A DNA stretch of 64,000 nt from positions 248,001-312,000 of the forward strand of contig NZ_CANMRQ010000002.1 of NCBI RefSeq assembly GCF_947500325.1. Direction: 5' to 3'. Below are positions 1 through 64,000 of this stretch, piece by piece. A program made the position numbers and the translations under genes. Source of the DNA: an uncultured Lacinutrix sp. GTDB lineage: Bacteria > Bacteroidota > Bacteroidia > Flavobacteriales > Flavobacteriaceae. The notes under the pieces were generated by a model, which worked only from the letters and a program-made list of their open reading frames with translations, searched no databases and was not told the DNA's origin. Position 1 is the first letter of the stretch; every line of letters starts with the position of its first letter.

Positions 1-939
1 ACGTAAAATGGTTTTTATATGTTCAATCATTCCATCAAATGCTTTATAAGAATTATCAGGATGCTCCACACGAATAATTTCTACCTTATCAAATTGGTGC
101 AATCTATTTAATCCGCGAACATGAGCTCCATAACTTCCTGCTTCACGCCTAAAGCATGGTGTATAGCCGGTTATTCCTATTGGTAAATCTGCTTCATTTA
201 ATAGTACATCTCTAAAAACATTTGTACCTGGTACTTCAGCCGTTGGAATTAAATATAAATTATCGCGAGAATCATGATACATTTGGCCTTCTTTATCTGG
301 TAATTGACCAGTACCATAACAAGACGCTTCATTTACTAAATGTGGTAGCTGATATTCTGTATAACCAGCATCAGTATTCTTGTCTAAAAAGTAGGCAATT
401 AAAGCACGTTGTAATCTAGCACCTTTCCCTTTGTATACAGGAAAACCAGCACCAGAAATTTTATTCCCTAGTTCAAAATCAATAAGGTCGTATTTTTTAG
501 CTAAATCCCAATGTGGCATCGCATTTTCATTCAATTTTGGGATGTCTCCTTCAGTAAATATCTCTTCGTTATCCGCTTCGCTATTTCCTGCAGGTACAGA
601 TGTGTGTGGTACGTTAGGGATTTGATATAACAACTGAGTTAAAGCATCTTCTTTTGAGTTTAACTGTTCTTTTAGTGTTTTTTCATTATTCTTTAAAAGT
701 GTCGTTTTTTCTTTTAGAATATTGGCTTCTGCAGCTTTTCCAGATTTATATAAGTTACCAATTTCTTTGGAGATTGAATTAGATTCTGCTTTAGTATTGT
801 CTAATTCACTTTGTAAAGCTCGTCTCGCTTCATCAACAGCAATCACTTCATTTACAATAGTAGTAGCATCAAAATTTCTTTTTGCTAAACCAGTGATAAT
901 TGCATCTTTGTTTTCTCTAATAAATGGTACTTGTAACAT
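1..939 (-). CDS. serS: Seryl-tRNA synthetase, 3' end cut by window edge
   Basis: Reading the minus strand from the ATG at 939 gives an open frame of 313 codons that runs off the window, so about 110 C-terminal residues of the usual ~420 are missing. The protein starts MLQVPFIRENKDAII, the typical SerRS start. It continues with the long helical coiled-coil arm that contacts tRNA-Ser (about residues 30-100) and then the class II catalytic core, with TAEVPGTNVFRD and PCFRREAGSYG (motif 2). The enzyme charges tRNA-Ser in the cytoplasm. Several short plus-strand reading frames inside it are antisense shadows. The identification is secure; only the missing C-terminus cannot be checked. Confidence 0.95.
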   Translation of the reverse strand, partial: MLQVPFIRENKDAIITGLAKRNFDATTIVNEVIAVDEARRALQSELDNTKAESNSISKEIGNLYKSGKAAEANILKEKTTLLKNNEKTLKEQLNSKEDALTQLLYQIPNVPHTSVPAGNSEADNEEIFTEGDIPKLNENAMPHWDLAKKYDLIDFELGNKISGAGFPVYKGKGARLQRALIAYFLDKNTDAGYTEYQLPHLVNEASCYGTGQLPDKEGQMYHDSRDNLYLIPTAEVPGTNVFRDVLLNEADLPIGITGYTPCFRREAGSYGAHVRGLNRLHQFDKVEIIRVEHPDNSYKAFDGMIEHIKTILR

Positions 940-1144
940 AAATTTTATTTTGGACGTTATCTAAAGGTCAGGCTATTCGCTAAATCTTTTTGTGGAAAAA
1001 ACAAAAAGCATATTGCCATAATTATGTAGCAATCACGATGTATTACTCAATATATTTATGAGTAATCCTTAACGCAAGGGTATAACTTCAATTTAAAGAC
1101 GTAAAAGTAGTAAGATTTAGTGTGTTGTAAAATAAAAAGTGTGC

Positions 1145-2455
1145 CTATTTTGAAGGCAATATCCAATCATTATGTTTAAAGATATTCCATTTGGCATTTG
1201 CCATGTCTACTTCTGGGTTAATTAATTGCCTGTGAGGCTTGCCATTTACACTAACATATGCATTAACATAAATTGAAATATCCTTCCCTTTTTCTTTATA
1301 TTCTTTTTTTAAACGCTGTGCAAATTGCCATATAACATCAGGTTTAGAACTTGCTAATCTTATTTGTTTTTTTGAGAGATAATGCTTAAGATTAACTCTT
1401 ATTTCTTTTTTGGATTCTTTGTCTACAATTTTATAAGTTGTGGTACTCGTTTTAGAACGTAACATCATTCGCCAAGACATTCTATGGCCTTCTTCTGTCC
1501 ATAATACATTATCTTCTATAAAATGATGGCGTAGAGGTAATGCAATTTGTATTACAAAATAGATAGAAGCTAGTGTAATTAAGACAGGTTTGTATTTAGG
1601 TACTATTACTTTAGAATCTGTATATAACTCTTTCTTTTTTAGAAAAATATTTTTAACAGTTTTTGGTTTAAAAAAGAATAAACAAAATGCTAAAGATAGA
1701 TATGGAAATACACCAACTTGAAATACTATGGAATTAAACAAATGAAAAAAGATCGAAGCAAAAAAAGCATATTTTCTTGTAGGTTTAAATAACAATAATG
1801 GAATAATTAACCCATCAAATAAAATGCCTCCATAGCCTACCAAGTAAGGCATAAAATCATTTTGTAGAAAACCTCCTATTATGGGATAATTGATTTTGCC
1901 TTGCATTAATAATTTAGGAACTGTTAAATCTATCCAATCTGGATACATTTTAGCAATAGAAGCATAAGAATAAAGAATGAACAATTGTAATATAAATATC
2001 CATTTACACCAACTAGGCATCGAATTTTGTTTTATACTAGGATTATATTTAACATCTAATGACGCATATTTATTTGCAGGTAGTAAAACCATAATTGCGC
2101 TCAATAAGATTAATAAATAATAATGATTGTTATAAGACGCTTTTTGCATAAAATAAACACCACACCACATTAATGTGAATGCAATAGTGCTCATTGTATA
2201 TTTGTAGCCTAACATAATTAGGAAACCAAAGAGCCCCATTATTATATAATAAACATACATCCAGTTTCCTGGTAAAGGTTGTAGCCATTCAAACCCAATA
2301 AAAGAAAAGGTGAATTTAGGATCAACTAAAGTTCGTGTTATCCAACCAGTAAAAATAGCTCCAACCGATTCTAAAAAACATAGTAATCCAAAAATAATCC
2401 TGAAGACTATTAATGCACTATTATCTATATGTTTAAATAGAAATTTATTGAGCAT
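1145..2455 (-). CDS. HTTM-domain (gamma-carboxylase-like) integral membrane protein
   Basis: A 436-residue multi-pass membrane protein with about eight hydrophobic segments in residues 10-320 and a soluble C-terminal part. The stretch ASYNNHYYLLILLSAIMVLL and the layout match the HTTM domain, the region shared with vitamin K-dependent gamma-carboxylases. Bacterial HTTM proteins mostly have no assigned substrate, so enzymatic activity is not claimed. Its ATG lies inside the end of ribF (11-bp overlap), so the two genes are translationally coupled and presumably one transcript. No signal peptide beyond the first membrane segment. Alternative: a generic DoxX-like membrane protein, which I think less likely because of the length and C-terminal domain. 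Confidence 0.8.
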   Translation of the reverse strand: MLNKFLFKHIDNSALIVFRIIFGLLCFLESVGAIFTGWITRTLVDPKFTFSFIGFEWLQPLPGNWMYVYYIIMGLFGFLIMLGYKYTMSTIAFTLMWCGVYFMQKASYNNHYYLLILLSAIMVLLPANKYASLDVKYNPSIKQNSMPSWCKWIFILQLFILYSYASIAKMYPDWIDLTVPKLLMQGKINYPIIGGFLQNDFMPYLVGYGGILFDGLIIPLLLFKPTRKYAFFASIFFHLFNSIVFQVGVFPYLSLAFCLFFFKPKTVKNIFLKKKELYTDSKVIVPKYKPVLITLASIYFVIQIALPLRHHFIEDNVLWTEEGHRMSWRMMLRSKTSTTTYKIVDKESKKEIRVNLKHYLSKKQIRLASSKPDVIWQFAQRLKKEYKEKGKDISIYVNAYVSVNGKPHRQLINPEVDMANAKWNIFKHNDWILPSK

Positions 2456-3365
2456 AATTATTAATAAATGTTAAAGCATTAATTTTATCCTGTTTTAGTT
2501 GTTCTTTTAAAACATTAACCGATTCAAATTTTTCTTCATCTCTAAGTCTTTCTAGCAATTCAACATTTAATTTCACATCATATAATGTTGTTTTCCAGTT
2601 AAAAAAATGAGCTTCAATAGTTTGCAATTTGCCATTTACTGTTGGATTGGTACCTATATTCATCATGCCAAAAATAGTATTGCCTTCAATTTTAGTTTTT
2701 ACAACATAAACACCTTCTTTAGGAATAAGTTTATAGGTTTCATCTATTTCAATATTAGCAGTAGGGAAGTTTAAGGTTCTACCTATACCATTACCTTTAA
2801 CAACATGACCACTTAACATAAACGGATACCCCAAATAAGTGTTTGCAGTTGTAATATCTCCTTCAAACAAGGCTTTTCTAATTTTTGTAGAGCTTACAGC
2901 AACATCATTAATATCTTGAGCAGTTATTTCTTCAACTTCAAAACCATACTGTAATCCAAAGGATTTTAAATCTTCAATATTTGCAGATCGATTTCTTCCA
3001 AAATGATGATCATATCCAATAATAACATGCTTTGCTTTTAATTTTTTTATAAGAATATCTTCAACAAAAGATTTAGCTGTTAATCTAGAGAAGTCTTGAG
3101 TAAATTTTTCAACTACCATATTCTCTAACCCAAAACCTTTTAATAAAGTTTCTTTTTCCTTCATTGTATTAATAAGCTTAATATTTGCATCTTTTTGTAA
3201 AACCATTCTGGGATGTGGGAAAAACGTTAATATAGTTGGTTTTAATGATTGCTCTTTACCAACAGTAACAATACGCTTAATGATTTTTTGATGCCCAATA
3301 TGTACACCATCAAAAGTGCCAATTGTAACAATGGTGTATTTGTTATCAGAATTTTTAGATTTCAA
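2445..3365 (-). CDS. ribF: Bifunctional riboflavin kinase / FAD synthetase
   Basis: 306 residues, the normal RibF length. The N-terminal FAD synthetase (nucleotidyltransferase) domain opens with TIGTFDGVHIGHQKII, contains the HxGH-type motif, and has SSTKIRKAL near residue 160. The C-terminal riboflavin kinase domain (about 180-300) shows GNGIGRTLNFPTANI and MNIGTNPTV, which bind flavin and ATP. The protein converts riboflavin to FMN and FMN to FAD in the cytoplasm. It is the first gene of a two-gene minus-strand unit with the HTTM protein. The upstream neighbour is divergent, so its promoter must lie in 3366-3600. Confidence 0.95.
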   Translation of the reverse strand: MKSKNSDNKYTIVTIGTFDGVHIGHQKIIKRIVTVGKEQSLKPTILTFFPHPRMVLQKDANIKLINTMKEKETLLKGFGLENMVVEKFTQDFSRLTAKSFVEDILIKKLKAKHVIIGYDHHFGRNRSANIEDLKSFGLQYGFEVEEITAQDINDVAVSSTKIRKALFEGDITTANTYLGYPFMLSGHVVKGNGIGRTLNFPTANIEIDETYKLIPKEGVYVVKTKIEGNTIFGMMNIGTNPTVNGKLQTIEAHFFNWKTTLYDVKLNVELLERLRDEEKFESVNVLKEQLKQDKINALTFINNYAQ

Positions 3366-3555
3366 GCCTGTTTATTTATGAAATACAAAAGTATAAAAAG
3401 ACTAACTAAATTCGTTTCTATAATATGAAATTATAAAAACTACTTGTTGTTTTATTAGATAAAACCTCCTTAGATTAGTATTATTTTAATTTAAATATCT
3501 AGTAATAATACATTTAGTATAATTATGTAAACTATAGTAATAATAATATTTAATC

Positions 3556-3582
3556 TATAACCTATAGGCTATATAGGGTATA
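3556..3582. repeat. Imperfect palindrome in the ribF / metalloprotease divergent region
   Basis: The 303-bp gap between ribF and the metalloprotease is very AT-rich and holds no gene. Its only clear structure is an 11-bp inverted repeat, TATAACCTATA at 3556-3566 and TATAGGGTATA at 3572-3582, with one mismatch and a 5-bp spacer. It sits about 50 bp upstream of the -7 box of the metalloprotease promoter. It could be an operator for a dimeric regulator, but the AT-rich background makes chance palindromes common. Confidence 0.4.
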
Positions 3583-3633
3583 ATTATGCGGTAGATTTAG
3601 TTAATTTTTTTCGATTTTCTCACAAATAAAAGC

Positions 3634-3641
3634 TAATTTTG
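3634..3641 (+). promoter_or_regulatory. -7 box (TAATTTTG) of the metalloprotease gene
   Basis: TAATTTTG matches the Bacteroidota -7 consensus TAnnTTTG exactly and lies 27 bp before the ATG at 3669. No good TTG -33 element is visible. The box also settles the start: the longer possible start (TTG at 3639) lies inside the -7 element and so could not be transcribed. Confidence 0.55.
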
Positions 3642-3668
3642 AGTTTATTTATAAAATCTCTCACAATT

Positions 3669-6600
3669 ATGAAAACAAAATTACATTATGTTTTGTCATT
3701 GGCAATCTTGCTATTTGCCAATAGTATATTAGCGCAAGATAATATATGGTCCAAAACAACATTTAAAGACGGTACTCAGGGTATTTCATTAAAAAACCTT
3801 GACAAGGATAATTCGGAAGTTTTCCAATTTAATATTGAAAGTTTCAAGCAACAACTACAAGGCGCGCCATTAAGAAATGCATCTCAGGGTAGATCTAATA
3901 CCATTGTTTCTTTTCCAAGTATAGATGGTAAAATGCAAGAATTTAGAATTGTAGAAACTCAAATTTTCTCTTCTAACGATAATGCTGCAGATCACCCAGG
4001 TATTAAAACATATTTAGGTTCAAGAGTAGATAATTCTGGAACTAGAGTAAGATTTAGTGTGACGCCTTTAGGGTTAAAGGGAATGATTTCTGAACCAGGA
4101 AAAGAAATGGTTTATATTCAACCAGTTACTAAAGTATCTAATGGGCAGTACCTATTATATAATAGAACAGCAAAATTAAATTCTTCTGATACATTCGAAT
4201 GTTTAACAGAAGATATAGAAATCACTAAGCGAATTGTTAGTAGTGAAGTATCTAGAGATGCTAACGATCAATTATTAAGAACTTTTAGAATGGCTTGTTC
4301 TGTAACTCAAGAATACACAAATTTTTGGGATGATGGTAATGCAGCTAATGGAGATAATAGAGCAGATGCTTTAGCACAAATGATTTCAACTTTAGATAGA
4401 AACAATGAGGTGTTTGAAGTAGATATGGCGATTACATTTGTTTTAGTTGATACAGCAGATGATCCAGCTTTAGACTTAATTTATTCACCATCGGTTCCAG
4501 ATCCTTATGGAGGGAATTTAAATGGAGATTTACAAACAAATTTAACGGCAACCGTAGGAGAAGCTGATTATGATATAGGTCATTTACTAGCATTTGCGGG
4601 AAACAATGGAAATGCTGGATGTATAGGATGTGTATGTGAAAATGGAAAAGGATCTGCTTTTTCTGCTCACCAATTTACAGACAATGATGGCGGTCCATAT
4701 ATGGCAGACTTTTTTGATATAGATTATGTACCGCATGAAATAGGTCATCAAATGGGAGCAAATCATACTTGGTCATTCAATTCAGAAGGAACTGGAGTAA
4801 ATGCAGAGCCTGGTAGTGGAACAACTATTATGGGTTATGCAGGTATTACAGGCGGAAGTGATGTTCAAGATCATAGTGATCCTTATTTTCACTATTACAG
4901 TATTTCACAAATATTAGATAATGTAGCTAATGCTCCAAACGATTGTGCGGTAACTACAGCAATAACAAATAATCCTCCAGTAGCAGATGCAGGAGCGGAT
5001 TTTGCGATTCCAAACGGTACAGCTTTTATATTAAAAGGAGCTGCAACAGATCCTGATGGAGGAGACACTTTAACATATACTTGGGAGCAAATAGATGATG
5101 GTGTTGTGCCTAATACTGTTTTTGGACCAACAAATGGATCTGGAGCAATGTTTAGATCTCGTCCGCCGAGTACATCACCAGATAGATATATGCCTTTATA
5201 TAGTAGGGTTTTAGCAGGTCAATTAACAGAAGATAATCCTGTTGAAACTGTAGCGAATACTTCATGGGAAACTGTGGCAACTGTAGGGAGAACATTAAAC
5301 TTTGCATTAATAATAAGAGATAGGTCAGAAGCTGGAGGCGTTGGTCAAACACCGCAAACAGATTTTGATACTATGGTAGTAACTGTTGAAGGAGGCGCTC
5401 CTTTTACAGTAGTGACTCCACCAGCTTGGGGTAGTGGAAGTGCCCAAAATGTATTATGGAATGTAGGACCTACTGATAATGCAACTATTAATTGCCAAAC
5501 CGTAAATATTAAATTTTCTACAGATGGAGGCGCTACTTTTCCTACTACATTAGCAGCAAATACACCTAATGATGGGACAGAAGCTATAACTGTGCCGGCA
5601 GTAGCAGATACTAGTAATGCAAGGATTTTAGTAGAAGCTGCAGATAATATTTTTTATGCATTATCTGAAACATTTGATATTTCAAGTGCCCCTTCATTTG
5701 CATTAAATAATGCAAATGGTGCTCAAAGCGCTTGTGGTATAGATTCGGTAACTTATGATGTTGATTTCTTTACTGTAAATGGTTTTTCTGAGACTACAAC
5801 TTTTAGTGCTGCAGGAAATCCAGCAGGATCTACTGTAATGTTTTCTCCAACTACATTAAGTGCAGATGGAACTACGACTATGACTGTTTCTGGATTAACG
5901 GGAGCTACTGCAGGAGACTACACTATTGTAGTAACTGGTATGTCTGCTTCAGAAACTAAAACAGTAGATGTAATGCTTACAGTTGTAGATGGTTTGTGTG
6001 CTTCAGTGGCTAACACAACTTATCAAACAAGTACAACATTAGTTCAGTTTGGTTCTATAAACAATGCTTCTGGAAAACCTTCAGGGTATAGTGATTATAC
6101 TGCTATGTCAACAGATGTAGAGCAAGGTATGTCATATCCAATTACAATTAATCAAAATACAGATGGTAATTATACTTGTGTTAGTACTGTTTGGGTAGAT
6201 TGGAACCAAAACTGTGTTTTAGAAGCAAGTGAGGCCTATGATTTAGGATCTGCAACTAATACACCAGATGGACCAACAAGTAATTCACCATTATCTATTA
6301 TGGTACCATCAGATGCTGTGGTAGGGAATACAATAATGAGAGTAACAACTAAGTATCAAAATGCTCCTACTGCTTGTGAAAATGGACATGATGCAGAGGT
6401 AGAAGATTATACTGTTAATGTTACAGCTGCGCTTTCTGTTGATGAATTTAGTCTTAATGGCTTAAGTATTTATCCTAATCCAAATAATGGTTCTTTTAAT
6501 GTGAAATTGAATACTACTTCTAATAGTAATATAGAAATATCTGTATTTGATATTAGAGGAAGAAGAGTATTTGATAAGCGCTACACTAATACTTCTGATT

Positions 6601-6701
6601 TTAACGAAGTTGTTAATATTGGAGATGTAGAATCTGGAATGTATATGTTACAAATTTCTGATGGTGCTAATACGCAAACAAAGAAAATAGTAGTAAAATA
6701 A
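3669..6701 (+). CDS. Secreted zinc metalloprotease (reprolysin type) with GEVED and T9SS sorting domains
   Basis: A 1010-residue exported protein. The chosen start, MKTKLHYVLSLAILLFANS, gives a clean signal peptide ending at AQ; a 10-residue longer frame starting at TTG is rejected. After a propeptide of about 190 residues comes a metzincin catalytic domain with the zinc site HEIGHQMGANH at 356-366 and a downstream Met-turn region (TTIMGYAG). Ig-like and Ca-binding-like beta domains follow, then a GEVED-like module (VWVDWNQNCVLEASEAYDLG). The C-terminal ~75 residues (LSIYPNPNNGSFNVKL ... KKIVVK) are a type IX secretion sorting domain, so the enzyme is expected at the cell surface or outside the cell. 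Ends in front of a strong shared terminator. Confidence 0.92.
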   Translation: MKTKLHYVLSLAILLFANSILAQDNIWSKTTFKDGTQGISLKNLDKDNSEVFQFNIESFKQQLQGAPLRNASQGRSNTIVSFPSIDGKMQEFRIVETQIFSSNDNAADHPGIKTYLGSRVDNSGTRVRFSVTPLGLKGMISEPGKEMVYIQPVTKVSNGQYLLYNRTAKLNSSDTFECLTEDIEITKRIVSSEVSRDANDQLLRTFRMACSVTQEYTNFWDDGNAANGDNRADALAQMISTLDRNNEVFEVDMAITFVLVDTADDPALDLIYSPSVPDPYGGNLNGDLQTNLTATVGEADYDIGHLLAFAGNNGNAGCIGCVCENGKGSAFSAHQFTDNDGGPYMADFFDIDYVPHEIGHQMGANHTWSFNSEGTGVNAEPGSGTTIMGYAGITGGSDVQDHSDPYFHYYSISQILDNVANAPNDCAVTTAITNNPPVADAGADFAIPNGTAFILKGAATDPDGGDTLTYTWEQIDDGVVPNTVFGPTNGSGAMFRSRPPSTSPDRYMPLYSRVLAGQLTEDNPVETVANTSWETVATVGRTLNFALIIRDRSEAGGVGQTPQTDFDTMVVTVEGGAPFTVVTPPAWGSGSAQNVLWNVGPTDNATINCQTVNIKFSTDGGATFPTTLAANTPNDGTEAITVPAVADTSNARILVEAADNIFYALSETFDISSAPSFALNNANGAQSACGIDSVTYDVDFFTVNGFSETTTFSAAGNPAGSTVMFSPTTLSADGTTTMTVSGLTGATAGDYTIVVTGMSASETKTVDVMLTVVDGLCASVANTTYQTSTTLVQFGSINNASGKPSGYSDYTAMSTDVEQGMSYPITINQNTDGNYTCVSTVWVDWNQNCVLEASEAYDLGSATNTPDGPTSNSPLSIMVPSDAVVGNTIMRVTTKYQNAPTACENGHDAEVEDYTVNVTAALSVDEFSLNGLSIYPNPNNGSFNVKLNTTSNSNIEISVFDIRGRRVFDKRYTNTSDFNEVVNIGDVESGMYMLQISDGANTQTKKIVVK

Positions 6702-6718
6702 TTATCACATTTATATAT

Positions 6719-6750
6719 AAAAAAAGGGAGCTAATTTAGCTCCCTTTTTT
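6719..6750. terminator. Bidirectional intrinsic terminator (metalloprotease / pth)
   Basis: A-run, GGGAGCTAA, one base, TTAGCTCCC, then a T-run. The perfect stem is flanked by A and T tracts and so works in both directions. It lies between the convergent metalloprotease and pth and touches the pth stop codon. Confidence 0.9.
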
Positions 6751-7384
6751 ATTTTCCATTAAAACTATTCATGGTGTTATTTATACCTGCTAATCCAAAA
6801 GATTTAATAAGTTCTATAGATTTGTTTAATCGTTCTTCTAGTTTGTTGTGTTCTTCTTCGCTCCATTCGCCAAGTACATAATCCACTTGTCTGCCTTTAC
6901 TAAAGGCATCACTAATTCCAAATCTAAAACGGTTGTATTTGCTTGTATTTAATTTGTCTTGAGTGTCTTTTAAACCATTATGGCCACCATCACTTCCTTT
7001 TGTTTTTACTCGAATACTTCCAAAAGGCAGATTTAAATCATCAGTAATAACTAAAAGATTCTCAAGTGGGATTTTTTCTTTTGTAAGCCAATATAGTATT
7101 GCTTTTCCACTTAAATTCATGTAGGTATTTGGTTTAAGTAAAATGAAGGTTCTACCTTTTGCTTTATATGTGGTAATGTCTCCTAATTTTTGTGTTTCAA
7201 AGGTTAAAGATTCTTTTTTAGCTAAATGATCTAATATTTTAAAACCAATATTGTGACGCGTATTTTCATATTTCTCGCCAATATTTCCTAAACCAACAAT
7301 GAGGAATTTTTTCATAGGGTTATTTTCTTCTATATTATTTGATGCTTTGTTTATTTTGAAAAATCTTGTAATACACTCAAACAT
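6749..7384 (-). CDS. pth: Peptidyl-tRNA hydrolase
   Basis: Family-typical motifs run from MKKFLIVGLGNIGEKYENT, through the catalytic NTRHNIGF, KPNTYMNLSG and DDLNLPFG, to GSDGGHNGLKD. The enzyme frees tRNA from prematurely released peptidyl-tRNA in the cytoplasm. The frame given is 211 residues with a 23-residue lead (MFECITRFFKINKASNN...). A start at Met24 (codon at 7315-7313) would give 188 residues, closer to the usual ~190. Which is used is uncertain, since neither has a strong ribosome binding site. Downstream of rplY, but a terminator hairpin lies between them, so pth may depend on readthrough or its own promoter. Confidence 0.93.
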   Translation of the reverse strand: MFECITRFFKINKASNNIEENNPMKKFLIVGLGNIGEKYENTRHNIGFKILDHLAKKESLTFETQKLGDITTYKAKGRTFILLKPNTYMNLSGKAILYWLTKEKIPLENLLVITDDLNLPFGSIRVKTKGSDGGHNGLKDTQDKLNTSKYNRFRFGISDAFSKGRQVDYVLGEWSEEEHNKLEERLNKSIELIKSFGLAGINNTMNSFNGK

Positions 7385-7412
7385 ATATTAGTATTGTTTT
7401 TCGTAAAAATAG

Positions 7413-7444
7413 AAAAGCATCCTGAATTAACAGAATGCTTTTTT
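7413..7444 (-). terminator. Intrinsic terminator after rplY
   Basis: Near-perfect stem AAAAGCATCCTG / CAGAATGCTTTT with a 6-nt loop and T-rich tails on both strands. On the minus strand it follows the rplY stop by about 20 bp and precedes pth, so it should end or attenuate prs-rplY transcripts. Confidence 0.8.
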
Positions 7445-7465
7445 ATTATTTGTAGAAATAGTTAT

Positions 7466-8089
7466 CTATTCTGCTGCATCAGCTGCTGGAGCTGCTTCTG
7501 CACCTTCTTCAGTTTCTTCATCTTCATCTTCATCTGCTACAGAAGTTCTAGAACGTCTTACTAAGCAAACTACAGTGTTATCTGGATGCATAAACTTATA
7601 GCCTTCACTTTCTAAAGCTGTGATATATAGTTTACTTCCAATTTTTAATTTAGAAATATCAGCTTCAATAAAATCTGGTAAATTTCCAGGTAAAGCTTTT
7701 ATTCTTAAACTACGTTTGTTTTTACGTAAAACACCACCATTTCTTACTCCTGGTGAATTTCCAATGTAAGATACAGGGATATCCATAGTAATTTCTTTAT
7801 CCTCAAATACTTGGTAGAAATCTACGTGTAAAATTCTATCTGTTACAGGGTGAAATTGAATATCTTGTAAAATAGCGTTATATGTATCGCCATTTGCTAA
7901 TTCGATTACAACTGTATGCGCATTTGGTGTATACACCAATTTAGAGAATGCTAATTCAGTTGCTGAGAAATGCACTGCTTTGTCTCCTCCGTATAGTACG
8001 CAAGGAACCTGACCAGCATTACGTAAGGCCTTTGTTGACTTCTTGCCTACGCTTTCTCTTTGAGATCCGTTGATTGTAATTGATTTCAT
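7466..8089 (-). CDS. rplY: 50S ribosomal protein L25 / general stress protein Ctc (two-domain form)
   Basis: 207 residues. The N-terminal L25 domain ([27 protein letters not shown]) binds 5S rRNA. The C-terminal beta domain of the TL5/CTC form follows ([37 protein letters not shown]). The last ~25 residues are an acidic, Ala-rich tail ([20 protein letters not shown]), common in flavobacterial copies. Lies 54 bp downstream of prs on the same strand, the usual prs-rplY pairing, and is expected to be co-transcribed with it. Confidence 0.95.
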
Positions 8090-8143
8090 TGTTTTTATTT
8101 ATATTTAATTATTATATACTTATTTGTTAATCTAGCTGTAAGA

Positions 8144-9085
8144 CTACATTAAAAATTTAGAACTAATAGATTTGTTAAAATGCACATTATGCATTACTTC
8201 TGCAAATAAATTAGCACAACTTATTACTCTAATCTTTTTACTCTCTTGCTTTAAAGGAATAGAATCTGTAACAATTAATTCTTCTAACTTTGAGTTTTCT
8301 AACCTTTCATATGCATTACCAGATAAAATAGGATGCGTGCATATAGCTCTTACGCTTAATGCGCCACGTTCCATCATTAAATCTGCTGCTTTAGTTAGTG
8401 TGCCAGCAGTATCAACCATATCATCCACTAATACTACGTTTTTTCCTGTAACGTCACCTATTAGCTCCATGTGCGAAATTACATTTGCTTTGGCACGTTG
8501 CTTATAACATATAACAACATCACTTTCCATTGCTTTCGAATAGGCATAAGCTCTTTTTGATCCTCCCATATCTGGAGATGCAATGGTTAAATTATCTAAA
8601 TTTAATTCCTTTAAATATGGTAAAAATACAGTAGATGCAAATAAATGATCTACTGGTTTTTCAAAGAACCCTTGTATTTGATCGGCATGTAAATCCATAG
8701 TGATAATTCTTGTTGCACCTGCAGCTTCTAGCATTTTTGCTACTAATTTTGCAGCAATTGGTACTCTAGGTTTATCTTTACGATCTTGTCTTGCCCATCC
8801 AAAATAAGGTAATACAGCAGTAATGTGTCTTGCAGAAGCACGTTTAGCTGCATCAATCATTAATAACATCTCCATTAAATTTTCAGAACTTGGATTTGTA
8901 GATCCAATTATAAAAATTCTAGTACCACGAATAGACTCTTCATACGATGGTTGAAACTCTCCATCACTATAAGTAGAGGTAATTACATTTCCTAAACTTG
9001 CACCATATGCGGCCGCTATTTTTTCAGCTAAGGTTTTACTTTGCGTTATAGAAAAAATTTTAGCGTCTGGCTTAGTATTTGGCAT
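8144..9085 (-). CDS. prs: Ribose-phosphate pyrophosphokinase (PRPP synthase)
   Basis: 313 residues, normal length. Visible signatures: FGWARQDRKDKPR (ATP-binding region), TMDLHADQIQGFF (metal and ribose-5-phosphate site) and VVLVDDMVDTAGTLTKAA (PRPP-binding loop). It makes PRPP from ribose 5-phosphate and ATP for purine, pyrimidine, His, Trp and NAD synthesis. First gene of the prs-rplY(-pth) unit, with a promoter candidate about 55 bp upstream. Confidence 0.97.
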   Translation of the reverse strand: MPNTKPDAKIFSITQSKTLAEKIAAAYGASLGNVITSTYSDGEFQPSYEESIRGTRIFIIGSTNPSSENLMEMLLMIDAAKRASARHITAVLPYFGWARQDRKDKPRVPIAAKLVAKMLEAAGATRIITMDLHADQIQGFFEKPVDHLFASTVFLPYLKELNLDNLTIASPDMGGSKRAYAYSKAMESDVVICYKQRAKANVISHMELIGDVTGKNVVLVDDMVDTAGTLTKAADLMMERGALSVRAICTHPILSGNAYERLENSKLEELIVTDSIPLKQESKKIRVISCANLFAEVMHNVHFNKSISSKFLM

Positions 9086-9137
9086 CGTTAAAATGTTTTA
9101 ATGCAGTGAAAAACACTACGTTATTTTTAATGAGGTG

Positions 9138-9145
9138 CAAATTTA
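9138..9145 (-). promoter_or_regulatory. -7 box of the prs operon
   Basis: On the minus strand the sequence reads TAAATTTG, an exact TAnnTTTG match, 53 bp before the prs ATG. At the expected -33 distance (18-19 bp upstream) the triplet is TTC rather than TTG, a partial match. Confidence 0.5.
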
Positions 9146-9209
9146 TAATTTTTTTTCATGTATGAAGCATAATAGCTACTATTTTTAAGGCATTTAGAGA
9201 AAAAAGATA

Positions 9210-9217
9210 TATTTTTG
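9210..9217 (+). promoter_or_regulatory. -7 box of tRNA-Leu
   Basis: TATTTTTG fits TAnnTTTG and ends 12 bp before the mature 5' end of the tRNA, a sensible spacing for a short leader. No TTG is seen at the -33 distance. Confidence 0.5.
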
Positions 9218-9229
9218 TGCTCCAAAATA

Positions 9230-9311
9230 GCTCAAGTGGCGGAATTGGTAGACGCGTTGGATTCAAAATCCAATTTCTTCGGAAGTGTGGGTTCGATTCC
9301 CACCTTGAGTA
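9230..9311 (+). tRNA. tRNA-Leu (anticodon CAA)
   Basis: Acceptor stem GCTCAAG / CTTGAGT (one G-U pair), D-arm region GTGGCGGAATTGGTAGACGC typical of class II leucine tRNAs, and anticodon stem TTGGA/TCCAA with loop TTCAAAA (CAA at 9264-9266). The variable arm TTTCTTCGGAAGT is long, and the T-arm contains GGTTCGATTCC. The discriminator is A at 9311; CCA is not encoded. Decodes UUG. Confidence 0.97.
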
Positions 9312-9318
9312 CTTAATT

Positions 9319-9358
9319 TAAGGGATAAATCAATATTAATTTGATTTGTCCCTTTTTT
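9319..9358 (+). terminator. Intrinsic terminator of tRNA-Leu
   Basis: A 14-bp stem, AAGGGATAAATCAA pairing with TTGATTTGTCCCTT (one G-U), with a 5-6-nt loop, followed by TTTTTT. Starts 8 bp after the tRNA. Confidence 0.85.
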
Positions 9359-9391
9359 ATTAGATACCTACACAAAACAAGATTATAAATA

Positions 9392-9417
9392 AAAACCACC
9401 TATAAAGAGGTGGTTTC
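9392..9417 (-). terminator. Intrinsic terminator of the RiPP-like precursor gene
   Basis: AAACCACC / GGTGGTTT stem with an 8-nt loop. On the minus strand it is followed by TTTTTATTTAT and lies about 50 bp beyond the stop of the precursor gene at 9466. Confidence 0.75.
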
Positions 9418-9465
9418 TTAATCATACTAGGTGCAGAAAATAGTTGTATTCTGACATTAGTGAGT

Positions 9466-9681
9466 TTATTCGCATGCTATACGAATAGATAGGCAATTAA
9501 TTTCTGTTTCTGCGCATTCGCCAGTTAAAACTACACAATCTCTTGAAAAACAAGGCAGTGCTGCAGAAGCGGTGTCGTAATCTTTTGTGCCCTTTTCGAT
9601 ACCTCCTCTAATTGCACTACTATTAAGTTTGGAGATTACATTTTTGTTTAGAGATAAGCCATTGAACTTTTTTTTCTTCAT
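9466..9681 (-). CDS. RiPP precursor peptide with double-glycine leader (class I lanthipeptide-like)
   Basis: 71 residues. The leader KKKKFNGLSLNKNVISKLN carries the LxLxKxxIxxLN pattern common to Bacteroidota lanthipeptide-type precursors and ends at a Gly-Gly (26-27), the usual cut site for C39-type peptidase exporters. The 44-residue core has five cysteines at 44, 49, 56, 63 and 70; the last four are exactly seven residues apart. A Ser or Thr lies 3-5 residues before each of C49, C56, C63 and C70, as lanthionine rings would need. No LanB/LanC, radical SAM or C39 gene is in the window, so the modification and export machinery would act from elsewhere. It lies downstream of the CHAT gene, with a 221-bp gap and its own terminator. 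The family call is by leader pattern only. Confidence 0.65.
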   Translation of the reverse strand: MKKKKFNGLSLNKNVISKLNSSAIRGGIEKGTKDYDTASAALPCFSRDCVVLTGECAETEINCLSIRIACE

Positions 9682-9902
9682 AATTTAAAATTTTAAAATA
9701 TTAGTATACTGAACGTTTATAGACACTCAGAGTATGTGTCTTTTATATAGTGTTCATTAAAAACGAAAATGTTACTATCAGTTATTCGATTTTTTTAAGA
9801 AAAATATATGAGAAGAGTTCTGTTGATAAAAAAACCAGAAGTAAAATGGCTAACAAAGTACTGCTGTTATCCTGATTTCTTTATGTGTATACTAAGAAGC
9901 TA

Positions 9903-12665
9903 TTACGTTTTCTTATATTTCTTAAAAATGAATATGCTAAACACAATTAGAAGAAGTATTGTAATACTAATGTATATAATGATAGTATAGTTTGTTCTTG
10001 GTAGCAAAGTCCCTGTATCACCAATCAATACCAAAGCTGCCCAATAATGAGGCGAAGCTTCTGCATCACTATTGCTGTTTAAATAGTTAAGTTTAGCTGT
10101 ACGTAAAGCTTCAGATTTTGTTTTGCCTTCGCTTAGATTTTTATAAAAATGAGAAGTGATAGTAGCTGTAGCTTTATCGTTTGTACTCCAAAGAGACGGA
10201 ATTACGGTGTGAGCTCCAGATTTAAAGAATCCACGAGCGAGACTCATTACACCTTCTCCGCGATTAACCTTTCCTAAAGAAGTGTTACAAGCACTTAATA
10301 TAATTAATTCGGCGTTATTTTTTAAGAGGTTTAACTCAAAATGATGTAGTTTTTTATGTCTCAAAGCAATCCATGGATTTATAGTGTCTGAAGCATCTGC
10401 ATGAGTAGCAAAATGGACAATTTTATATTGATCAATAGCTTGGGTTACATTTTCTTTGGTAGCTTGCTCTTTAGTTAGTAGATCACCAGAGTAATATTGA
10501 TTTCCAGAATTGATTTCTTTTTCACTTTGCGAAAGTGTAGTAAGGTCTTCAGTAAAAAACATTGGAGCTATACCAAAAAAATCTTTAGTAGATTTTCTTA
10601 ATACTTTTGAATTCTCCTTTGAAAAAGAAAGAGAAAGAGCATAATTGATTTCTGATTCCTCAATAAGATAAGAACCTTTGCCTTCATCTATTACAAGAGC
10701 TTCAAATGGAATGAAATTAAGCACGTGATCAGCAATAATTGTTACTTTTTTGTTTTTTAAAAGGTTCCTGGTTTCCTTTGGGAATAAAGTTTTATATATA
10801 TAGTATGATGTTTTCTTATATTCTTCAATGTCTTTTATGGTTCTAAAAGGGGCATTGAGTTTTTTTCTCACCTCGTAGATGCTAGATATTAGCTCATCGA
10901 TTGGATCTATTTTAAATAAAATATTTTGGTCTCTCGATAAGAGTAAACCATATGCATTTGGGATAGAATTCGCCTTTCTTTCAGCCATAATATACTGAAT
11001 AATAACTTGATCTTGCTTTAATTGAATTTTAGAAAGAGGAAGTATTTTGGGTAAAGCAGTTAAAGTAAAATGATTAGGGTGTTTTTTAGTTATAGAATCT
11101 TTAAAGAACAATAATTTTTCTTTTTCTTTATAAATAGTTAGAGATAAAGAATCATTATTATTTGTTGTTTTTTCTGATAATGCTTGTAATTTGTTTAGAT
11201 TGTTTTTTAACTCTTTTTCTTTTTCCAGAATGTGTGTTGGTAAAAGAGTGTTGTTTTTCTGTATTTCTTGAGTTAATAATAATGCTTTATTTTTTTCCAT
11301 AAAGTAAAAAGCATCAGATAGATTATTGTTTTTATAACAAGCCTCTAACCCCATAATATAAATCTCTGAAGCTAAATCTCTCCATAATAATCTAGATGTG
11401 TAAGAGAAATTATCAGACATTAAAAGGTCAATAAGTCGATCACTAATTTTTACTGTTTTTATAGCGAGCGTATTAAAATTTTTATCTTTTTCTTGTATAG
11501 CTTGCTCTAGATATACTTGGGTTATTTTTTTTAAAAGCTCTAATAAAAACTCTTTATCATGTACAGCTTCTAGTTGATCTTTTGTGGGAAACCAGTTTTT
11601 GTTGAAAGTATTTGTTTTGAAATAAAAAGATAACGACTTGTAATAATACTCCAATGCTTGGTTGTAATTACGTTCAGTATATGCTGTCTCTCCAAAACCA
11701 TAATAGATTAATTTTTTTTTGCTATGCTCATCTTTTACATACGATAAAGATTTAGACAAATATTCTTTTGCTTGTTTTATATTTATATTAATATGTGAAA
11801 ATCCAAGGTTATAATAACTTTGTCTTTTATAATCAGGATTTTCAATCTCTGAAGCATACTCTAGTGCTTTATTAAAATGAAAAATAGCTTTTAGAGTATC
11901 TGGTTTGTATAATCCTTGAAAGTATTCAGAACCTAAATTAGTATGTATTGCAAAAAGACTTTTCTTATTAGGGTTTTCGTGAGTTTTTATAAGTGAATCT
12001 GCTATAGTTAAATGTTTTATTGCTTCCTTACTACTACTTGATTCTCTAATTTGTTTATAAGCATAGGCAATATTAATGTGATTATTAAGAATTCGTTTTC
12101 TGTCTTTTATAGTATCAAGAAATGAGAATGCAAGTAAATGGTTTTCTACAGCTTGGAATGGATCACCTAGAATTTCGTAATTATCAGCTATTTTTATAAA
12201 AGAACGGCCGTCATTAAAGTCAGAGTCTTTAATAGCAATCGCTTTTTTAAGCCATAAAATAGATTTTGAGAGGCTGTCATATTTTTTATAAAAATACCCA
12301 ACATTATATGTGCTTCTTTTTAGAAGTTCTGCATTATAAGGAATTGCTTTTTTTCTAGCTTTAACAGCAATCTTGGTGTATTCTATAGTCTCTTTTTTAA
12401 ATTTTTTACGATAATATCTTTTTGCTAGTTCATGAGCGTCATTACCTAATTGTGCATAATTATTTTGTTTTTTGTAGGTTTCAAATAATTGATTGTAAAG
12501 CTGTGTTTTAACAGAGTCATTGACTTTTAAACTTTGTATAGAATCTAATGCTTTAGAAGCTTCCTGACTATAAAGATGTAAACTTGTAAATATGCAATAA
12601 ACAAAAAAGAAAGGGAAAATAATTCCCTTTCTTTTTTGTTCTGATATTTTATGAATGTTATTCAA
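9903..12665 (-). CDS. Membrane-anchored TPR-CHAT protein (caspase-like protease)
   Basis: 920 residues. An N-terminal hydrophobic export segment (about 16-33, IIFPFFFVYCIFTSLHLYS) is followed by TPR-type helical repeats (about 50-370) and a coiled-coil-prone stretch (about 465-530). The CHAT domain (about 640-890) has the predicted dyad His755 in VHFATHADASD and Cys793 in IILSACNTSLG, plus the typical GVMSLARGFFKSGAHTVIPS and SALRTAKLNYL tail. The C-terminus is one transmembrane helix plus FKKYKKT. Topology predicts the TPR and CHAT parts outside the cytoplasm. CHAT domains are clan CD (caspase-like) proteases; substrates are unknown here. Gap to the upstream lipoprotein gene is only 12 bp, so they form an operon. 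Confidence 0.88.
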   Translation of the reverse strand: MNNIHKISEQKRKGIIFPFFFVYCIFTSLHLYSQEASKALDSIQSLKVNDSVKTQLYNQLFETYKKQNNYAQLGNDAHELAKRYYRKKFKKETIEYTKIAVKARKKAIPYNAELLKRSTYNVGYFYKKYDSLSKSILWLKKAIAIKDSDFNDGRSFIKIADNYEILGDPFQAVENHLLAFSFLDTIKDRKRILNNHINIAYAYKQIRESSSSKEAIKHLTIADSLIKTHENPNKKSLFAIHTNLGSEYFQGLYKPDTLKAIFHFNKALEYASEIENPDYKRQSYYNLGFSHININIKQAKEYLSKSLSYVKDEHSKKKLIYYGFGETAYTERNYNQALEYYYKSLSFYFKTNTFNKNWFPTKDQLEAVHDKEFLLELLKKITQVYLEQAIQEKDKNFNTLAIKTVKISDRLIDLLMSDNFSYTSRLLWRDLASEIYIMGLEACYKNNNLSDAFYFMEKNKALLLTQEIQKNNTLLPTHILEKEKELKNNLNKLQALSEKTTNNNDSLSLTIYKEKEKLLFFKDSITKKHPNHFTLTALPKILPLSKIQLKQDQVIIQYIMAERKANSIPNAYGLLLSRDQNILFKIDPIDELISSIYEVRKKLNAPFRTIKDIEEYKKTSYYIYKTLFPKETRNLLKNKKVTIIADHVLNFIPFEALVIDEGKGSYLIEESEINYALSLSFSKENSKVLRKSTKDFFGIAPMFFTEDLTTLSQSEKEINSGNQYYSGDLLTKEQATKENVTQAIDQYKIVHFATHADASDTINPWIALRHKKLHHFELNLLKNNAELIILSACNTSLGKVNRGEGVMSLARGFFKSGAHTVIPSLWSTNDKATATITSHFYKNLSEGKTKSEALRTAKLNYLNSNSDAEASPHYWAALVLIGDTGTLLPRTNYTIIIYISITILLLIVFSIFIFKKYKKT

Positions 12666-12677
12666 TATTCGGCTATC

Positions 12678-13154
12678 TTATAAGCTTGCAGGAGGTAGTA
12701 GAGGTACTTGATCACAAGTATCATATGTCTCAATAAAAGAGTTAATACTCATTGAAAAACTTATTTCACCAGGTTCATCATCTGTACCATCACTAACAGT
12801 TTTTCCTCCGTCAATAACAACAGAACCTCTATTTCTAGGAGGTAATCTTAATTCATCACAAGGAACATACCATTCTTCTACAAATTCACAGCCAGTATTT
12901 GTGTTTGCTAAAATCAAACTAAATCTATACTGCCTAGCCCAGTTTAAAAACGCCATTCTATCAAAAGCATCTGTATAAGTAGCATATCTAACAAAAACTT
13001 TACAGAAAGCATCTGGATTTCTTTCTAATTCTGTTGCGTTTAATCCATCTTGGTCGAGTAATTCTACTTCTTTTATAGAAGTTTCTTCTTTAGAGCAACT
13101 TTGTATTCCAACTACTAATATTGTTATTAAAAATAATAATGCGATTTTTTTCAT
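12678..13154 (-). CDS. Small lipoprotein encoded ahead of the CHAT protein
   Basis: 158 residues from the chosen start MKKIALLFLITILVVGIQSC, a standard lipoprotein signal with Cys20 as lipidation site; the longer frame to 13202 adds 16 residues that spoil the signal. The mature part has four more cysteines (in AFCKVF, TGCEF, VPCDEL and DTCDQ) and aromatic-rich stretches, and no family I recognise. First gene of the lipoprotein-CHAT operon, facing the ECF sigma gene across a 100-bp divergent promoter region. By position it could be a partner, inhibitor or substrate of the CHAT protease; this is inference. Confidence 0.75.
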   Translation of the reverse strand: MKKIALLFLITILVVGIQSCSKEETSIKEVELLDQDGLNATELERNPDAFCKVFVRYATYTDAFDRMAFLNWARQYRFSLILANTNTGCEFVEEWYVPCDELRLPPRNRGSVVIDGGKTVSDGTDDEPGEISFSMSINSFIETYDTCDQVPLLPPASL

Positions 13155-13219
13155 TCTAAATATTTTTTTTGTTTTATAATTTATTAGTATGTTCCACAAC
13201 ATTCACAAATGTTACTACG

Positions 13220-13227
13220 CAAAAGTA
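13220..13227 (-). promoter_or_regulatory. -7 box of the lipoprotein-CHAT operon
   Basis: Minus strand reads TACTTTTG, an exact TAnnTTTG match, 65 bp before the lipoprotein ATG. No TTG is at the usual -33 position, which leaves room for control by another sigma factor, possibly the divergent ECF protein. Confidence 0.45.
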
Positions 13228-13254
13228 AAAAAAATAAATTGTTAAATTTTTTTC

Positions 13255-13824
13255 ATGTCTATTATAAAAGAAAATGATCGCCTACAGAACTTAGCAGAAG
13301 GTAATAAAGAAGTAGTACAAGAATTGTATAGTGAGGTTTTTCCTAAAATTACTAGTCATATTAAAATGAATAGTGGTAATCAATCTGATGCTGAGGATAT
13401 TTTTCAAAAGGCATTACTACAGTTGATTGCCAGATATAGAGTAAAAGCGTTTGTTATAGAGAGTTCATTTGATGCTTATCTCTTTTCTGTGTGTAGGAAT
13501 TTGTGGAGACGGGAATTAAATAAGCGAAAAAGGATGGTAACAAATACTAGCGTTGTGGAACTATCGAGAGAAGCAGATGATATGACAATGGCAGTTTTAG
13601 AGCAAGAAAAGTGGGAGTTGTTTCAGGAAAAATTAGCACAGTTGTCTGATAATTGTAAGCAATTGTTAAAGCTGTTTTTTGAGAAAGTGCCCTATAAAGA
13701 TATTGTCAATAAATTGGGGTATAATAGTGATAATGTGGTAAGGCAGCGTATTTTTAATTGTAAATCGCAATTAACAAAATTGATTAAAAACGATTCTAGA
13801 TATAATCAAATCAAAGAATTATGA
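13255..13824 (+). CDS. ECF-type RNA polymerase sigma factor
   Basis: 189 residues. Region 2 is at about 20-95 (SDAEDIFQKALLQLI, SFDAYLFSVCRNLWRREL) and region 4 at about 125-180 (LSDNCKQLLKLFFEKVPYKDIVNKLGYNSDNVVRQRIFNCKS, written here only for its HTH character). It would direct RNA polymerase to a dedicated promoter set. Its TGA overlaps the ATG of the next gene (ATGA), so sigma factor and downstream TPR membrane protein are translationally coupled, the usual arrangement of ECF sigma with its anti-sigma. Divergent from the lipoprotein-CHAT operon, which is the obvious candidate target. Confidence 0.9.
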   Translation: MSIIKENDRLQNLAEGNKEVVQELYSEVFPKITSHIKMNSGNQSDAEDIFQKALLQLIARYRVKAFVIESSFDAYLFSVCRNLWRRELNKRKRMVTNTSVVELSREADDMTMAVLEQEKWELFQEKLAQLSDNCKQLLKLFFEKVPYKDIVNKLGYNSDNVVRQRIFNCKSQLTKLIKNDSRYNQIKEL

Positions 13825-14615
13825 AAGACTATTCAATAGAAATCGATGCGTATCTAAATGATACGATGTCTATATCAGAAAAACAGAAGTTTGAGGAAAT
13901 ACTTCTTGCAAACCCTGAGCTATTAAAAGAACTAAAGCTTCAGAAGGAAATGCTTGTTGTTTATGAAGACATTGAATGGTTAGAAGGCGATAAAGATGTG
14001 TTAAAGACTGATGAGGCTAAGAAACTAAAATCTTTTTTCGAAAGTAAAGAAGCTGCTAATTTAAAATCAACAATTCAAGAAGTGATTTCAGAAAACACTT
14101 CTAAATCAATAAATAAACCTTTTTGGTTTGTTGGTATTGCAGCGTCTATAGCAATTTTAATAACAGTTTCTTTATTTGTATTTAAAGAGAATAGTCTTAA
14201 TGAGTTATATACTCAATATATACATCTCAACGAGATACCTTCTTTAGTGACTAGAGGAAAAGATTCTAATAAGTTGTTAGAAAATGCTCAATTGTTATTT
14301 GAAGACCAAAAATATCAAAAAGCAGTAGAGACCTTTATAAAATATCATAGAAAGGAAGACTCAATAGAGCCTTTAAGTTATATATACATGGGTGTTGCTT
14401 ATTTAGAACTTAATGAATTTGATAAAGCATTAAAACAATTCGAGGAGCTTTCTAATACGTTGCAGGCTAAAAAAATTAATTGGTATAAAGCCATGACGTT
14501 TTTAAAACAAAATAAAAAAGATGAGTTGATTGCTGTATTACAAACAATTCTATCAGATACAAACAATTATAAGTATAAAGAAGCACAAGTCCTTATGCAG
14601 CAGGTTAACAAATAG
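13821..14615 (+). CDS. Single-pass membrane TPR protein, probable anti-sigma factor
   Basis: 264 residues with no signal peptide. The N-terminal ~95 residues are cytoplasmic and helical (EIDAYLNDTMSISEKQKFEE, the kind of short helical N-terminus found in Bacteroidota anti-sigma factors). One transmembrane helix follows at about 101-120 (FVGIAASIAILITVSLFVF), then a C-terminal extracytoplasmic part with TPR-like repeats (about 150-260: ALLFEDQKYQKAVETF-like, YMGVAYLELNEFDKALKQF). The four-base overlap with the sigma gene and this topology support an anti-sigma role that senses extracytoplasmic state. The TPR half could dock with the TPR part of the neighbouring CHAT protein; that is a guess. 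Confidence 0.75.
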   Translation: MKDYSIEIDAYLNDTMSISEKQKFEEILLANPELLKELKLQKEMLVVYEDIEWLEGDKDVLKTDEAKKLKSFFESKEAANLKSTIQEVISENTSKSINKPFWFVGIAASIAILITVSLFVFKENSLNELYTQYIHLNEIPSLVTRGKDSNKLLENAQLLFEDQKYQKAVETFIKYHRKEDSIEPLSYIYMGVAYLELNEFDKALKQFEELSNTLQAKKINWYKAMTFLKQNKKDELIAVLQTILSDTNNYKYKEAQVLMQQVNK

Positions 14616-14690
14616 TTTTTGAGTTTAACATTGCATTGGTGCTTTTCTTTTTTTTATATATTTACATACACCCTAAAAATATACTCTACT

Positions 14691-15278
14691 ATGCTCCAAG
14701 AACTATGGTTTAATGTACAATACGGTATTAATCATGTATTAGATATTAATGCGTACGACCACGTTTTATTTTTAATTGTTCTAACTGTTCCTTACATGTT
14801 TAAAGATTGGAAACGTGTGTTTTTATTAGTAACACTATTTACTATCGGGCATACTTTATCTTTGGTTTTAGCTACTTATGGAGCGGTAAAAATTTCAGCA
14901 AATATTATAGAGTTTTTAATTCCTGTTACCATTTTAATAGTGGCGCTTTTTAATGTTTTTACCTCAGGTAAAGGTGCTCAAAAAGAAAAGATAGGTATAT
15001 TATTTATTTCCACTCTGTTTTTTGGACTTGTGCATGGTTTAGGTTTTGCTAGAGAGTTTAAATTATTGGTTGGGAGTGATGATAATAAATTAATTACACT
15101 TTTAGAATTCGCATTGGGTATTGAAATAGCTCAAGTAATTATTGTTTTTCTTGTTCTATTTTTGGGCTACTTATTTCAAACGGTTTTTAGATTTTCTAAA
15201 CGCGATTGGATTATGGTTGTTTCTGCAATTGTTGTTGGGTTAGTAATTCCTATGTTATTAAACAGTCCTTTATTTTAA
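14691..15278 (+). CDS. HupE/UreJ-family membrane protein
   Basis: 195 residues from the start MLQELWFNVQYGI; the frame stays open upstream to 14619, but that extension is hydrophobic noise and lies against the previous stop. Six or so membrane helices. The HupE/UreJ_2 hallmarks are visible: GINHVLDINAYDHVLFL near the N-terminus, FTIGHTLSLVLA, and FFGLVHGLGFA. Proteins of this family are usually proposed to move metals (nickel) or small ligands, but most flavobacterial copies are uncharacterised. No hydrogenase or urease genes are nearby. Confidence 0.85.
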   Translation: MLQELWFNVQYGINHVLDINAYDHVLFLIVLTVPYMFKDWKRVFLLVTLFTIGHTLSLVLATYGAVKISANIIEFLIPVTILIVALFNVFTSGKGAQKEKIGILFISTLFFGLVHGLGFAREFKLLVGSDDNKLITLLEFALGIEIAQVIIVFLVLFLGYLFQTVFRFSKRDWIMVVSAIVVGLVIPMLLNSPLF

Positions 15279-15473
15279 ATATTTAACATAAAGTTTTCAC
15301 AAACTTCTTTAATTTCATTGTAATTAAAATACGAACCTATTATCTTCGTTACTAGTACTAAGTGTATGAGCAATGGAGATGTGTTGCAATCTTTTTTATA
15401 AAAATAATAGAGGTTGTTATAACTAATTATTAATTTAAAATTAATAGTGTACAAAAGCTTATTAATATAAAAT

Positions 15474-15905
15474 ATGCCAAAACATAAAAAATTAAAATAC
15501 GATAAGGCTTATTTGCGTATAGCAAAAGAATGGGGTAAACTATCGCATTGTCATCGTAAACAGGTTGGAGCACTTATTGTTAAAGATCGTATGATAATTA
15601 GTGATGGTTTTAATGGAACACCAACTGGTTTTGAAAACCCTTGTGAAGATGAAGAAGGCTATACAAAATGGTACGTGTTACATGCAGAGGCAAATGCAAT
15701 ATTAAAAGTAGCCTCATCTACTCAAGCTTGTAGAGGTGCTACATTGTATATTACTTTATCTCCATGTAAAGAATGTAGTAAACTAATTCATCAAGCGGGT
15801 ATTGTAAGAGTAGTTTATAAAGAAAGATATAAGGATGATTCTGGATTACGTTTTTTAGAAAAAGCAGGAATCCAATTAGAACAAATAGAAGATTTAACAG
15901 CTTAA
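15474..15905 (+). CDS. Deoxycytidylate (dCMP) deaminase
   Basis: 143 residues of the cytidine/deoxycytidylate deaminase fold. Zinc site: H70-A-E72 (catalytic Glu72) and PCKEC with Cys98 and Cys101. The N-terminal SHCHRKQVGALIVKD and DGFNGTPTGFENPCED are typical of the dCMP deaminase / ComEB subfamily. It turns dCMP into dUMP for dTMP synthesis. It is followed after 4 bp by the S41 protease, so the two are likely co-transcribed. The 195-bp gap upstream shows no strong promoter motif. Confidence 0.92.
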   Translation: MPKHKKLKYDKAYLRIAKEWGKLSHCHRKQVGALIVKDRMIISDGFNGTPTGFENPCEDEEGYTKWYVLHAEANAILKVASSTQACRGATLYITLSPCKECSKLIHQAGIVRVVYKERYKDDSGLRFLEKAGIQLEQIEDLTA

Positions 15906-15909
15906 TAAT

Positions 15910-17499
15910 ATGAAAAAAAAATACTGGCCTTTACTTCTTGGTGCTGCTATTGCAGCTGGTATTTTTATTGGTGGAAAGTTAGATTTTAACGATACTAGTG
16001 ATCGTCTGTTTACTTCAAATAGTAAGAAGGATAAGTTAAATCGTTTAATAGATTATATTGATCACGAATATGTTGAAGATGTTAACACTGATAGTATTGT
16101 TGATGTTACTGTTAATGGTATTCTAGAAAATTTAGATCCTCACTCTGTTTATATTCCTAAACAAGATTTACAACGTGTTACTGAGAATATGAAAGGTGAT
16201 TTTGTAGGTATAGGTATTAATTTTAATACGTATAAAGATACAATTACTGTAATTAGAACTATAGAAAATGGACCTAGTGCTCGTGCTGGTTTAAAAGGAG
16301 GAGATCGTATTATTACTGCTAATGGAGATTCACTTTTTGGGAGAGATTTAAGTAATGGAGATTTAGTAAATAAATTAAAAGGTCCAATTGATACTAAAGT
16401 GGTTTTAGAAATAGTAAGAAAAGGAGAAGAGAAACCATTAAAATTTACGGTTACTAGAGATAATATACCAATAAAAAGTGTTGATGCTGGTTATATGTTA
16501 ACTCATAGATTAGGCTATATTAAAATAAATAGATTTGCTGAGTCTACCTATAAGGAATTTAAAAGGGAATTAAATAAACTACAAAAGAAAGGCGCTAAGG
16601 AATTGGCCTTAGATTTAAGAGATAATCCTGGTGGGTTTTTGGGGATTGCAGAACAAATTATCGATGAGTTTTTGGAAGATGATAAGCTTATCTTATTTAC
16701 AAAAAATAAACGTGGAGATATTGAAAAAAGTTTCGCCACAAGTAGTGGTGCTTTTGAAGATGGACATATTTATGTGTTGATTGATGAAAATTCAGCATCG
16801 GCAAGTGAAATAGTAGCAGGAGCATTACAAGATAATGATAAAGGAACTATAATAGGTCGTCGTTCTTATGGTAAAGGGTTGGTGCAGCGTGAAATGCAAT
16901 TAGGAGATGGAAGTGCAGTGCGATTAACTGTTTCGAGATATTATACTCCAACAGGACGGTCAATACAGCGTGCTTATGAGAAAGGAAATAAAGATTATTT
17001 TGATGATTATTATTCTCGTTTAGATAGTGGAGAATTATTAGATGCTGAAAAAATTGAAATAGCCGATTCTCTTAAATTTACTACTCCAAAAGGGAAAGTA
17101 GTATATGGCGGCGGCGGAATTATACCCGATATTTTTGTACCATTAGATGAAGGTATGCAAAATGAAACAATTAAGTTTTTACAACGTAGAGGTTATATTA
17201 GTCATTTCGCTTTTGAGCATATAGAAAATGACAGAAGTGCTTTTGATAATGCTATACGAGAAGATTTTATAGATAATTATGAGGTAAGTGATGAGATGAT
17301 TGGAACTTTTCAGGATTATTTAAATGTTAAACGTAGAACAACAGTTGTCTTTGTGGCATATAAAGAAGAAGTGAAACAATATATAAAAGCTGCTATAGCA
17401 GAGCAATTATTTGGTTTTGGTGCTTACGAAGAAGTCGTAAACCAAAAAGATATCATGATTGACGAATTAATTAATCTTTCTATAGAAAATGAGAATTGA
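15910..17499 (+). CDS. S41-family C-terminal processing protease (CtpA/Prc type)
   Basis: 529 residues. N-terminal membrane/signal segment (WPLLLGAAIAAGIFIGG), helical lead, then a PDZ domain at about 95-185 (GIGINFNTYKDTITVIRTIENGPSARAG). The protease domain holds the Ser/Lys dyad Ser297 (in SASASEIVAGAL) and Lys322 (in RRSYGKGLVQ), 25 residues apart as in the family. A C-terminal helical extension follows. It degrades or trims envelope proteins from their C-termini in the periplasm. Sits between the dCMP deaminase and a small membrane protein whose start overlaps its 3' end. Confidence 0.93.
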   Translation: MKKKYWPLLLGAAIAAGIFIGGKLDFNDTSDRLFTSNSKKDKLNRLIDYIDHEYVEDVNTDSIVDVTVNGILENLDPHSVYIPKQDLQRVTENMKGDFVGIGINFNTYKDTITVIRTIENGPSARAGLKGGDRIITANGDSLFGRDLSNGDLVNKLKGPIDTKVVLEIVRKGEEKPLKFTVTRDNIPIKSVDAGYMLTHRLGYIKINRFAESTYKEFKRELNKLQKKGAKELALDLRDNPGGFLGIAEQIIDEFLEDDKLILFTKNKRGDIEKSFATSSGAFEDGHIYVLIDENSASASEIVAGALQDNDKGTIIGRRSYGKGLVQREMQLGDGSAVRLTVSRYYTPTGRSIQRAYEKGNKDYFDDYYSRLDSGELLDAEKIEIADSLKFTTPKGKVVYGGGGIIPDIFVPLDEGMQNETIKFLQRRGYISHFAFEHIENDRSAFDNAIREDFIDNYEVSDEMIGTFQDYLNVKRRTTVVFVAYKEEVKQYIKAAIAEQLFGFGAYEEVVNQKDIMIDELINLSIENEN

Positions 17500-17773
17500 G
17501 ATGATTCTTACTTTATTAACGACTTCTTTTTTTTTAATAGCTATTATATTAAGATTAATAGATTTTAGCGCTGTAAAATTTCTTAATAAAGGAATTGTTG
17601 TTGAAAGTTATACTGTTAAAACAAGAACTATTAAAAAAGAATTTCTACTTACAAAAGATAAAATGTTTAAATCTCAATTATGTAGAATGCTTATAATGAG
17701 AAAAATACATAACTGTAGTGTTTTTCTATGTATTGCATGTTTATTTCTGTCTTTACTGTTTGCTGTTTTTTAA
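17489..17773 (+). CDS. Small two-helix membrane protein, unknown function
   Basis: 94 residues, start overlapping the S41 protease by 11 bp (a second ATG at 17501 is possible). Hydrophobic helices at about 6-22 and 76-93 flank a basic central segment (YTVKTRTIKKEFLLTKDKMFK). No family recognised. Its stop overlaps the convergent FAD protein by 4 bp. Coupling to the protease suggests a real gene, but the composition is simple and it could be spurious. Confidence 0.5.
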   Translation: MRIEMILTLLTTSFFLIAIILRLIDFSAVKFLNKGIVVESYTVKTRTIKKEFLLTKDKMFKSQLCRMLIMRKIHNCSVFLCIACLFLSLLFAVF

Positions 17774-18375
17774 GCAAGCTTATCATGAACTTTAGTTTGT
17801 TTTCCGTTATTCCAAAGTGTTAAAATATCTGTTGCTACATGTGCTCCGCTTCCTGAAGCAATAGCAAATTGACTACGCCAACCGGCAAGTGTGCCAGCTA
17901 CGTACAGATTATTTTCAATTAAATGATTTTTGTTTTCAAGCCAAATTCTACTTTTTTCAACAGCTGCTCTTGGGTGAGGTTTTATGTAATCTTCAAGCCC
18001 TTTTATAGCTAACAAATTAGTGTAGCCAACAGCAATTACAACACGTTGCGATAAGTATGTGTCTTTGTTTGTAGTAACTTCAAAGCCATTTTTAATTCGT
18101 TTAATCGAACTTGTTTTTTCTTTTTCAATTTGAATAACTTCGGGATATAAATCTCTAAGTTGTTGACGCCCTTCAATTAGTAAATCTTTGCCTAAAGTAC
18201 CTGGTTTTAGTCCTAAAACATTATTAAATAACGCATTTTGTAAATGAGACGTTTTTTGATGTGTTATAATTGCAACTGTTTTATCTTTTGCAAAAGGTTT
18301 TTTTAAACCAGAGCCTAAAATTAAAGCACAAGATAAACCAGCAGCTCCACCACCAATAATTAAAGTGTCTAACAT
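17770..18375 (-). CDS. Short FAD/NAD(P)-dependent oxidoreductase (thioredoxin reductase-like, half length)
   Basis: 201 residues. The N-terminal dinucleotide motif LIIGGGAAGLSCALILG, a central VVIAVGYTN and the C-terminal NNLYVAGTLAGWRSQFAIASGSG (FAD contacts) match the FAD-binding parts of the thioredoxin-reductase fold. The separate NADPH domain and its CxxC pair are missing, so this is not a thioredoxin reductase. No frameshift is needed; the missing domain has been lost cleanly, as in other short flavobacterial copies of this type. Abuts the next minus-strand gene with 0 bp gap, so it is the last gene of a MarC-65aa-FAD unit. Confidence 0.8.
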   Translation of the reverse strand: MLDTLIIGGGAAGLSCALILGSGLKKPFAKDKTVAIITHQKTSHLQNALFNNVLGLKPGTLGKDLLIEGRQQLRDLYPEVIQIEKEKTSSIKRIKNGFEVTTNKDTYLSQRVVIAVGYTNLLAIKGLEDYIKPHPRAAVEKSRIWLENKNHLIENNLYVAGTLAGWRSQFAIASGSGAHVATDILTLWNNGKQTKVHDKLA

Positions 18376-18573
18376 TTATTGTTTACTTTTCTCTTCAATT
18401 TTTTTTGAAATTCTTAAAATCTGTAGTAGTAAAATAGCGCAAAGTGATGCTAAAATAGTAATTATTGCAATTGAGCTTTCGCCTTCAAAAAGCGCGCTAA
18501 AATTAAGTTTGGTTGCATTGTAAATTATAAGCCCTACAGCAATTACACTTAAAATTGTGGTAAATATTTTCAT
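18376..18573 (-). CDS. Small membrane protein, unknown function
   Basis: 65 residues with two hydrophobic helices (about 4-22 and 34-53) and a charged tail KKIEEKSKQ. No family recognised. Tightly packed between marC (9-bp gap) and the FAD protein (its stop directly precedes that gene's start), which supports it being real and part of the same transcript. Confidence 0.65.
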   Translation of the reverse strand: MKIFTTILSVIAVGLIIYNATKLNFSALFEGESSIAIITILASLCAILLLQILRISKKIEEKSKQ

Positions 18574-18582
18574 CTTGTAAAG

Positions 18583-19164
18583 TTAAGCAAAAAGAATTTT
18601 AATATTATCAGCAAAAAGCTTAACAGCAATAGCAAGTAGTATAACACCAAATACTTTTCTTATGATATTTATACCATTCTGACCAATTAAACGCTCTATT
18701 CTTCTTGAGGTTTTAAGTACAAGGTATATAACAAGAACATTTAGTAACACAGCAACTATAATGTTTTCAATACTAAATTCAGCTCTAAGAGATAATAGTG
18801 TTGTTAAACTTCCTGGTCCAGCAATTAGTGGAAAAGCTAATGGAAATACAGAAGCAGTTATTGGGTTGGTCTCTTCGTCTTTGTATAGAGTAATGCCTAG
18901 AATCATTTCTAAAGCAATAAAAAATAAAATAAAGGCACCAGCTACAGCAAATGAGTTAACATCAATTCCTATAAGGTTTAATATGCTTTTTCCTAAAAAC
19001 AAAAAGGCTATTAATATAACTCCAGCAATAATAGCTGCTTTTTCACTTTGAATATGTCCAGCTTTTTTTCTTAAATCAATAATAATTGGGATGTTTCCAA
19101 CGATATCAATTACTGCAAAAAGCACCATGAATACTGTAAATATTTCTGTAGGGTCAAAATTCAT
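18583..19164 (-). CDS. MarC-family integral membrane protein
   Basis: 193 residues, six membrane helices. The family features are visible: FMVLFAVIDIVGNIPIII at the start, and SVFPLAFPLIAGPGSLTTLL in the middle. MarC proteins are widespread with no firm function; the old link to multiple antibiotic resistance was not upheld. First gene of a three-gene minus-strand unit, with a full-consensus promoter upstream. Confidence 0.92.
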   Translation of the reverse strand: MNFDPTEIFTVFMVLFAVIDIVGNIPIIIDLRKKAGHIQSEKAAIIAGVILIAFLFLGKSILNLIGIDVNSFAVAGAFILFFIALEMILGITLYKDEETNPITASVFPLAFPLIAGPGSLTTLLSLRAEFSIENIIVAVLLNVLVIYLVLKTSRRIERLIGQNGINIIRKVFGVILLAIAVKLFADNIKILFA

Positions 19165-19188
19165 TGTCTTAGATTTTTAAATTTTCGG

Positions 19189-19218
19189 CAAAAGTAGTTT
19201 ATAATTAGAGATTTACAA
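19189..19218 (-). promoter_or_regulatory. Full flavobacterial promoter of the marC unit
   Basis: Minus strand: TTG (19218-19216), a 19-bp spacer, then TACTTTTG (19196-19189). This fits TTG-N17-23-TAnnTTTG completely. The -7 box lies 24 bp before the marC ATG. The clearest housekeeping promoter in the window. Confidence 0.75.
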
Positions 19219-19278
19219 TGTAATATATATGTAATATTTTAACGATTTTAAAGTTACTTATTTTGTGTTAATATGCAT

Positions 19279-19286
19279 TATATTTG
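19279..19286 (+). promoter_or_regulatory. -7 box of the DUF3109 gene
   Basis: TATATTTG, an exact TAnnTTTG match, 24 bp before the ATG at 19311. The nearest TTG upstream is only 13 bp away, shorter than usual. Confidence 0.5.
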
Positions 19287-19310
19287 TTTAATATTCGAGA
19301 TAAATAATTT

Positions 19311-19877
19311 ATGTTTCAACTTGGAAAAACAATAGTATCTGAAGCTATCATAGAAAAAGATTTTGTGTGTAATCTATCGGCATGCAAAGGCGCGTGTTGT
19401 ATTGATGGAGATGCAGGTGCACCATTAACAAAAGAAGAAACAGAAATTCTTAAAGATATTTATCCTAAAGTTAAACCTTTTTTAAGACAGGAAGGAATTG
19501 ATGTTATTGAGGCTCAAGGAACTTCTGTTACTACTGTTTTTGATGAGTTAGAAACGCCATTAATTAATGGGGCAGATTGCGCTTATGTTATTTTCGACGA
19601 CAAAAACACTGCGCTTTGTGCTATTGAAGAAGCTTATAATCAAGGAGAAGTAGATTGGAAGAAGCCAGTATCTTGTCATTTGTATCCTATACGAGTTAAA
19701 GATTATACCGAATTTTCTGCTGTAAATTATGATAAATGGGAGATATGTGATGATGCATGCTCATTAGGGAAAGAACTTCAAGTTCCTGTTTATAAATTTG
19801 TGAAAGAAGCGCTTATTAGAAAATTTGGAGAAGATTGGTATAGTGAGTTAGAGAAAGTTGCAGAAACCATGCGGTAA
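19311..19877 (+). CDS. DUF3109-family cysteine-rich protein
   Basis: 188 residues. The N-terminal cysteine cluster CNLSACKGACCIDGDAGAP and later cysteines (CAYVIF, CAIEEAY, CHLYPIR, CDDACSLG) are the pattern of DUF3109, a Bacteroidota family of unknown function. The number and spacing suggest metal or iron-sulfur binding, in the manner of YkgJ-type proteins. Cytoplasmic by sequence. A single gene between the divergent marC unit and the convergent histidine kinase. Confidence 0.85.
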   Translation: MFQLGKTIVSEAIIEKDFVCNLSACKGACCIDGDAGAPLTKEETEILKDIYPKVKPFLRQEGIDVIEAQGTSVTTVFDELETPLINGADCAYVIFDDKNTALCAIEEAYNQGEVDWKKPVSCHLYPIRVKDYTEFSAVNYDKWEICDDACSLGKELQVPVYKFVKEALIRKFGEDWYSELEKVAETMR

Positions 19878-19888
19878 TAATTTCTGTA

Positions 19889-21856
19889 TTATGCAGTTTT
19901 TAATCTATGTATTTCTTTGGTTGGAATATCTATAGTTACTTTGGTTCCTGATGCTAAGTTATCATTATATAAATCTTCAATTTTTAATTTATAAGATTGT
20001 GTATAATGTTTAGAGAAATTTTCTAATCGTTGTTTAGTTAAACCAATACCAACAGATTTTCTTTTTAGCAACTTATTCTTATTAATTTCTGCAGAAGCTT
20101 CACGACCAATACCATTATCTATAATAGCAATACTAACAAAGTCTGTGTTTTGTTTAGTGATGTTTATATGTATAGATTTATTATCTTTTTTAGACGAAAG
20201 GCCATGCCATAATGCGTTTTCTAAGAAAGGCTGTAGCACTAATGAAGGTACTTTTATAGTATCCATATTAATGGTTTTACTAACTGTATACGAGTAATCT
20301 ATTTCATTTGAAAAGCGTATGTTTTCAATATTCATATATAAATCCATAGTCTCTAATTCTTCAGCTAAAGAAATTTCTTTTTCAGTTGAAGCGACAAGAA
20401 TTTTTCTAATAAGTTTTGAAAATTTGTTTAAATAATAAACAGCATTTTCTTTTTCATTATTAATAATGTAAAGCTTGATTGAGTTTAAAGAGTTAAATAT
20501 AAAATGTGGATTCATTTGACTGCGTAACATGTCTTGTTCAAGAGTCAAGATTTGCTTTTCACTTTTAAGTTGCCTATGTCTATAAAAAAAGAATAAACCT
20601 GCAGCTAGAGATAATAAGCAGAAGAGGATAACAAAGGTTGTTTCATTTCGTTTTTCTAACTTTAATTTTTCTTCAGCTAATGTTTTAATTTGATTGGTTT
20701 GTTTTTCGGCTTCATATTGAAAACGTAATCGGTTTACGTATTGTGTGTTTTTCTCATTACTTATACTTTGATCAAGTGCTACAGCATTTTTATATTGTTC
20801 TAATGCTAATTCAGGATTACCGTTTTTTTGATTAATGTCAGAAAGTTGAAAGATGGCTTCAGAGATAAAAGACTTTAAATTGTAATCTTCTGCAGCTTTT
20901 AGACCTTTTTCAAGATTCTTTTTGGCTAAAGCTATCTGTCCTAATTGATTTTGAGCAGATCCCAGTCTTATATAGGCCGAGGCAATATAAAATTGATCTT
21001 GTTTTTCTTCAGCTAAAGCAATAGTTGGTTTTATAACTTTTAAAGCTTTTTGAGGTTTTTTCTGTTTAACATATATACCTCCAATACTATTATTACATAT
21101 AATTCTACCAATATCAGAGTTTATCCGTTCATTATATTTTAGAGATGTTTTGTAACTTATTAAAGCCTTTTCTAAATCGTCATCGGCTTCATATATAGCA
21201 CCAATATTATGATGATTAATAGCTAAGCCTAATTCGTTTCCAATAGATTCTTCAATTTTTAAAGCCTTATTAAATTCTTTTAGTGCTAAGTCTTGTTGTT
21301 TTAAGCTTAGATATATGTTGCCCATACTATTATGGCTCACTGCAATACTTTTTTGAATACTTTTTGTCTTTTCTATTTGCGTTTCAGCAAGAGCTAAAGC
21401 GTCTTGGTGGTAATCTAATGCAGAACGAATATTGTCTTGTCGTCTATCAATTACTCCAAGCATATTAAGGCTTACTACTTCGTATTCTATTAAATTATGT
21501 TCTTTAGAAATAGAAAGTGCTTGTTTTAAGAAAGCTCTAGATTCATTAAAAAAAGATTTGTTTCTGTACTGGTTGCCCAACATTATGTTTGCAAAAGCTT
21601 GTCCAGGAATGTAATCTGCTATTACACTTTTCTGTAAAAGAGTGCGCATTTTTACAGTGTCGTATTTGTTTTTATAAATAGCATATTCTAAATCATCATA
21701 TTTACTATGATTTGTTTTAATAATACTATCTGCAAGAATAGAGAAATCTTGTTTTTTGTTTTGAGCTTGTGTTAGTTGGAAACTAAAGCATATTATTATA
21801 GTAACTAAAAAATAGCTTCTATATTTATTTTTGTAATAAAATAGTTGTGATTTCAT
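19889..21856 (-). CDS. TPR-containing sensor histidine kinase (LytS/His_kinase type)
   Basis: 655 residues. A signal peptide (about 1-31, ending TQAQ) and extracytoplasmic TPR repeats (about 60-380) precede one transmembrane helix (about 405-425, FVILFCLLSLAAGLFFF). The His_kinase domain has phosphoacceptor His451 in QMNPHFIFNSLNSI. The ATPase domain shows ENALWHGLSSKKD (N box) and DNGIGREAS (G box). The gene lies 2 bp downstream of the LytTR regulator, its evident partner. The TPR input domain points to sensing a protein or peptide ligand in the envelope. Typical Bacteroidota length and order. Confidence 0.93.
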   Translation of the reverse strand: MKSQLFYYKNKYRSYFLVTIIICFSFQLTQAQNKKQDFSILADSIIKTNHSKYDDLEYAIYKNKYDTVKMRTLLQKSVIADYIPGQAFANIMLGNQYRNKSFFNESRAFLKQALSISKEHNLIEYEVVSLNMLGVIDRRQDNIRSALDYHQDALALAETQIEKTKSIQKSIAVSHNSMGNIYLSLKQQDLALKEFNKALKIEESIGNELGLAINHHNIGAIYEADDDLEKALISYKTSLKYNERINSDIGRIICNNSIGGIYVKQKKPQKALKVIKPTIALAEEKQDQFYIASAYIRLGSAQNQLGQIALAKKNLEKGLKAAEDYNLKSFISEAIFQLSDINQKNGNPELALEQYKNAVALDQSISNEKNTQYVNRLRFQYEAEKQTNQIKTLAEEKLKLEKRNETTFVILFCLLSLAAGLFFFYRHRQLKSEKQILTLEQDMLRSQMNPHFIFNSLNSIKLYIINNEKENAVYYLNKFSKLIRKILVASTEKEISLAEELETMDLYMNIENIRFSNEIDYSYTVSKTINMDTIKVPSLVLQPFLENALWHGLSSKKDNKSIHINITKQNTDFVSIAIIDNGIGREASAEINKNKLLKRKSVGIGLTKQRLENFSKHYTQSYKLKIEDLYNDNLASGTKVTIDIPTKEIHRLKTA

Positions 21857-21858
21857 TG

Positions 21859-22593
21859 CTATAGTTTTTCTAAGAAATCTGATTTTCGTTGTCTTGCTAC
21901 TGGAATTTTATGGTTAGAGTCCATAATAACATAGCCTTCGGTTTTAAGAAATTCTTTGATTTTTGAAAGATTAATAACGTAAGAATTATGAATTCTAAAA
22001 AAATCACCATCTGGCAATAAAGCATTCACTTCTTTAAGCTTCTTGGTTACCAATATTTTTTGGCCATCTGTTAAAAAAATCGTGCTATAATTCCCGTCAG
22101 ATTCTACAAAAATAATATCCTCAATATTTAAGAATAATAATTTACCATCTGTATTAATTGTAATCTTCTTTTTATTTTTAGATGTTGTGAAATTAACTAG
22201 AATGTCTTCAATTTGATCCGAGTTTAATGCTCGTGATCTAAATTTTTTAATTTTTGATATAGTAATCTGTAAATCATCAGAATCTATTGGTTTTAATAAA
22301 TAATCTAAAGCTTCATTTTTAAGAGCTTTAATAGCATATTCATCATAAGCAGTTGTTATAACTACTGCAATATCTTGCTTATTAAGTTTTTCTAAAAACT
22401 GAAATCCATCCATTGTAGGCATTTGTATGTCTAGAAATAAACAATCTGGTGTATTATCGTTTAAATAGACTAATGCCTCTTCTGGTATAGAAAAGGTTTT
22501 AATTATTTCTATTTCGTCACTAAAATTAGTGAGTTCCCATGATAAGCCTTGAATGGCTTTTGGTTCGTCGTCTACAATTACCGCTTTAAGCAT
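21859..22593 (-). CDS. LytTR-family response regulator
   Basis: 244 residues. The receiver domain has acidic residues Asp8/Asp9, the phosphorylation site Asp55 (CLFLDIQMPTMDGF), the conserved TTAYDEYAIKA and Lys102 (YLLKPID). A C-terminal LytTR DNA-binding domain (about 135-240) includes FVESDGNYSTIFL and FFRIHNSYVINLSKIKEF. First gene of the regulator-kinase operon. LytTR proteins bind pairs of short direct repeats; such repeats are present 58-176 bp upstream of its own start. Confidence 0.95.
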   Translation of the reverse strand: MLKAVIVDDEPKAIQGLSWELTNFSDEIEIIKTFSIPEEALVYLNDNTPDCLFLDIQMPTMDGFQFLEKLNKQDIAVVITTAYDEYAIKALKNEALDYLLKPIDSDDLQITISKIKKFRSRALNSDQIEDILVNFTTSKNKKKITINTDGKLLFLNIEDIIFVESDGNYSTIFLTDGQKILVTKKLKEVNALLPDGDFFRIHNSYVINLSKIKEFLKTEGYVIMDSNHKIPVARQRKSDFLEKL

Positions 22594-22650
22594 AAGTTTA
22601 AGGAGATTATTACATAAATATAAAACATATAAAAGACTTCACATTATTTT

Positions 22651-22769
22651 ATGTATAAGTGGTAAATAATTATGTGTAATTAGTCAATTATGATGTTATT
22701 TTGAATTTAGGTATTTTAAAGAGAGTGGCAACATACCACTTATACATTAAAACCTACCAGTTATACATT
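22651..22769. promoter_or_regulatory. Three-copy LytTR-type repeat cluster upstream of the response regulator
   Basis: TACCACTTATACATT at 22734-22748 and TACCAGTTATACATT at 22755-22769 are direct repeats with one mismatch, 21 bp apart (two helical turns). ATGTATAAGTGGTA at 22651-22664 is the exact 14-bp reverse complement of the first. LytTR regulators bind pairs of ~9-bp direct repeats spaced by about two turns, so these are good candidates for autoregulatory sites. Confidence 0.6.
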
Positions 22770-22966
22770 TCTATGATTTAGAGATTGTCTTTCATTATAT
22801 ATTTATACTGTTATGTTAGTTTTTTAGTTTCTTAATAAGAAAATATTTAAGTGACTTAGGGAATCACTATAAAAGGTTATGCTATTAATCTATCTAAGAG
22901 AATAAATGAATAACTATTTGTTTATTTCTTAAAATTTTATTCTATTAAGAAGCGATGAGTTATTAT

Positions 22967-23000
22967 AAAAAGTGAGTGTTTTTTTACGCTCACTTTTTTG
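22967..23000. terminator. Terminator-like hairpin with no gene upstream on either strand
   Basis: AAAA-AGTGAGTG, an 9-nt mostly T loop, CGCTCACT-TTTTTT. Eight-base-pair stem with one G-U, and A/T tracts on both sides. It could end a short transcript from 22770-22966 on the plus strand, or act as an attenuator in a long nrdB leader. Confidence 0.6.
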
Positions 23001-23212
23001 TTTTTTAAAAGAGTTAATGTTTTATTAAAACTTAAGAACTGTTAAGGTCAATAAAACCAACTTGTAGGTCTACATTTCAACAATTGATGTTAAAAACTTT
23101 GATAATATTTAAGGTTAAGCACCTTTTAAAATCATAGATTATTTTCAATCTTTGTTAGTCCCAAGAAGAACCATTTTTTCGTTTTAATTTTTTACAAAAA
23201 AGCAACAATATT

Positions 23213-24196
23213 ATGTCTCAAGTAGTCGAGCCCATTTTACAAGAAAACAAAGACAGATTTGTCATTTTCCCTATACAACATCATGATTTGTGGGAATGGT
23301 ATAAGAAGTCTGAGGCTAGTATGTGGACTGCTGAAGAAATAGATTTACATCAAGATATTACAGATTGGACAGATAAATTAACAGATGATGAGCGTTATTT
23401 TATTAAACATGTATTAGCGTTTTTTGCTGCAAGTGATGGGATTGTAAACGAAAATTTGGCAGAAAATTTTGTAAATGAAGTACAATATAGTGAAGCAAAG
23501 TTTTTCTATGGTTTTCAAATTATGATGGAAAACATACATAGTGAAACATATTCGCTTTTAATTGATACTTATGTAAAAGACGAAAAGGAAAAAGCAATGC
23601 TTTTTAATGCAATAGAAACCTTTCCTGCAATTAAGAAAAAAGCAGAATGGGCATTAAAATGGATAGAATCTCCAAGTTTTGCTGAACGTCTTATTGCTTT
23701 TGCTGCTGTTGAAGGTATTTTCTTCTCTGGGTCATTTTGCTCAATATTTTGGTTAAAAAAACGTGGTTTAATGCCAGGTTTAACTTTTTCTAATGAGTTG
23801 ATTTCTCGTGATGAAGGTATGCACTGTGATTTTGCGGTACACCTACATGAAAATCACTTAGTGAATAAAGTGCCAAAAGAGCGAATTAAAGATATTATTG
23901 TTGATGCATTAAACATAGAAAGAGAGTTTATTACAGAGTCTCTTCCAGCTAGTTTAATAGGAATGAATTCTAAATTAATGTCACAGTATTTAGAATTTGT
24001 TACAGATGGTTTGCTTGTAGATTTAGGTTGTGAAAAAGTGTATAACACAGCCAATCCATTTGATTTTATGGATATGATTTCATTACAAGGAAAAACTAAT
24101 TTCTTCGAAAAACGTGTGTCAGAATACCAAAAAGCTGGTGTTTTAAACAAGGAAGAAGAAGAAAATAAGTACGATTTTGGTTCAGATGATTTCTAG
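23213..24196 (+). CDS. nrdB: Class Ia ribonucleotide reductase, small (beta) subunit
   Basis: 327 residues. Di-iron and radical motifs: [43 protein letters not shown] (radical-site Tyr and iron ligands) and [11 protein letters not shown]. The wording of these motifs is closer to the eukaryotic R2 protein than to E. coli NrdB, a common trait of Bacteroidota. The C-terminal tail [10 protein letters not shown] is the acidic peptide that docks on the alpha subunit. It provides the tyrosyl radical for NDP reduction. nrdA follows after 225 bp on the same strand. Confidence 0.96.
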
Positions 24197-24375
24197 AACC
24201 AAATAAAAGAATTCAAAAACAAAATTATTTTTTATTGGTTTTTAAATATTTCTGTAGTCTATTGACTTTGGAAGCACTTTTGGAAACTAATTTTAATTGT
24301 ATTATAAAAAAAACTAACACAATAACTCCCTGTTTATCATGTTGTTGTGTATTTAGTGTAGCTAATTAACCCTTT

Positions 24376-24399
24376 TTCTGAAAATGGCGGCTTTCAGAA
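24376..24399 (+). other. Stem-loop in the nrdA leader
   Basis: Perfect 8-bp stem TTCTGAAA / TTTCAGAA with the GC-rich 8-nt loop ATGGCGGC, ending 22 bp before the nrdA ATG. There is no T-run, so it is not a terminator. It could be a protein-binding or translation-control hairpin. Confidence 0.4.
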
Positions 24400-24421
24400 T
24401 AAAACTAAAAATGTGTAAAGT

Positions 24422-26899
24422 ATGTTTGTATTAAAAAGAGATGGTAGAAAAGAACCTATAATGTTCGACAAGATTACGTCTAGAGTACGTAAACTATGTT
24501 ATGGACTAAATGAACTTGTAGACCCAATTAAAGTGGCAATGCGAGTAATAGATGGATTATACGATGGTGTAACCACTAGTGAATTAGATAATTTGGCCGC
24601 AGAGCAAGCAGCAACTATGACTACTGCTCACCCAGATTATGCACGTTTAGCTGCCCGCATCTCGGTTTCTAACCTACATAAAAACACTAAGAAGACGTTT
24701 AGTGAAGTCATGACCGATTTATATGAATATGTAAATCCAAGAACTGGTAAAGAAGCACCTTTATTAAGTGATGAGGTGTTTAATGTTATTATGGAAAATA
24801 AAGATAAATTAGATTCTTCTATTATCTATAATCGCGATTTTGGCTATGACTATTTTGGGTTTAAAACACTAGAACGTTCTTATCTTTTAAAATTAAATGG
24901 GCAAATTGCTGAAAGACCACAACATATGTTAATGCGTGTGTCTATTGGTATTCATCTTAATGATTTAGATGCAGCTATTGAGACATACGAACTAATGTCT
25001 AAAAAATACTTTACGCACGCCACACCTACATTATTTAACTCTGGTACACCAAAACCACAAATGTCATCATGTTTCTTATTAACAGTAAAAGATGATAGTA
25101 TTGATGGTATATACGATACATTAAAACAAACAGCAAAAATTTCTCAATCTGCAGGTGGAATAGGTTTATCTATTCATAATGTACGTGCAACAGGAAGTTA
25201 TATTGCAGGAACAAATGGAACTAGTAACGGTATTGTACCAATGTTAAAAGTATTTAACGATACAGCACGTTACGTAGATCAAGGAGGCGGAAAACGTAAA
25301 GGGAGTTTTGCTATGTATATAGAACCATGGCATGCAGACATTATGAGTTTCTTAGATTTAAAGAAAAACCATGGTGCCGAAGAATTACGTGCTCGTGATT
25401 TGTTCTACGCTATGTGGATGCCAGATTTATTTATGAAGCGTGTACAGGAAGATGGACAGTGGACATTAATGTGCCCAAATGAGTGTCCAGGTTTATGTGA
25501 TGTTCATAGCGAAGAGTTTGAAGCACTTTATACAAAATATGAAACAGAAGGTAAAGGACGTAAATCAATAAAAGCTCGTGAGCTTTGGGAGAAAATATTA
25601 GAATCTCAAATTGAAACAGGTACGCCTTACATGTTATATAAAGATGCTGCTAACCGTAAATCTAACCAGAAAAATTTAGGAACAATTCGTTCTTCAAATT
25701 TATGTACAGAGATAATGGAGTATACATCTCCGGATGAGGTTGCAGTATGTAATTTAGCATCAATTGCATTACCAATGTTTGTTAAAAATGGCGAGTTTGA
25801 CCATAAAGAATTATTTAGAATCACTAAACGTGTTACTAAAAACTTAAATAAAGTAATTGATAGAAATTACTATCCAGTAAAAGAAGCAGAAAACTCAAAT
25901 TTCCGTCACAGACCAATAGGTTTAGGAGTGCAAGGTTTAGCAGATACATTCATTAAATTAAGAATGCCTTTTACAAGTGATGAAGCTAAAAAATTAAACC
26001 ACGATATTTTTGAAACATTATACTTTGCTGCAGTAACAGCAAGTATGGAAGAAGCAAAAGTAGATGGGCCATATCAAAGTTATGAAGGGTCTCCAATTAG
26101 TAAAGGAGAATTTCAGTTTAACCTTTGGGGTGTAAAAGACGAGGAACTTAGTGGACTTTGGGATTGGGCAAAATTACGTAAGCAAGTATTAAAAAATGGA
26201 GTGCGTAATTCGCTTTTAGTAGCACCAATGCCAACAGCATCAACATCTCAAATTTTAGGAAACAATGAGTGTTTTGAGCCTTATACGTCTAATATTTATA
26301 CGCGTCGTGTATTATCTGGTGAGTTTATTGTAGTAAATAAACATTTATTAGAAGACTTAGTAGATTTAGGCCTTTGGGATGAGAATTTAAAGAACGAAAT
26401 AATGAGAGCGAACGGTTCTATCCAAGATGTAGATGTTATTCCTCAAGATATTAAAGATTTATATAAAACGGTTTGGGAATTATCTATGAAAGATATTATA
26501 GATATGTCTCGTCATAGAGGTTACTTTATAGATCAATCTCAATCGTTAAACCTATTTATGGAAGGCGCAACAATGGCTAAGTTAACGTCAATGCACTTTT
26601 ATGCTTGGAAAAGCGGCTTAAAAACAGGAATGTACTATTTACGTACTAAAAGTGCTGTAGACGCTAAAAAAGTAACTATTTCAAGAGCAGCAAAAGCAGA
26701 GCCAGTAGTGCAAGAAGTTGCTGTAGATAATGATGGTGTAACGCAAAAACAACAGCAAGCTGCTAAAACAGCAGAGAAATTTGCTAAGCAGGCCGCAGAA
26801 AAACCAGAAGGCACACCTATGAGCGCAGAAGAAATGAAAGCATTAATAGCCCAAGCTAAAGAAGCTGAAGGTGACGATTGCTTAATGTGTGGATCGTAG
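24422..26899 (+). CDS. nrdA: Class Ia ribonucleotide reductase, large (alpha) subunit
   Basis: 825 residues. An N-terminal ATP-cone (about 1-95, [20 protein letters not shown]) gives activity control by ATP/dATP. The catalytic barrel holds the redox and thiyl cysteines in MSSCFLL and VAVCNLASI, and the N-x-C-x-E motif in [11 protein letters not shown]. The C-terminal CLMCGS is the shuttle cysteine pair reduced by thioredoxin or glutaredoxin. It makes dNDPs with NrdB. The long low-complexity linker before the C-terminus ([20 protein letters not shown]) is the flexible arm carrying that pair. The gene ends before a strong terminator. Confidence 0.97.
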
Positions 26900-26964
26900 A
26901 CAAAATAGTCTTATTATATTACTAATTAGAGTATAATAATGAGAACTAATTAAGTGTTATTACT

Positions 26965-26996
26965 CAAAAGGGCATCTCGAAAGGGGTGCTTTTTTA
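26965..26996 (+). terminator. Intrinsic terminator of nrdA
   Basis: AAAAGGGCATCTC, GAAA tetraloop, GGGGTGCTTTTTT: a GNRA-capped stem with several G-U pairs followed by a T-run, 66 bp after the nrdA stop. Confidence 0.85.
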
Positions 26997-27046
26997 TTTA
27001 AAAGATATAAAAAATACTATATTACAAACCTAACCAAATTTAATCT

Positions 27047-27550
27047 ATGGAAACAGCAGAAACTTTAGGGGAATTAACTTGTACACATTGTGAATTACCA
27101 ATTATAGAAAATACGGCTTTTTGCCCAGAATGTGGATATCCAGAGAAAGGAGATGAACAAGATGTGGCTAAGTTTTATGCTAAACGTGTGATGGCAAAAA
27201 ATAAAAACATGGATGCCGAAGAAAAAATAAAATCCGCTAGAAATACACTTTTTGTTATGGCAGGATTAGTAATGCTCTTTGGTTTTTTTTCATTTTTTGT
27301 AAATGATGATTATGTAACACTTATAATTAATTTTATTATTTGTTGTATCTATTTATTGCTTGGAGGTTGGTCTAAAGAAAAACCACTTATAGCATTGTTG
27401 CTGGGTTTGTTATTGTATATTACTACAATAATTATTTCTGCAATAATAGAACCATCATCTCTAATAAAAGGTATTCTTTGGAAGATTATTATAATTGGCT
27501 ATTTAGGGAAAGGAATATATTCTGCATCTTCTACAAAAGATAGTAATTAG
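27047..27550 (+). CDS. Zinc-ribbon membrane protein, unknown function
   Basis: 167 residues. The N-terminus has a zinc ribbon with two CxxC pairs (CTHCELPI, FCPECGYP). A charged linker and then three to four membrane helices (about 75-155) follow. No named family recognised. Its TAG stop overlaps the GTG start of the CPBP protease gene (TAGTG), and both proteins begin with a zinc ribbon ahead of membrane helices, so they are probably partners or relatives made from one message. Confidence 0.75.
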   Translation: METAETLGELTCTHCELPIIENTAFCPECGYPEKGDEQDVAKFYAKRVMAKNKNMDAEEKIKSARNTLFVMAGLVMLFGFFSFFVNDDYVTLIINFIICCIYLLLGGWSKEKPLIALLLGLLLYITTIIISAIIEPSSLIKGILWKIIIIGYLGKGIYSASSTKDSN

Positions 27551-28302
27551 TGTCTTTAGTTTGTAAACGTTGTAAAGCCATTTTTGATACAGAAATAAAG
27601 TTTTGTTCAGAATGTGGTGAATCTATATCTAAACATATAGAAATAAAGAAAATAGAAACTATAAACTTAATTATAGGTTTCTATGCAACCATGTTAGTTT
27701 TTATAGCTGTAGTTTATTTTATAGGAGATGTCTACCCTGAAAATTTTGTAGCAGATTTAGTTATCGAAATTACGTTTGCATTAATTATTATTGGGTTCTC
27801 TATATTAGATTTTAAGAATATTTTAAAGTTATATTCAGTTCAGTCAATTAATTGGAGGTTACTCTTGATAGTTATTGTTACTCCTATAATAAGTAGTCTT
27901 ATTGTATATTATTTTATCGAGTTTGTTACTTTTTTAATGGATAATGGTGAATCCAGCAACTATTTTGTGTCATATTTGTATCTAGAGCATCCTTTGTTTT
28001 GGGCTATATTTTTTGTCGCTATAATGCCACCTATTTTTGAAGAGCTAGCTTTTAGAGGCTTTTTATTTAATAAGTTAAGAGAGATTACTAGTAGTAATTT
28101 AACTATAATTGCAACAGCTTTTTTGTTTGCACTAATTCACTTCTCATTTATTTCTTTTCTATGGATATTTCCTTTTGGATTATTATTAGGATATTTAAGA
28201 AGTAAATATAATACCATTTGGTTAGGTGTTATTGTCCATTTTTTACATAATCTTATTGTACTAATGTTAGATTATTATGATTACTATAAAATGTTAGAAT
28301 AG
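27550..28302 (+). CDS. CPBP-family intramembrane metalloprotease with N-terminal zinc ribbon
   Basis: 250 residues starting at GTG. Zinc ribbon CKRCKAIF / FCSECGES at 5-24, then about seven membrane helices. The CPBP (CAAX protease / bacteriocin-processing) signatures are complete: PPIFEELAFRGFLFNKLRE (EExxxR), FALIHFSF and VIVHFLHNLIV. These proteins are membrane-embedded glutamate proteases; several act in peptide maturation or self-immunity, but the substrate here is unknown. The start codon is fixed by the one-base overlap with the preceding stop. Confidence 0.88.
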   Translation: MSLVCKRCKAIFDTEIKFCSECGESISKHIEIKKIETINLIIGFYATMLVFIAVVYFIGDVYPENFVADLVIEITFALIIIGFSILDFKNILKLYSVQSINWRLLLIVIVTPIISSLIVYYFIEFVTFLMDNGESSNYFVSYLYLEHPLFWAIFFVAIMPPIFEELAFRGFLFNKLREITSSNLTIIATAFLFALIHFSFISFLWIFPFGLLLGYLRSKYNTIWLGVIVHFLHNLIVLMLDYYDYYKMLE

Positions 28303-28334
28303 AAAATCATTTTATTGTTTTATGTGAAAAATAA

Positions 28335-29054
28335 CTAATCCATCAAAAAATCTGTGCCCAAATAACCATCGTTTTTATTATAATACCACGCGCGGTTTTT
28401 TGGCATTTTAATAGTGCTAATTATAGATTCACCACTTAGTAAAATATATTCACCACTATCTTTCTTTATATTACCTTTGTCATCAGTTTTGTAAAACTGA
28501 TAAATTTCCATAGCATAAGTTTTGCGATTAAAATAAAAATACCAGATATCACTACCAACAGTAGCTTCGTATGTTGCTTTTAAAACCAGATATTTTTTGC
28601 CTTTAAAAGATTTAAGTTCAACTTTTTCATCTATAATTGTCCCTTTATCTTTCAGTTTCATTGGTAAGCCATATAAATAAGTGTAATAGTTTTTATAGAG
28701 AGCTGCAGTTTCACAGTGAGAGCGTTTAGGTTTTTCTTTTAAACTAGCAATTCTAAGAGAATCTGCAGGTGCTATTATACATTTACCTTTTTTAATTGTA
28801 TATCTAGAACTAATAGTATCTCGTTGGGCTATTACATTAAAAGATTCTTCTGGTAAATCTATATCAATTACGCTTACTCTTTTAGGGTTATTGGGTGTTT
28901 TCATAGTTACATTTAAAGTATTATTAAATGTTTTCCAATTATTATTTGGATCATGATATTGTATGGCTTTGTCTAATAATTCTGATCCAGAAATTTTTTG
29001 GCTAAATACAATTGAAATTGAGAAAAGAAACGAAATAAATACTAAGTTTTTCAT
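28335..29054 (-). CDS. Exported protein of the DUF6503 type
   Basis: 239 residues from MKNLVFISFLFSISIVFSQ, a clean signal peptide; the frame is open seven codons further upstream, but that adds residues before the signal. The mature part is a beta-rich lipocalin- or LolA-like fold by pattern. It has ELLDKAIQYHDPNNNWKTF near the start and HCETAALYKNYYTYLYGLPM in the middle, which I associate with the Bacteroidota family DUF6503. Periplasmic, function unknown. Convergent with the CPBP gene; divergent from the RDD gene. Confidence 0.7.
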   Translation of the reverse strand: MKNLVFISFLFSISIVFSQKISGSELLDKAIQYHDPNNNWKTFNNTLNVTMKTPNNPKRVSVIDIDLPEESFNVIAQRDTISSRYTIKKGKCIIAPADSLRIASLKEKPKRSHCETAALYKNYYTYLYGLPMKLKDKGTIIDEKVELKSFKGKKYLVLKATYEATVGSDIWYFYFNRKTYAMEIYQFYKTDDKGNIKKDSGEYILLSGESIISTIKMPKNRAWYYNKNDGYLGTDFLMD

Positions 29055-29133
29055 TTTAAAATATTGCTTATACACGCTAAGTTAAGTTATTTATATTTTA
29101 AGGCTATATTAGATGTCTTAACCTAATTTTTAT

Positions 29134-29670
29134 ATGGAACCAAAGAATTTTAAAGTTACACCAGATATCTACGCTAGTAAAGGGAAGCGTTTTGCTAATT
29201 TAATTATTGACTACATAATACAAGTTCTTATTGGTGGTTTAGTTGGTATGCTAATAGGTTTAATAATAAATCTTACAGACAACTATGAGTTATATGAATG
29301 GTTCTTTGTGGACGAGGCTAGATGGAAAGATTACCTTTTAGGAATTATTATACTTCTTGTGTACTTTATAATAATAGAATCTTTAACTGCTCATTCTATA
29401 GGGAAATATATTACTAAAACTAAGATTGTAATGGAAGATGGCTCTAAGCCTCAAATCTCAGATATAATACTTAGAAGTTTGTGTCGTTTAATTCCATTTG
29501 AACAATTCTCATTTTTAGGAGATGAAGCAAGAGGCTGGCATGATAGTATGTCTAATACTTATGTTGTAGACGAAATAAAATTAAAAGCAAAAATAGAAAG
29601 AGAAACGGGTTTAGAGTTAATTGGGAAATCATTAGAAGAAATAGATCAAATACAAAAAAGCACCTTGTAA
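29134..29670 (+). CDS. RDD-family membrane protein
   Basis: 178 residues. KGKRFANLIIDYIIQVLIGG (the Arg-Asp-type first helix), a second helix pair around residue 70 and SIGKYITKTKIVMEDGSKP are the typical RDD domain layout. Function of most RDD proteins is unknown; some are linked to ion or osmolyte transport. A charged C-terminal tail follows. Its stop codon lies inside its own terminator stem. Confidence 0.85.
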   Translation: MEPKNFKVTPDIYASKGKRFANLIIDYIIQVLIGGLVGMLIGLIINLTDNYELYEWFFVDEARWKDYLLGIIILLVYFIIIESLTAHSIGKYITKTKIVMEDGSKPQISDIILRSLCRLIPFEQFSFLGDEARGWHDSMSNTYVVDEIKLKAKIERETGLELIGKSLEEIDQIQKSTL

Positions 29671-29683
29671 AAGATGCTTTTTA
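29654..29683 (+). terminator. Intrinsic terminator overlapping the RDD stop codon
   Basis: AAAAAGCA at 29655-29662 pairs with TGCTTTTT at 29675-29682. The TAA stop of the RDD gene is in the loop. Confidence 0.7.
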
Positions 29684-29708
29684 AATTCAATATATATAGA
29701 CTATAATA

Positions 29709-30569
29709 TTAATCTGTTGATGCCATTAAAGCAAAAAACTTATCAATATTAGGGAGGAGAATTATTCTTGTACGTCTATTTCTTGAGCGTCCTTCTTTGG
29801 TTTCATTTTCTGTTAATGGTTGGTAACTACTTCTTCCAGATGCAATTAGTTTCTCTGGAGACACACCAAAGTCTTTTTGTAATTTACGTATTACAGAAGT
29901 GGCTCTTAATACACTTAAGTCCCAATTATCTGAAACTCTAGCGTTACTAATAGTTCTAGAATCTGTATGACCTTCTACCATGACATCAATACTAGGTTCA
30001 GAATTAATAACATCTGCTAGTTTTTGTAAAATACCATTTGCTTTAGAACTTAAACGGTAGCTTCCGCTTCTAAATAACATTTTATCAGAAATTGAAATCA
30101 TTACTACTGTATCATCAATATCTACTGCAATGTCTTCATCTTCATTTAAAGTACTAGTATCGATAACTCTATTAAGACTGTATTCTACAGCTATGTTCAT
30201 AGAGTCTTTTAGGGTTTTTGCTTGACTTACCTTATATGGATCAGCCTTTGCTAATGTTTCACGCATTTGGAGTTTTGTAATGTTTGATGCAATTGTACCA
30301 TCGGCAGATATAGACATTTTAGAATCATTTTCTAATTTTAAGCCATCATTGTCTTCAACTAAAGAGTTTATTTTAGTATTATAATCTTCAACTCTAGCTT
30401 CAATTTTTGCAAATTTAGCCTCTAAATCTTCTTTCTCAACCTTGGTTTTTGTTAGCTCATTAACCACTTCACCTTTTTCTTGTTCTAAGGCTAAGTATTT
30501 CTTTTTAGAAACGCAACTTGCTAAAATAATACAAGATATAAATGCGATTGCTGTTTTTTTAATAATCAT
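29709..30569 (-). CDS. OmpA-family peptidoglycan-binding lipoprotein
   Basis: 286 residues. The lipoprotein signal ends in IILASC (Cys19). A coiled-coil stretch (about 25-95) is rich in Lys/Glu, and the C-terminal OmpA/MotB domain (about 150-275) shows MLFRSGSYRLSSKANGIL, VEGHTDSRTI, NWDLSVLRATSVIR and SRNRRTRIILLP. It should tether the outer membrane to peptidoglycan. A single gene, divergent from chrA. Confidence 0.92.
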   Translation of the reverse strand: MIIKKTAIAFISCIILASCVSKKKYLALEQEKGEVVNELTKTKVEKEDLEAKFAKIEARVEDYNTKINSLVEDNDGLKLENDSKMSISADGTIASNITKLQMRETLAKADPYKVSQAKTLKDSMNIAVEYSLNRVIDTSTLNEDEDIAVDIDDTVVMISISDKMLFRSGSYRLSSKANGILQKLADVINSEPSIDVMVEGHTDSRTISNARVSDNWDLSVLRATSVIRKLQKDFGVSPEKLIASGRSSYQPLTENETKEGRSRNRRTRIILLPNIDKFFALMASTD

Positions 30570-30731
30570 AGATTAGGTTTTAAATATTTCTATTAGTTAC
30601 GTATTAGAGAAGATTATGGATTTTTTTAATAGCCTTATTTTTTTAAAACATATTAACAAACAGAATTAAATTTAAAGGTCTTCAATAGTTTAATTATATT
30701 CATACCTTAAAATTATAATTAGAAATTTATA

Positions 30732-31856
30732 ATGAATAATACTCTTAAAGAAGTTGCTTTAGTATTTTTTAAATTAGGTTGTTTTGCTTTTGGAGGCCCA
30801 GCGGCTCATATTGCTATGATGGAAGATGAAATTGTAGTAAAGCGTAAATGGATGACACGAGATTATTTTTTAGATCTTATTGGGACTACCAATTTAATTC
30901 CTGGTCCAAACTCAACCGAAATGACAATGCATTGTGGTTATGAGCGTGCAGGAAAAGTTGGGCTCTTTGTAGCTGGAATTACATTTGTACTTCCCGCAAC
31001 TGTTATTACAGCAATTCTAGCTTATTTGTATGTTGAATATGGAGCATTACCTCAAGTAGAACCATTTGTTTTTGGAATTAAACCTGCAGTATTAGCAATT
31101 ATAGCTTCAGCAGTACTAAAGCTTGGTAAAAAAGCTATAAAAACAACCGAATTAGCTATTTTAGGAATTATAGTTTTAGTAGTAAGCTTATTAGGTGTAA
31201 ATGAAATTATTGCCTTATTGAGCGCAGGCGTTTTAGGCATGTTATATTTCTATATTAAAGAAAAATCGATTAAGGGAATAAATAGTATTTCTCCTTTGTT
31301 TTTTTCTTCTGGTTTAGGATTTACATTAACTAAACTATCTACATTAAAAGTGTTTTTGGTGTTTTTAAAAGTAGGCGCTATTTTATATGGTAGCGGTTAT
31401 GTTCTGTTTGCTTATTTAGATGCTGAGTTAGTAACCAGAGGTTGGTTAACCAGAGCCGAATTAATAGATGCAATAGCTGTTGGGCAATTTACTCCTGGAC
31501 CAGTATTATCTACTTCAACGTTTATAGGCTATCAACTCTCAGGATTTTATGGTGCTTTGGCAGCAACTGCAGGGATATTTTTGCCTTCTTTTTTGTTTGT
31601 TTTAATTCTTAATCCATTTATCCCCAAAATGAGAAATTCTAAAATACTACGGTATTTTTTAGATGCAGTTAATGTAGCAGCAGTTGCAGTTATGCTTGCT
31701 GTTTTAATTATAATGAGTAAAGAAACCTTGTTAGAATGGAAAGCAATTGTTATAGCATTAGGTTCTGCTTTTTTAGTATTTAAAAGTAAAATAAGCCCAA
31801 TTTGGATTATTATAATCGGTTCTATATTAGGTTATATTTTAATGAGATTCTTATAA
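30732..31856 (+). CDS. chrA: Chromate transporter (CHR family), two-domain form
   Basis: 374 residues, a bidomain CHR protein. Each half carries the family motif FxxGxxxFGGP...: LGCFAFGGPAAHIAMMEDE in the N-terminal half and VGAILYGSGYVLFAYLD in the C-terminal half. GTTNLIPGPNSTEMTMH and GQFTPGPVLSTSTFIGY are the paired PGP motifs. About ten membrane helices. CHR proteins export chromate by antiport, though many family members have other anion substrates. The TAA stop lies at the first bases of the structured repeat that follows, so the 3' end abuts that element. Confidence 0.9.
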   Translation: MNNTLKEVALVFFKLGCFAFGGPAAHIAMMEDEIVVKRKWMTRDYFLDLIGTTNLIPGPNSTEMTMHCGYERAGKVGLFVAGITFVLPATVITAILAYLYVEYGALPQVEPFVFGIKPAVLAIIASAVLKLGKKAIKTTELAILGIIVLVVSLLGVNEIIALLSAGVLGMLYFYIKEKSIKGINSISPLFFSSGLGFTLTKLSTLKVFLVFLKVGAILYGSGYVLFAYLDAELVTRGWLTRAELIDAIAVGQFTPGPVLSTSTFIGYQLSGFYGALAATAGIFLPSFLFVLILNPFIPKMRNSKILRYFLDAVNVAAVAVMLAVLIIMSKETLLEWKAIVIALGSAFLVFKSKISPIWIIIIGSILGYILMRFL

Positions 31857-32109
31857 CCTGAGTTCGATATAAATTATTTACACAGAAGCCTTATAAATAG
31901 TAAGATTTGTACTAAAAAGACACAGGTTAATCCTTTAATTCAAGGCTTTTTAGGATAAAGATTGCTGTTTAGAAGGCTTTCTGTAGATTCATTTTGTCTT
32001 TCCTTAGACGTCGTTATGACTTTTCGAGCTATAAATAGCCCTTCAAAGTCAAGCCTAGTCTAAGAAAATCAAAATAAACTGTGTGTGTAAGTTATATCGA
32101 ACTCAGGTT
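31855..32109. repeat. 255-bp structured element with perfect 18-bp terminal inverted repeats (MITE-like)
   Basis: Left end AACCTGAGTTCGATATAA (31855-31872) is the exact reverse complement of 32092-32109. The arms extend to 31 bp with 27 matches. Inside, 31883-31900 pairs with 31965-31983. A long imperfect hairpin occupies 31991-32075 (blocks ATTTTG, TTAGAC and GACTTT mirrored on both arms) with apex GCTATAAATAGC at 32028-32039. No coding frame. The bases TAT flank both ends. It fills the 320-bp gap between chrA and the PiT terminator. Confidence 0.65.
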
Positions 32110-32123
32110 TATAGTTTTAAAAA

Positions 32124-32157
32124 GAAAAAGCCTCCGTATTATGGAGGCTTTTCTTTT
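32124..32157. terminator. Bidirectional intrinsic terminator (chrA side / PiT)
   Basis: AAAAGCCTCC, 7-nt loop, GGAGGCTTTT with A and T tracts outside. Placed 20 bp beyond the PiT stop and able to stop plus-strand readthrough as well. Confidence 0.9.
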
Positions 32158-32176
32158 TATATAAACGTATGGTTTA

Positions 32177-34456
32177 TTATTCAGTCTCTGTTATAGTCGC
32201 TGGTTCTACAGAACTATCGTGAGCACTATGGTACTCTTCTAATAAGTTCATTGTAGCAGATAATAAATCTTTAGTTTCTAATAATAAGCCAAAGTATAAT
32301 GTTGTGTTTTTTGGACTAGACTCTTCTGTTCTTGTACGTGCTACTTGCTTTACAATTTTTGAAGTTACAATGTCAAACACTTCTTTTTTACGATTTAGAA
32401 TGTCTCCAATTTGTTCAAAAGAACGAGAATCAAAAGCATTTTTAATATTTGTAAATAACGCTTCTAATGCATCATCGACTTCTTTTAACTCTTTAACTTG
32501 GCTAAATTTAAGCTTCTTATGATTATTGTTAATGTGTTTATGACTAGCTCTAGAAATATATTCTAAAGATTGTGTCATGTCTTGTAAGTAACCTAAAATA
32601 TTAATGTAGAAGTTACTAGCATCAACACTAGATTCATCTAAATTTTTAATAAAATAAAAGATATTATCTCTTAAATTATCTACTTCTTCAGATAACTTTG
32701 TAACCTGTTTTTTGTTCTTTTTAAGTGATGCTAAATCTTGTTTGGCAAGACCTTTAACAGCATTCGTGTAAATTCTATTTCCGCGTTTTACAACACTAGC
32801 AATATTTTTAGCACTTTCATGTATAACACCTTGTACAGAACTACTTTCTTCAGAAGTTGTTAAACTGTCTTCATCTATAGTTTTGTTAGAAGATTTTTTA
32901 TGAGATAAATAGTTTCTTACTAATAATGTTCCTGTTATTAATAGTAAAATAGGAGTCATTACTTCAGGATTCCATTTAATTAAGAACACTACTAAACCAG
33001 CAGCAATAAAAGCTCCTAATGCAGTACCAAACCATCCGCCAATTACATTTAATACACCAGCAACTCTATAAACAGCACTTTCTCTACCCCAAGCACGATC
33101 TGCAAACGATGTACCCATAGCAACCATAAATGTTACATATGTAGTAGATAAAGGTAATTTCATAGAGGTAGCAATCGCAATTAAAACACCGGCAACCATT
33201 AAGTTAACAGAAGCTCTAATCATATCGAAAGCTGGAGCATCTATACTTTGATCCTTAGTTAAAGCTAGAGCGTCAGGTTTTTCAAAACTTCTTCCTATAC
33301 TTTCTTGAGCAGACTTTGGTATAATAGAACTAATAGCATTGGATAACCAAGACGATCCTTTTACAATACTTCTTGATAACATATTAGGTTCAAATTTCTC
33401 ATGAGTATCACCTTGACGCGATAAGCTTAATTCTGTTTCAGCTACTGTTTTCGCTTTCTTAGAAAACCATAGTGTTAATACCATAATGCCACCAGCTATA
33501 AATAATAATAATGGTTCTGCAGGTACTTTTTTATCTAAAACAGACATTAGCATTGTTGTATCCATTCCGCCAGCTATCCATGCTTCGTAAGAGTGATACG
33601 CAGCCATTGGTACACCAATAAAATTTACTAAGTCATTACCTGAAAAGGCTAATGCTAAACCAAATGTACCAACTGCAATTACTACTAGTAGTATTGTTTT
33701 TTTTGTGATGGCTTGAAAAGCATAAGAAACGCCTAGCCATAATGCAAAACTTCCTAGAATAATAAATATCTCATTACCTTCAACAAGCCCTTTTAAATCT
33801 TTATAATAAGGTGTTCCTTTTAATCCTTTTAAGAAAATAAAATAAGTAATAGCTGTTAAACAAACGGCACCAAATATAGTTCCGAAGTTTTTAACTTTAT
33901 TTTCGATTTGAAATGTAAATATTAAGCGAGAAATCCATTGTACTAATGCACCAACAGAAAAGGCTATGAATACAGACATGACAATACCACTTATAATAGT
34001 GATTGCTTTTTCTGTATTAATAAATTTACTTATATCTGATAAAGTATGTACACTATCTGGAGCATTAATCTTAATTAATGACATGATTACAGCTGCTCCT
34101 AATAAATTAAATACAATAGAAACTGTTGTAGAGGTTGGTAAACCTAAGGTGTTAAAGAAATCCAGTAATAGAATATCTGTAATCATTACTGCCATAAAAA
34201 TGTACATGATTTCGTTAAAACTAAACATCGCAGGTACAAAAATACTTTTACGAGCTACTTCCATCATACCGCTAGAAAAAACGGCTCCAATAAAAATACC
34301 TAAACTTGCAACTATCATAATAGTTCGCATAGAAATAGCTTTAGAACCTATTGCAGAGTTTAAGAAATTAATTGCGTCATTACTAACACCAACTACAATA
34401 TCAGCTACGGCTAAGACTGTAATGGCAATTAACATAAATAAATAAATATTATCCAT
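32177..34456 (-). CDS. Inorganic phosphate transporter (PiT) with C-terminal PhoU-like domain
   Basis: 759 residues, well above the ~400-500 of classic PiT proteins. The N-terminal repeat shows GVSNDAINFLNSAIGSKA, and the second repeat MKLPLSTTYVTFMVAMGTSFADRAWGR; both are PiT signatures. About twelve membrane helices to residue ~545. The remaining ~200 residues are soluble and helical (KNIASVVKRGNRIYTNAVKG ... DALEALFTNIKNAF) and look like a PhoU/DUF47 bundle, which may gate transport by phosphate status. Low-affinity phosphate uptake coupled to ions. The upstream gap carries 11-bp-spaced repeats; the porin gene lies immediately upstream on the same strand. Confidence 0.93.
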   Translation of the reverse strand: MDNIYLFMLIAITVLAVADIVVGVSNDAINFLNSAIGSKAISMRTIMIVASLGIFIGAVFSSGMMEVARKSIFVPAMFSFNEIMYIFMAVMITDILLLDFFNTLGLPTSTTVSIVFNLLGAAVIMSLIKINAPDSVHTLSDISKFINTEKAITIISGIVMSVFIAFSVGALVQWISRLIFTFQIENKVKNFGTIFGAVCLTAITYFIFLKGLKGTPYYKDLKGLVEGNEIFIILGSFALWLGVSYAFQAITKKTILLVVIAVGTFGLALAFSGNDLVNFIGVPMAAYHSYEAWIAGGMDTTMLMSVLDKKVPAEPLLLFIAGGIMVLTLWFSKKAKTVAETELSLSRQGDTHEKFEPNMLSRSIVKGSSWLSNAISSIIPKSAQESIGRSFEKPDALALTKDQSIDAPAFDMIRASVNLMVAGVLIAIATSMKLPLSTTYVTFMVAMGTSFADRAWGRESAVYRVAGVLNVIGGWFGTALGAFIAAGLVVFLIKWNPEVMTPILLLITGTLLVRNYLSHKKSSNKTIDEDSLTTSEESSSVQGVIHESAKNIASVVKRGNRIYTNAVKGLAKQDLASLKKNKKQVTKLSEEVDNLRDNIFYFIKNLDESSVDASNFYINILGYLQDMTQSLEYISRASHKHINNNHKKLKFSQVKELKEVDDALEALFTNIKNAFDSRSFEQIGDILNRKKEVFDIVTSKIVKQVARTRTEESSPKNTTLYFGLLLETKDLLSATMNLLEEYHSAHDSSVEPATITETE

Positions 34457-34479
34457 AATTTTTAATTAAAATAAGTTTG

Positions 34480-34523
34480 CAAATATCATTAGTGTTATTG
34501 AGTGTAATGTTATCTCAATGTTA
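34480..34523 (-). promoter_or_regulatory. Pho-box-like promoter of the PiT gene
   Basis: The -7 box on the minus strand is GATATTTG (34487-34480; one change from TAnnTTTG). Two exact AATGTTA units (plus strand) lie at 34506-34512 and 34517-34523, 11 bp apart, beginning 26 and 37 bp from the last base of the -7 box. There is no TTG -33 element; the repeats occupy that place, as expected for an activator-dependent promoter. Confidence 0.65.
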
Positions 34524-34537
34524 TTTTTATCTCAATT

Positions 34538-35740
34538 TTAGAAATGAATATCAAATCCTATTCTAAAAGTAATATTATCATCTTTACTATCTACAGTTGT
34601 GTAGCTTAAATCTGCTTGTACTTTTAATTTGTGACCTACAAGGTATTTAGAACCGCCTAATGTATATTGTTCTTGTGGTAAACTTCCAGTTACAGTATCA
34701 TAATCTACAGTTGTAAAACGTCCTGCAATTTCATAGTTACTTTTAAATAGGTAACCTGCTTGTAAGTTAAGTGCATCTCCAGTTAATACTACATCTCCAG
34801 TTGGTGTACCATCTACATCTATAGCAACAGCATCTTTAGCACTACGTGTAGCATATTCTCCCATAAAAGAAAACCCTTGATACTTAAACATAGCATCTAC
34901 AAACACAGTTGTAACATCTGTTTCATATAAAGAATCATCACTTCTAAACATATAATCACCAGCAAAACCACGTTCTCTTACCGATCCTTGATTAAAGTTG
35001 TATGTTGCACCTACCATTAATTTTGGCGCATCTTCACGTTTTAAATCTGCTTGGCTATAATCCCCTTTAGATTTAAAAGTTCCAAATGGTAAAAATTCTA
35101 AACGACCAGTATATTGTAAACCACCTTCATTTCCTTCTGTTACATTACGTCCTTCACCTTGAGAAATAGAAAGTTTTTCACGCATTACAAAATCACCACC
35201 TAATTTAGATTTGTGACGTAATTGAATACCTAAATCACGGTCAATATTAAAACGGCTGTTTAATAAAGAACGATCTATTAATTGTAGATTTCCTGAAGAT
35301 ACTACACGCTCTACATTTCCAGGCAATTTTGTTTGTCCAGCCCAAAGTTCCCAATTTTTAGCAAAATTCCATTTTATAACGGCGTCTAGAATAATACGAG
35401 GTGTATTTCTGTTAAATTCATTAGCTCCAGAAACATCTCTATTAGATAAACCTAGCTCAATTTTATATTTTAATTTAGGGGTATATGCAAAACCATCAAA
35501 CTTTAAACGTGCTCTACGAACTATAAAGTTGTGTTCTGGGCTTGTGTATTGATTGCCATCATGATCCCAAGAAGACATAGAACGCACTTGAAAACGTGGT
35601 GCAAATTTTATACTAAAAGAACTGTCTTTAGCAGTAAAGTTAATTAACCCTTTACCAAATTTAGTATCACTGATTTCCTGTGCATTTGTTGAGATGTATG
35701 CACATAATAATAATGCTGTAAGCGTAATTTTAAGTTTCAT
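34538..35740 (-). CDS. Phosphate-selective porin O/P family outer-membrane protein
   Basis: 400 residues. Signal peptide (MKLKITLTALLLCAYISTNA), then an antiparallel beta-barrel pattern throughout. Typical OprO/OprP features are FAPRFQVRSMSSWDHDG, FIVRRARLKFDGFAYTPKLKYK and ELWAGQTKLPGN. It ends in FDIHF with the C-terminal Phe needed for BAM assembly. It should form an anion or phosphate channel in the outer membrane. Next to the PiT transporter on the same strand, each with its own repeat-bearing promoter. Confidence 0.88.
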   Translation of the reverse strand: MKLKITLTALLLCAYISTNAQEISDTKFGKGLINFTAKDSSFSIKFAPRFQVRSMSSWDHDGNQYTSPEHNFIVRRARLKFDGFAYTPKLKYKIELGLSNRDVSGANEFNRNTPRIILDAVIKWNFAKNWELWAGQTKLPGNVERVVSSGNLQLIDRSLLNSRFNIDRDLGIQLRHKSKLGGDFVMREKLSISQGEGRNVTEGNEGGLQYTGRLEFLPFGTFKSKGDYSQADLKREDAPKLMVGATYNFNQGSVRERGFAGDYMFRSDDSLYETDVTTVFVDAMFKYQGFSFMGEYATRSAKDAVAIDVDGTPTGDVVLTGDALNLQAGYLFKSNYEIAGRFTTVDYDTVTGSLPQEQYTLGGSKYLVGHKLKVQADLSYTTVDSKDDNITFRIGFDIHF

Positions 35741-35765
35741 TATAATTATTAGTTTTTTGTCGCTG

Positions 35766-35809
35766 CAAAGAACTGGTTTTAATGTTAACTCAATGTTTCC
35801 AAATGATTA
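35766..35809 (-). promoter_or_regulatory. Pho-box-like promoter of the porin gene
   Basis: The -7 region on the minus strand is GTTCTTTG (35773-35766). Repeats (plus strand) AATGTTA at 35781-35787, AATGTTT at 35792-35798 and a degenerate ATGATTA at 35803-35809 are 11 bp apart. They begin 15, 26 and 37 bp from the end of the -7 box, the same register as at the PiT and TonB promoters. Confidence 0.65.
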
Positions 35810-35829
35810 ATTTTGAGTGATTTTTCAAA

Positions 35830-35860
35830 TAAAAAAAGACTGCCTTGGCCAAAGCAGTCT
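35830..35860 (-). terminator. Orphan minus-strand terminator; possible small RNA upstream
   Basis: AGACTGC / GCAGTCT stem with inner TTGGCCAA. The A-run at 35831-35837 becomes a T-run on the minus strand only. The nearest minus-strand gene upstream ends at 36568 behind its own terminator, and the porin promoter is downstream, so this hairpin must end some short transcript from about 35861-36050. That stretch contains the palindrome TGTCTTAAGACA (35925-35936) and no coding frame. Confidence 0.6.
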
Positions 35861-36053
35861 CATTAGAAATCATAATAATGTAGTCGACAAAAACTAATAG
35901 ATTATAATGAATAACTAATTGTTTTGTCTTAAGACATTACAAAGATTAATAATGAAGTTAAACTAAAAGTAAAGCTAATATTAAGTATTTATTAAGCTTT
36001 TTTTATGCTGAAATTGAATTTTAGTTTATTGATTTGTAGTGAATTGCATATTC

Positions 36054-36110
36054 AATGTTAATTTAATGTTATGTAATAGTTGCTTTAATGTTATGTAATC
36101 TTTATCTTTG
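36054..36110 (+). promoter_or_regulatory. Four-unit 11-bp repeat array and perfect -7 box before the YwqK-like gene
   Basis: AATGTTA at 36054-36060, 36065-36071 and 36087-36093, with a degenerate ATAGTTG at 36076-36082: four units at exact 11-bp steps. Within it TTTAATGTTATGTAAT (16 bp) is repeated identically at 36062 and 36084. The -7 box TATCTTTG is at 36103-36110, 25 bp before the ATG. Relative to this promoter the units point the opposite way from those at the PiT, porin and TonB promoters. Confidence 0.6.
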
Positions 36111-36135
36111 GATTATAATGTTAAAACCCATAATT

Positions 36136-36495
36136 ATGAAGAAATCAATTTTATTTTCAATTGCCTTTTTAATTGCTGTGGTAACTTTTGCACAAGAAAA
36201 GCGAAATTTAAAAGTTAACAAAGACACTAATTTAATTGAAGTTGTTTATTATCATGACAATGGAGTTGTAAGCCAAACAGGTGCTTACACTACAGATGGT
36301 AAGCTACAAGGCGAGTGGCTTAGTTACGACACAGAAGGCAAGAAACAAGTTTCTGCAAATTATGATAATGGTAAAAAAGTCGGCAAGTGGTTTTTCTGGA
36401 AAGATACCACTCTTAAAGAAGTAGATTATAACAATAATGTTATTGCCAGTGTAAGCGAATGGGAAGTAAAGACTCCTGTCGCAGATAGTAATTAA
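36136..36495 (+). CDS. Exported YwqK/MORN-like repeat protein
   Basis: 119 residues from MKKSILFSIAFLIAVVTFAQ, a clean signal peptide; the frame is open 16 codons further upstream, but the -7 box at 36103-36110 rules that start out. The mature part has MORN-2/YwqK-type beta repeats (YYHDNGVVSQTGAYTTDGKL, GEWLSYDTEGKKQVSANYDN, GKKVGKWFFWKD). Such proteins are often labelled YwqK-family antitoxins by similarity, but exported flavobacterial versions have no known toxin partner and none is present here. Ends at a shared bidirectional terminator. Confidence 0.8.
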   Translation: MKKSILFSIAFLIAVVTFAQEKRNLKVNKDTNLIEVVYYHDNGVVSQTGAYTTDGKLQGEWLSYDTEGKKQVSANYDNGKKVGKWFFWKDTTLKEVDYNNNVIASVSEWEVKTPVADSN

Positions 36496-36516
36496 ATTAT
36501 TGTAATTAAACAAAAT

Positions 36517-36547
36517 AAAAAAGCATCCTCATTGAGGATGCTTTTTT
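36517..36547. terminator. Bidirectional intrinsic terminator (YwqK-like / TonB-partner lipoprotein)
   Basis: A-run, GCATCCTCA, one base, TGAGGATGC, T-run: a perfect stem between two convergent genes. Confidence 0.9.
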
Positions 36548-36567
36548 ATTTAAAAGGCTTTTCCTTA

Positions 36568-37734
36568 TTAGTTTACAGTCCAACTTGCACTCCAAGTTGC
36601 ATAGTCAGTTCCTGTACCATTACCATCTCCAGAAATAAAATCTGCTTCAGTAAATGTATTACCTGTATCGTTTTTCATTTTTTCAATCACATCTGTAAAA
36701 GTTACATCTGTTACTTGTAAATCATTACTTAATACACCAGCTCCAGTAGGAGCGTCTCCTTGGTTACCATCCAAATCAAAACCTTCAGCAAATCCTTGAA
36801 TAGATACATTATTAAAAATGCCTTGTGTTCCTGCTCTTAGTCTAATAGCTTCATTACCAGTTGTAGATCCGTTACCTTCTATAGTTAAATTGTTTACAGT
36901 TGGTTTAGACCAGAACATTGGATTAGAATTGTTTCCTATATCAGTATTATAGCCATCAGCCTCGATACCTTTATCATGATTTGCTCCATGCTTTACATAA
37001 GCATTAGTAATTGTTCCTGTATAACCTTCTGTCCAATCTATAGAATCATCTTGAGCATTTACAACAGAAACATAATCTACATTTACTGTGCCTCCAAAAA
37101 ATTCAATACCGTCATCTTTACCTTCAAAAGCTTGAATGTATTCTACTAAAGTACCATTACCAACACCGTAGAAAGAAAGACCATTGTTTTCAGATTGTCC
37201 ATCTGCTGAACCTCCAGAATATTCAATTCTCATATATCTTATGCTACCAGAATCGTCATTAGCATCTGTACCACCATAAGGTAAACTTGCAATTTCTGAT
37301 GTTGAAGTTGCAGAACCAGCCACAGAGTTTATAGGCGCTTTTCCTAAGATTATTAATCCACCCCAATCACCTGCTTCAGGATTAGAAGCATTAGATGTTA
37401 ATACAATTGGGTTTGCAGCTGTTCCCATGGCGTTAATTTTAGCGCCTTGAGCAATTGCAATATATACATCGCTTCCTTGAGCTAATGCATTAATTGTAGT
37501 TCCAGCAGGAATAGTTAATGTAGTTCCAGCAGACATAATTAAAGAACCGTTTAAAGTGTAATCTGTACCAGATTCTAGAGTTAAATCACTAGTGTAAGTT
37601 CCAGATATTGTTGTTCCAGTAGAAGTAGTACCACCATTGTTTACATTTAATACGACATCTGCAGTATCGTCTGTAGAGCAAGCTGAAAAAAGCATGGCTA
37701 AGATTGCTAAGCCTAATAAAAAATTACGTTTCAT
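36568..37734 (-). CDS. Beta-helix-like surface lipoprotein, partner of the TonB receptor
   Basis: 388 residues. Lipoprotein signal ends LAMLFSAC (Cys19), followed by a Thr/Gly/Ser-rich linker and a repeated beta-strand pattern suggesting a parallel beta-helix (about 50-340: GDWGGLIILGKAPIN, NNGLSFYGVGNGTLVEYIQ, DGIEFFGGTVNVDYVSVVNA). The Asp/Gly-rich turns may bind calcium. No enzyme motif. Lies 45 bp downstream of the TonB-dependent receptor and is surely co-transcribed; by analogy with SusD it may be the surface ligand-binding partner. It shares the receptor's Pho-box-like promoter. Confidence 0.75.
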   Translation of the reverse strand: MKRNFLLGLAILAMLFSACSTDDTADVVLNVNNGGTTSTGTTISGTYTSDLTLESGTDYTLNGSLIMSAGTTLTIPAGTTINALAQGSDVYIAIAQGAKINAMGTAANPIVLTSNASNPEAGDWGGLIILGKAPINSVAGSATSTSEIASLPYGGTDANDDSGSIRYMRIEYSGGSADGQSENNGLSFYGVGNGTLVEYIQAFEGKDDGIEFFGGTVNVDYVSVVNAQDDSIDWTEGYTGTITNAYVKHGANHDKGIEADGYNTDIGNNSNPMFWSKPTVNNLTIEGNGSTTGNEAIRLRAGTQGIFNNVSIQGFAEGFDLDGNQGDAPTGAGVLSNDLQVTDVTFTDVIEKMKNDTGNTFTEADFISGDGNGTGTDYATWSASWTVN

Positions 37735-37779
37735 AGTGTTGTTTTTTAGTTTAATAATGTTGTGTTGTTTTTGATTGTT

Positions 37780-40581
37780 TTAAAATTTATATTTTAATTG
37801 TAGTCCTAAGTCTATTCCTCTTTTGTATTCTGAAAGTGTTACATCTCCAAACGATGTATTTTCTCTAACACGTTCTATACTCGGGTCGAGTAAATTTTTA
37901 GCACTAAAATTAATTTCGAAATCTTTGCCAATTTTGTTCTTTAAAACAAAATCAACAGTAGGTATTCCTTTTTCAATAATATTTCCTAATTGCCCAGAAC
38001 CTAAAGCAGAAATACGATCTGAGAAATATGAGAATACTAAGTTTGCCGTTGGTTTATATTTTTCCCCAAATGTTGGTGTATAACTTAAATCTGCATTAAT
38101 AATTAAAGGAGATGCACCTTGTAATTTATCTGTTCTATTTAAAGTTGAAGAATATAAACCTGTAGAACTCTTTAAGTCTTGTTCTGTATGCATATAAGTT
38201 GCATTAAAGCCTGCAGATAATTTAGGTTTTTCATCTTCGTTTACTAATAATGTTTTTCTAGCTTCTAATTCAATACCTAAAATAGTTGCTTTGTCACCAG
38301 TTCTAAAATAACGTTGCGTTCCTGTAGCATCATTTGCAATAACTAAGTTTATTGGGTCATTAATTTGTTTTCCAAAAGCAGCTATAGAGACTATTTCAGA
38401 ACGGCTTACAAACCATTCGTATTTAAAGTCAATATTATAAATTGATGAGAATGATGGGTTGTTTAATAAATCTGGATTACCTCCAATACGTTGTGTTACA
38501 CCTTCATAAACAAAAGGAGCCATTTCCTTAAACTCTGGAGTAGAAACTGTTTTACTAGCAGAAAAACGAAGGTTTTGATCATCGTTTAAAGCATATTTAA
38601 TACTTAAACTTGGTAAAAAGAATACATTTTCTGTTTCTCTAAATCCTGGTTCATTAGCTGGTAAATTAATTACATCATATTCTATACGTTGTTTAAAAGA
38701 TTCTATTCTAGCGCCTGGTACGACCAACCATTTGTCTCCAAACTTTAACTCTGCATTTGCATAACCTGCATAGACATCTAATTTACCAGAATAGGTGTTT
38801 TCTGGAGCGCCAGGTGCATTTGTGTTTCCGTATTCGTCAACAGCAGCATTAATTACTTTAATATTGTATAAACCGCTTCCATCAAGAGGTAGACTATTTA
38901 AATTAATGTTGTTAACATTAAAATAGCTATTTAAATTAGAAACGTCAGATATAGTATATTGATCATCAACATCAAATCCGTAACGAATATTTTCAAAATC
39001 ACGTGTTTTTGATCTTCCGTTAAAACCAAAATTTAATTTTGTGTTTTCTTTTAATTCATATGTAAAATTTAAACGACTGTTTAGTTCTTCATCTTCAATA
39101 TCTTGGAAATAACGTTGGTTGTCAAAATTTACATTGTTAAAGAAACTTGGATTTGTTGTAGGGTCATTATCTAAAGCTAATTGGTAGTTTTCAATGCTGA
39201 AACGTTTTCTGTCTGGTTCATGAGAGTTAACTCTATTATAACCAATAGCCCAATCTGCTTTTAATTTATCAAATTTATGACTACCTATTAATTGGTTTAC
39301 ATAAATTAAATCTTGATTAAATTGTATGTTTTGTTGGTAGAATCCTATTTGATCATTTACTAAAGATTGCGAATCTCTATTAAACCCATTTCCTCCAATA
39401 CCATAATACCCAACTTGATCTGAAGAGCTATTAATAAATAATGAATTAAACTGTACTTTACTATTACTATCAATCTTATAATTAGCATTTAACATTGCTG
39501 TAGTAGTAGTAGAATATTCAAACTCTTCAGTCTCAGGGAATATTTTTTTAAATACAGAAGTAAAGTCTGTTTGCTTACCTTTTCTATATTCATAATCATT
39601 TTCAAAAGAAGCAGTAGCAAATAAACTTAAACGTGAATCGTTTTCAAAATCAAAAGATTTTCCAGCCGAAGCACCATAACCAACATTTATAGGAGAATTA
39701 ACATTTACAGGATCTACACCATGAGATACAATAACAGCAAATGGATTATGATCATATCTTCCGTAATAACCAAAATAGCCAGTGCCTTCACTTCTTACAA
39801 AATTTTGACCAGCAGCTCTAGAATTAATTCCTGTACTTGCAGTAAAATCAAAAAAGCCTTTTCCTTTGTAATTTTTAGATGAGATATCTACATTGCCAGC
39901 AGCAAAATCGCCATAGAAACGTGAAGAATAGGCTTTGCTAATAGAGACGTTTTCAATAACATCTGATGCAAAAAGATTTAAATCAATATTTTTCTTGTTT
40001 ACATCATTAGATGGCAGTGACAAACCGTTTAAGGTAGTATTTAAATAACGATCGCCTAAACCACGAACATAAACATTACTTGATCCTTCTTGTTTAGAGA
40101 CTCCAGATATTTTTGCTACAGCACCGGCAGCATCGCTAACACCTTTACGAGATAATTCGTCCGCTCCAATACTTTGTTTGATTTCTACAGCTTTTTTCTG
40201 GTCTAATAATAATGCGGTTTCACTTTCACGTTTAGTAGTTGTTTGTATTACTACTTCGTCTAAAGTTGCAGTACTTGCAGCTAAAATGGCATTGATTTCT
40301 TTATTATCACCAGCTATAATTTCAAAAGCAATTTCCTGTGTTTTATAACCTATAAAACTAATCTCAAGAGTGTAACTTCCCGGTTCTATATTGTTTATAG
40401 TATATAATCCATCAAAATCTGTAGTGGCACCTTGAGTAGTACCTTTTATAAGAACATTACATTGTGGTAATGGCTCATTATTGAATTCTTTATCAGACAC
40501 TTTTCCATAAATAGAACCACTGTTTTGGCTAAAAGAGAATAGTGTTGAGAGTAGAGTTAGAGTAAATAAAAATTGTTTCAT
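37780..40581 (-). CDS. TonB-dependent outer-membrane receptor
   Basis: 933 residues. Signal peptide (to FSFSQ), a carboxypeptidase-regulatory-like domain (about 20-105: GSIYGKVSDKEFNNEPLPQC, TTDFDGLYTIN), a TonB-dependent plug (about 125-240: NVYVRGLGDRYLNTTLNG) and a 22-strand-type barrel to the terminal LQLKYKF. It is not SusC-like in its plug, and its partner is not SusD-like. It should import a substrate too large for porins with energy from TonB. The promoter carries a five- to six-unit repeat array, suggesting the substrate is a phosphate source; this is inference. Confidence 0.92.
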   Translation of the reverse strand: MKQFLFTLTLLSTLFSFSQNSGSIYGKVSDKEFNNEPLPQCNVLIKGTTQGATTDFDGLYTINNIEPGSYTLEISFIGYKTQEIAFEIIAGDNKEINAILAASTATLDEVVIQTTTKRESETALLLDQKKAVEIKQSIGADELSRKGVSDAAGAVAKISGVSKQEGSSNVYVRGLGDRYLNTTLNGLSLPSNDVNKKNIDLNLFASDVIENVSISKAYSSRFYGDFAAGNVDISSKNYKGKGFFDFTASTGINSRAAGQNFVRSEGTGYFGYYGRYDHNPFAVIVSHGVDPVNVNSPINVGYGASAGKSFDFENDSRLSLFATASFENDYEYRKGKQTDFTSVFKKIFPETEEFEYSTTTTAMLNANYKIDSNSKVQFNSLFINSSSDQVGYYGIGGNGFNRDSQSLVNDQIGFYQQNIQFNQDLIYVNQLIGSHKFDKLKADWAIGYNRVNSHEPDRKRFSIENYQLALDNDPTTNPSFFNNVNFDNQRYFQDIEDEELNSRLNFTYELKENTKLNFGFNGRSKTRDFENIRYGFDVDDQYTISDVSNLNSYFNVNNINLNSLPLDGSGLYNIKVINAAVDEYGNTNAPGAPENTYSGKLDVYAGYANAELKFGDKWLVVPGARIESFKQRIEYDVINLPANEPGFRETENVFFLPSLSIKYALNDDQNLRFSASKTVSTPEFKEMAPFVYEGVTQRIGGNPDLLNNPSFSSIYNIDFKYEWFVSRSEIVSIAAFGKQINDPINLVIANDATGTQRYFRTGDKATILGIELEARKTLLVNEDEKPKLSAGFNATYMHTEQDLKSSTGLYSSTLNRTDKLQGASPLIINADLSYTPTFGEKYKPTANLVFSYFSDRISALGSGQLGNIIEKGIPTVDFVLKNKIGKDFEINFSAKNLLDPSIERVRENTSFGDVTLSEYKRGIDLGLQLKYKF

Positions 40582-40603
40582 TTTTTAGGTTTAATTTCTG
40601 GTG

Positions 40604-40680
40604 CAAAGAAACTGTTGGGTTGTAAAGTCAAGGTTAACTAGAGGTTAAAGATTCTTGAATAAAAGGTTAGTTTAATGTTA
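40604..40680 (-). promoter_or_regulatory. Pho-box-like array upstream of the TonB receptor operon
   Basis: The -7 box on the minus strand is TTTCTTTG (40611-40604; one change from TAnnTTTG). Plus-strand units at 11-bp steps are GTTGTAA 40619, AAGGTTA 40630, GAGGTTA 40641, TTCTTGA 40652 (degenerate), AAGGTTA 40663 and AATGTTA 40674. The first three begin 15, 26 and 37 bp from the end of the -7 box, matching the porin and PiT promoters. Confidence 0.65.
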
Positions 40681-40708
40681 CTAAAATTGATATTATTTTC
40701 TAATTTGT

Positions 40709-40743
40709 AAACATTAATTTAACATTGGATTTGTATATCTTGC
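40709..40743 (+). promoter_or_regulatory. Repeat pair upstream of dgt
   Basis: AAACATT (40709-40715) and TAACATT (40720-40726), 11 bp apart, in the orientation that faces dgt. A weak -7-like TATCTTG follows at 40736-40742. Distance from the near repeat to the G is 16 bp, one more than in the minus-strand promoters. Confidence 0.4.
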
Positions 40744-40762
40744 AGGCACATAATGTTATACT

Positions 40763-42103
40763 ATGAATTGGGAACAACTACTATCTCTTAAGCGCTTTGG
40801 CGATACTAATAAAAGGTTACGAAAAGAACAGGATGAAACACGTTTGGGTTTCGAAGTGGATTATGATCGTATTATTTTTTCTTCAGAATTTAGAAGTCTA
40901 CAAGATAAAACGCAAGTGATTCCATTATCTCAAACAGATTTTGTTCATACACGTTTAACACATAGTCTAGAAGTTAGTGTTGTTGGGCGTTCTTTAGGTC
41001 GTAGAGTAGGACAAAAAGTATTAGAGAAGCACCCACAATTACAAAATATTCATGGGTACCAAGCTAATGATTTTGGAGCTATAGTAGCTGCAGCTGCATT
41101 AGCTCATGATATAGGAAATCCTCCTTTTGGACATTCTGGAGAAAAAGCAATTGGAGAGTTTTTTATCTCTGGAAATGGACAGCAGTATAAAACACAATTA
41201 GCTAATAAAGAATATCAAGATTTATGCGATTTTGAAGGTAATGCTAATGGGTTTAAAATTGTAACGCAAAGTAGAGATGGTCGTGAAGGTGGATTAAGAT
41301 TGAGTTATGCTACATTAGGTGCGTTTACAAAATATCCAAAAGAATCGTTGCCTAAAAAGCCAACACAGCATATTGCAGATAAAAAATATGGTTTTTTTCA
41401 AAGTGAAAAGCAAGCTTTTACTGCAGTAGCAGAAACATTAGGGATGAAAGAAAGAAGTAACGATGCTATAAGTTACTCACGACACCCTTTAGCTTTTTTA
41501 GTAGAAGCTGCAGATGATATATGTTATACTATTATTGATTTTGAAGACGGTATTAATTTAGGATTAATACAAGAAGAGTTTGCTTTAGAGTATCTTATTA
41601 ATCTAGTTAGGGATAGAATAAATACTAATAAATATCACGACTTAAAAAATACGCAAGACCGTGTAAGTTATTTGCGTGCTTTGGCTATTGGTACTTTAAT
41701 TGATGAAGCAGTATCTATTTTTATGACTAATGAAGAAGCTATTTTAAATGGAGATTTTGACTGTGCCTTACTTGATAAAAGTAAATACGAAGCACAGATA
41801 AATGATATTATAAAATTAAGTGTTGAAAAAATCTATCGATCAAAAGAGGTTGTTGATAAAGAGATAGCTGGTTATGGTGTTATTAGCACTTTATTAAACG
41901 CTTATACTAATGCAGCGAATAATAATTATAATAACGTGGCTTCAAATTATGATAAGCTTATTCTAAAAGGGTTACCAAATACTATAAAAACAAACCAAGA
42001 CAGTTTGTATGAGCGTTTATTAAGTGTATGTCATTATGTTTCGTTGCTATCAGATAGTCAAGCTATTTTGATTTATAAAAAGATAAAAGGATTTAGTTTT
42101 TAA
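40763..42103 (+). CDS. dgt: dGTP triphosphohydrolase (dGTPase)
   Basis: 446 residues of the HD superfamily. Metal ligands are visible: His62/His67 in FVHTRLTHSLEVS, His115-Asp116 in AALAHDIGNPPFGHSGE, and the later EAADDICYTIIDFEDG. It splits dGTP (and often other dNTPs) into deoxynucleoside and tripolyphosphate, adjusting dNTP pools. Divergent from the TonB receptor operon across a 181-bp region full of Pho-box-like repeats. Its end overlaps the convergent dxs stop by 4 bp. Confidence 0.93.
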   Translation: MNWEQLLSLKRFGDTNKRLRKEQDETRLGFEVDYDRIIFSSEFRSLQDKTQVIPLSQTDFVHTRLTHSLEVSVVGRSLGRRVGQKVLEKHPQLQNIHGYQANDFGAIVAAAALAHDIGNPPFGHSGEKAIGEFFISGNGQQYKTQLANKEYQDLCDFEGNANGFKIVTQSRDGREGGLRLSYATLGAFTKYPKESLPKKPTQHIADKKYGFFQSEKQAFTAVAETLGMKERSNDAISYSRHPLAFLVEAADDICYTIIDFEDGINLGLIQEEFALEYLINLVRDRINTNKYHDLKNTQDRVSYLRALAIGTLIDEAVSIFMTNEEAILNGDFDCALLDKSKYEAQINDIIKLSVEKIYRSKEVVDKEIAGYGVISTLLNAYTNAANNNYNNVASNYDKLILKGLPNTIKTNQDSLYERLLSVCHYVSLLSDSQAILIYKKIKGFSF

Positions 42104-43872
42104 TTTAATTTATCGAGAATAAATTCTGAAAGTTTTTTAGCATCCAATTCAATCGATTGTTGCAGCTGGTCTATTGTGCCATGTTCAATAAAAACATCAG
42201 GAATACCTTTTAAATAGATGTCGTTTTTGTAATTGTTTTCTGCTGCAAATTCTAAAACAGCAGAACCAAATCCACCTTTTACTGAAGCGTCTTCAACGGT
42301 AACAATGATTGAATAAGTTTTAAAAATAGTATGCAAAACTTTTTCATCTAGAGGTTTTACAAAACGCATGTCATAGTGAGCAATAGCTGCTGGTTTATTA
42401 GCTAATTCAATAGCTTTTGTTACATTTTTTGCAATACTTCCTATAGATAATATAGCAAGGGTATTTCCATTACTAAGTTGTTTAGCTTTTCCAATATCTA
42501 TTTTAGAAAACGGTTGTTCCCAATCAATAATAACACCACGACCTCGTGGATAACGTATAGCTATTGGCTGTTCTAGACCTAGTTGAGCTGTATACATAAT
42601 GTTGCGTAATTCTATTTCATTCCGTGGAGCAAAAACAATTAAATTAGGAATACTTCTTAAATAACTAATATCAAAAACGCCATGATGTGTTGCTCCATCT
42701 TCTCCAACTAAACCGGCACGATCTAAACAAAAGATAACGGGTAAGTTTTGTATAGCTACATCATGTATAACTTGATCGTATGCACGCTGTAAAAAAGTAG
42801 AATAGATATTACAAAATGGAATTAATCCTTGAGTTGCCATTCCGGCGGCAAGTGTTACAGCATGCTGTTCTGCAATACCGACATCAAATGCACGATCTGG
42901 AATTTGTTCCATCATGAATTTAAGAGAGCTTCCTGTGGGCATGGCAGGAGTAATACCTACAATATTTTTATTTTGTTTGGCTAATTCAACGATAGTGTGT
43001 CCAAAAACATCTTGATACTTTGGAGGTTGAATACTCTTTGGTTTTATATATAAATCTCCAGTTTTAGCATCAAATTTTCCAGGAGCATGATAAGTTACTT
43101 GGTTTTCTTCTGCTTGTCGCAGCCCTTTGCCTTTGGTAGTAATAACATGTAAAAATTTAGGGCCTTTTATATTTTTTAAACGTTCAAATTCTAAGATGAG
43201 AGCATTTAAATCATGACCATCTATTGGACCAGAATACTCAAAATTTAAGGCTTCAAATATATTATCTTGTTTTTGAGTGCCTTTTTTTACATTAGTTAAA
43301 TACTGTTTTAAGGCACCAACACTTGGGTCTATTCCTATAGCATTATCATTTAGAATAATGAGTAAATTGCAATTGGTTACACCAGCATGATTGAGGCCTT
43401 CAAAAGCCATCCCGCTAGCAATAGAGGCATCACCAATAACTGCAATATGTTGTTTGTTAATGTCTCCTTTTAATTGAGATGCTATAGCCATGCCTAAAGC
43501 CGCAGAGATTGAAGTAGAAGAGTGGCCAACACCAAAACTATCAAATAGACTTTCGCTACGTTTTGGAAAACCGCTTATTCCATTAAATTCTCTATTGGTG
43601 TTAAAACGCTCTTTTCTCCCTGTTAATATTTTATGGCCATATGCTTGATGTCCAACATCCCAGATTAATTCATCTTTAGGAGTATTAAAAACATAATGTA
43701 AGGCAATAGTCAATTCTATAACACCTAGACTGGCTCCTAAATGCCCTGCTTTTGCAGCAACGGCATCAATAATAAATGTTCTTAAATCTTCTGCTAATAA
43801 TATGAGAGTCTCTTTTTTTAGAAGTCTTAAAGATTCTATTGACTGTAAAGAATTAAGTGTGTTTTTAGTCAT
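42100..43872 (-). CDS. dxs: 1-deoxy-D-xylulose-5-phosphate synthase
   Basis: 590 residues. Thiamine diphosphate-binding region GDASIASGMAFEGLNHAG ... LNDN; N-terminal HLGASLGVIELTIALHYVF and WDVGHQAYGHKILTGR; transketolase middle domain with GIAEQHAVTLAAGMA and DRAGLVGEDGATHHGVFD. It makes DXP from pyruvate and glyceraldehyde 3-phosphate, the first step of the MEP isoprenoid pathway. Shorter than E. coli Dxs by about 30 residues, which is usual in Flavobacteriia. A single gene. Confidence 0.96.
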   Translation of the reverse strand: MTKNTLNSLQSIESLRLLKKETLILLAEDLRTFIIDAVAAKAGHLGASLGVIELTIALHYVFNTPKDELIWDVGHQAYGHKILTGRKERFNTNREFNGISGFPKRSESLFDSFGVGHSSTSISAALGMAIASQLKGDINKQHIAVIGDASIASGMAFEGLNHAGVTNCNLLIILNDNAIGIDPSVGALKQYLTNVKKGTQKQDNIFEALNFEYSGPIDGHDLNALILEFERLKNIKGPKFLHVITTKGKGLRQAEENQVTYHAPGKFDAKTGDLYIKPKSIQPPKYQDVFGHTIVELAKQNKNIVGITPAMPTGSSLKFMMEQIPDRAFDVGIAEQHAVTLAAGMATQGLIPFCNIYSTFLQRAYDQVIHDVAIQNLPVIFCLDRAGLVGEDGATHHGVFDISYLRSIPNLIVFAPRNEIELRNIMYTAQLGLEQPIAIRYPRGRGVIIDWEQPFSKIDIGKAKQLSNGNTLAILSIGSIAKNVTKAIELANKPAAIAHYDMRFVKPLDEKVLHTIFKTYSIIVTVEDASVKGGFGSAVLEFAAENNYKNDIYLKGIPDVFIEHGTIDQLQQSIELDAKKLSEFILDKLN

Positions 43873-43889
43873 AAATAGAAAATAGAGTG

Positions 43890-43897
43890 CAAAATTA
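43890..43897 (-). promoter_or_regulatory. -7 box of dxs
   Basis: Minus strand TAATTTTG, exact TAnnTTTG, 17 bp before the dxs ATG. No TTG at -33. Confidence 0.45.
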
Positions 43898-43972
43898 TCA
43901 AATTTCCTTTAGTATATATGTTAAAAAGCTAATAAAAGTAAAGCAATATTATAATATGTTAGACATGGAAGC

Positions 43973-43980
43973 TATATTTG
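43973..43980 (+). promoter_or_regulatory. -7 box of the M36 protease gene
   Basis: TATATTTG, exact TAnnTTTG, 44 bp before the ATG at 44025. Confidence 0.5.
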
Positions 43981-44024
43981 CATTTCATTATATAATACCC
44001 TACATAATCTAAATTTTATATAAA

Positions 44025-46676
44025 ATGAAAAAAAAATACTTTTTAAAGATTTTTATTTTGGCTCTTTTATTTGCACCTAAAGGTGTAGATGCCCAAAATA
44101 GTTTAGCGGATAATCAATATGGATCAATAATTCAGAATTGGTTAGATGCTAAAAAAGGTAATTTTAATTTAACAGATAATGATGTGTTAGATTTACAAGT
44201 AAGCGATGCTTATTTTTCAAATAAAACTAATATTAATCATGTCTATGTAAATCAAGCTTACCAAGGTGTTAAGATTTATAATGCTATTTCTAGTGTTGCT
44301 ATAAGGGATAACTCTGTATTTCATTATGCAAACGCATTTGTTTCAAATATAAATTCAAAAATTAATACTACAAGCACAAGTATAAATCCTCAAGAAGCTA
44401 TTAGTTCAGTAGTTTCTCATTACAACTTAGGGAATTTAAGTAATATAGAAACAATAAGCTCTAATGGGAATAGTTATTTGTTTTCTAATGGAGGAGTATC
44501 TAAAGAAGATATTCCTGTAAGTTTGGTTTATCAAGTAGTAGAAGATGGAACTTTAAAACTAGCTTGGGATTTAAGTATTCGTACTTTAAATGGCTCAAAC
44601 TGGTATAGTGTTAGAGTAGATGCTGTTTCTGGAGAAGTATTGAATACTATTGATTGGATAGTCTCATGTAATTTTGGAGACGCTAATCATACTAATCATG
44701 AGTCTCATTTAGATGGAGGAACTCATGGAGTAAACTTATTTAAAGAAAATAGGTCTATTATGCCTGGTGGTACACAATACAATGTGTTGGCTCTACCTGC
44801 TGAAAGTCCAAATCATGGACCATTTCAATTATTAGCAGATCCTTCTAATGCAGTAGCTTCACCTTTTGGATGGCATGATACTAATGGAGTAGCAGGAGCA
44901 GAATTTACTATTACTAGAGGAAATAATGTATGGGCTCAAGAAGATGCTGATGGAAATGATGGAACAGGAATTTCAGCTGAAGGAGGATCTACATTAAATT
45001 TCAACTTTCCTTTTAATGAAAATCAAGAACCTATAGGGTATCGTGATGCATCTTTAACAAACTTATTTTACATGAATAATATCATGCATGATATATGGTA
45101 TCAGTATGGTTTTGATGAGGCTAGTGGGAATTTTCAACAAAATAATTATGGCAATGGAGGAGCAGGAGGAGATTTTGTTTTTGCCGATGGACAAGATGGT
45201 AGTGGTTTAAATAATGCCACATTTGGAACTCCACCAGATGGAGGTAATCCAGGAATGACAATGTTTTTGTGGGCAGCTACAGGACCTCCAGGACAACCAC
45301 TAACTATTAATAATTCTACTGTAGCAGGAGATTATACTGGGACAAAAGCAACATTTGGAACACCTTTAACAACTACAGTAACTGCAGATTTAGCTTTACT
45401 AACGGATGATAATTCTGGCGTAAGTACAGATGCAAATGATGCTTGTGATACAGTAACCAATGGACCTGCTTTAATGGGGAAAATTGTAGTTTTAAATAGA
45501 GGAGAATGTGAATTTGGTTTTAAAGTTTTGAGTGCTGAAAACCAGGGAGCAGTTGGTGTAATAGTGGTTAATAATAGTCTTGCTGATATTATCCCTATGG
45601 GAGGTGGAGCTGTAGGAGCTCAAGTAACTATTCCTTCTATAATGATTAGTCTATTAGATGGTCAAAATATAATAAACGCATTAAATAATGGAGAAACTAT
45701 AAATGCTTCATTAGTACCAGCAGCGCCATACCAAAAAGATGGAAGTTTAGATAATGGAATTGTTGCTCATGAATATGGACATGGTATTTCTACTCGTTTG
45801 GCTGGAGGTCCAGGTAATTCTGGTTGTTTAGGAAATGCTGAGCAAATGGGTGAAGGATGGTCAGATTGGTTTGGTTTAATGATAACAATGACAGCTTCAG
45901 ATGTTGGAGACGCTGCAAGAGGTATTGGAACTTTCGCTACAGGACAACCTATCACTGGTGGTGGAATTAGACCATTTCCTTATAGTACAGATACTACTGT
46001 TAATCCATTAACTTATGCGAATACTAACGATGCTAATATTTCTCAACCTCATGGTATAGGAACTGTATGGTCAACAATGTTATGGGATTTAACATGGAAG
46101 TATATCGAAAAATATGGATTTAATGCAGATTTATATAACGGTACAGGAGGTAATAATAAAATAATGCAACTTGTTTTAGATGGATTGAAATTACAACCAT
46201 GTGGTGCAGGTTTTGTTGATGGTAGAGACGCTTTATTAGCAGCAGATATTGCATTGACAAATGGAGAAGACCAATGTATGATTTGGGAAGTATTTGCAGC
46301 AAGAGGTGTTGGTGTTAATGCGAGTCAAGGAACTGCAGCTTCTAGATCTGATCAAGTTGAAGACTTTACAATGCTTCCTGCTACAGATGCTTCATTGCAA
46401 AACTGTACAGCATTAAGTGTAGATGAATTTGCTTTAAATAGTCAATATTCAATATACCCTAATCCTGCAAATGACATTTTAAATATTAAAGTGAAGAAAA
46501 ACTTTGGAGAAGTTACTATGTCGTTAACAGATATCAATGGAAGAAGTGTATTATCTAAAACAGTTAATCTTTCAGATGAAACTCAACTTAATATTGGAGC
46601 TTTACAGTCAGGAATGTACATTCTTACTATAAAAGGTGAAGGAATTAATACAAATGATAAGATTCTTAAGAATTAG
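44025..46676 (+). CDS. Secreted M36 (fungalysin) metallopeptidase with PA domain and T9SS sorting domain
   Basis: 883 residues. Signal peptide (FALLFAPKGVDAQ region), a fungalysin-type propeptide (about 30-220), then the catalytic region with the zinc site HEYGH at 582-586 (IVAHEYGHGISTRLAGG) and the downstream glutamate ligand in EQMGEGWSDWFG. A PA domain is inserted before the active site (about 485-555: LMGKIVVLNRGECEFGFKVL). The C-terminal ~75 residues (YSIYPNPANDILNIKV ... KILKN) are a type IX secretion sorting domain. A cell-surface or extracellular peptidase likely used for protein feeding, like the metzincin protease at 3.7 kb. Ends before a strong terminator. Confidence 0.95.
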   Translation: MKKKYFLKIFILALLFAPKGVDAQNSLADNQYGSIIQNWLDAKKGNFNLTDNDVLDLQVSDAYFSNKTNINHVYVNQAYQGVKIYNAISSVAIRDNSVFHYANAFVSNINSKINTTSTSINPQEAISSVVSHYNLGNLSNIETISSNGNSYLFSNGGVSKEDIPVSLVYQVVEDGTLKLAWDLSIRTLNGSNWYSVRVDAVSGEVLNTIDWIVSCNFGDANHTNHESHLDGGTHGVNLFKENRSIMPGGTQYNVLALPAESPNHGPFQLLADPSNAVASPFGWHDTNGVAGAEFTITRGNNVWAQEDADGNDGTGISAEGGSTLNFNFPFNENQEPIGYRDASLTNLFYMNNIMHDIWYQYGFDEASGNFQQNNYGNGGAGGDFVFADGQDGSGLNNATFGTPPDGGNPGMTMFLWAATGPPGQPLTINNSTVAGDYTGTKATFGTPLTTTVTADLALLTDDNSGVSTDANDACDTVTNGPALMGKIVVLNRGECEFGFKVLSAENQGAVGVIVVNNSLADIIPMGGGAVGAQVTIPSIMISLLDGQNIINALNNGETINASLVPAAPYQKDGSLDNGIVAHEYGHGISTRLAGGPGNSGCLGNAEQMGEGWSDWFGLMITMTASDVGDAARGIGTFATGQPITGGGIRPFPYSTDTTVNPLTYANTNDANISQPHGIGTVWSTMLWDLTWKYIEKYGFNADLYNGTGGNNKIMQLVLDGLKLQPCGAGFVDGRDALLAADIALTNGEDQCMIWEVFAARGVGVNASQGTAASRSDQVEDFTMLPATDASLQNCTALSVDEFALNSQYSIYPNPANDILNIKVKKNFGEVTMSLTDINGRSVLSKTVNLSDETQLNIGALQSGMYILTIKGEGINTNDKILKN

Positions 46677-46698
46677 AACCTATTTTATATAAATTATT

Positions 46699-46733
46699 AA
46701 AAAGGCAGCTAAATATTTAGCTGCCTTTTTTAT
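46699..46733 (+). terminator. Intrinsic terminator of the M36 protease gene
   Basis: AAAAGGCAGCTAAA, two bases, TTTAGCTGCCTTTT: perfect 14-bp stem with T-run, 11 bp before the tadA ATG. Confidence 0.9.
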
Positions 46734-46743
46734 TTTTACAATT

Positions 46744-47193
46744 ATGATAAATCCATACGACGATAAATACTTCATGCGAAAAGCACTCCAAGAGGCAGAA
46801 GAAGCTTTCGATAAAGGAGAAATACCAGTAGGAGCTGTGATTGTTATAGAAGATAGAATCATAGCAAGAGCACATAATCTTACAGAGCTTTTAAATGATG
46901 TTACTGCGCACGCAGAAATGCAAGCTATTACAGCAGCGGCAAATTTTTTAGGCGGTAAATATCTTCAAAATTGTACATTATATGTTACTCTAGAGCCATG
47001 TCAAATGTGTGCAGGCGCATTGTATTGGAGTCAGATATCTAAGATTGTTTATGCCGCTAGAGATCAAGAGCGTGGTTGTATTAATTTGAAAACAAAATTA
47101 CATCCAAAAACAAAAATTGAAGGAGGTATATTAGAAGAAGAAGCTTCTAAATTATTAAAACGGTTTTTTATAGAAAAACGTAATTTAAATTAA
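46744..47193 (+). CDS. tadA: tRNA-specific adenosine deaminase
   Basis: 149 residues of the cytidine-deaminase fold. Zinc and catalytic site: His56-Ala-Glu58 (TAHAEMQAI) and PCQMC with Cys86 and Cys89; GEIPVGAVIV is the typical TadA entry. It converts A34 of tRNA-Arg to inosine. The spelling HAEM...EPCQMCAGALYW sets it apart from the guanine deaminase branch and from the dCMP deaminase at 15.5 kb. Start only 11 bp after the M36 terminator, so promoter elements overlap that hairpin. Tail-to-tail 4-bp overlap with the next gene. Confidence 0.93.
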   Translation: MINPYDDKYFMRKALQEAEEAFDKGEIPVGAVIVIEDRIIARAHNLTELLNDVTAHAEMQAITAAANFLGGKYLQNCTLYVTLEPCQMCAGALYWSQISKIVYAARDQERGCINLKTKLHPKTKIEGGILEEEASKLLKRFFIEKRNLN

Positions 47194-47426
47194 TTGCGTT
47201 TATCTCCTTCGCGCTCACGCATTTTATCTAAGTTTTCTTTAGTTAGCATGTATTCTTTTGGATCTCTATCTTTCCATCTGTGGTAAGAAAATAATGGAAT
47301 AACAATAAAAAAGAATCCTAAAACACCGAAACCAATAAGTTTTTGAGAATAAGGAGTGTCTAGAATATAGCCACAGATTACTACGGCTACAGTAATAATA
47401 AAGAAAAACCAAATTATATATTTCAT
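47190..47426 (-). CDS. Small two-helix membrane protein, unknown function
   Basis: 78 residues. Two hydrophobic helices (about 3-20 and 30-47) and a charged tail (YHRWKDRDPKEYMLTKENLD). It resembles short conserved flavobacterial membrane proteins found beside housekeeping genes, but I recognise no named family. Downstream of the CLC gene on the same strand with a 42-bp gap, possibly co-transcribed. Confidence 0.65.
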   Translation of the reverse strand: MKYIIWFFFIITVAVVICGYILDTPYSQKLIGFGVLGFFFIVIPLFSYHRWKDRDPKEYMLTKENLDKMREREGDKRN

Positions 47427-47468
47427 TTTATTTTTATTAATGATATTGCAAAATTAATCAATTCCAAA

Positions 47469-49247
47469 TTATGTTGTTGTATTAATTAATTCTCTTCGAT
47501 ATGCTGTTAATAATTTTGATTTTGAGACAAAACCAAAATATTTACCATTTCTAATAACCGGTAGATTCCAAGCGCCAGAATGCTGAAACTTCTGCATTAC
47601 AGTTTGCATAGAATCGTTATTGTAGTATATGAAATCTGGAGGGTTATGCATTAGTGACTCTATAGAGGTAGTATTATATAAAGATTGGTCAAACATTATT
47701 TCTCTAACATCATCAAGTAAAATTATACCAACTAATTTTTTGTCTTCATCTACAACAGGAAATAAATTTCGTGTAGACTTTGCAACAGCTTTATAAAGCA
47801 TATCTCCTAAGGTCATTTTAGGATTTAAAACAGCGAAATTATTTTCTATAATAGAATCTAATGTCATTAACGTTAATACATTTTGGTCTTTATTATGTGT
47901 TAACAGTTGTCCTTTTTCTGCTAATTCGCGAGTGTAAATAGTGTAATCGATAGCACCCTTTTTTACACTAAAAGAAATCCCCACAGCAATCATTAACGGG
48001 ATAAATAATTCGTATCCACCAGTAATTTCAGCAATTAAGAAAATAGCTGTTAATGGAGCGTGTAAAACACCTGCTACTAATCCAGCCATTCCTATTAAAG
48101 TGAAGTTAGTTTCACTAACATTAAAACCAAAACCAATATTATTTATTACTTTTGCAACTACATTTCCAAGTGCACTTCCCATAACTAAAGTAGGAATAAA
48201 AATGCCACCAACTCCACCAGCAGCAAAAGTTGTTGTCATGGCTACAGCTTTAAAAATTGTAATACCTATCAGTAAAGTTATAATGACCCATATGTTGTCA
48301 TTAAAAGCATCAAATGGTGTTTTGCCAAGGGCTAATAAGTGATTTCCGGCCAGTAAATTATTAATAAAACCAAAACCTTCTCCGTATAATGGTGGGATAA
48401 AATATAGCATTATACCAATAGCTAAGCCTCCAATAATTAATTTTTTAAAAGGTGTTTTAAAACGCTCAAAAAATTTTAAAATACTAAAATACATTTTAGT
48501 GAAATAGATGGAAGCTAAACCAGTACCTAGACCTAAAATAACATAAAAGAGTATGTCTTTAATTTCAAACTTATCTGAAAAAATAAAATTAAATAAAACA
48601 TCATCCCCTAAAAAGAAATAAGAAGTAATTACAGATGAAACTGAAGCAATTAGTAGCGGTAAAAGAGATGCAAACGTCAAGTCTAAACTAAATACTTCTA
48701 CTGCGAAAATAATAGCAGCTATAGGTGATTTAAAAATGGATGAAATAGCACCAGCTGCAGCACAACCAATTAAGAGTGTTCGGGTTCTTCTATTAATATG
48801 AAAAAGTCGTCCTAAATTAGAGCTAATGGCTGAGCCGGAGGCAACGGCAGGACCAAGCAATCCAACTGATCCTCCAAAACCTACAGTTAAAGGGGCTGCT
48901 ATTAATGAGAAATATATTTTTGTTCGTTTTAAGAACCCGCTTTTACGGGTCAGAGAAAAGAGGACCGAGGGAATAGCATGTTCTATTGTTTTTTTAGAAA
49001 TATATTTTACAAACACATAAACTAACAATAAGCCAATAACCGGTAAAATAAAATATAGCTGGTTTTTAGAAAAGACAATGCCTTTATCTAGTAGTGACTG
49101 TATAGCATAAGTTGTGTTTTTAAGGGTTACAGCAGTTAAGCCAGCTAATAAACCTACTATAGCACTTAGTATAAACGTAAAGTTTTTTTCAGAAACGTGT
49201 TTATATCTCCAAATTAGAAAGCGTTTTAAAAGTGTTTTTTTTGGCAT
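47469..49247 (-). CDS. CLC-family chloride channel/transporter with CBS domains
   Basis: 592 residues. A CLC membrane domain (about 15-440) has FGGSVGLLGPAVASGSAI, FKSPIAAIIFAVEVFSLDL, FAAGGVGGIFIPTLVMGSA and LTAIFLIAEITGGYELF. Two CBS domains follow (about 455-590, NLFPVVDEDKKLVGIILLDD and NLPVIRNGKYFGFVSKSKLL). In the first selectivity loop the usual GxEGP (gating glutamate, Glu148 in CLC-ec1) reads GLLGP, with Leu131 in the glutamate place. Such a change uncouples proton exchange in studied CLCs, so this may behave as a chloride channel or carry another anion. CBS domains suggest nucleotide control. Confidence 0.92.
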   Translation of the reverse strand: MPKKTLLKRFLIWRYKHVSEKNFTFILSAIVGLLAGLTAVTLKNTTYAIQSLLDKGIVFSKNQLYFILPVIGLLLVYVFVKYISKKTIEHAIPSVLFSLTRKSGFLKRTKIYFSLIAAPLTVGFGGSVGLLGPAVASGSAISSNLGRLFHINRRTRTLLIGCAAAGAISSIFKSPIAAIIFAVEVFSLDLTFASLLPLLIASVSSVITSYFFLGDDVLFNFIFSDKFEIKDILFYVILGLGTGLASIYFTKMYFSILKFFERFKTPFKKLIIGGLAIGIMLYFIPPLYGEGFGFINNLLAGNHLLALGKTPFDAFNDNIWVIITLLIGITIFKAVAMTTTFAAGGVGGIFIPTLVMGSALGNVVAKVINNIGFGFNVSETNFTLIGMAGLVAGVLHAPLTAIFLIAEITGGYELFIPLMIAVGISFSVKKGAIDYTIYTRELAEKGQLLTHNKDQNVLTLMTLDSIIENNFAVLNPKMTLGDMLYKAVAKSTRNLFPVVDEDKKLVGIILLDDVREIMFDQSLYNTTSIESLMHNPPDFIYYNNDSMQTVMQKFQHSGAWNLPVIRNGKYFGFVSKSKLLTAYRRELINTTT

Positions 49248-49262
49248 TAACTAAAAGTAATA

Positions 49263-49292
49263 AAAAATCCTGCGAGAAGCAGGATTTTTTAT
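49263..49292. terminator. Intrinsic terminator of aspS
   Basis: AAAATCCTGC, short GAGAA loop, GCAGGATTTT with A/T tracts on both sides; directly follows the aspS stop on the minus strand. Confidence 0.85.
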
Positions 49293-51047
49293 TTATGACT
49301 TTAAATCTAATTTCAGATTTAATTCTTTTAATTGTTCTTTGTCAATTGGTGCAGGTGCATCAATCATGACATCTCTACCAGAATTGTTTTTTGGAAAAGC
49401 AATAAAGTCTCTAATGGTTTCTTGACCGCCAAGTATAGCAACCAATCGATCTAACCCAAATGCTAAACCACCATGCGGAGGAGCACCATATTCAAAAGCA
49501 TCCATTAAGAATCCAAATTGAGCTCGAGCTTCTTCATCAGAAAAACCTAGGTGTTTTAACATAATAGCTTGAGTTGCTTTATCGTGAATTCTTATAGATC
49601 CGCCACCTATTTCATTTCCGTTTAAAACTAAATCGTAAGCATTTGCTTTTACTTCGCCAGGTTTAGAATCTAATAATTCTATTTGCCCTGGTTTTGGAGA
49701 AGTGAAAGGATGATGCATAGCGTGATAATGACCTGTTTCTTCATCTAATTCTAATAAAGGAAAATCAATAACCCATAATGGAGCAAAGATTTTAGGATCA
49801 CGTAAACCTAAACGTTCAGCTAACTCCATACGTAAAGCGCTTAGTTGTGCTCTGACCTTATTGGTGTCTCCAGATAAGATACAAATTAAATCACCAGCTT
49901 TAGCACCTGTCACTTCAGCCCATTTTGCTAAATCATCTTGGTCGTAAAATTTATCTACAGAAGATTTAAAACTTCCATCGTCATTAACTCTACAGTAAAC
50001 CATACCTAAAGCACCTATTTGAGGGCGCTTTACCCAATCGATTAACTTATCTATTTCTTTTCTAGTATAAGTATTTCCTCCAGGAACTGCAATGCCAACT
50101 ACTAATTCAGAATTGTTAAAAACACCAAAATCTTTATGTTGTGTTATGGCATTTAATTCACCAAACTCCATTCCAAAACGAATGTCTGGTTTGTCATTTC
50201 CGTATAAACGCATCGCATCATCATAAAGCATTCTTGGAAATTTTTCAACTTCTACACCGTTAACTTCTTTTAGTAAATGACGAGTCAAGCCTTCAAAAAC
50301 ATTTAAAATATCTTCTTGTTCAACAAATGCCATTTCACAATCAATTTGTGTAAACTCTGGCTGTCTGTCTGCACGTAAATCTTCATCTCTAAAGCATTTT
50401 ACGATTTGAAAATACTTATCCATTCCTCCAACCATTAACAGTTGTTTAAAGGTTTGAGGTGATTGAGGTAATGCGTAAAATTCACCTTCATTCATACGAG
50501 AAGGGACAACAAAATCACGTGCACCTTCAGGTGTAGATTTAATTAAATAAGGTGTTTCTACCTCAATAAAACCATCGTTAGATAAATAATTTCTTACTTC
50601 TTGAGTTACTTTTGCTCTAAAGATTAAGCTGTCTTTTACAGGATTACGCCTAATGTCTAAGTAGCGATATTTCATTCGTATATCTTCACCACCATCCGTA
50701 TTGTCTTCAATAGTAAAAGGAGGTAAAAGTGCTTCGTTTAAAATGTTTAGTTCTGAAACTAATATCTCAATATCTCCAGTTGGTATGTTAGAATTTTTTG
50801 ATGCACGTTCAATTACAGTACCTTTAACTTGAATAACAAATTCACGTCCTAATTTTTGAGCTAACTCCAATAGTTCTTTAGAAGTTCTTTCTTCATCAAA
50901 AACTAATTGTGTAATCCCGTAACGGTCACGTAAATCTACCCAAACAATAAAACCTTTGTCTCTTGATTTTTGAACCCATCCAGATAAGGTAACTTCTGTA
51001 TTTATATGCGATGTATTTAATTCACCGCAATTATGACTTCTGTACAT
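49293..51047 (-). CDS. aspS: Aspartyl-tRNA synthetase
   Basis: 584 residues, normal bacterial length with the GAD insertion. N-terminal OB fold ([26 protein letters not shown]) binds the anticodon. Class II motifs: [22 protein letters not shown] region (motif 1), [18 protein letters not shown] (motif 2) and [15 protein letters not shown] (motif 3). Charges tRNA-Asp. A single gene with its own terminator; the 251-bp gap to the divergent SusC gene has no clear structure. Confidence 0.97.
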
Positions 51048-51298
51048 AGTGTAATTTTAGATGTGCAAATTTAAGAAGTTATTATGTTTTATAATTAGTA
51101 ATAAGCAACTTATTTAATTAGTTCTAATTGTTTAATTTTCTGATATATGTATTTGTGTTTTTGTCTTAAAAACCTAAATAATATTTAATTATTAACATTT
51201 TTTATATTGATTGTTTGATATTTTGTTTAACAAAACTTTAATAATTTGAATATTTATTAAGATATTAGAGCTACTTAACAATCAAACAAACAATAATT

Positions 51299-54256
51299 AT
51301 GAGTAAAACACAATCATTAAAAATGCTTTTGTTTTTATTAGTTTTCTTCCCTCTGGCTGTCCTTGGACAGGAAATCAAAGGGATGGTTACTGATGAGACA
51401 ACAAACACACCTTTACCAGGTGCTAACATTATTGAAAAAGGTACCAATAATGGAACGACATCCGATTTTGATGGGAATTTTAGTATAAATGTTTCTGGTT
51501 TTCCAGTAACATTAGAAATTTCATCTTTAGGGTATGAAACAATTGAAAGAGTCCTAAATCAACCAGAGACAGTAAATGCTGCCCTTAAAGAATCTTCAAC
51601 AGCTTTAGATGAAGTGGTTGTTACTGGTTTGGCATCTTCGACAAAAAGATCTAATTCAGCAAATGCAGTAGCTTCGGTTTCAGCAGAAGATTTAACAGGT
51701 GTAACTGTACAGTCTGGTTTAGATGGTGCACTTTATGGTAAATTTAACGGTGCAGAAATTAAAGCAAATTCAGGTGCGCCAGGTGGTGGTATTTCTATGA
51801 GATTAAGAGGTGTTACATCTATTTTTGGTGATCAACAACCGCTATTTGTTGTTGATGGTGTATATGTAGATAATTCATCAATTGGTTTAGGAAACAATAT
51901 CGTTAGTCAGGCTTCTGGAGGAGGAAATTCTTCATCTAATCAAGATGATGCTTCGAATAGAATTGCTGATATCGACCCAGAGGATATTGAAAGTGTGGAA
52001 ATTTTAAAAGGAGCTTCTGCTGCTGCTATTTATGGATCAAGAGCTGCCGGTGGTGTAGTAATTATAAAAACAAAAAGAGGAAAACTAGGAAAACCTACGG
52101 TACAGTTTTCTCAAGTTGTTGGTGTTAGAAGTCCTACACAATTATTAGGACTTAGAGATTATACGCAAGATCAAATAACTGCTCTTGGAGGACCAAATAA
52201 TCCTGTGCTTAGAGATTATGAAGCAGAGATATTTGATCATACTAGAATTTCATCTACAACTCGATTTTCTACATCTGGAGCTAATGAAAAGTCGGATTAC
52301 TTTTTTGGAGCAACACATAGAGATGAGCCAGGTTTAGTTGAGAATACAGGGTATAAGAAAAGTTCTCTTAGATTAAATATAGGACAAAGATTCAATGACT
52401 GGTTGGACCTTTATGTAACTTCTAATTATATTAACTCAAGATCAGATAGAGGGTTTTTTAATAATGGTAATGCCAATAGAACAGTAGGATACGCTTTAGC
52501 ATTTACCTACCCTTGGGAAGATTTATCTCCTGTTAACGGTGCTTATCCTCAAGGAGGAGCTGGTTCGAATGTTTTAGAAACAATTGCGACTACTACTAAT
52601 AGAGAGGACGTTAATAGATTTATTGGTAGTGCTACTTCTAATATAAAAATACTAACAACAGATAAAAATAGATTGAAACTTGTTTTAGAAGGAGGTTTTG
52701 ATCAATATACTTTAAGAACAACTAGTATTTTTCCTAGAGCTTTATCTTATTTTTCTTCACCAACGTCTTTAGGAGGTGTTGCAGTTTCTGGAACAACAAT
52801 AAATACTAATTATAACTTATCGGCTTTTTTAGTTCATAATTTAGATTTTGATAGTGGATTAGGATTTACTACTCAAGTTGGTAGTTTTTTACAGAACTTT
52901 GATAGAAATACTGTAATTACAATAGCTAGTGGCTTAAATGGTTCGCAAACTAATTTAGGACAATCTACAAACGTCTCAACGCAACAAACAATTGTGCCAG
53001 CAAGAGATTTTGGATTCTTTGTTCAAGAAGAAATTAATTATCAAGATAAAATTATTGGAACTTTTGGTATAAGAGGAGATAAGTCTACTAACAATGGAGA
53101 TGCTAATAAAATGTATTACTTTCCTAAAGCTAATTTAGCAGTGAATATAACTAAGTTTGATTTTTGGGATTTTGACTTAGTTAATTATTTAAAACCAAGA
53201 ATCGCTTATGGTGAATCTGGAAGGTTTTCTAATTTTAATGATCGTTTTACTCTAATGAATGCACAATTTGTAGGAGGACAATCTGGTTTAAGCCCAGGGA
53301 ATTTAAGAGGTAATCCAAATATAGATCCTGAACGTCAAACAGAATTAGAATATGGTCTTGATTTTGGACTTTTAGATAACAGACTTAATTTCGAAGTGTC
53401 TTTTTACAATAAAAAAATTGATGATCTCTTAATTAGATCTCAGATACCAACATCTTCAGGTTTTACAAATCAGGTAGTTAATGGAGGTGAATTAGAGAAT
53501 AAAGGTATAGAGCTTGGTTTAAATGCAAATGTTCTTGAAAATGACGATTTTTCATGGAACGTTGGTTTAAAGTGGTGGAAAAATAAATCTGAAGTAACAC
53601 GTTTAGATGTTCCTGCATTTACAACAGGTGGTTTTGCAGCGTCTTTAGGAACTTTTTTAATTCAACAAGGGCAAAGTGCTACTCAAATTGTAGGTACTTA
53701 TGATCCTTCTGCTTATACTGCAGAAGAAATTGCAATAAGAGATCCTGAAGGAGATGGATTCTTTGTTTATGGAAATGCAGAACCAGAATTTCAAATGTCT
53801 TGGTTTAATGAAATAAGTTATAAGAATTTTGACTTTACTTTCTTATGGCATTGGAAAAAAGGTGGTGATAATATTAACTTAACTACTTTATTATACGATT
53901 TAGCTGGAACAACATGGGATTATAATGATTTTGGATTAGATCCAAGTGGTCAATTATCTAATGGAGATTATAGAGCTAGTCAAGCATTTGTTAACCCAGA
54001 TCCAGTTATTGAAGATGCGGGTTATATAAAACTTAGAGAAATAGGTTTGTTTTACACTTTACCAGACGGTTTGATAAAGTATACAAACAAAATTAAAGTT
54101 GGTATATCTGGAAGAAACTTAATTAACATTTTCGATTATAATAGTTATGATCCTGAAGTTTCAAACTTTGGAAATAATGTACTAGGAAATAATGTAGAAG
54201 TTACACCTTATCCTACATCTAAATTTGTGAACTTCCATTTAAATGTAAATTTCTAA
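51299..54256 (+). CDS. SusC/RagA-family TonB-linked outer-membrane protein
   Basis: 985 residues. Signal peptide (to LAVLGQ), carboxypeptidase-regulatory-like domain (about 22-100: GMVTDETTNTPLPGANIIEK), then the SusC-type plug with SASAAAIYGSRAAGGVVIIKTKRG-like region (given in part as AAAIYGSRAAGGVVII) and a large barrel ending in FVNFHLNVNF. Forms the transport half of a SusCD complex that takes up glycans or peptides. The SusD partner follows after 19 bp. No glycoside hydrolase, peptidase or regulator gene is adjacent, so the substrate cannot be read from context. Confidence 0.94.
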   Translation: MSKTQSLKMLLFLLVFFPLAVLGQEIKGMVTDETTNTPLPGANIIEKGTNNGTTSDFDGNFSINVSGFPVTLEISSLGYETIERVLNQPETVNAALKESSTALDEVVVTGLASSTKRSNSANAVASVSAEDLTGVTVQSGLDGALYGKFNGAEIKANSGAPGGGISMRLRGVTSIFGDQQPLFVVDGVYVDNSSIGLGNNIVSQASGGGNSSSNQDDASNRIADIDPEDIESVEILKGASAAAIYGSRAAGGVVIIKTKRGKLGKPTVQFSQVVGVRSPTQLLGLRDYTQDQITALGGPNNPVLRDYEAEIFDHTRISSTTRFSTSGANEKSDYFFGATHRDEPGLVENTGYKKSSLRLNIGQRFNDWLDLYVTSNYINSRSDRGFFNNGNANRTVGYALAFTYPWEDLSPVNGAYPQGGAGSNVLETIATTTNREDVNRFIGSATSNIKILTTDKNRLKLVLEGGFDQYTLRTTSIFPRALSYFSSPTSLGGVAVSGTTINTNYNLSAFLVHNLDFDSGLGFTTQVGSFLQNFDRNTVITIASGLNGSQTNLGQSTNVSTQQTIVPARDFGFFVQEEINYQDKIIGTFGIRGDKSTNNGDANKMYYFPKANLAVNITKFDFWDFDLVNYLKPRIAYGESGRFSNFNDRFTLMNAQFVGGQSGLSPGNLRGNPNIDPERQTELEYGLDFGLLDNRLNFEVSFYNKKIDDLLIRSQIPTSSGFTNQVVNGGELENKGIELGLNANVLENDDFSWNVGLKWWKNKSEVTRLDVPAFTTGGFAASLGTFLIQQGQSATQIVGTYDPSAYTAEEIAIRDPEGDGFFVYGNAEPEFQMSWFNEISYKNFDFTFLWHWKKGGDNINLTTLLYDLAGTTWDYNDFGLDPSGQLSNGDYRASQAFVNPDPVIEDAGYIKLREIGLFYTLPDGLIKYTNKIKVGISGRNLINIFDYNSYDPEVSNFGNNVLGNNVEVTPYPTSKFVNFHLNVNF

Positions 54257-54275
54257 AAAATTAATATTAAGAATT

Positions 54276-55592
54276 ATGAAAAATAAAATTTTAAAAATAT
54301 TCTTTTTTGGGCTAGTTGTATTGTTTGCTGGCTGTGAATTAGATGAAGTTGAGAATCCAAACGCTCCTACAGTGGGAAGTTTTGAAAATGGAGCTAGTCA
54401 AGCAGATGTTCAATTATTAGCAGTTGGATTAGAGGCTGTTATGAGAAATGATTTAGCATTTCATTATGATACAGTAAGTATTTTAGGTAGAGAATATTAT
54501 GATTTAACAGGTGTGGATCCTCGCTATACAGGAGAGATTTTAAAAGGGCCATTAGATAATAATGGGTTTTTAACAACCCGATCTTATGCTGCATGGTATA
54601 AAGTTGTGCAATCTGCAAATGTGTTAATTACTGCAGTGCAAAATTCTTCAGCTGGATTTACTAGCGATGTTAAAGATAGTTATTTTGGCTATGCTAAAAC
54701 TTTAAAAGCTTACGCATTATTAATGGTTGCAAATAGACAGTATAATAATGGTATTAGATTAGATACTGCAGATGCTGATAACCTTGGGCCTTTTGTTGGT
54801 TATGACGAAGCATTAACAGGAATTATGAATTTATTGAATGAAGCAAATACAGATCTTTCAACAGCTTCTGCAGATTTCGATTTTAATATTAGTACTGGTT
54901 TTGCAGGGTTTAATTCAGCAACTACTTATAGACAATTTAATAGAGCTTTAGCAGCTAGAGTTGCTTTATATCAGGGGAATAATACAATGGTGCTATCTTT
55001 GTTAAACGATTCGTTTTTTGATATTAATGGCGACTTATTTAATGGCCCTGCCCATATTTTTGGATTAACAGGGAATGATATAGCTAATACTCAATTTCAT
55101 GTTCCTGATCAGTCTGGGCAAGAATTTATGATTCATGACTCTTGGATAGCAGATGCTGAAGCAGGTGACTCAAGAGTAACAGATAAATCTTTTCAACTTA
55201 CGGGAGGAACAACAACGTTTGATGGCTTGTCTGCAGATTATCAAATAGCGGTTTATGATTCTAATACTGATCCTGTATATTTAATTAGAAATGAGGAGCT
55301 TATATTAATGTATGCAGAGGCTAATATAGGAGTGAATAATACAGAGACTGTAGTTGCTTTAAATACGATTAGAAATGCTGCAGGATTAGGAAATTATTCT
55401 GGTAGTACAACAGATGCTACAGAGTTATTAGATGAGGTTTTAAATCAAAGACGTTATTCATTGTTAGCTGAAGGTCATAGATGGATCGATTTAAGAAGAT
55501 TGAATAGATTAAACGCTACTAATATTCCTCTTGATAGAACAGGTGATAATATTATTGATGCATTTCCAACACCATTTACTGAAAACCAATAG
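54276..55592 (+). CDS. SusD/RagB-family nutrient-binding lipoprotein
   Basis: 438 residues. Lipoprotein signal ends VVLFAGC (Cys20). Helical TPR-like SusD scaffold (SQADVQLLAVGLEAVMRN, YFGYAKTLKAYALLMVANRQ) and the conserved C-terminal SusD/RagB part YLIRNEELILMYAEANI and LLAEGHRWIDLRRLNRL. Sits on the cell surface as the lid of the SusC channel. Last gene of the pair, ending before a strong terminator. Shorter than classical SusD (~550), as in many peptide- or small-glycan-type systems. Confidence 0.93.
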   Translation: MKNKILKIFFFGLVVLFAGCELDEVENPNAPTVGSFENGASQADVQLLAVGLEAVMRNDLAFHYDTVSILGREYYDLTGVDPRYTGEILKGPLDNNGFLTTRSYAAWYKVVQSANVLITAVQNSSAGFTSDVKDSYFGYAKTLKAYALLMVANRQYNNGIRLDTADADNLGPFVGYDEALTGIMNLLNEANTDLSTASADFDFNISTGFAGFNSATTYRQFNRALAARVALYQGNNTMVLSLLNDSFFDINGDLFNGPAHIFGLTGNDIANTQFHVPDQSGQEFMIHDSWIADAEAGDSRVTDKSFQLTGGTTTFDGLSADYQIAVYDSNTDPVYLIRNEELILMYAEANIGVNNTETVVALNTIRNAAGLGNYSGSTTDATELLDEVLNQRRYSLLAEGHRWIDLRRLNRLNATNIPLDRTGDNIIDAFPTPFTENQ

Positions 55593-55611
55593 TATTTAAT
55601 ATAAACTAAAT

Positions 55612-55645
55612 AAAAAATCCGAAGTTTTAACTTCGGATTTTTTTG
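55612..55645. terminator. Bidirectional intrinsic terminator (SusD / RND permease)
   Basis: AAAAATCCGAAGTT, TT, AACTTCGGATTTTT: perfect stem with A and T tracts between convergent genes. Confidence 0.92.
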
Positions 55646-55656
55646 TTTAAATTAAT

Positions 55657-58600
55657 TTACTTGTCTAACGCTAAATTAGTATTGTTTTCAAGTTGTTCTG
55701 TGTTTTCTTCATAGACAAATGTTTCTTTTGGAGTTGTTTGTTTCCTTAGCCACATTTTTAAACTCATAGATAAATAGAATAGTATTGGCACAACAATTAA
55801 CGTTAAAAAAGTTGCTACAATTAACCCGTAGATTACTGTCCAGGCTAATGGACCCCAAAAGATAACATTATCTCCTCCAAAATAAATATGTGGATTGAAT
55901 TCACTAAATAATGTAAAGAAATTTATATTTAAACCAATAGCTAAAGGAATTAAGCCTAATATGGTTGTTATTGCGGTTAATAAAACTGGTCGTAAACGCG
56001 CTTTACCAGCTAAGATAATAGCATTTAGTAAATCTTGTTTTTCAAGATAATCAGCTTTATCTAATCCTAAATCATTTTTCTTTCTGTCTATTAATAATTG
56101 CGTATAATCGAGTAATACTACACCATTATTTACTACAATTCCTGCGAGAGATATAATTCCCATCATAGTCATCATAATAACAAAAGGAGATCCAGATATA
56201 ACAATACCTCCAAAAACTCCAATTAAACTTAAGAAAATTGCAATCATTATAATTGTTGGTTTAGAAATTGAGTTGAATTGGAAAATTAAGATTAAGAAAA
56301 TTAGAAGTAAACCAGCACCAAAGGCTCCCATTAAAAAGGCCATTTGTTTATTCTGTTCCTCAATTTGCCCTGTGTAATCGATCTTAATCGTATTAGGTAA
56401 ATTGTTATAATTTTTCATTTCCTCTTGAATTTGAGCGACAGCAGCAGCGGCATCTGTAAACCCAGGTGCTAAAGCAGAATATACTGTTACAACACGTTTA
56501 GTGTCTCTATGTTTAATAGCGCTAAAACCAGAACTGTTTTTTTGTTTAGCAACTGTAGAAATAGGGATTTCCCTAATTTGACCAGATGCCATATCTCTAA
56601 AAATAATTTTCTGATTAAAAATGGCACTTGTATTATAGCGGTTATCTTCGTTGAAACGAACATAAATATCATAATCTTCACCACTTTCTTTATAAATTCC
56701 TGCTTTGGCTCCAAAAATAGAGTTACGTAATTGTTGTCCAACTTGGCTTGAACTAACACCTAATTCACCCGCTTTTTCACGATCTACAACAACTTGCATT
56801 GCTGGCTTGTCTTTATTGACGTCAATTTTTAATTCATCAATAGCATCAATGTTTTTAGAGTTAATAAACTCACGCATTAATTCTGCAGTATTAATAAGCT
56901 CGTTATAGTCATCACCTTCTAATTCTATATTAATTGGTGCTCCTGCTGGTGGGCCATTAGCATCTTTTTCTACCGAAATTAGAACACCAGGATAAATACC
57001 TACTAAAGATTCTTGAACTTTTTTTAGTAACTCTTGGCTATCGGCTCCATTTCTATATTTATATTCACGCATGGATGCAGTAATTTTACCTTTATGGGGC
57101 ATTTCGGCAGCAGATCCGCCATCAGTTTGTGGGTTTCCTGCACCTTCACCAACTTGAGAAACAGCACTTTCTACTAAGAAATTTTCGCCATCTTTAACAT
57201 ATTCTGATGCGTTTATAATACTATAAACTTTGTTTTCAATTTCTTTAGTAATACTATTAGTCCTATCAATATCTGTCCCTTGAGGATACTCTATATATAC
57301 AATAATTTGATTTGGTTTGTTTTCAGGAAAGAACTCAATCTTTGTTCGCTGCGAAGCGACTGAACCTCCAAATGACATAAATGCTCCCAATAATAAAATA
57401 AAAGTTAAAATAGTTATAACCGCTGGTCGTTTACCTTTTAAGGCAGTTGTAATTTTTCTTTCATACCAATTTTCAAGCCTTACTAAGGTTTTGTTTTGAA
57501 AACGATTAGCCATTTTCCTTAAAATTAAACGATATACCCATAACATAATAGCTGTAAAAATCATTAGGGTACCAAGAGCTCTATAGTCTCCGCCAAAAAT
57601 TAGTATTGTCAATCCAATACCTGCAACAATAACAGAAGTCTTTATAATCTTTTTTAAAGGCATTTCTTTGTCTTCAGTGGTCATAAATTGAGACACTAAA
57701 ACTGAGTTGAAGAAAATGGCAACAAACAATGATGAGCCTAAAACTACTGATAGTGTTATAGGGAAATATTTCATAAATTGCCCCATAACTCCGGGCCATA
57801 ATCCTAATGGAATAAATGCAGCTACTGTTGTTAATGTTGAAATAATAATAGGGAAAGCAATTTCTCCAATTCCTTTTTTTGCAGCAGAGATACGACTTAA
57901 ACCTTCTTTTTCCATCAATCGATAGACGTTTTCTACTACTACAATACCATTGTCAACAAGCATTCCAAGTCCCATAATTAATCCAAAAAGAATCATGGTA
58001 TTCATTGTGTAGCCTAGTAGGTTTAATATCATTAAAGACATAAACATAGACATAGGTATAGCAAAACCTACAAATAATGCATTTTTGAACCCTAAAAAGA
58101 ACATTAAAACAGTTACAACTAATATGATACCGAATATAATATTGTTAACTAGATCATCTACTTGGCCAATAGTTTTTGAGGATTGATTATTGGTAATAGT
58201 AACTTTTAGATCTGTTGGAAAAACATTTTCTATGGCTTTAGCAACAATTACTTCTGTTTGATCTGCAGCAGCAACCATGTTTTTTCCTGCTCGTTTTTTA
58301 ACATCAAGCATAACTACTCGATCACCTAATTCACGAGCAAAAGTAGTACGGTCTTTTTCCTTAAAAGTTACAGTTGCAACATCTTTAAGATAAATAGGGC
58401 TATTGTTTTCAGATTTTATAACAAAGTTTTCTAACTCAGATGGTTTTTCTATTTCACCAATAATTCTAATAGTTCTTCTTTGTCCACTAGTTTTTAAATT
58501 ACCTGCAGACATAGTCATATTGCCATTACCTACAGCACTAATTATGTCATTGAAATTAACTTTAGAAGCCATCATTTTATAGATGTCTACAGCTATTTCA

Positions 58601-59205
58601 ACTTCTTTTTCTTGTGCGCCTCTAATGTCTACTTTTTTAATTTCTTCTAAGTCTTCAATTTCATTTTCAAGATATTCACCGTACTCTTTAAGTTTAGCTA
58701 CTGGATAATCTCCAGAAATATTAATATTAAGTATAGGCATTTCTTCACTCATACTTAATTCAAAGACATTGGGTTCTACTTTAGCACCATTAAAAGTTGG
58801 CCAATCTTCTCCCGATGTTACAGAATCTATTTCATCTTTTACTTTTTGCTTTGCTTGCTCTACAGTTATTTTTTCGTCAAATTCTACAATAATCATAGAA
58901 TAATCTTCTTGAGAAGTAGAAGTGATTTCAACTTTATTACTTACAAGATTGAGTTTTTCTTCTAGAGGATCTGTAATTAATTTTTCTATATCTTCTGCAG
59001 TGTTTCCAGGGAACAAAGAGCTTACATAAATTTTTGTTTCTTTAATTTCAGGGAAATTCTCACGAGCCATACTAAAATAGGCCGATATACCTAAAAATAA
59101 TATAAGAGCCATAGCCACATACATTGTTGTTTTATTGTCTATAGCCCATGAAGACAGGCCGAACTCCTTGTCAACTTGCTTGTTTCTTTTCTTATTCTTT
59201 GCCAT
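55657..59205 (-). CDS. Efflux RND transporter permease
   Basis: 1182 residues, somewhat longer than the usual ~1040 of AcrB/HAE1-type pumps because of extra membrane-proximal sequence near 520-600. Two RND halves, each with a large periplasmic loop and six helices. LGMLVDNGIVVVENVYRLME (TM4, with the Asp of the proton relay) and ISLAGIVVNNGVVLLDYTQ (second half) are diagnostic. Last gene of the TetR-TolC-adaptor-permease operon, 5 bp after the adaptor. Substrate not predictable; acriflavine- or drug-type efflux is most likely. Confidence 0.94.
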   Translation of the reverse strand: MAKNKKRNKQVDKEFGLSSWAIDNKTTMYVAMALILFLGISAYFSMARENFPEIKETKIYVSSLFPGNTAEDIEKLITDPLEEKLNLVSNKVEITSTSQEDYSMIIVEFDEKITVEQAKQKVKDEIDSVTSGEDWPTFNGAKVEPNVFELSMSEEMPILNINISGDYPVAKLKEYGEYLENEIEDLEEIKKVDIRGAQEKEVEIAVDIYKMMASKVNFNDIISAVGNGNMTMSAGNLKTSGQRRTIRIIGEIEKPSELENFVIKSENNSPIYLKDVATVTFKEKDRTTFARELGDRVVMLDVKKRAGKNMVAAADQTEVIVAKAIENVFPTDLKVTITNNQSSKTIGQVDDLVNNIIFGIILVVTVLMFFLGFKNALFVGFAIPMSMFMSLMILNLLGYTMNTMILFGLIMGLGMLVDNGIVVVENVYRLMEKEGLSRISAAKKGIGEIAFPIIISTLTTVAAFIPLGLWPGVMGQFMKYFPITLSVVLGSSLFVAIFFNSVLVSQFMTTEDKEMPLKKIIKTSVIVAGIGLTILIFGGDYRALGTLMIFTAIMLWVYRLILRKMANRFQNKTLVRLENWYERKITTALKGKRPAVITILTFILLLGAFMSFGGSVASQRTKIEFFPENKPNQIIVYIEYPQGTDIDRTNSITKEIENKVYSIINASEYVKDGENFLVESAVSQVGEGAGNPQTDGGSAAEMPHKGKITASMREYKYRNGADSQELLKKVQESLVGIYPGVLISVEKDANGPPAGAPINIELEGDDYNELINTAELMREFINSKNIDAIDELKIDVNKDKPAMQVVVDREKAGELGVSSSQVGQQLRNSIFGAKAGIYKESGEDYDIYVRFNEDNRYNTSAIFNQKIIFRDMASGQIREIPISTVAKQKNSSGFSAIKHRDTKRVVTVYSALAPGFTDAAAAVAQIQEEMKNYNNLPNTIKIDYTGQIEEQNKQMAFLMGAFGAGLLLIFLILIFQFNSISKPTIIMIAIFLSLIGVFGGIVISGSPFVIMMTMMGIISLAGIVVNNGVVLLDYTQLLIDRKKNDLGLDKADYLEKQDLLNAIILAGKARLRPVLLTAITTILGLIPLAIGLNINFFTLFSEFNPHIYFGGDNVIFWGPLAWTVIYGLIVATFLTLIVVPILFYLSMSLKMWLRKQTTPKETFVYEENTEQLENNTNLALDK

Positions 59206-59210
59206 AATTA

Positions 59211-60380
59211 TTATGATTTAGAATTAATTATTTGCACTTTCTGACCATCTTTTACACTTCTAGCTCCTTCTTGAATGATTTCGGCATTATTTTCAATACC
59301 TTTTAATACCTCAATAACATCTCCTTGGGTTTTTCCTGTTTCAATAATGATTTTTTTAGCTATAGCTATGCTATCTTTTCTGTCTGTTAGTATATAGATG
59401 TATTGCTCTCCTGCAGCATTTTCAGAAATAATATTTTGAGGAACTAATAATGCTTTTTCATTAGTATAATCGTTAATTTTTAATTTAGCCGTTAAGTTTG
59501 GTTTAATGTTTCCTTTTTTATTTGGGACTGCAATTTCTACATTAAATGTTCTGTTTGCGGGATTAATAAAATTACCAGTTTGACGCACTTTAGAATTAAG
59601 TGTTTCTCCTAAAACAGGAAAATTAACTTCTACATTTTTATTTTTTGTAACGTTAGAAATATAGCGTTCTGGAACATCTACCGAAATATACATGTCTTTA
59701 AGGTTAACAATACGCATTAATGCTGTTTGACTTGGAGCAACGACGCTACCTTGTTCTGTTATAACATCATCAATAACACCTGTAAATGGAGCTCTAACGG
59801 CAGTTTTGTTTAATTGACTTTGTAATTGTTTTACAGCTTCTACTTGGCTTTCGTAAGCGGATTTAGATTGCAAATATTGAATTTCACTACCTATTTTTTG
59901 ATCCCAAAGACGTTTTTGTCTTTCGTAAGTTGTTTTAGCTAAATCGGCTTGAATTTGAAGTTGTGTAACTTGTTGGCTCAAACCACCATCATCTATTCTT
60001 GCTAATAATTGACCTTTAGATACACGTTGACCTTCTTTAACAAAAACCTGTCTTAAGATGCCTCCCATTTCTGGAGTAATTACTAAATTTTGATCTGTAG
60101 CAACATTGCCTTGAAGTTCTAAAAAATGCTCGAATTTCTCTGCTTTTGTTATAAATGTTGTAATTAACGGGAGTTTTTTCTCTGGAGTTAATTCATCTAT
60201 TTTTGAATCGATAGTTTCTAGTTTGGCATTTATTTCTTGTTGTTGTGCTACTAACTTATCGCGTTCTGCTTTTATTGCTTTAATATCTGTAGTTTTAGTG
60301 ATATCAAATTTAGCTGTTGATTTATCACCACAACTAGTAATTACTAGTGTGAGGATTAATAATGTGAAGATATTTTTCAT
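59211..60380 (-). CDS. RND efflux periplasmic adaptor (membrane fusion) lipoprotein
   Basis: 389 residues from MKNIFTLLILTLVITSCGD, a lipoprotein signal with Cys17; the frame runs 16 codons further upstream into the end of TolC, but that lacks the signal. A short coiled coil (about 35-60, AERDKLVAQQQEINAKLE) precedes the barrel-sandwich domain (GILRQVFVKEGQRVSKGQLL ... APFTGVIDDVITEQGSVV), hairpin and beta-barrel domains typical of MFP subunits. Bridges the permease and the TolC channel. Confidence 0.93.
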   Translation of the reverse strand: MKNIFTLLILTLVITSCGDKSTAKFDITKTTDIKAIKAERDKLVAQQQEINAKLETIDSKIDELTPEKKLPLITTFITKAEKFEHFLELQGNVATDQNLVITPEMGGILRQVFVKEGQRVSKGQLLARIDDGGLSQQVTQLQIQADLAKTTYERQKRLWDQKIGSEIQYLQSKSAYESQVEAVKQLQSQLNKTAVRAPFTGVIDDVITEQGSVVAPSQTALMRIVNLKDMYISVDVPERYISNVTKNKNVEVNFPVLGETLNSKVRQTGNFINPANRTFNVEIAVPNKKGNIKPNLTAKLKINDYTNEKALLVPQNIISENAAGEQYIYILTDRKDSIAIAKKIIIETGKTQGDVIEVLKGIENNAEIIQEGARSVKDGQKVQIINSKS

Positions 60381-60408
60381 TGTATTGTGGTGTTTCTTTA
60401 TTGATTGA

Positions 60409-61722
60409 TTAATTTTTTGATGTATCATTTAAAACGGTTTCCAATGCAGCTTTTTTACTAATAACATCAAGCATAGTTTGTAATAATTCATTTTGGGCTT
60501 GATATAATTGTGTTTGCGCTTGGCGAAGCTCGAAACTTGTGGCGATACCTTCAAAAAACTTGGTTTGATTTTTTTTCTCTATACGTTCAGCTAGATCTAA
60601 GTTTTCTTTTTTGTTTTCATAATCTTCAATAGCAAATTGATAATCACTTTTTGCTGATGCTATTTGAAGTTTTAATTGTTGTTCTGTTTCTGTTAAATTT
60701 ATTTCCGCTTTTTCTAAGTTTATCTTTGCTCTTTGAGTAGCGGCTTTTCTCATTCCAGAACTAAAGATCGGTACGTTTAAACTTACCCCAAAAAGAGATG
60801 AGCCAAACCATTTTTCTCCAGTGTTAGTAAAATTGAAAGATTCCCTATTAGCTACATAACCTCCGTTTAAGAAGGCACTTAATCTTGGTAAACCTTTACT
60901 TTTTTCAAGCTTTACTAGTAGCTCTTTAGCAGTTTTGTCGTTGTTTGCAATTTTATAATCTATTGTATTTGTGACGTCATTTTTAGACTCTAATAATGAA
61001 AGACTAATATTCTGAGCTGTTAATAATTCTAAATTTTCGGTTAATTCAGTTTTTGCATTTATATCTTTCCCTATTGTTAGATTGAACATTTGATAGGCTA
61101 AATCGCGAAGTCTCTTAACATTGCTCATGTTACTTTTTACTCCAGATAAAGTAATTTTAAGTTGTTCTACACTTTCCTCTTCTTCTAAGCCATTTTCATA
61201 AATCTTTGTTATATCAAATAAGTTCTTTTCTAATACTGTAATGTTGCGTTCTAGTATTTTTAAGCTTTCTTCAGCTAAAAGAATATTCCCATAAGCATCA
61301 ATAACAGCTTTTCTAATTTCTAAATCGGTTTTTTCTTTAGCATTTTTTGAGATTTCTAAAAAGACTTTAGCAGATTGTAAGCCAACTAAATAAGAGCCGT
61401 CAAAAAGTAATTGAGAAAGAGTGGCCGTAGCAGTTAGAGACTGTTTTGGTCCAGCTTCAATAGTTTGATCTCCAAAAACAAAAACATTTCTTTTTAATGC
61501 ATTTTGGTAATCTACTGTTGCATTGAGTTGAGGTAAGCCTGTAGCTGTAGTTTCCCATTTTTGTTTAACAGCAGCTTCAATGTCGAGCGCTGCATTTTTT
61601 GCATTTCGATTGTTTTCTAAAGCATAATCTATTGCTTCTTGTAAAGTAAAATTGCTCTTGTTTTCTTGAGAATAACCAAAAGAAAATAGTAGAGTAATTA
61701 GAATAATAATTAAGTTTTTCAT
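60409..61722 (-). CDS. TolC-family outer-membrane efflux protein
   Basis: 437 residues. Signal peptide (LFSFGYSQ), then two OEP repeats with the expected long helical pattern (NFTLQEAIDYALENNRNAKN at the start of the first; ATQRAKINLEKAEINLTETE in the second). Forms the exit duct of the RND pump. Its ATG overlaps the TetR stop (ATGA), so regulator and channel are translationally coupled and the regulator is the first gene of the pump operon. Confidence 0.93.
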   Translation of the reverse strand: MKNLIIILITLLFSFGYSQENKSNFTLQEAIDYALENNRNAKNAALDIEAAVKQKWETTATGLPQLNATVDYQNALKRNVFVFGDQTIEAGPKQSLTATATLSQLLFDGSYLVGLQSAKVFLEISKNAKEKTDLEIRKAVIDAYGNILLAEESLKILERNITVLEKNLFDITKIYENGLEEEESVEQLKITLSGVKSNMSNVKRLRDLAYQMFNLTIGKDINAKTELTENLELLTAQNISLSLLESKNDVTNTIDYKIANNDKTAKELLVKLEKSKGLPRLSAFLNGGYVANRESFNFTNTGEKWFGSSLFGVSLNVPIFSSGMRKAATQRAKINLEKAEINLTETEQQLKLQIASAKSDYQFAIEDYENKKENLDLAERIEKKNQTKFFEGIATSFELRQAQTQLYQAQNELLQTMLDVISKKAALETVLNDTSKN

Positions 61723-62333
61723 TCTATTGTTGATTGATTGTTTTTTATTAAAGATGCTAATGTTTCAAGACCTTTAGGAGAACAAATGCCTCTTAAATGG
61801 TATTCTAGATAGTATTCCATAAGCATGTTTTGTGAAAAGATTTTTAGCGGAAATAAGTCGTTGTCTTTAATAGTAATAATTCCAGAAAAATACATTCTTG
61901 AAATAAATTCTACATTAATAGTTTCTCTATATAATTCTAATGCAATTCCTCGTTTTAAATTTTCAATTACACAATCTTGCATAACATCGAATTGTTTTTG
62001 TTTGAGTGATAGAAATATTTTAGGATAATACTTTTGAAGTTGATATTGTGGAGAAGATTTTTCATTCTTAAGATGCTCCATTACAAAGCGTTTTATATCG
62101 TAAATTTCTTCTATTGGGTTCTTTTTTAAGTCACAAATCATATTTATACCAGTAGATATTAATTCGAAAAGTGATAAAGCTGTAGTTTCAACTAATTGTG
62201 TTTTATTGTCAAAATGTTTATAAATAGTTTTTTTAGATATCCCCATTTCATTAGCAATATCATCCATTGTAACACTTTTAAAACCTAGTGTTAAAAACAG
62301 CTCTGTAGACTTATGTATTATTTTTTCTCTCAT
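61719..62333 (-). CDS. TetR/AcrR-family regulator of the RND efflux operon
   Basis: 204 residues. N-terminal TetR HTH (about 10-55: LGFKSVTMDDIANEMGISKK, TIYKHFDNKTQLVE) and an unconserved helical ligand-binding half. First gene of the tetR-tolC-adaptor-permease operon. A perfect 10-bp inverted repeat overlaps its promoter just upstream, so it most likely represses its own operon and is released by a pump substrate. Confidence 0.92.
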   Translation of the reverse strand: MREKIIHKSTELFLTLGFKSVTMDDIANEMGISKKTIYKHFDNKTQLVETTALSLFELISTGINMICDLKKNPIEEIYDIKRFVMEHLKNEKSSPQYQLQKYYPKIFLSLKQKQFDVMQDCVIENLKRGIALELYRETINVEFISRMYFSGIITIKDNDLFPLKIFSQNMLMEYYLEYHLRGICSPKGLETLASLIKNNQSTIE

Positions 62334-62343
62334 AATTTGACTG

Positions 62344-62385
62344 CAAATATACTGCAGGAAACTTTAAAAACATTAAAAGTTTCCT
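62344..62385 (-). promoter_or_regulatory. Promoter and TetR operator of the RND operon
   Basis: AGGAAACTTT (62356-62365) and AAAGTTTCCT (62376-62385) form a perfect 10-bp inverted repeat with a 10-bp spacer. The minus-strand -7 box TATATTTG (62351-62344) is 4 bp away and 11 bp before the regulator ATG. The palindrome covers the -33 to -15 region, the classic place for repression. Confidence 0.75.
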
Positions 62386-62429
62386 AAGTTTTAATAATTT
62401 CTTAACATATGAGATACATTGGGTTTAAT

Positions 62430-62455
62430 TTGTTTAGGTTTTTACATTATTTTTG
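62430..62455 (+). promoter_or_regulatory. Promoter of the polyprenyl synthetase; possibly leaderless transcript
   Basis: TATTTTTG (62448-62455) is an exact TAnnTTTG match and ends 4 bp before the ATG at 62460. TTG at 62430 gives a 15-bp spacer, a little short. The start point would be at or near the ATG. Confidence 0.5.
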
Positions 62456-62459
62456 TGCG

Positions 62460-63434
62460 ATGCAAACAACTCAAGACTACCAAAAAGCATTTATAACGTA
62501 TTTAGAAACATTTTCTAGAGATAGAGAGCCAGAAAACTTATATACTCCTATTAACTATATTTTAAAATTAGGAGGTAAACGCTTACGACCAGTTTTAACA
62601 TTGATGTCTGCCGAGATTTTTGATGTAGATTATAAAAAAGCACTTGATGCAGCTTTAAGTATTGAAGTATTTCATAATTTTTCGTTGGTTCACGATGATA
62701 TTATGGATGCGGCTCCTTTAAGAAGAGGTAAACAAACGGTTCATGAAAAATGGGATGTAAATACTGGTATTCTTTCTGGAGATGCTATGTTAATTTTAGC
62801 ATATCAATTATTTGAAAATTATGACGCAGAGACTTTTGTTGCTTTAGCAAAGTTATTTAGTAAAACAGCTTTAGAAGTGTGCGAAGGACAGCAGTATGAT
62901 GTTGATTTTGAAACTCGAGATGATGTTACCATATTAGAGTATTTAAAAATGATTGAATATAAAACAGCAGTTTTGGTTGGAGCAGCAATGAAAATGGGAG
63001 CTATAGTAGCTAAAGCTTCAGAAGAAGATCAAAATAGTATATATGAATTTGGACGCTTATTAGGAATTGCTTTTCAATTACAAGATGATTATTTAGATGC
63101 TTTTGGTGATCCAGAAACCTTTGGAAAACAGGTTGGAGGAGATATTATTGAGAATAAAAAGACATACCTGTATATAAAAGCAATTGAGTTTTTAAATACT
63201 TCTAAGAGCAAACAATTACAACAATTATTTGGTGTTAGTTTAGAAGACAATGAAGAAAAAATTAATACAGTAAAACAATTTTTTGTTGAAAGTGGATCTG
63301 CAGATGCAACAAAAGAAGAAATTGAAAATTATACAAATAAAGCCTTTTCTGTGTTAGATAGTTTGAGTATTTCTAATGAAAAGAAAGCACTTTTAAAACA
63401 ATTTGGGCATATATTAATGACTAGAAAGGTCTAG
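62460..63434 (+). CDS. Polyprenyl (isoprenyl diphosphate) synthetase
   Basis: 324 residues from MQTTQDYQKAFITYL; an in-frame ATG 51 bp upstream (62409) would lie ahead of the -7 box and is rejected. Both aspartate-rich motifs are present: FARM HDDIMD (SLVHDDIMDAAPLRRGK) and SARM QDDYLD (AFQLQDDYLDAFGDPE). KLGGKRLRPVLTLMS binds IPP. Chain length cannot be fixed from sequence: a geranylgeranyl-type or longer quinone side-chain synthase are both possible. Uses products of the MEP pathway that begins with dxs at 42.1 kb. Followed by a small conserved gene 32 bp downstream. Confidence 0.93.
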   Translation: MQTTQDYQKAFITYLETFSRDREPENLYTPINYILKLGGKRLRPVLTLMSAEIFDVDYKKALDAALSIEVFHNFSLVHDDIMDAAPLRRGKQTVHEKWDVNTGILSGDAMLILAYQLFENYDAETFVALAKLFSKTALEVCEGQQYDVDFETRDDVTILEYLKMIEYKTAVLVGAAMKMGAIVAKASEEDQNSIYEFGRLLGIAFQLQDDYLDAFGDPETFGKQVGGDIIENKKTYLYIKAIEFLNTSKSKQLQQLFGVSLEDNEEKINTVKQFFVESGSADATKEEIENYTNKAFSVLDSLSISNEKKALLKQFGHILMTRKV

Positions 63435-63466
63435 ATTTGTAAATCTTATACAGGTAGACCTATTTT

Positions 63467-63820
63467 ATGAAATTGCCACCAACTTTTGAAGATTTAATAC
63501 TAGAAGCAAATCAATTAGATTTATATAAAAAACTTATAAATCAATTAAATAAAGATTTTTTATACGCTAATATCGATTTAGATTTTAACGAAGAAATATT
63601 GCCTTCTAGTTTAAAGTTGTTGTTGCACGAAACGGTATATAAATTAATTCAAGAAAAGTTTATGGAATACCTTAATCTATTATATATAATAGATGTTCCT
63701 GAGGAAGCTATAAAGAAATTAAACGGTGACGATACAATTGAACTAGCAGCAGAAGTTTCGTTTTTAATTTTAAAACGTGAGTGGCAAAAAGTTTGGTTTC
63801 GAAATAAATATTCTTCTTAA
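63467..63820 (+). CDS. Conserved hypothetical protein next to the polyprenyl synthetase
   Basis: 117 residues, soluble, mostly helical and acidic (LPPTFEDLILEANQLDLYKK ... FLILKREWQKVWFRNKYSS). No motif I recognise. Close spacing to the prenyl synthetase suggests co-transcription. Its stop overlaps the stop of the convergent outer-membrane gene by 4 bp. Confidence 0.7.
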   Translation: MKLPPTFEDLILEANQLDLYKKLINQLNKDFLYANIDLDFNEEILPSSLKLLLHETVYKLIQEKFMEYLNLLYIIDVPEEAIKKLNGDDTIELAAEVSFLILKREWQKVWFRNKYSS

Positions 63821-64000
63821 AAATAAACTCTAACAAAAGGCGCCCAAGCATTTGCATAAATACTTCTGTTATCATCAAAAAGTACATCATATCTTACGCC
63901 TAAAGTAATATTCCGTGTTCTATAGCCAGCACCAATAAAAAGCGCTGGAGACCAATAGCTATCATCAAGCAGTAAAGGGCTGTCAAAATTTCTACTAACA
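63817..64000 (-). CDS. Outer-membrane beta-barrel protein, C-terminal fragment (5' part outside window)
   Basis: Reading the minus strand gives an open frame of 60 codons plus stop, entering from the window edge. Alternating hydrophobic strands (SYWSPALFIGAGYRTRNITL, GVRYDVLFDD, WAPFVRVYF) and the terminal Phe fit the last strands of an outer-membrane barrel. Family cannot be named from this fragment. Confidence 0.7.
   Translation of the reverse strand, partial: VSRNFDSPLLLDDSYWSPALFIGAGYRTRNITLGVRYDVLFDDNRSIYANAWAPFVRVYF

Follow-up and report, generated by a model that had tools for sequence, protein, structure and literature searches.

What would read the short repeats that stand at 11-bp steps before a phosphate permease gene and several of its neighbours in this flavobacterial locus? 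In the window (the whole 64-kb stretch of DNA that was analysed) the pair TAACATT-N4-TAACATT occurs five times with at most one mismatch, always within 34506-40726, and these five pairs stand 5' of the genes for a PiT-type permease, a porin, a TonB-dependent receptor, a small MORN-type protein and a dGTP triphosphohydrolase (dgt). We hold with good confidence that the arrays are tandem operators of a flavobacterial PhoB-type regulator, which would combine the standard 7+4 build of a Pho box with a word of its own, TAACATT. The arrays, their phase to the promoter, their conservation and their presence before a PhoB-like gene are seen directly.

Repeat arrays and promoters of the window

The presumed targets on the minus strand are the PiT-type phosphate permease (32177..34456; PF01384 PHO4, 99.9 bits, cut-off 33.7), the outer-membrane porin of the Porin_O_P family (34538..35740; PF07396, 45.8 bits, cut-off 20.9) and the TonB-dependent receptor (37780..40581; PF00593, PF07715 and PF13715). 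The putative PiT operator (34506..34523, minus strand) reads TAACATT-GAGA-TAACATT. Measured from the final base of the -7 box GATATTTG (34480..34487, minus strand), its units at 34506 and 34517, each TAACATT when read on the minus strand, are 26 and 37 bp away; the place at 15 bp holds TCAATAA, without a unit. The sequence GATATTTGC is found again upstream of PiT relatives. Judged by PiT, the closest named relatives of the flavobacterium include Bizionia and Lacinutrix. In the putative porin operator (35781..35809, minus strand) TAACATT at 35781, AAACATT at 35792 and a degenerate TAATCAT take the places 15, 26 and 37 bp from the -7 box GTTCTTTG (35766..35773, minus strand). The putative TonB operator (40619..40680, minus strand) is the longest, with six phased positions at 11-bp steps: TTACAAC (40619), TAACCTT (40630), TAACCTC (40641), the degenerate TCAAGAA (40652), TAACCTT (40663) and TAACATT (40674). 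Counted from the end of the -7 box TTTCTTTG (40604..40611, minus strand), TTACAAC takes the 15-bp place, and the places at 26 and 37 bp are filled as well.

Re-reading of the sequence confirmed the repeat coordinates that a first-pass annotation had given at PiT, porin and TonB. Its claim of units at 15, 26 and 37 bp from the box in all three promoters stands for TonB; at PiT only the 26- and 37-bp places are filled, and at the porin the unit at 37 bp is degenerate. The same annotation describes the -7 boxes as lacking a TTG -33 element. Two pairs had been missed, at 36054-36071 before the MORN-type gene and at 40709-40726 before dgt.

The first of these belongs to a site (36054..36123, plus strand) with AATGTTA at 36054, 36065, 36087 and 36117, and its orientation is opposite to that of the PiT, porin and TonB arrays. 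The unit at 36087 lies just 5' and that at 36117 just 3' of the -7 box TATCTTTG (36103-36110, plus strand), so that the box is flanked by reverse-oriented units. The likely target is the small MORN-type gene (36136..36495, plus strand), which has a weak MORN_2 match (PF07661, 21.4 bits, below the cut-off of 29.6); the ATG at 36136 was chosen as the start of a frame that is open from 36088. The second pair, AAACATT-AATT-TAACATT (40709..40726, plus strand), is phased and ends 16 bp before the end of the -7-like TATATCTTG. It precedes dgt (40763..42103, plus strand; NF002205, 446.7 bits, cut-off 439), a possible target. The phased pair points toward dgt, which has a -7-like TATCTTGC of its own and may be phosphate-regulated. 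Another gene of the window (36568..37734, minus strand), 3' of the TonB receptor gene, encodes a 388-aa protein with a lipobox-like N-terminus and without a family match in Pfam or NCBIfam; we read it as a candidate lipoprotein.

With at most one mismatch the five pairs of the window compare with 0.28 expected, and none of 100 shuffles reached five. At two mismatches there is no excess, either in the window (5 pairs against a shuffle mean of 4.26, with 44 of 100 shuffles reaching 5) or in the whole 4.57-Mb genome (243 pairs against 308 for the reversed pattern), and near-exact pairs together with conservation were therefore used as the measure. The signal resides in near-exact pairs, clustering and conservation, not in two-mismatch counts. 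Exact pairs number only five in the 4.57 Mb of the genome.

Conservation, phase and gene classes

Thirteen genomes of the genus hold 40 exact pairs against 2 for the reversed pattern. We also fetched 80 loci around PiT relatives and kept 79 (1.44 Mb), leaving out one (L109) in which the match does not reach the PiT start. At the 11-bp period these loci contain 266 pairs with at most one mismatch against 7 reversed, and 91 exact pairs against none; the excess continues at 22 bp (88 v 6), 33 bp (87 v 6) and 44 bp (52 v 3). The 79 loci are related and their counts are not independent, yet they come from many genera by name and the spacers between units are variable. The build of 7-bp direct repeats with 4-bp spacers at an 11-bp period, as in a Pho box, is thus present in the window and across the 79 loci. 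An extra peak at 30 bp (42 v 6 reversed) comes mainly from a conserved unit after the MORN-type -7 box, 30 bp on from 36087; by our reading 13 of at least 14 examples of this step lie in the MORN-type region.

By our sums over 296 Bacteroidota genomes, exact pairs against reversed ones number 30 vs 13 in 30 genomes of the family (the own genome included), 8 vs 0 in six more of the order and 21 vs 2 in 37 more of the class, where two genomes (G257 and G411) show three exact units in a row. The remaining 223 Bacteroidota genomes, outside the class, give 32 vs 31, without an excess. From these counts the element seems class-wide, with weak enrichment in much of the family sample.

The arrays keep a fixed helical distance to the core promoter at PiT, porin and TonB. 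Phase was measured for units with at most one mismatch lying within 85 bp of the chosen [AC]TTTG[CT] box, with the final base of the box as reference; such a box was located in 164 of 202 upstreams (PiT 58/79, porin 69/77, TonB 37/46). Over the three genes 332 of 411 units stand at a distance of 4 modulo 11 from the box end (109/160 at PiT, 134/156 at the porin and 89/95 at TonB). The distances peak at 26 and 37 bp for PiT, at 15 and 26 bp for the porin and at 26, 59 and 70 bp for TonB; pooled, the peaks are at 15, 26, 37, 59 and 70 bp. Twelve porin promoters have their best pair exactly one turn further out, its end 26 bp, not 15, from that of the box. Sequence drift would not account for this phase, whereas a protein taking up one turn with each unit and contacting RNA polymerase would.

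For the association with gene classes a weighted unit score was used, replacing a weight matrix trained on PiT sites alone that was too strict, and a score of at least 10.8 was looked for within 200 bp upstream. Such a score is found in 63 of 79 PiT, 69 of 77 porin, 65 of 69 MORN-type and 42 of 46 TonB upstreams (at least 35% identity). Other upstreams of the same loci, a set that leaves out those overlapping a target region or shorter than 200 bp, reach it in 11 of 530 cases. TonB-like proteins of less than 35% identity, kept apart, have it in 2 of 15 and the 388-aa class in 14 of 54. Counted directly, a pair with at most two mismatches lies within 160 bp in 64 of the 79 PiT upstreams. The 46/51 score for dgt is inflated by the region shared with TonB, and we prefer the count of pairs with at most two mismatches on the dgt strand (29 of 51 upstreams).

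The element is thus present at the phosphate-acquisition genes for PiT, porin and TonB receptor, and other phosphate genes carry it to differing degrees. The first-pass annotation had pointed to phosphatase genes and pstS as places to look. For phosphatases of the PhoX family this fails: only 1 of 26 upstreams reaches 10.4 and none 10.8, in a sample of 30 loci, four without 200 bp of upstream, in which many PF05787 matches are long proteins; the family gives no support. The expectation for pstS is borne out in 5 of 17 upstreams of the pstS type (at least 10.4) and not in the other 12, four of the 17 loci being below the family cut-off or fragments. Searches for the gene itself found it in none of the 13 genus genomes and in 12 of the 149 from the family. 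In two loci (L225 and L229) pstS seems, by our reading, to lie directly behind the porin end, where the window has PiT. Phytase genes have the pair directly upstream in 0 of 30 cases. A frame of receptor size stands before phytase, and in 20 of the 30 phytase loci its upstream was scored: 10 of 20 reach 10.4, nine of them also 10.8, mostly in reverse orientation, against 0 to 4 of 20 and 0 to 2 of 20, respectively, for control periods.

The neighbours of the 40 exact matches of the genus (38 examined in context and the window's own two) were also listed, and only one of the 38 lies inside a called reading frame. Eleven are in the MORN/porin region, six at PiT and three between phoB and a divergent gene for a secreted protein. 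Twenty of the 40 thus lie at PiT, porin/MORN or phoB, in favour of the link to phosphate genes that the first-pass annotation had proposed to check, and the other half is elsewhere: nine at a CAP-domain protein, four at a 743-aa protein (OmpA-type in the one of four scanned), two at an 825-aa protein (TonB-receptor type in the one of two scanned) and four at other places. The CAP-domain (YkwD-like) protein has an exact pair 50 to 52 bp upstream in 9 of 13 genus genomes (L111:5711, which is G000:C3:6710, and L165, L168, L171, L172, L174, L175, L179 and L189), and we know of no phosphate link for it. Targets of the CAP-domain and OmpA-type classes hint at an envelope response of wider scope. One further exact pair (L178:3001) lies between an Exo_endo_phos_3 gene, whose called start is 8 bp away, and a divergent gene for a 955-aa protein with carboxypeptidase-regulatory domains; these two are plausible phosphate genes.

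The PhoB-like regulator

Of the five exact matches in the genome, the one at C15:60876 lies 72 bp before an OmpR-type regulator gene. The product has receiver and winged-helix domains and its gene adjoins that of a PhoR-type kinase, the arrangement of a PhoB-type regulator. Its first NCBIfam match, among 100 families matched, is PhoB (TIGR02154), at 213.1 bits, below the curated equivalog cut-off of 296.2. The DNA-binding part matches the solved PhoB structure 1gxp (1.2e-14), and other chains of the OmpR family match better. The next gene encodes the kinase, with PnpS and PhoR as first matches. A PF04101 glycosyltransferase gene (L112:7680-8828) stands tail to tail with this PhoR-like kinase gene.

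Relatives of phoB were found at 1e-60 in 97 of 100 family genomes, and the 30 best loci of the 97, which include the own genome and one of the same genus, were examined. Within 260 bp upstream, 24 of the 30 reach 10.4 and 15 reach 11.0, where shuffles expect 0.4 and 0.15; periods of 8-10 and 12-14 bp give 0 to 2 of 30 at threshold. The suggestion that the repeats would recur before phoBR is thereby upheld. In 21 of the 30 loci the distance from the called start to the best pair is 59 to 84 bp, and in 28 this pair is directed away from phoB. By our count in one locus, the site precedes the -7 box end by about 46 bp and is not on the box.

The pair is thus found at the regulator's own gene in 24 of 30 loci, and the divergent neighbour could also be a target. 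In two of the 30 loci, from two other genera, this neighbour is related to the TonB receptor of the window (identity 48% and 40% across the available part). Counted from the -7 end, its units stand at 26, 37, 59 and 70 bp in one locus and at 26, 59 and 70 bp in the other. In most others it is a secreted-protein gene related to that of the own genome, and the site may therefore serve that gene, phoB or both.

The genome encodes five OmpR-type regulators. The upstream of the PhoB-like one scores 12.4 and the others 10.4, 9.4, 9.2 and 8.2, so that one other also reaches the threshold used for phoB. Among the three family genomes without a PhoB match at 1e-60, G070 (82% complete) keeps the PiT site, in G077 (86% complete) a site lies 1,051 bp 5' of PiT, and G045 (complete) is without one at PiT, as are several PhoB-bearing genomes.

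Since the word is conserved in many marine flavobacteria and stands before the likely regulator gene, it is most likely the docking site of that regulator. The first-pass proposal of a PhoB-type activator with its own recognition word gains from the genus count (40 vs 2), the phoB upstreams (24/30) and the phase (332/411).

Known systems, mechanism and alternatives

The Bacillus subtilis PhoP boxes are repeats of the TTAACA type with a period of about 11 bp, serve a phosphate regulon and stand in a Gram-positive promoter context; we take their hexamer to be very similar to the TAACATT unit. Pho boxes in general consist of direct repeats of 11 bp in which seven bases are conserved and four less so, with a word that depends on the species, according to the available text of one review (PMC4415409). 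By the same text, the E. coli box shares with our arrays at least two direct repeats of 11 bp and a PhoB-family regulator, and differs in its word, CTGTCAT, where the window has TAACATT (PMC4415409). The arrays of the window further differ from E. coli in their Bacteroidota -7 box and in the distance from its end to the nearest unit, which is 15 or 26 bp. That the CTGTCAT pair is absent, as had been stated earlier, proved correct: with three mismatches CTGTCAT-N4-CTGTCAT has 4 matches in the window against 4.49 expected, which is no sign of a Pho box of the E. coli type.

The closest published match is the DAP-seq motif of PhoP from Riemerella anatipestifer, a flavobacterium in the wide sense: its core, TTTAACA, overlaps T-TAACATT, and PhoP bound its own promoter (PMC9603813, available text). 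The part of that article at hand gives 583 peaks and does not give a tandem geometry, a promoter phase or a phosphate gene set (PMC9603813). The phosphate response of Flavobacterium has already been mapped by expression (PMC8115612, available text). On phosphate depletion the PhoBR operon of F. johnsoniae showed values of +8.0 for a TonB receptor, +9.9 for a lipoprotein and +3.1 for PhoB in a table column FC, which we took as log2; in the same available text the operon includes a phosphate-regulated PF04101 gene (PMC8115612). In Bacteroides fragilis PhoB is needed for pstC expression and binds the pstC promoter, and in a column that we took as the phoB mutant the pst genes are strongly negative and a phosphate/sulphate permease stands at -52.2 (PMC3547664, available text). 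The F. johnsoniae and B. fragilis regulons thus contain the same gene classes as the window, and the available parts of the two papers do not give a recognition sequence (PMC8115612, PMC3547664). In the open-licence literature, as far as its available text goes (including PMC4796936 and PMC9723704; subscription papers and preprints were outside the scope), we found no tandem recognition sequence with promoter geometry for the group. What is new here is most likely the lineage-specific recognition word, the 7+4 tandem build and the PhoB-type switch being known.

From the architecture of the arrays we infer PhoB as the binder, activation as the effect and phosphate as the signal, the last by analogy with F. 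johnsoniae. Low phosphate would lead PhoR, whose kinase gene is on contig C15, to phosphorylate PhoB. The winged-helix domains of PhoB would then bind head to tail, one per 11-bp turn, over two to six units. The arrays at PiT, porin and TonB would occupy the place of the -33 element, and a nearest unit 15 bp away, or whole turns further, would put PhoB and RNA polymerase on the same face of the DNA. Bound PhoB would recruit the polymerase and turn the promoter on. Autoregulation, up or down, is likely at phoB and the MORN-type gene, whose units are directed away from them.

Reverse orientation at phoB, the MORN-type gene and the phytase-linked receptors could also mean that the same protein represses there, which would make the element a two-way switch. 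This reading is compatible with PhoB as the regulator, and we give it somewhat less than an even chance. The MORN-type units at 36087 and 36117 bracket the -7 box, where a bound protein would block the polymerase, and relatives keep this 30-bp spacing (42 v 6). The phoB site, however, was counted about 46 bp upstream of the box end and not on it, and F. johnsoniae PhoB is induced by phosphate depletion (PMC8115612, available text).

Several observations go against PhoB itself. Of the 40 exact matches in the genus, half are at genes without a known phosphate role, the PhoB call is below its cut-off, a second OmpR-type gene scores 10.4 upstream, and PhoX (1/26), pstS (5/17) and phytase (0/30) upstreams seldom or never carry the pair. 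OmpR-family regulators as a group bind direct repeats of 10-11 bp, and the arrays might serve another member, for example one responsive to redox or envelope state, with the phosphate genes as part of a broad regulon. Five OmpR-type regulators are encoded in the genome, and CAP-domain, OmpA-type and other genes account for half of the exact matches in the genus. From outside the genus, the available texts add in favour of another regulator that the Riemerella motif was judged highly similar to the E. coli ArcA motif (PMC9603813), and against the PhoB reading that Riemerella pstS rose 8-fold on deletion of the system (PMC5399024) and that the OprP porin of the F. johnsoniae PhoBR operon showed no phosphate response (PMC8115612). 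Against another regulator, the pair of the PhoB-like gene is by far the strongest of the five (12.4), 24 of 30 phoB loci keep one, and PiT and porin are among the most constant targets. We therefore consider a different OmpR-family protein unlikely. That the pairs are an AT-rich coincidence selected from many possible patterns, as the two-mismatch counts without excess in window and genome might suggest, is in our view refuted, with next to no probability left, by the near-exact pairs of the window (5 vs 0.28), those of the relatives (266 vs 7) and the fixed phase to the -7 box.

A PhoB-type regulator thus remains the preferred reader of the arrays. A bolder extension, in which we have rather limited confidence, would make TAACATT the general Pho box of the Bacteroidia, running forward at uptake genes, with two to six units that replace the -33 element, and in reverse at phoB, MORN-type genes and phytase-linked receptors, with a regulon that includes the dGTP triphosphohydrolase and the CAP-domain and OmpA-type surface proteins. 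A defined operator would make the phosphate regulon readable from any genome, and would flag phosphate-related TonB receptors and lipoproteins among those without a known substrate. With it, the placement of an activator with respect to the unusual -7 promoter of the Bacteroidota could also be tested at base-pair resolution.
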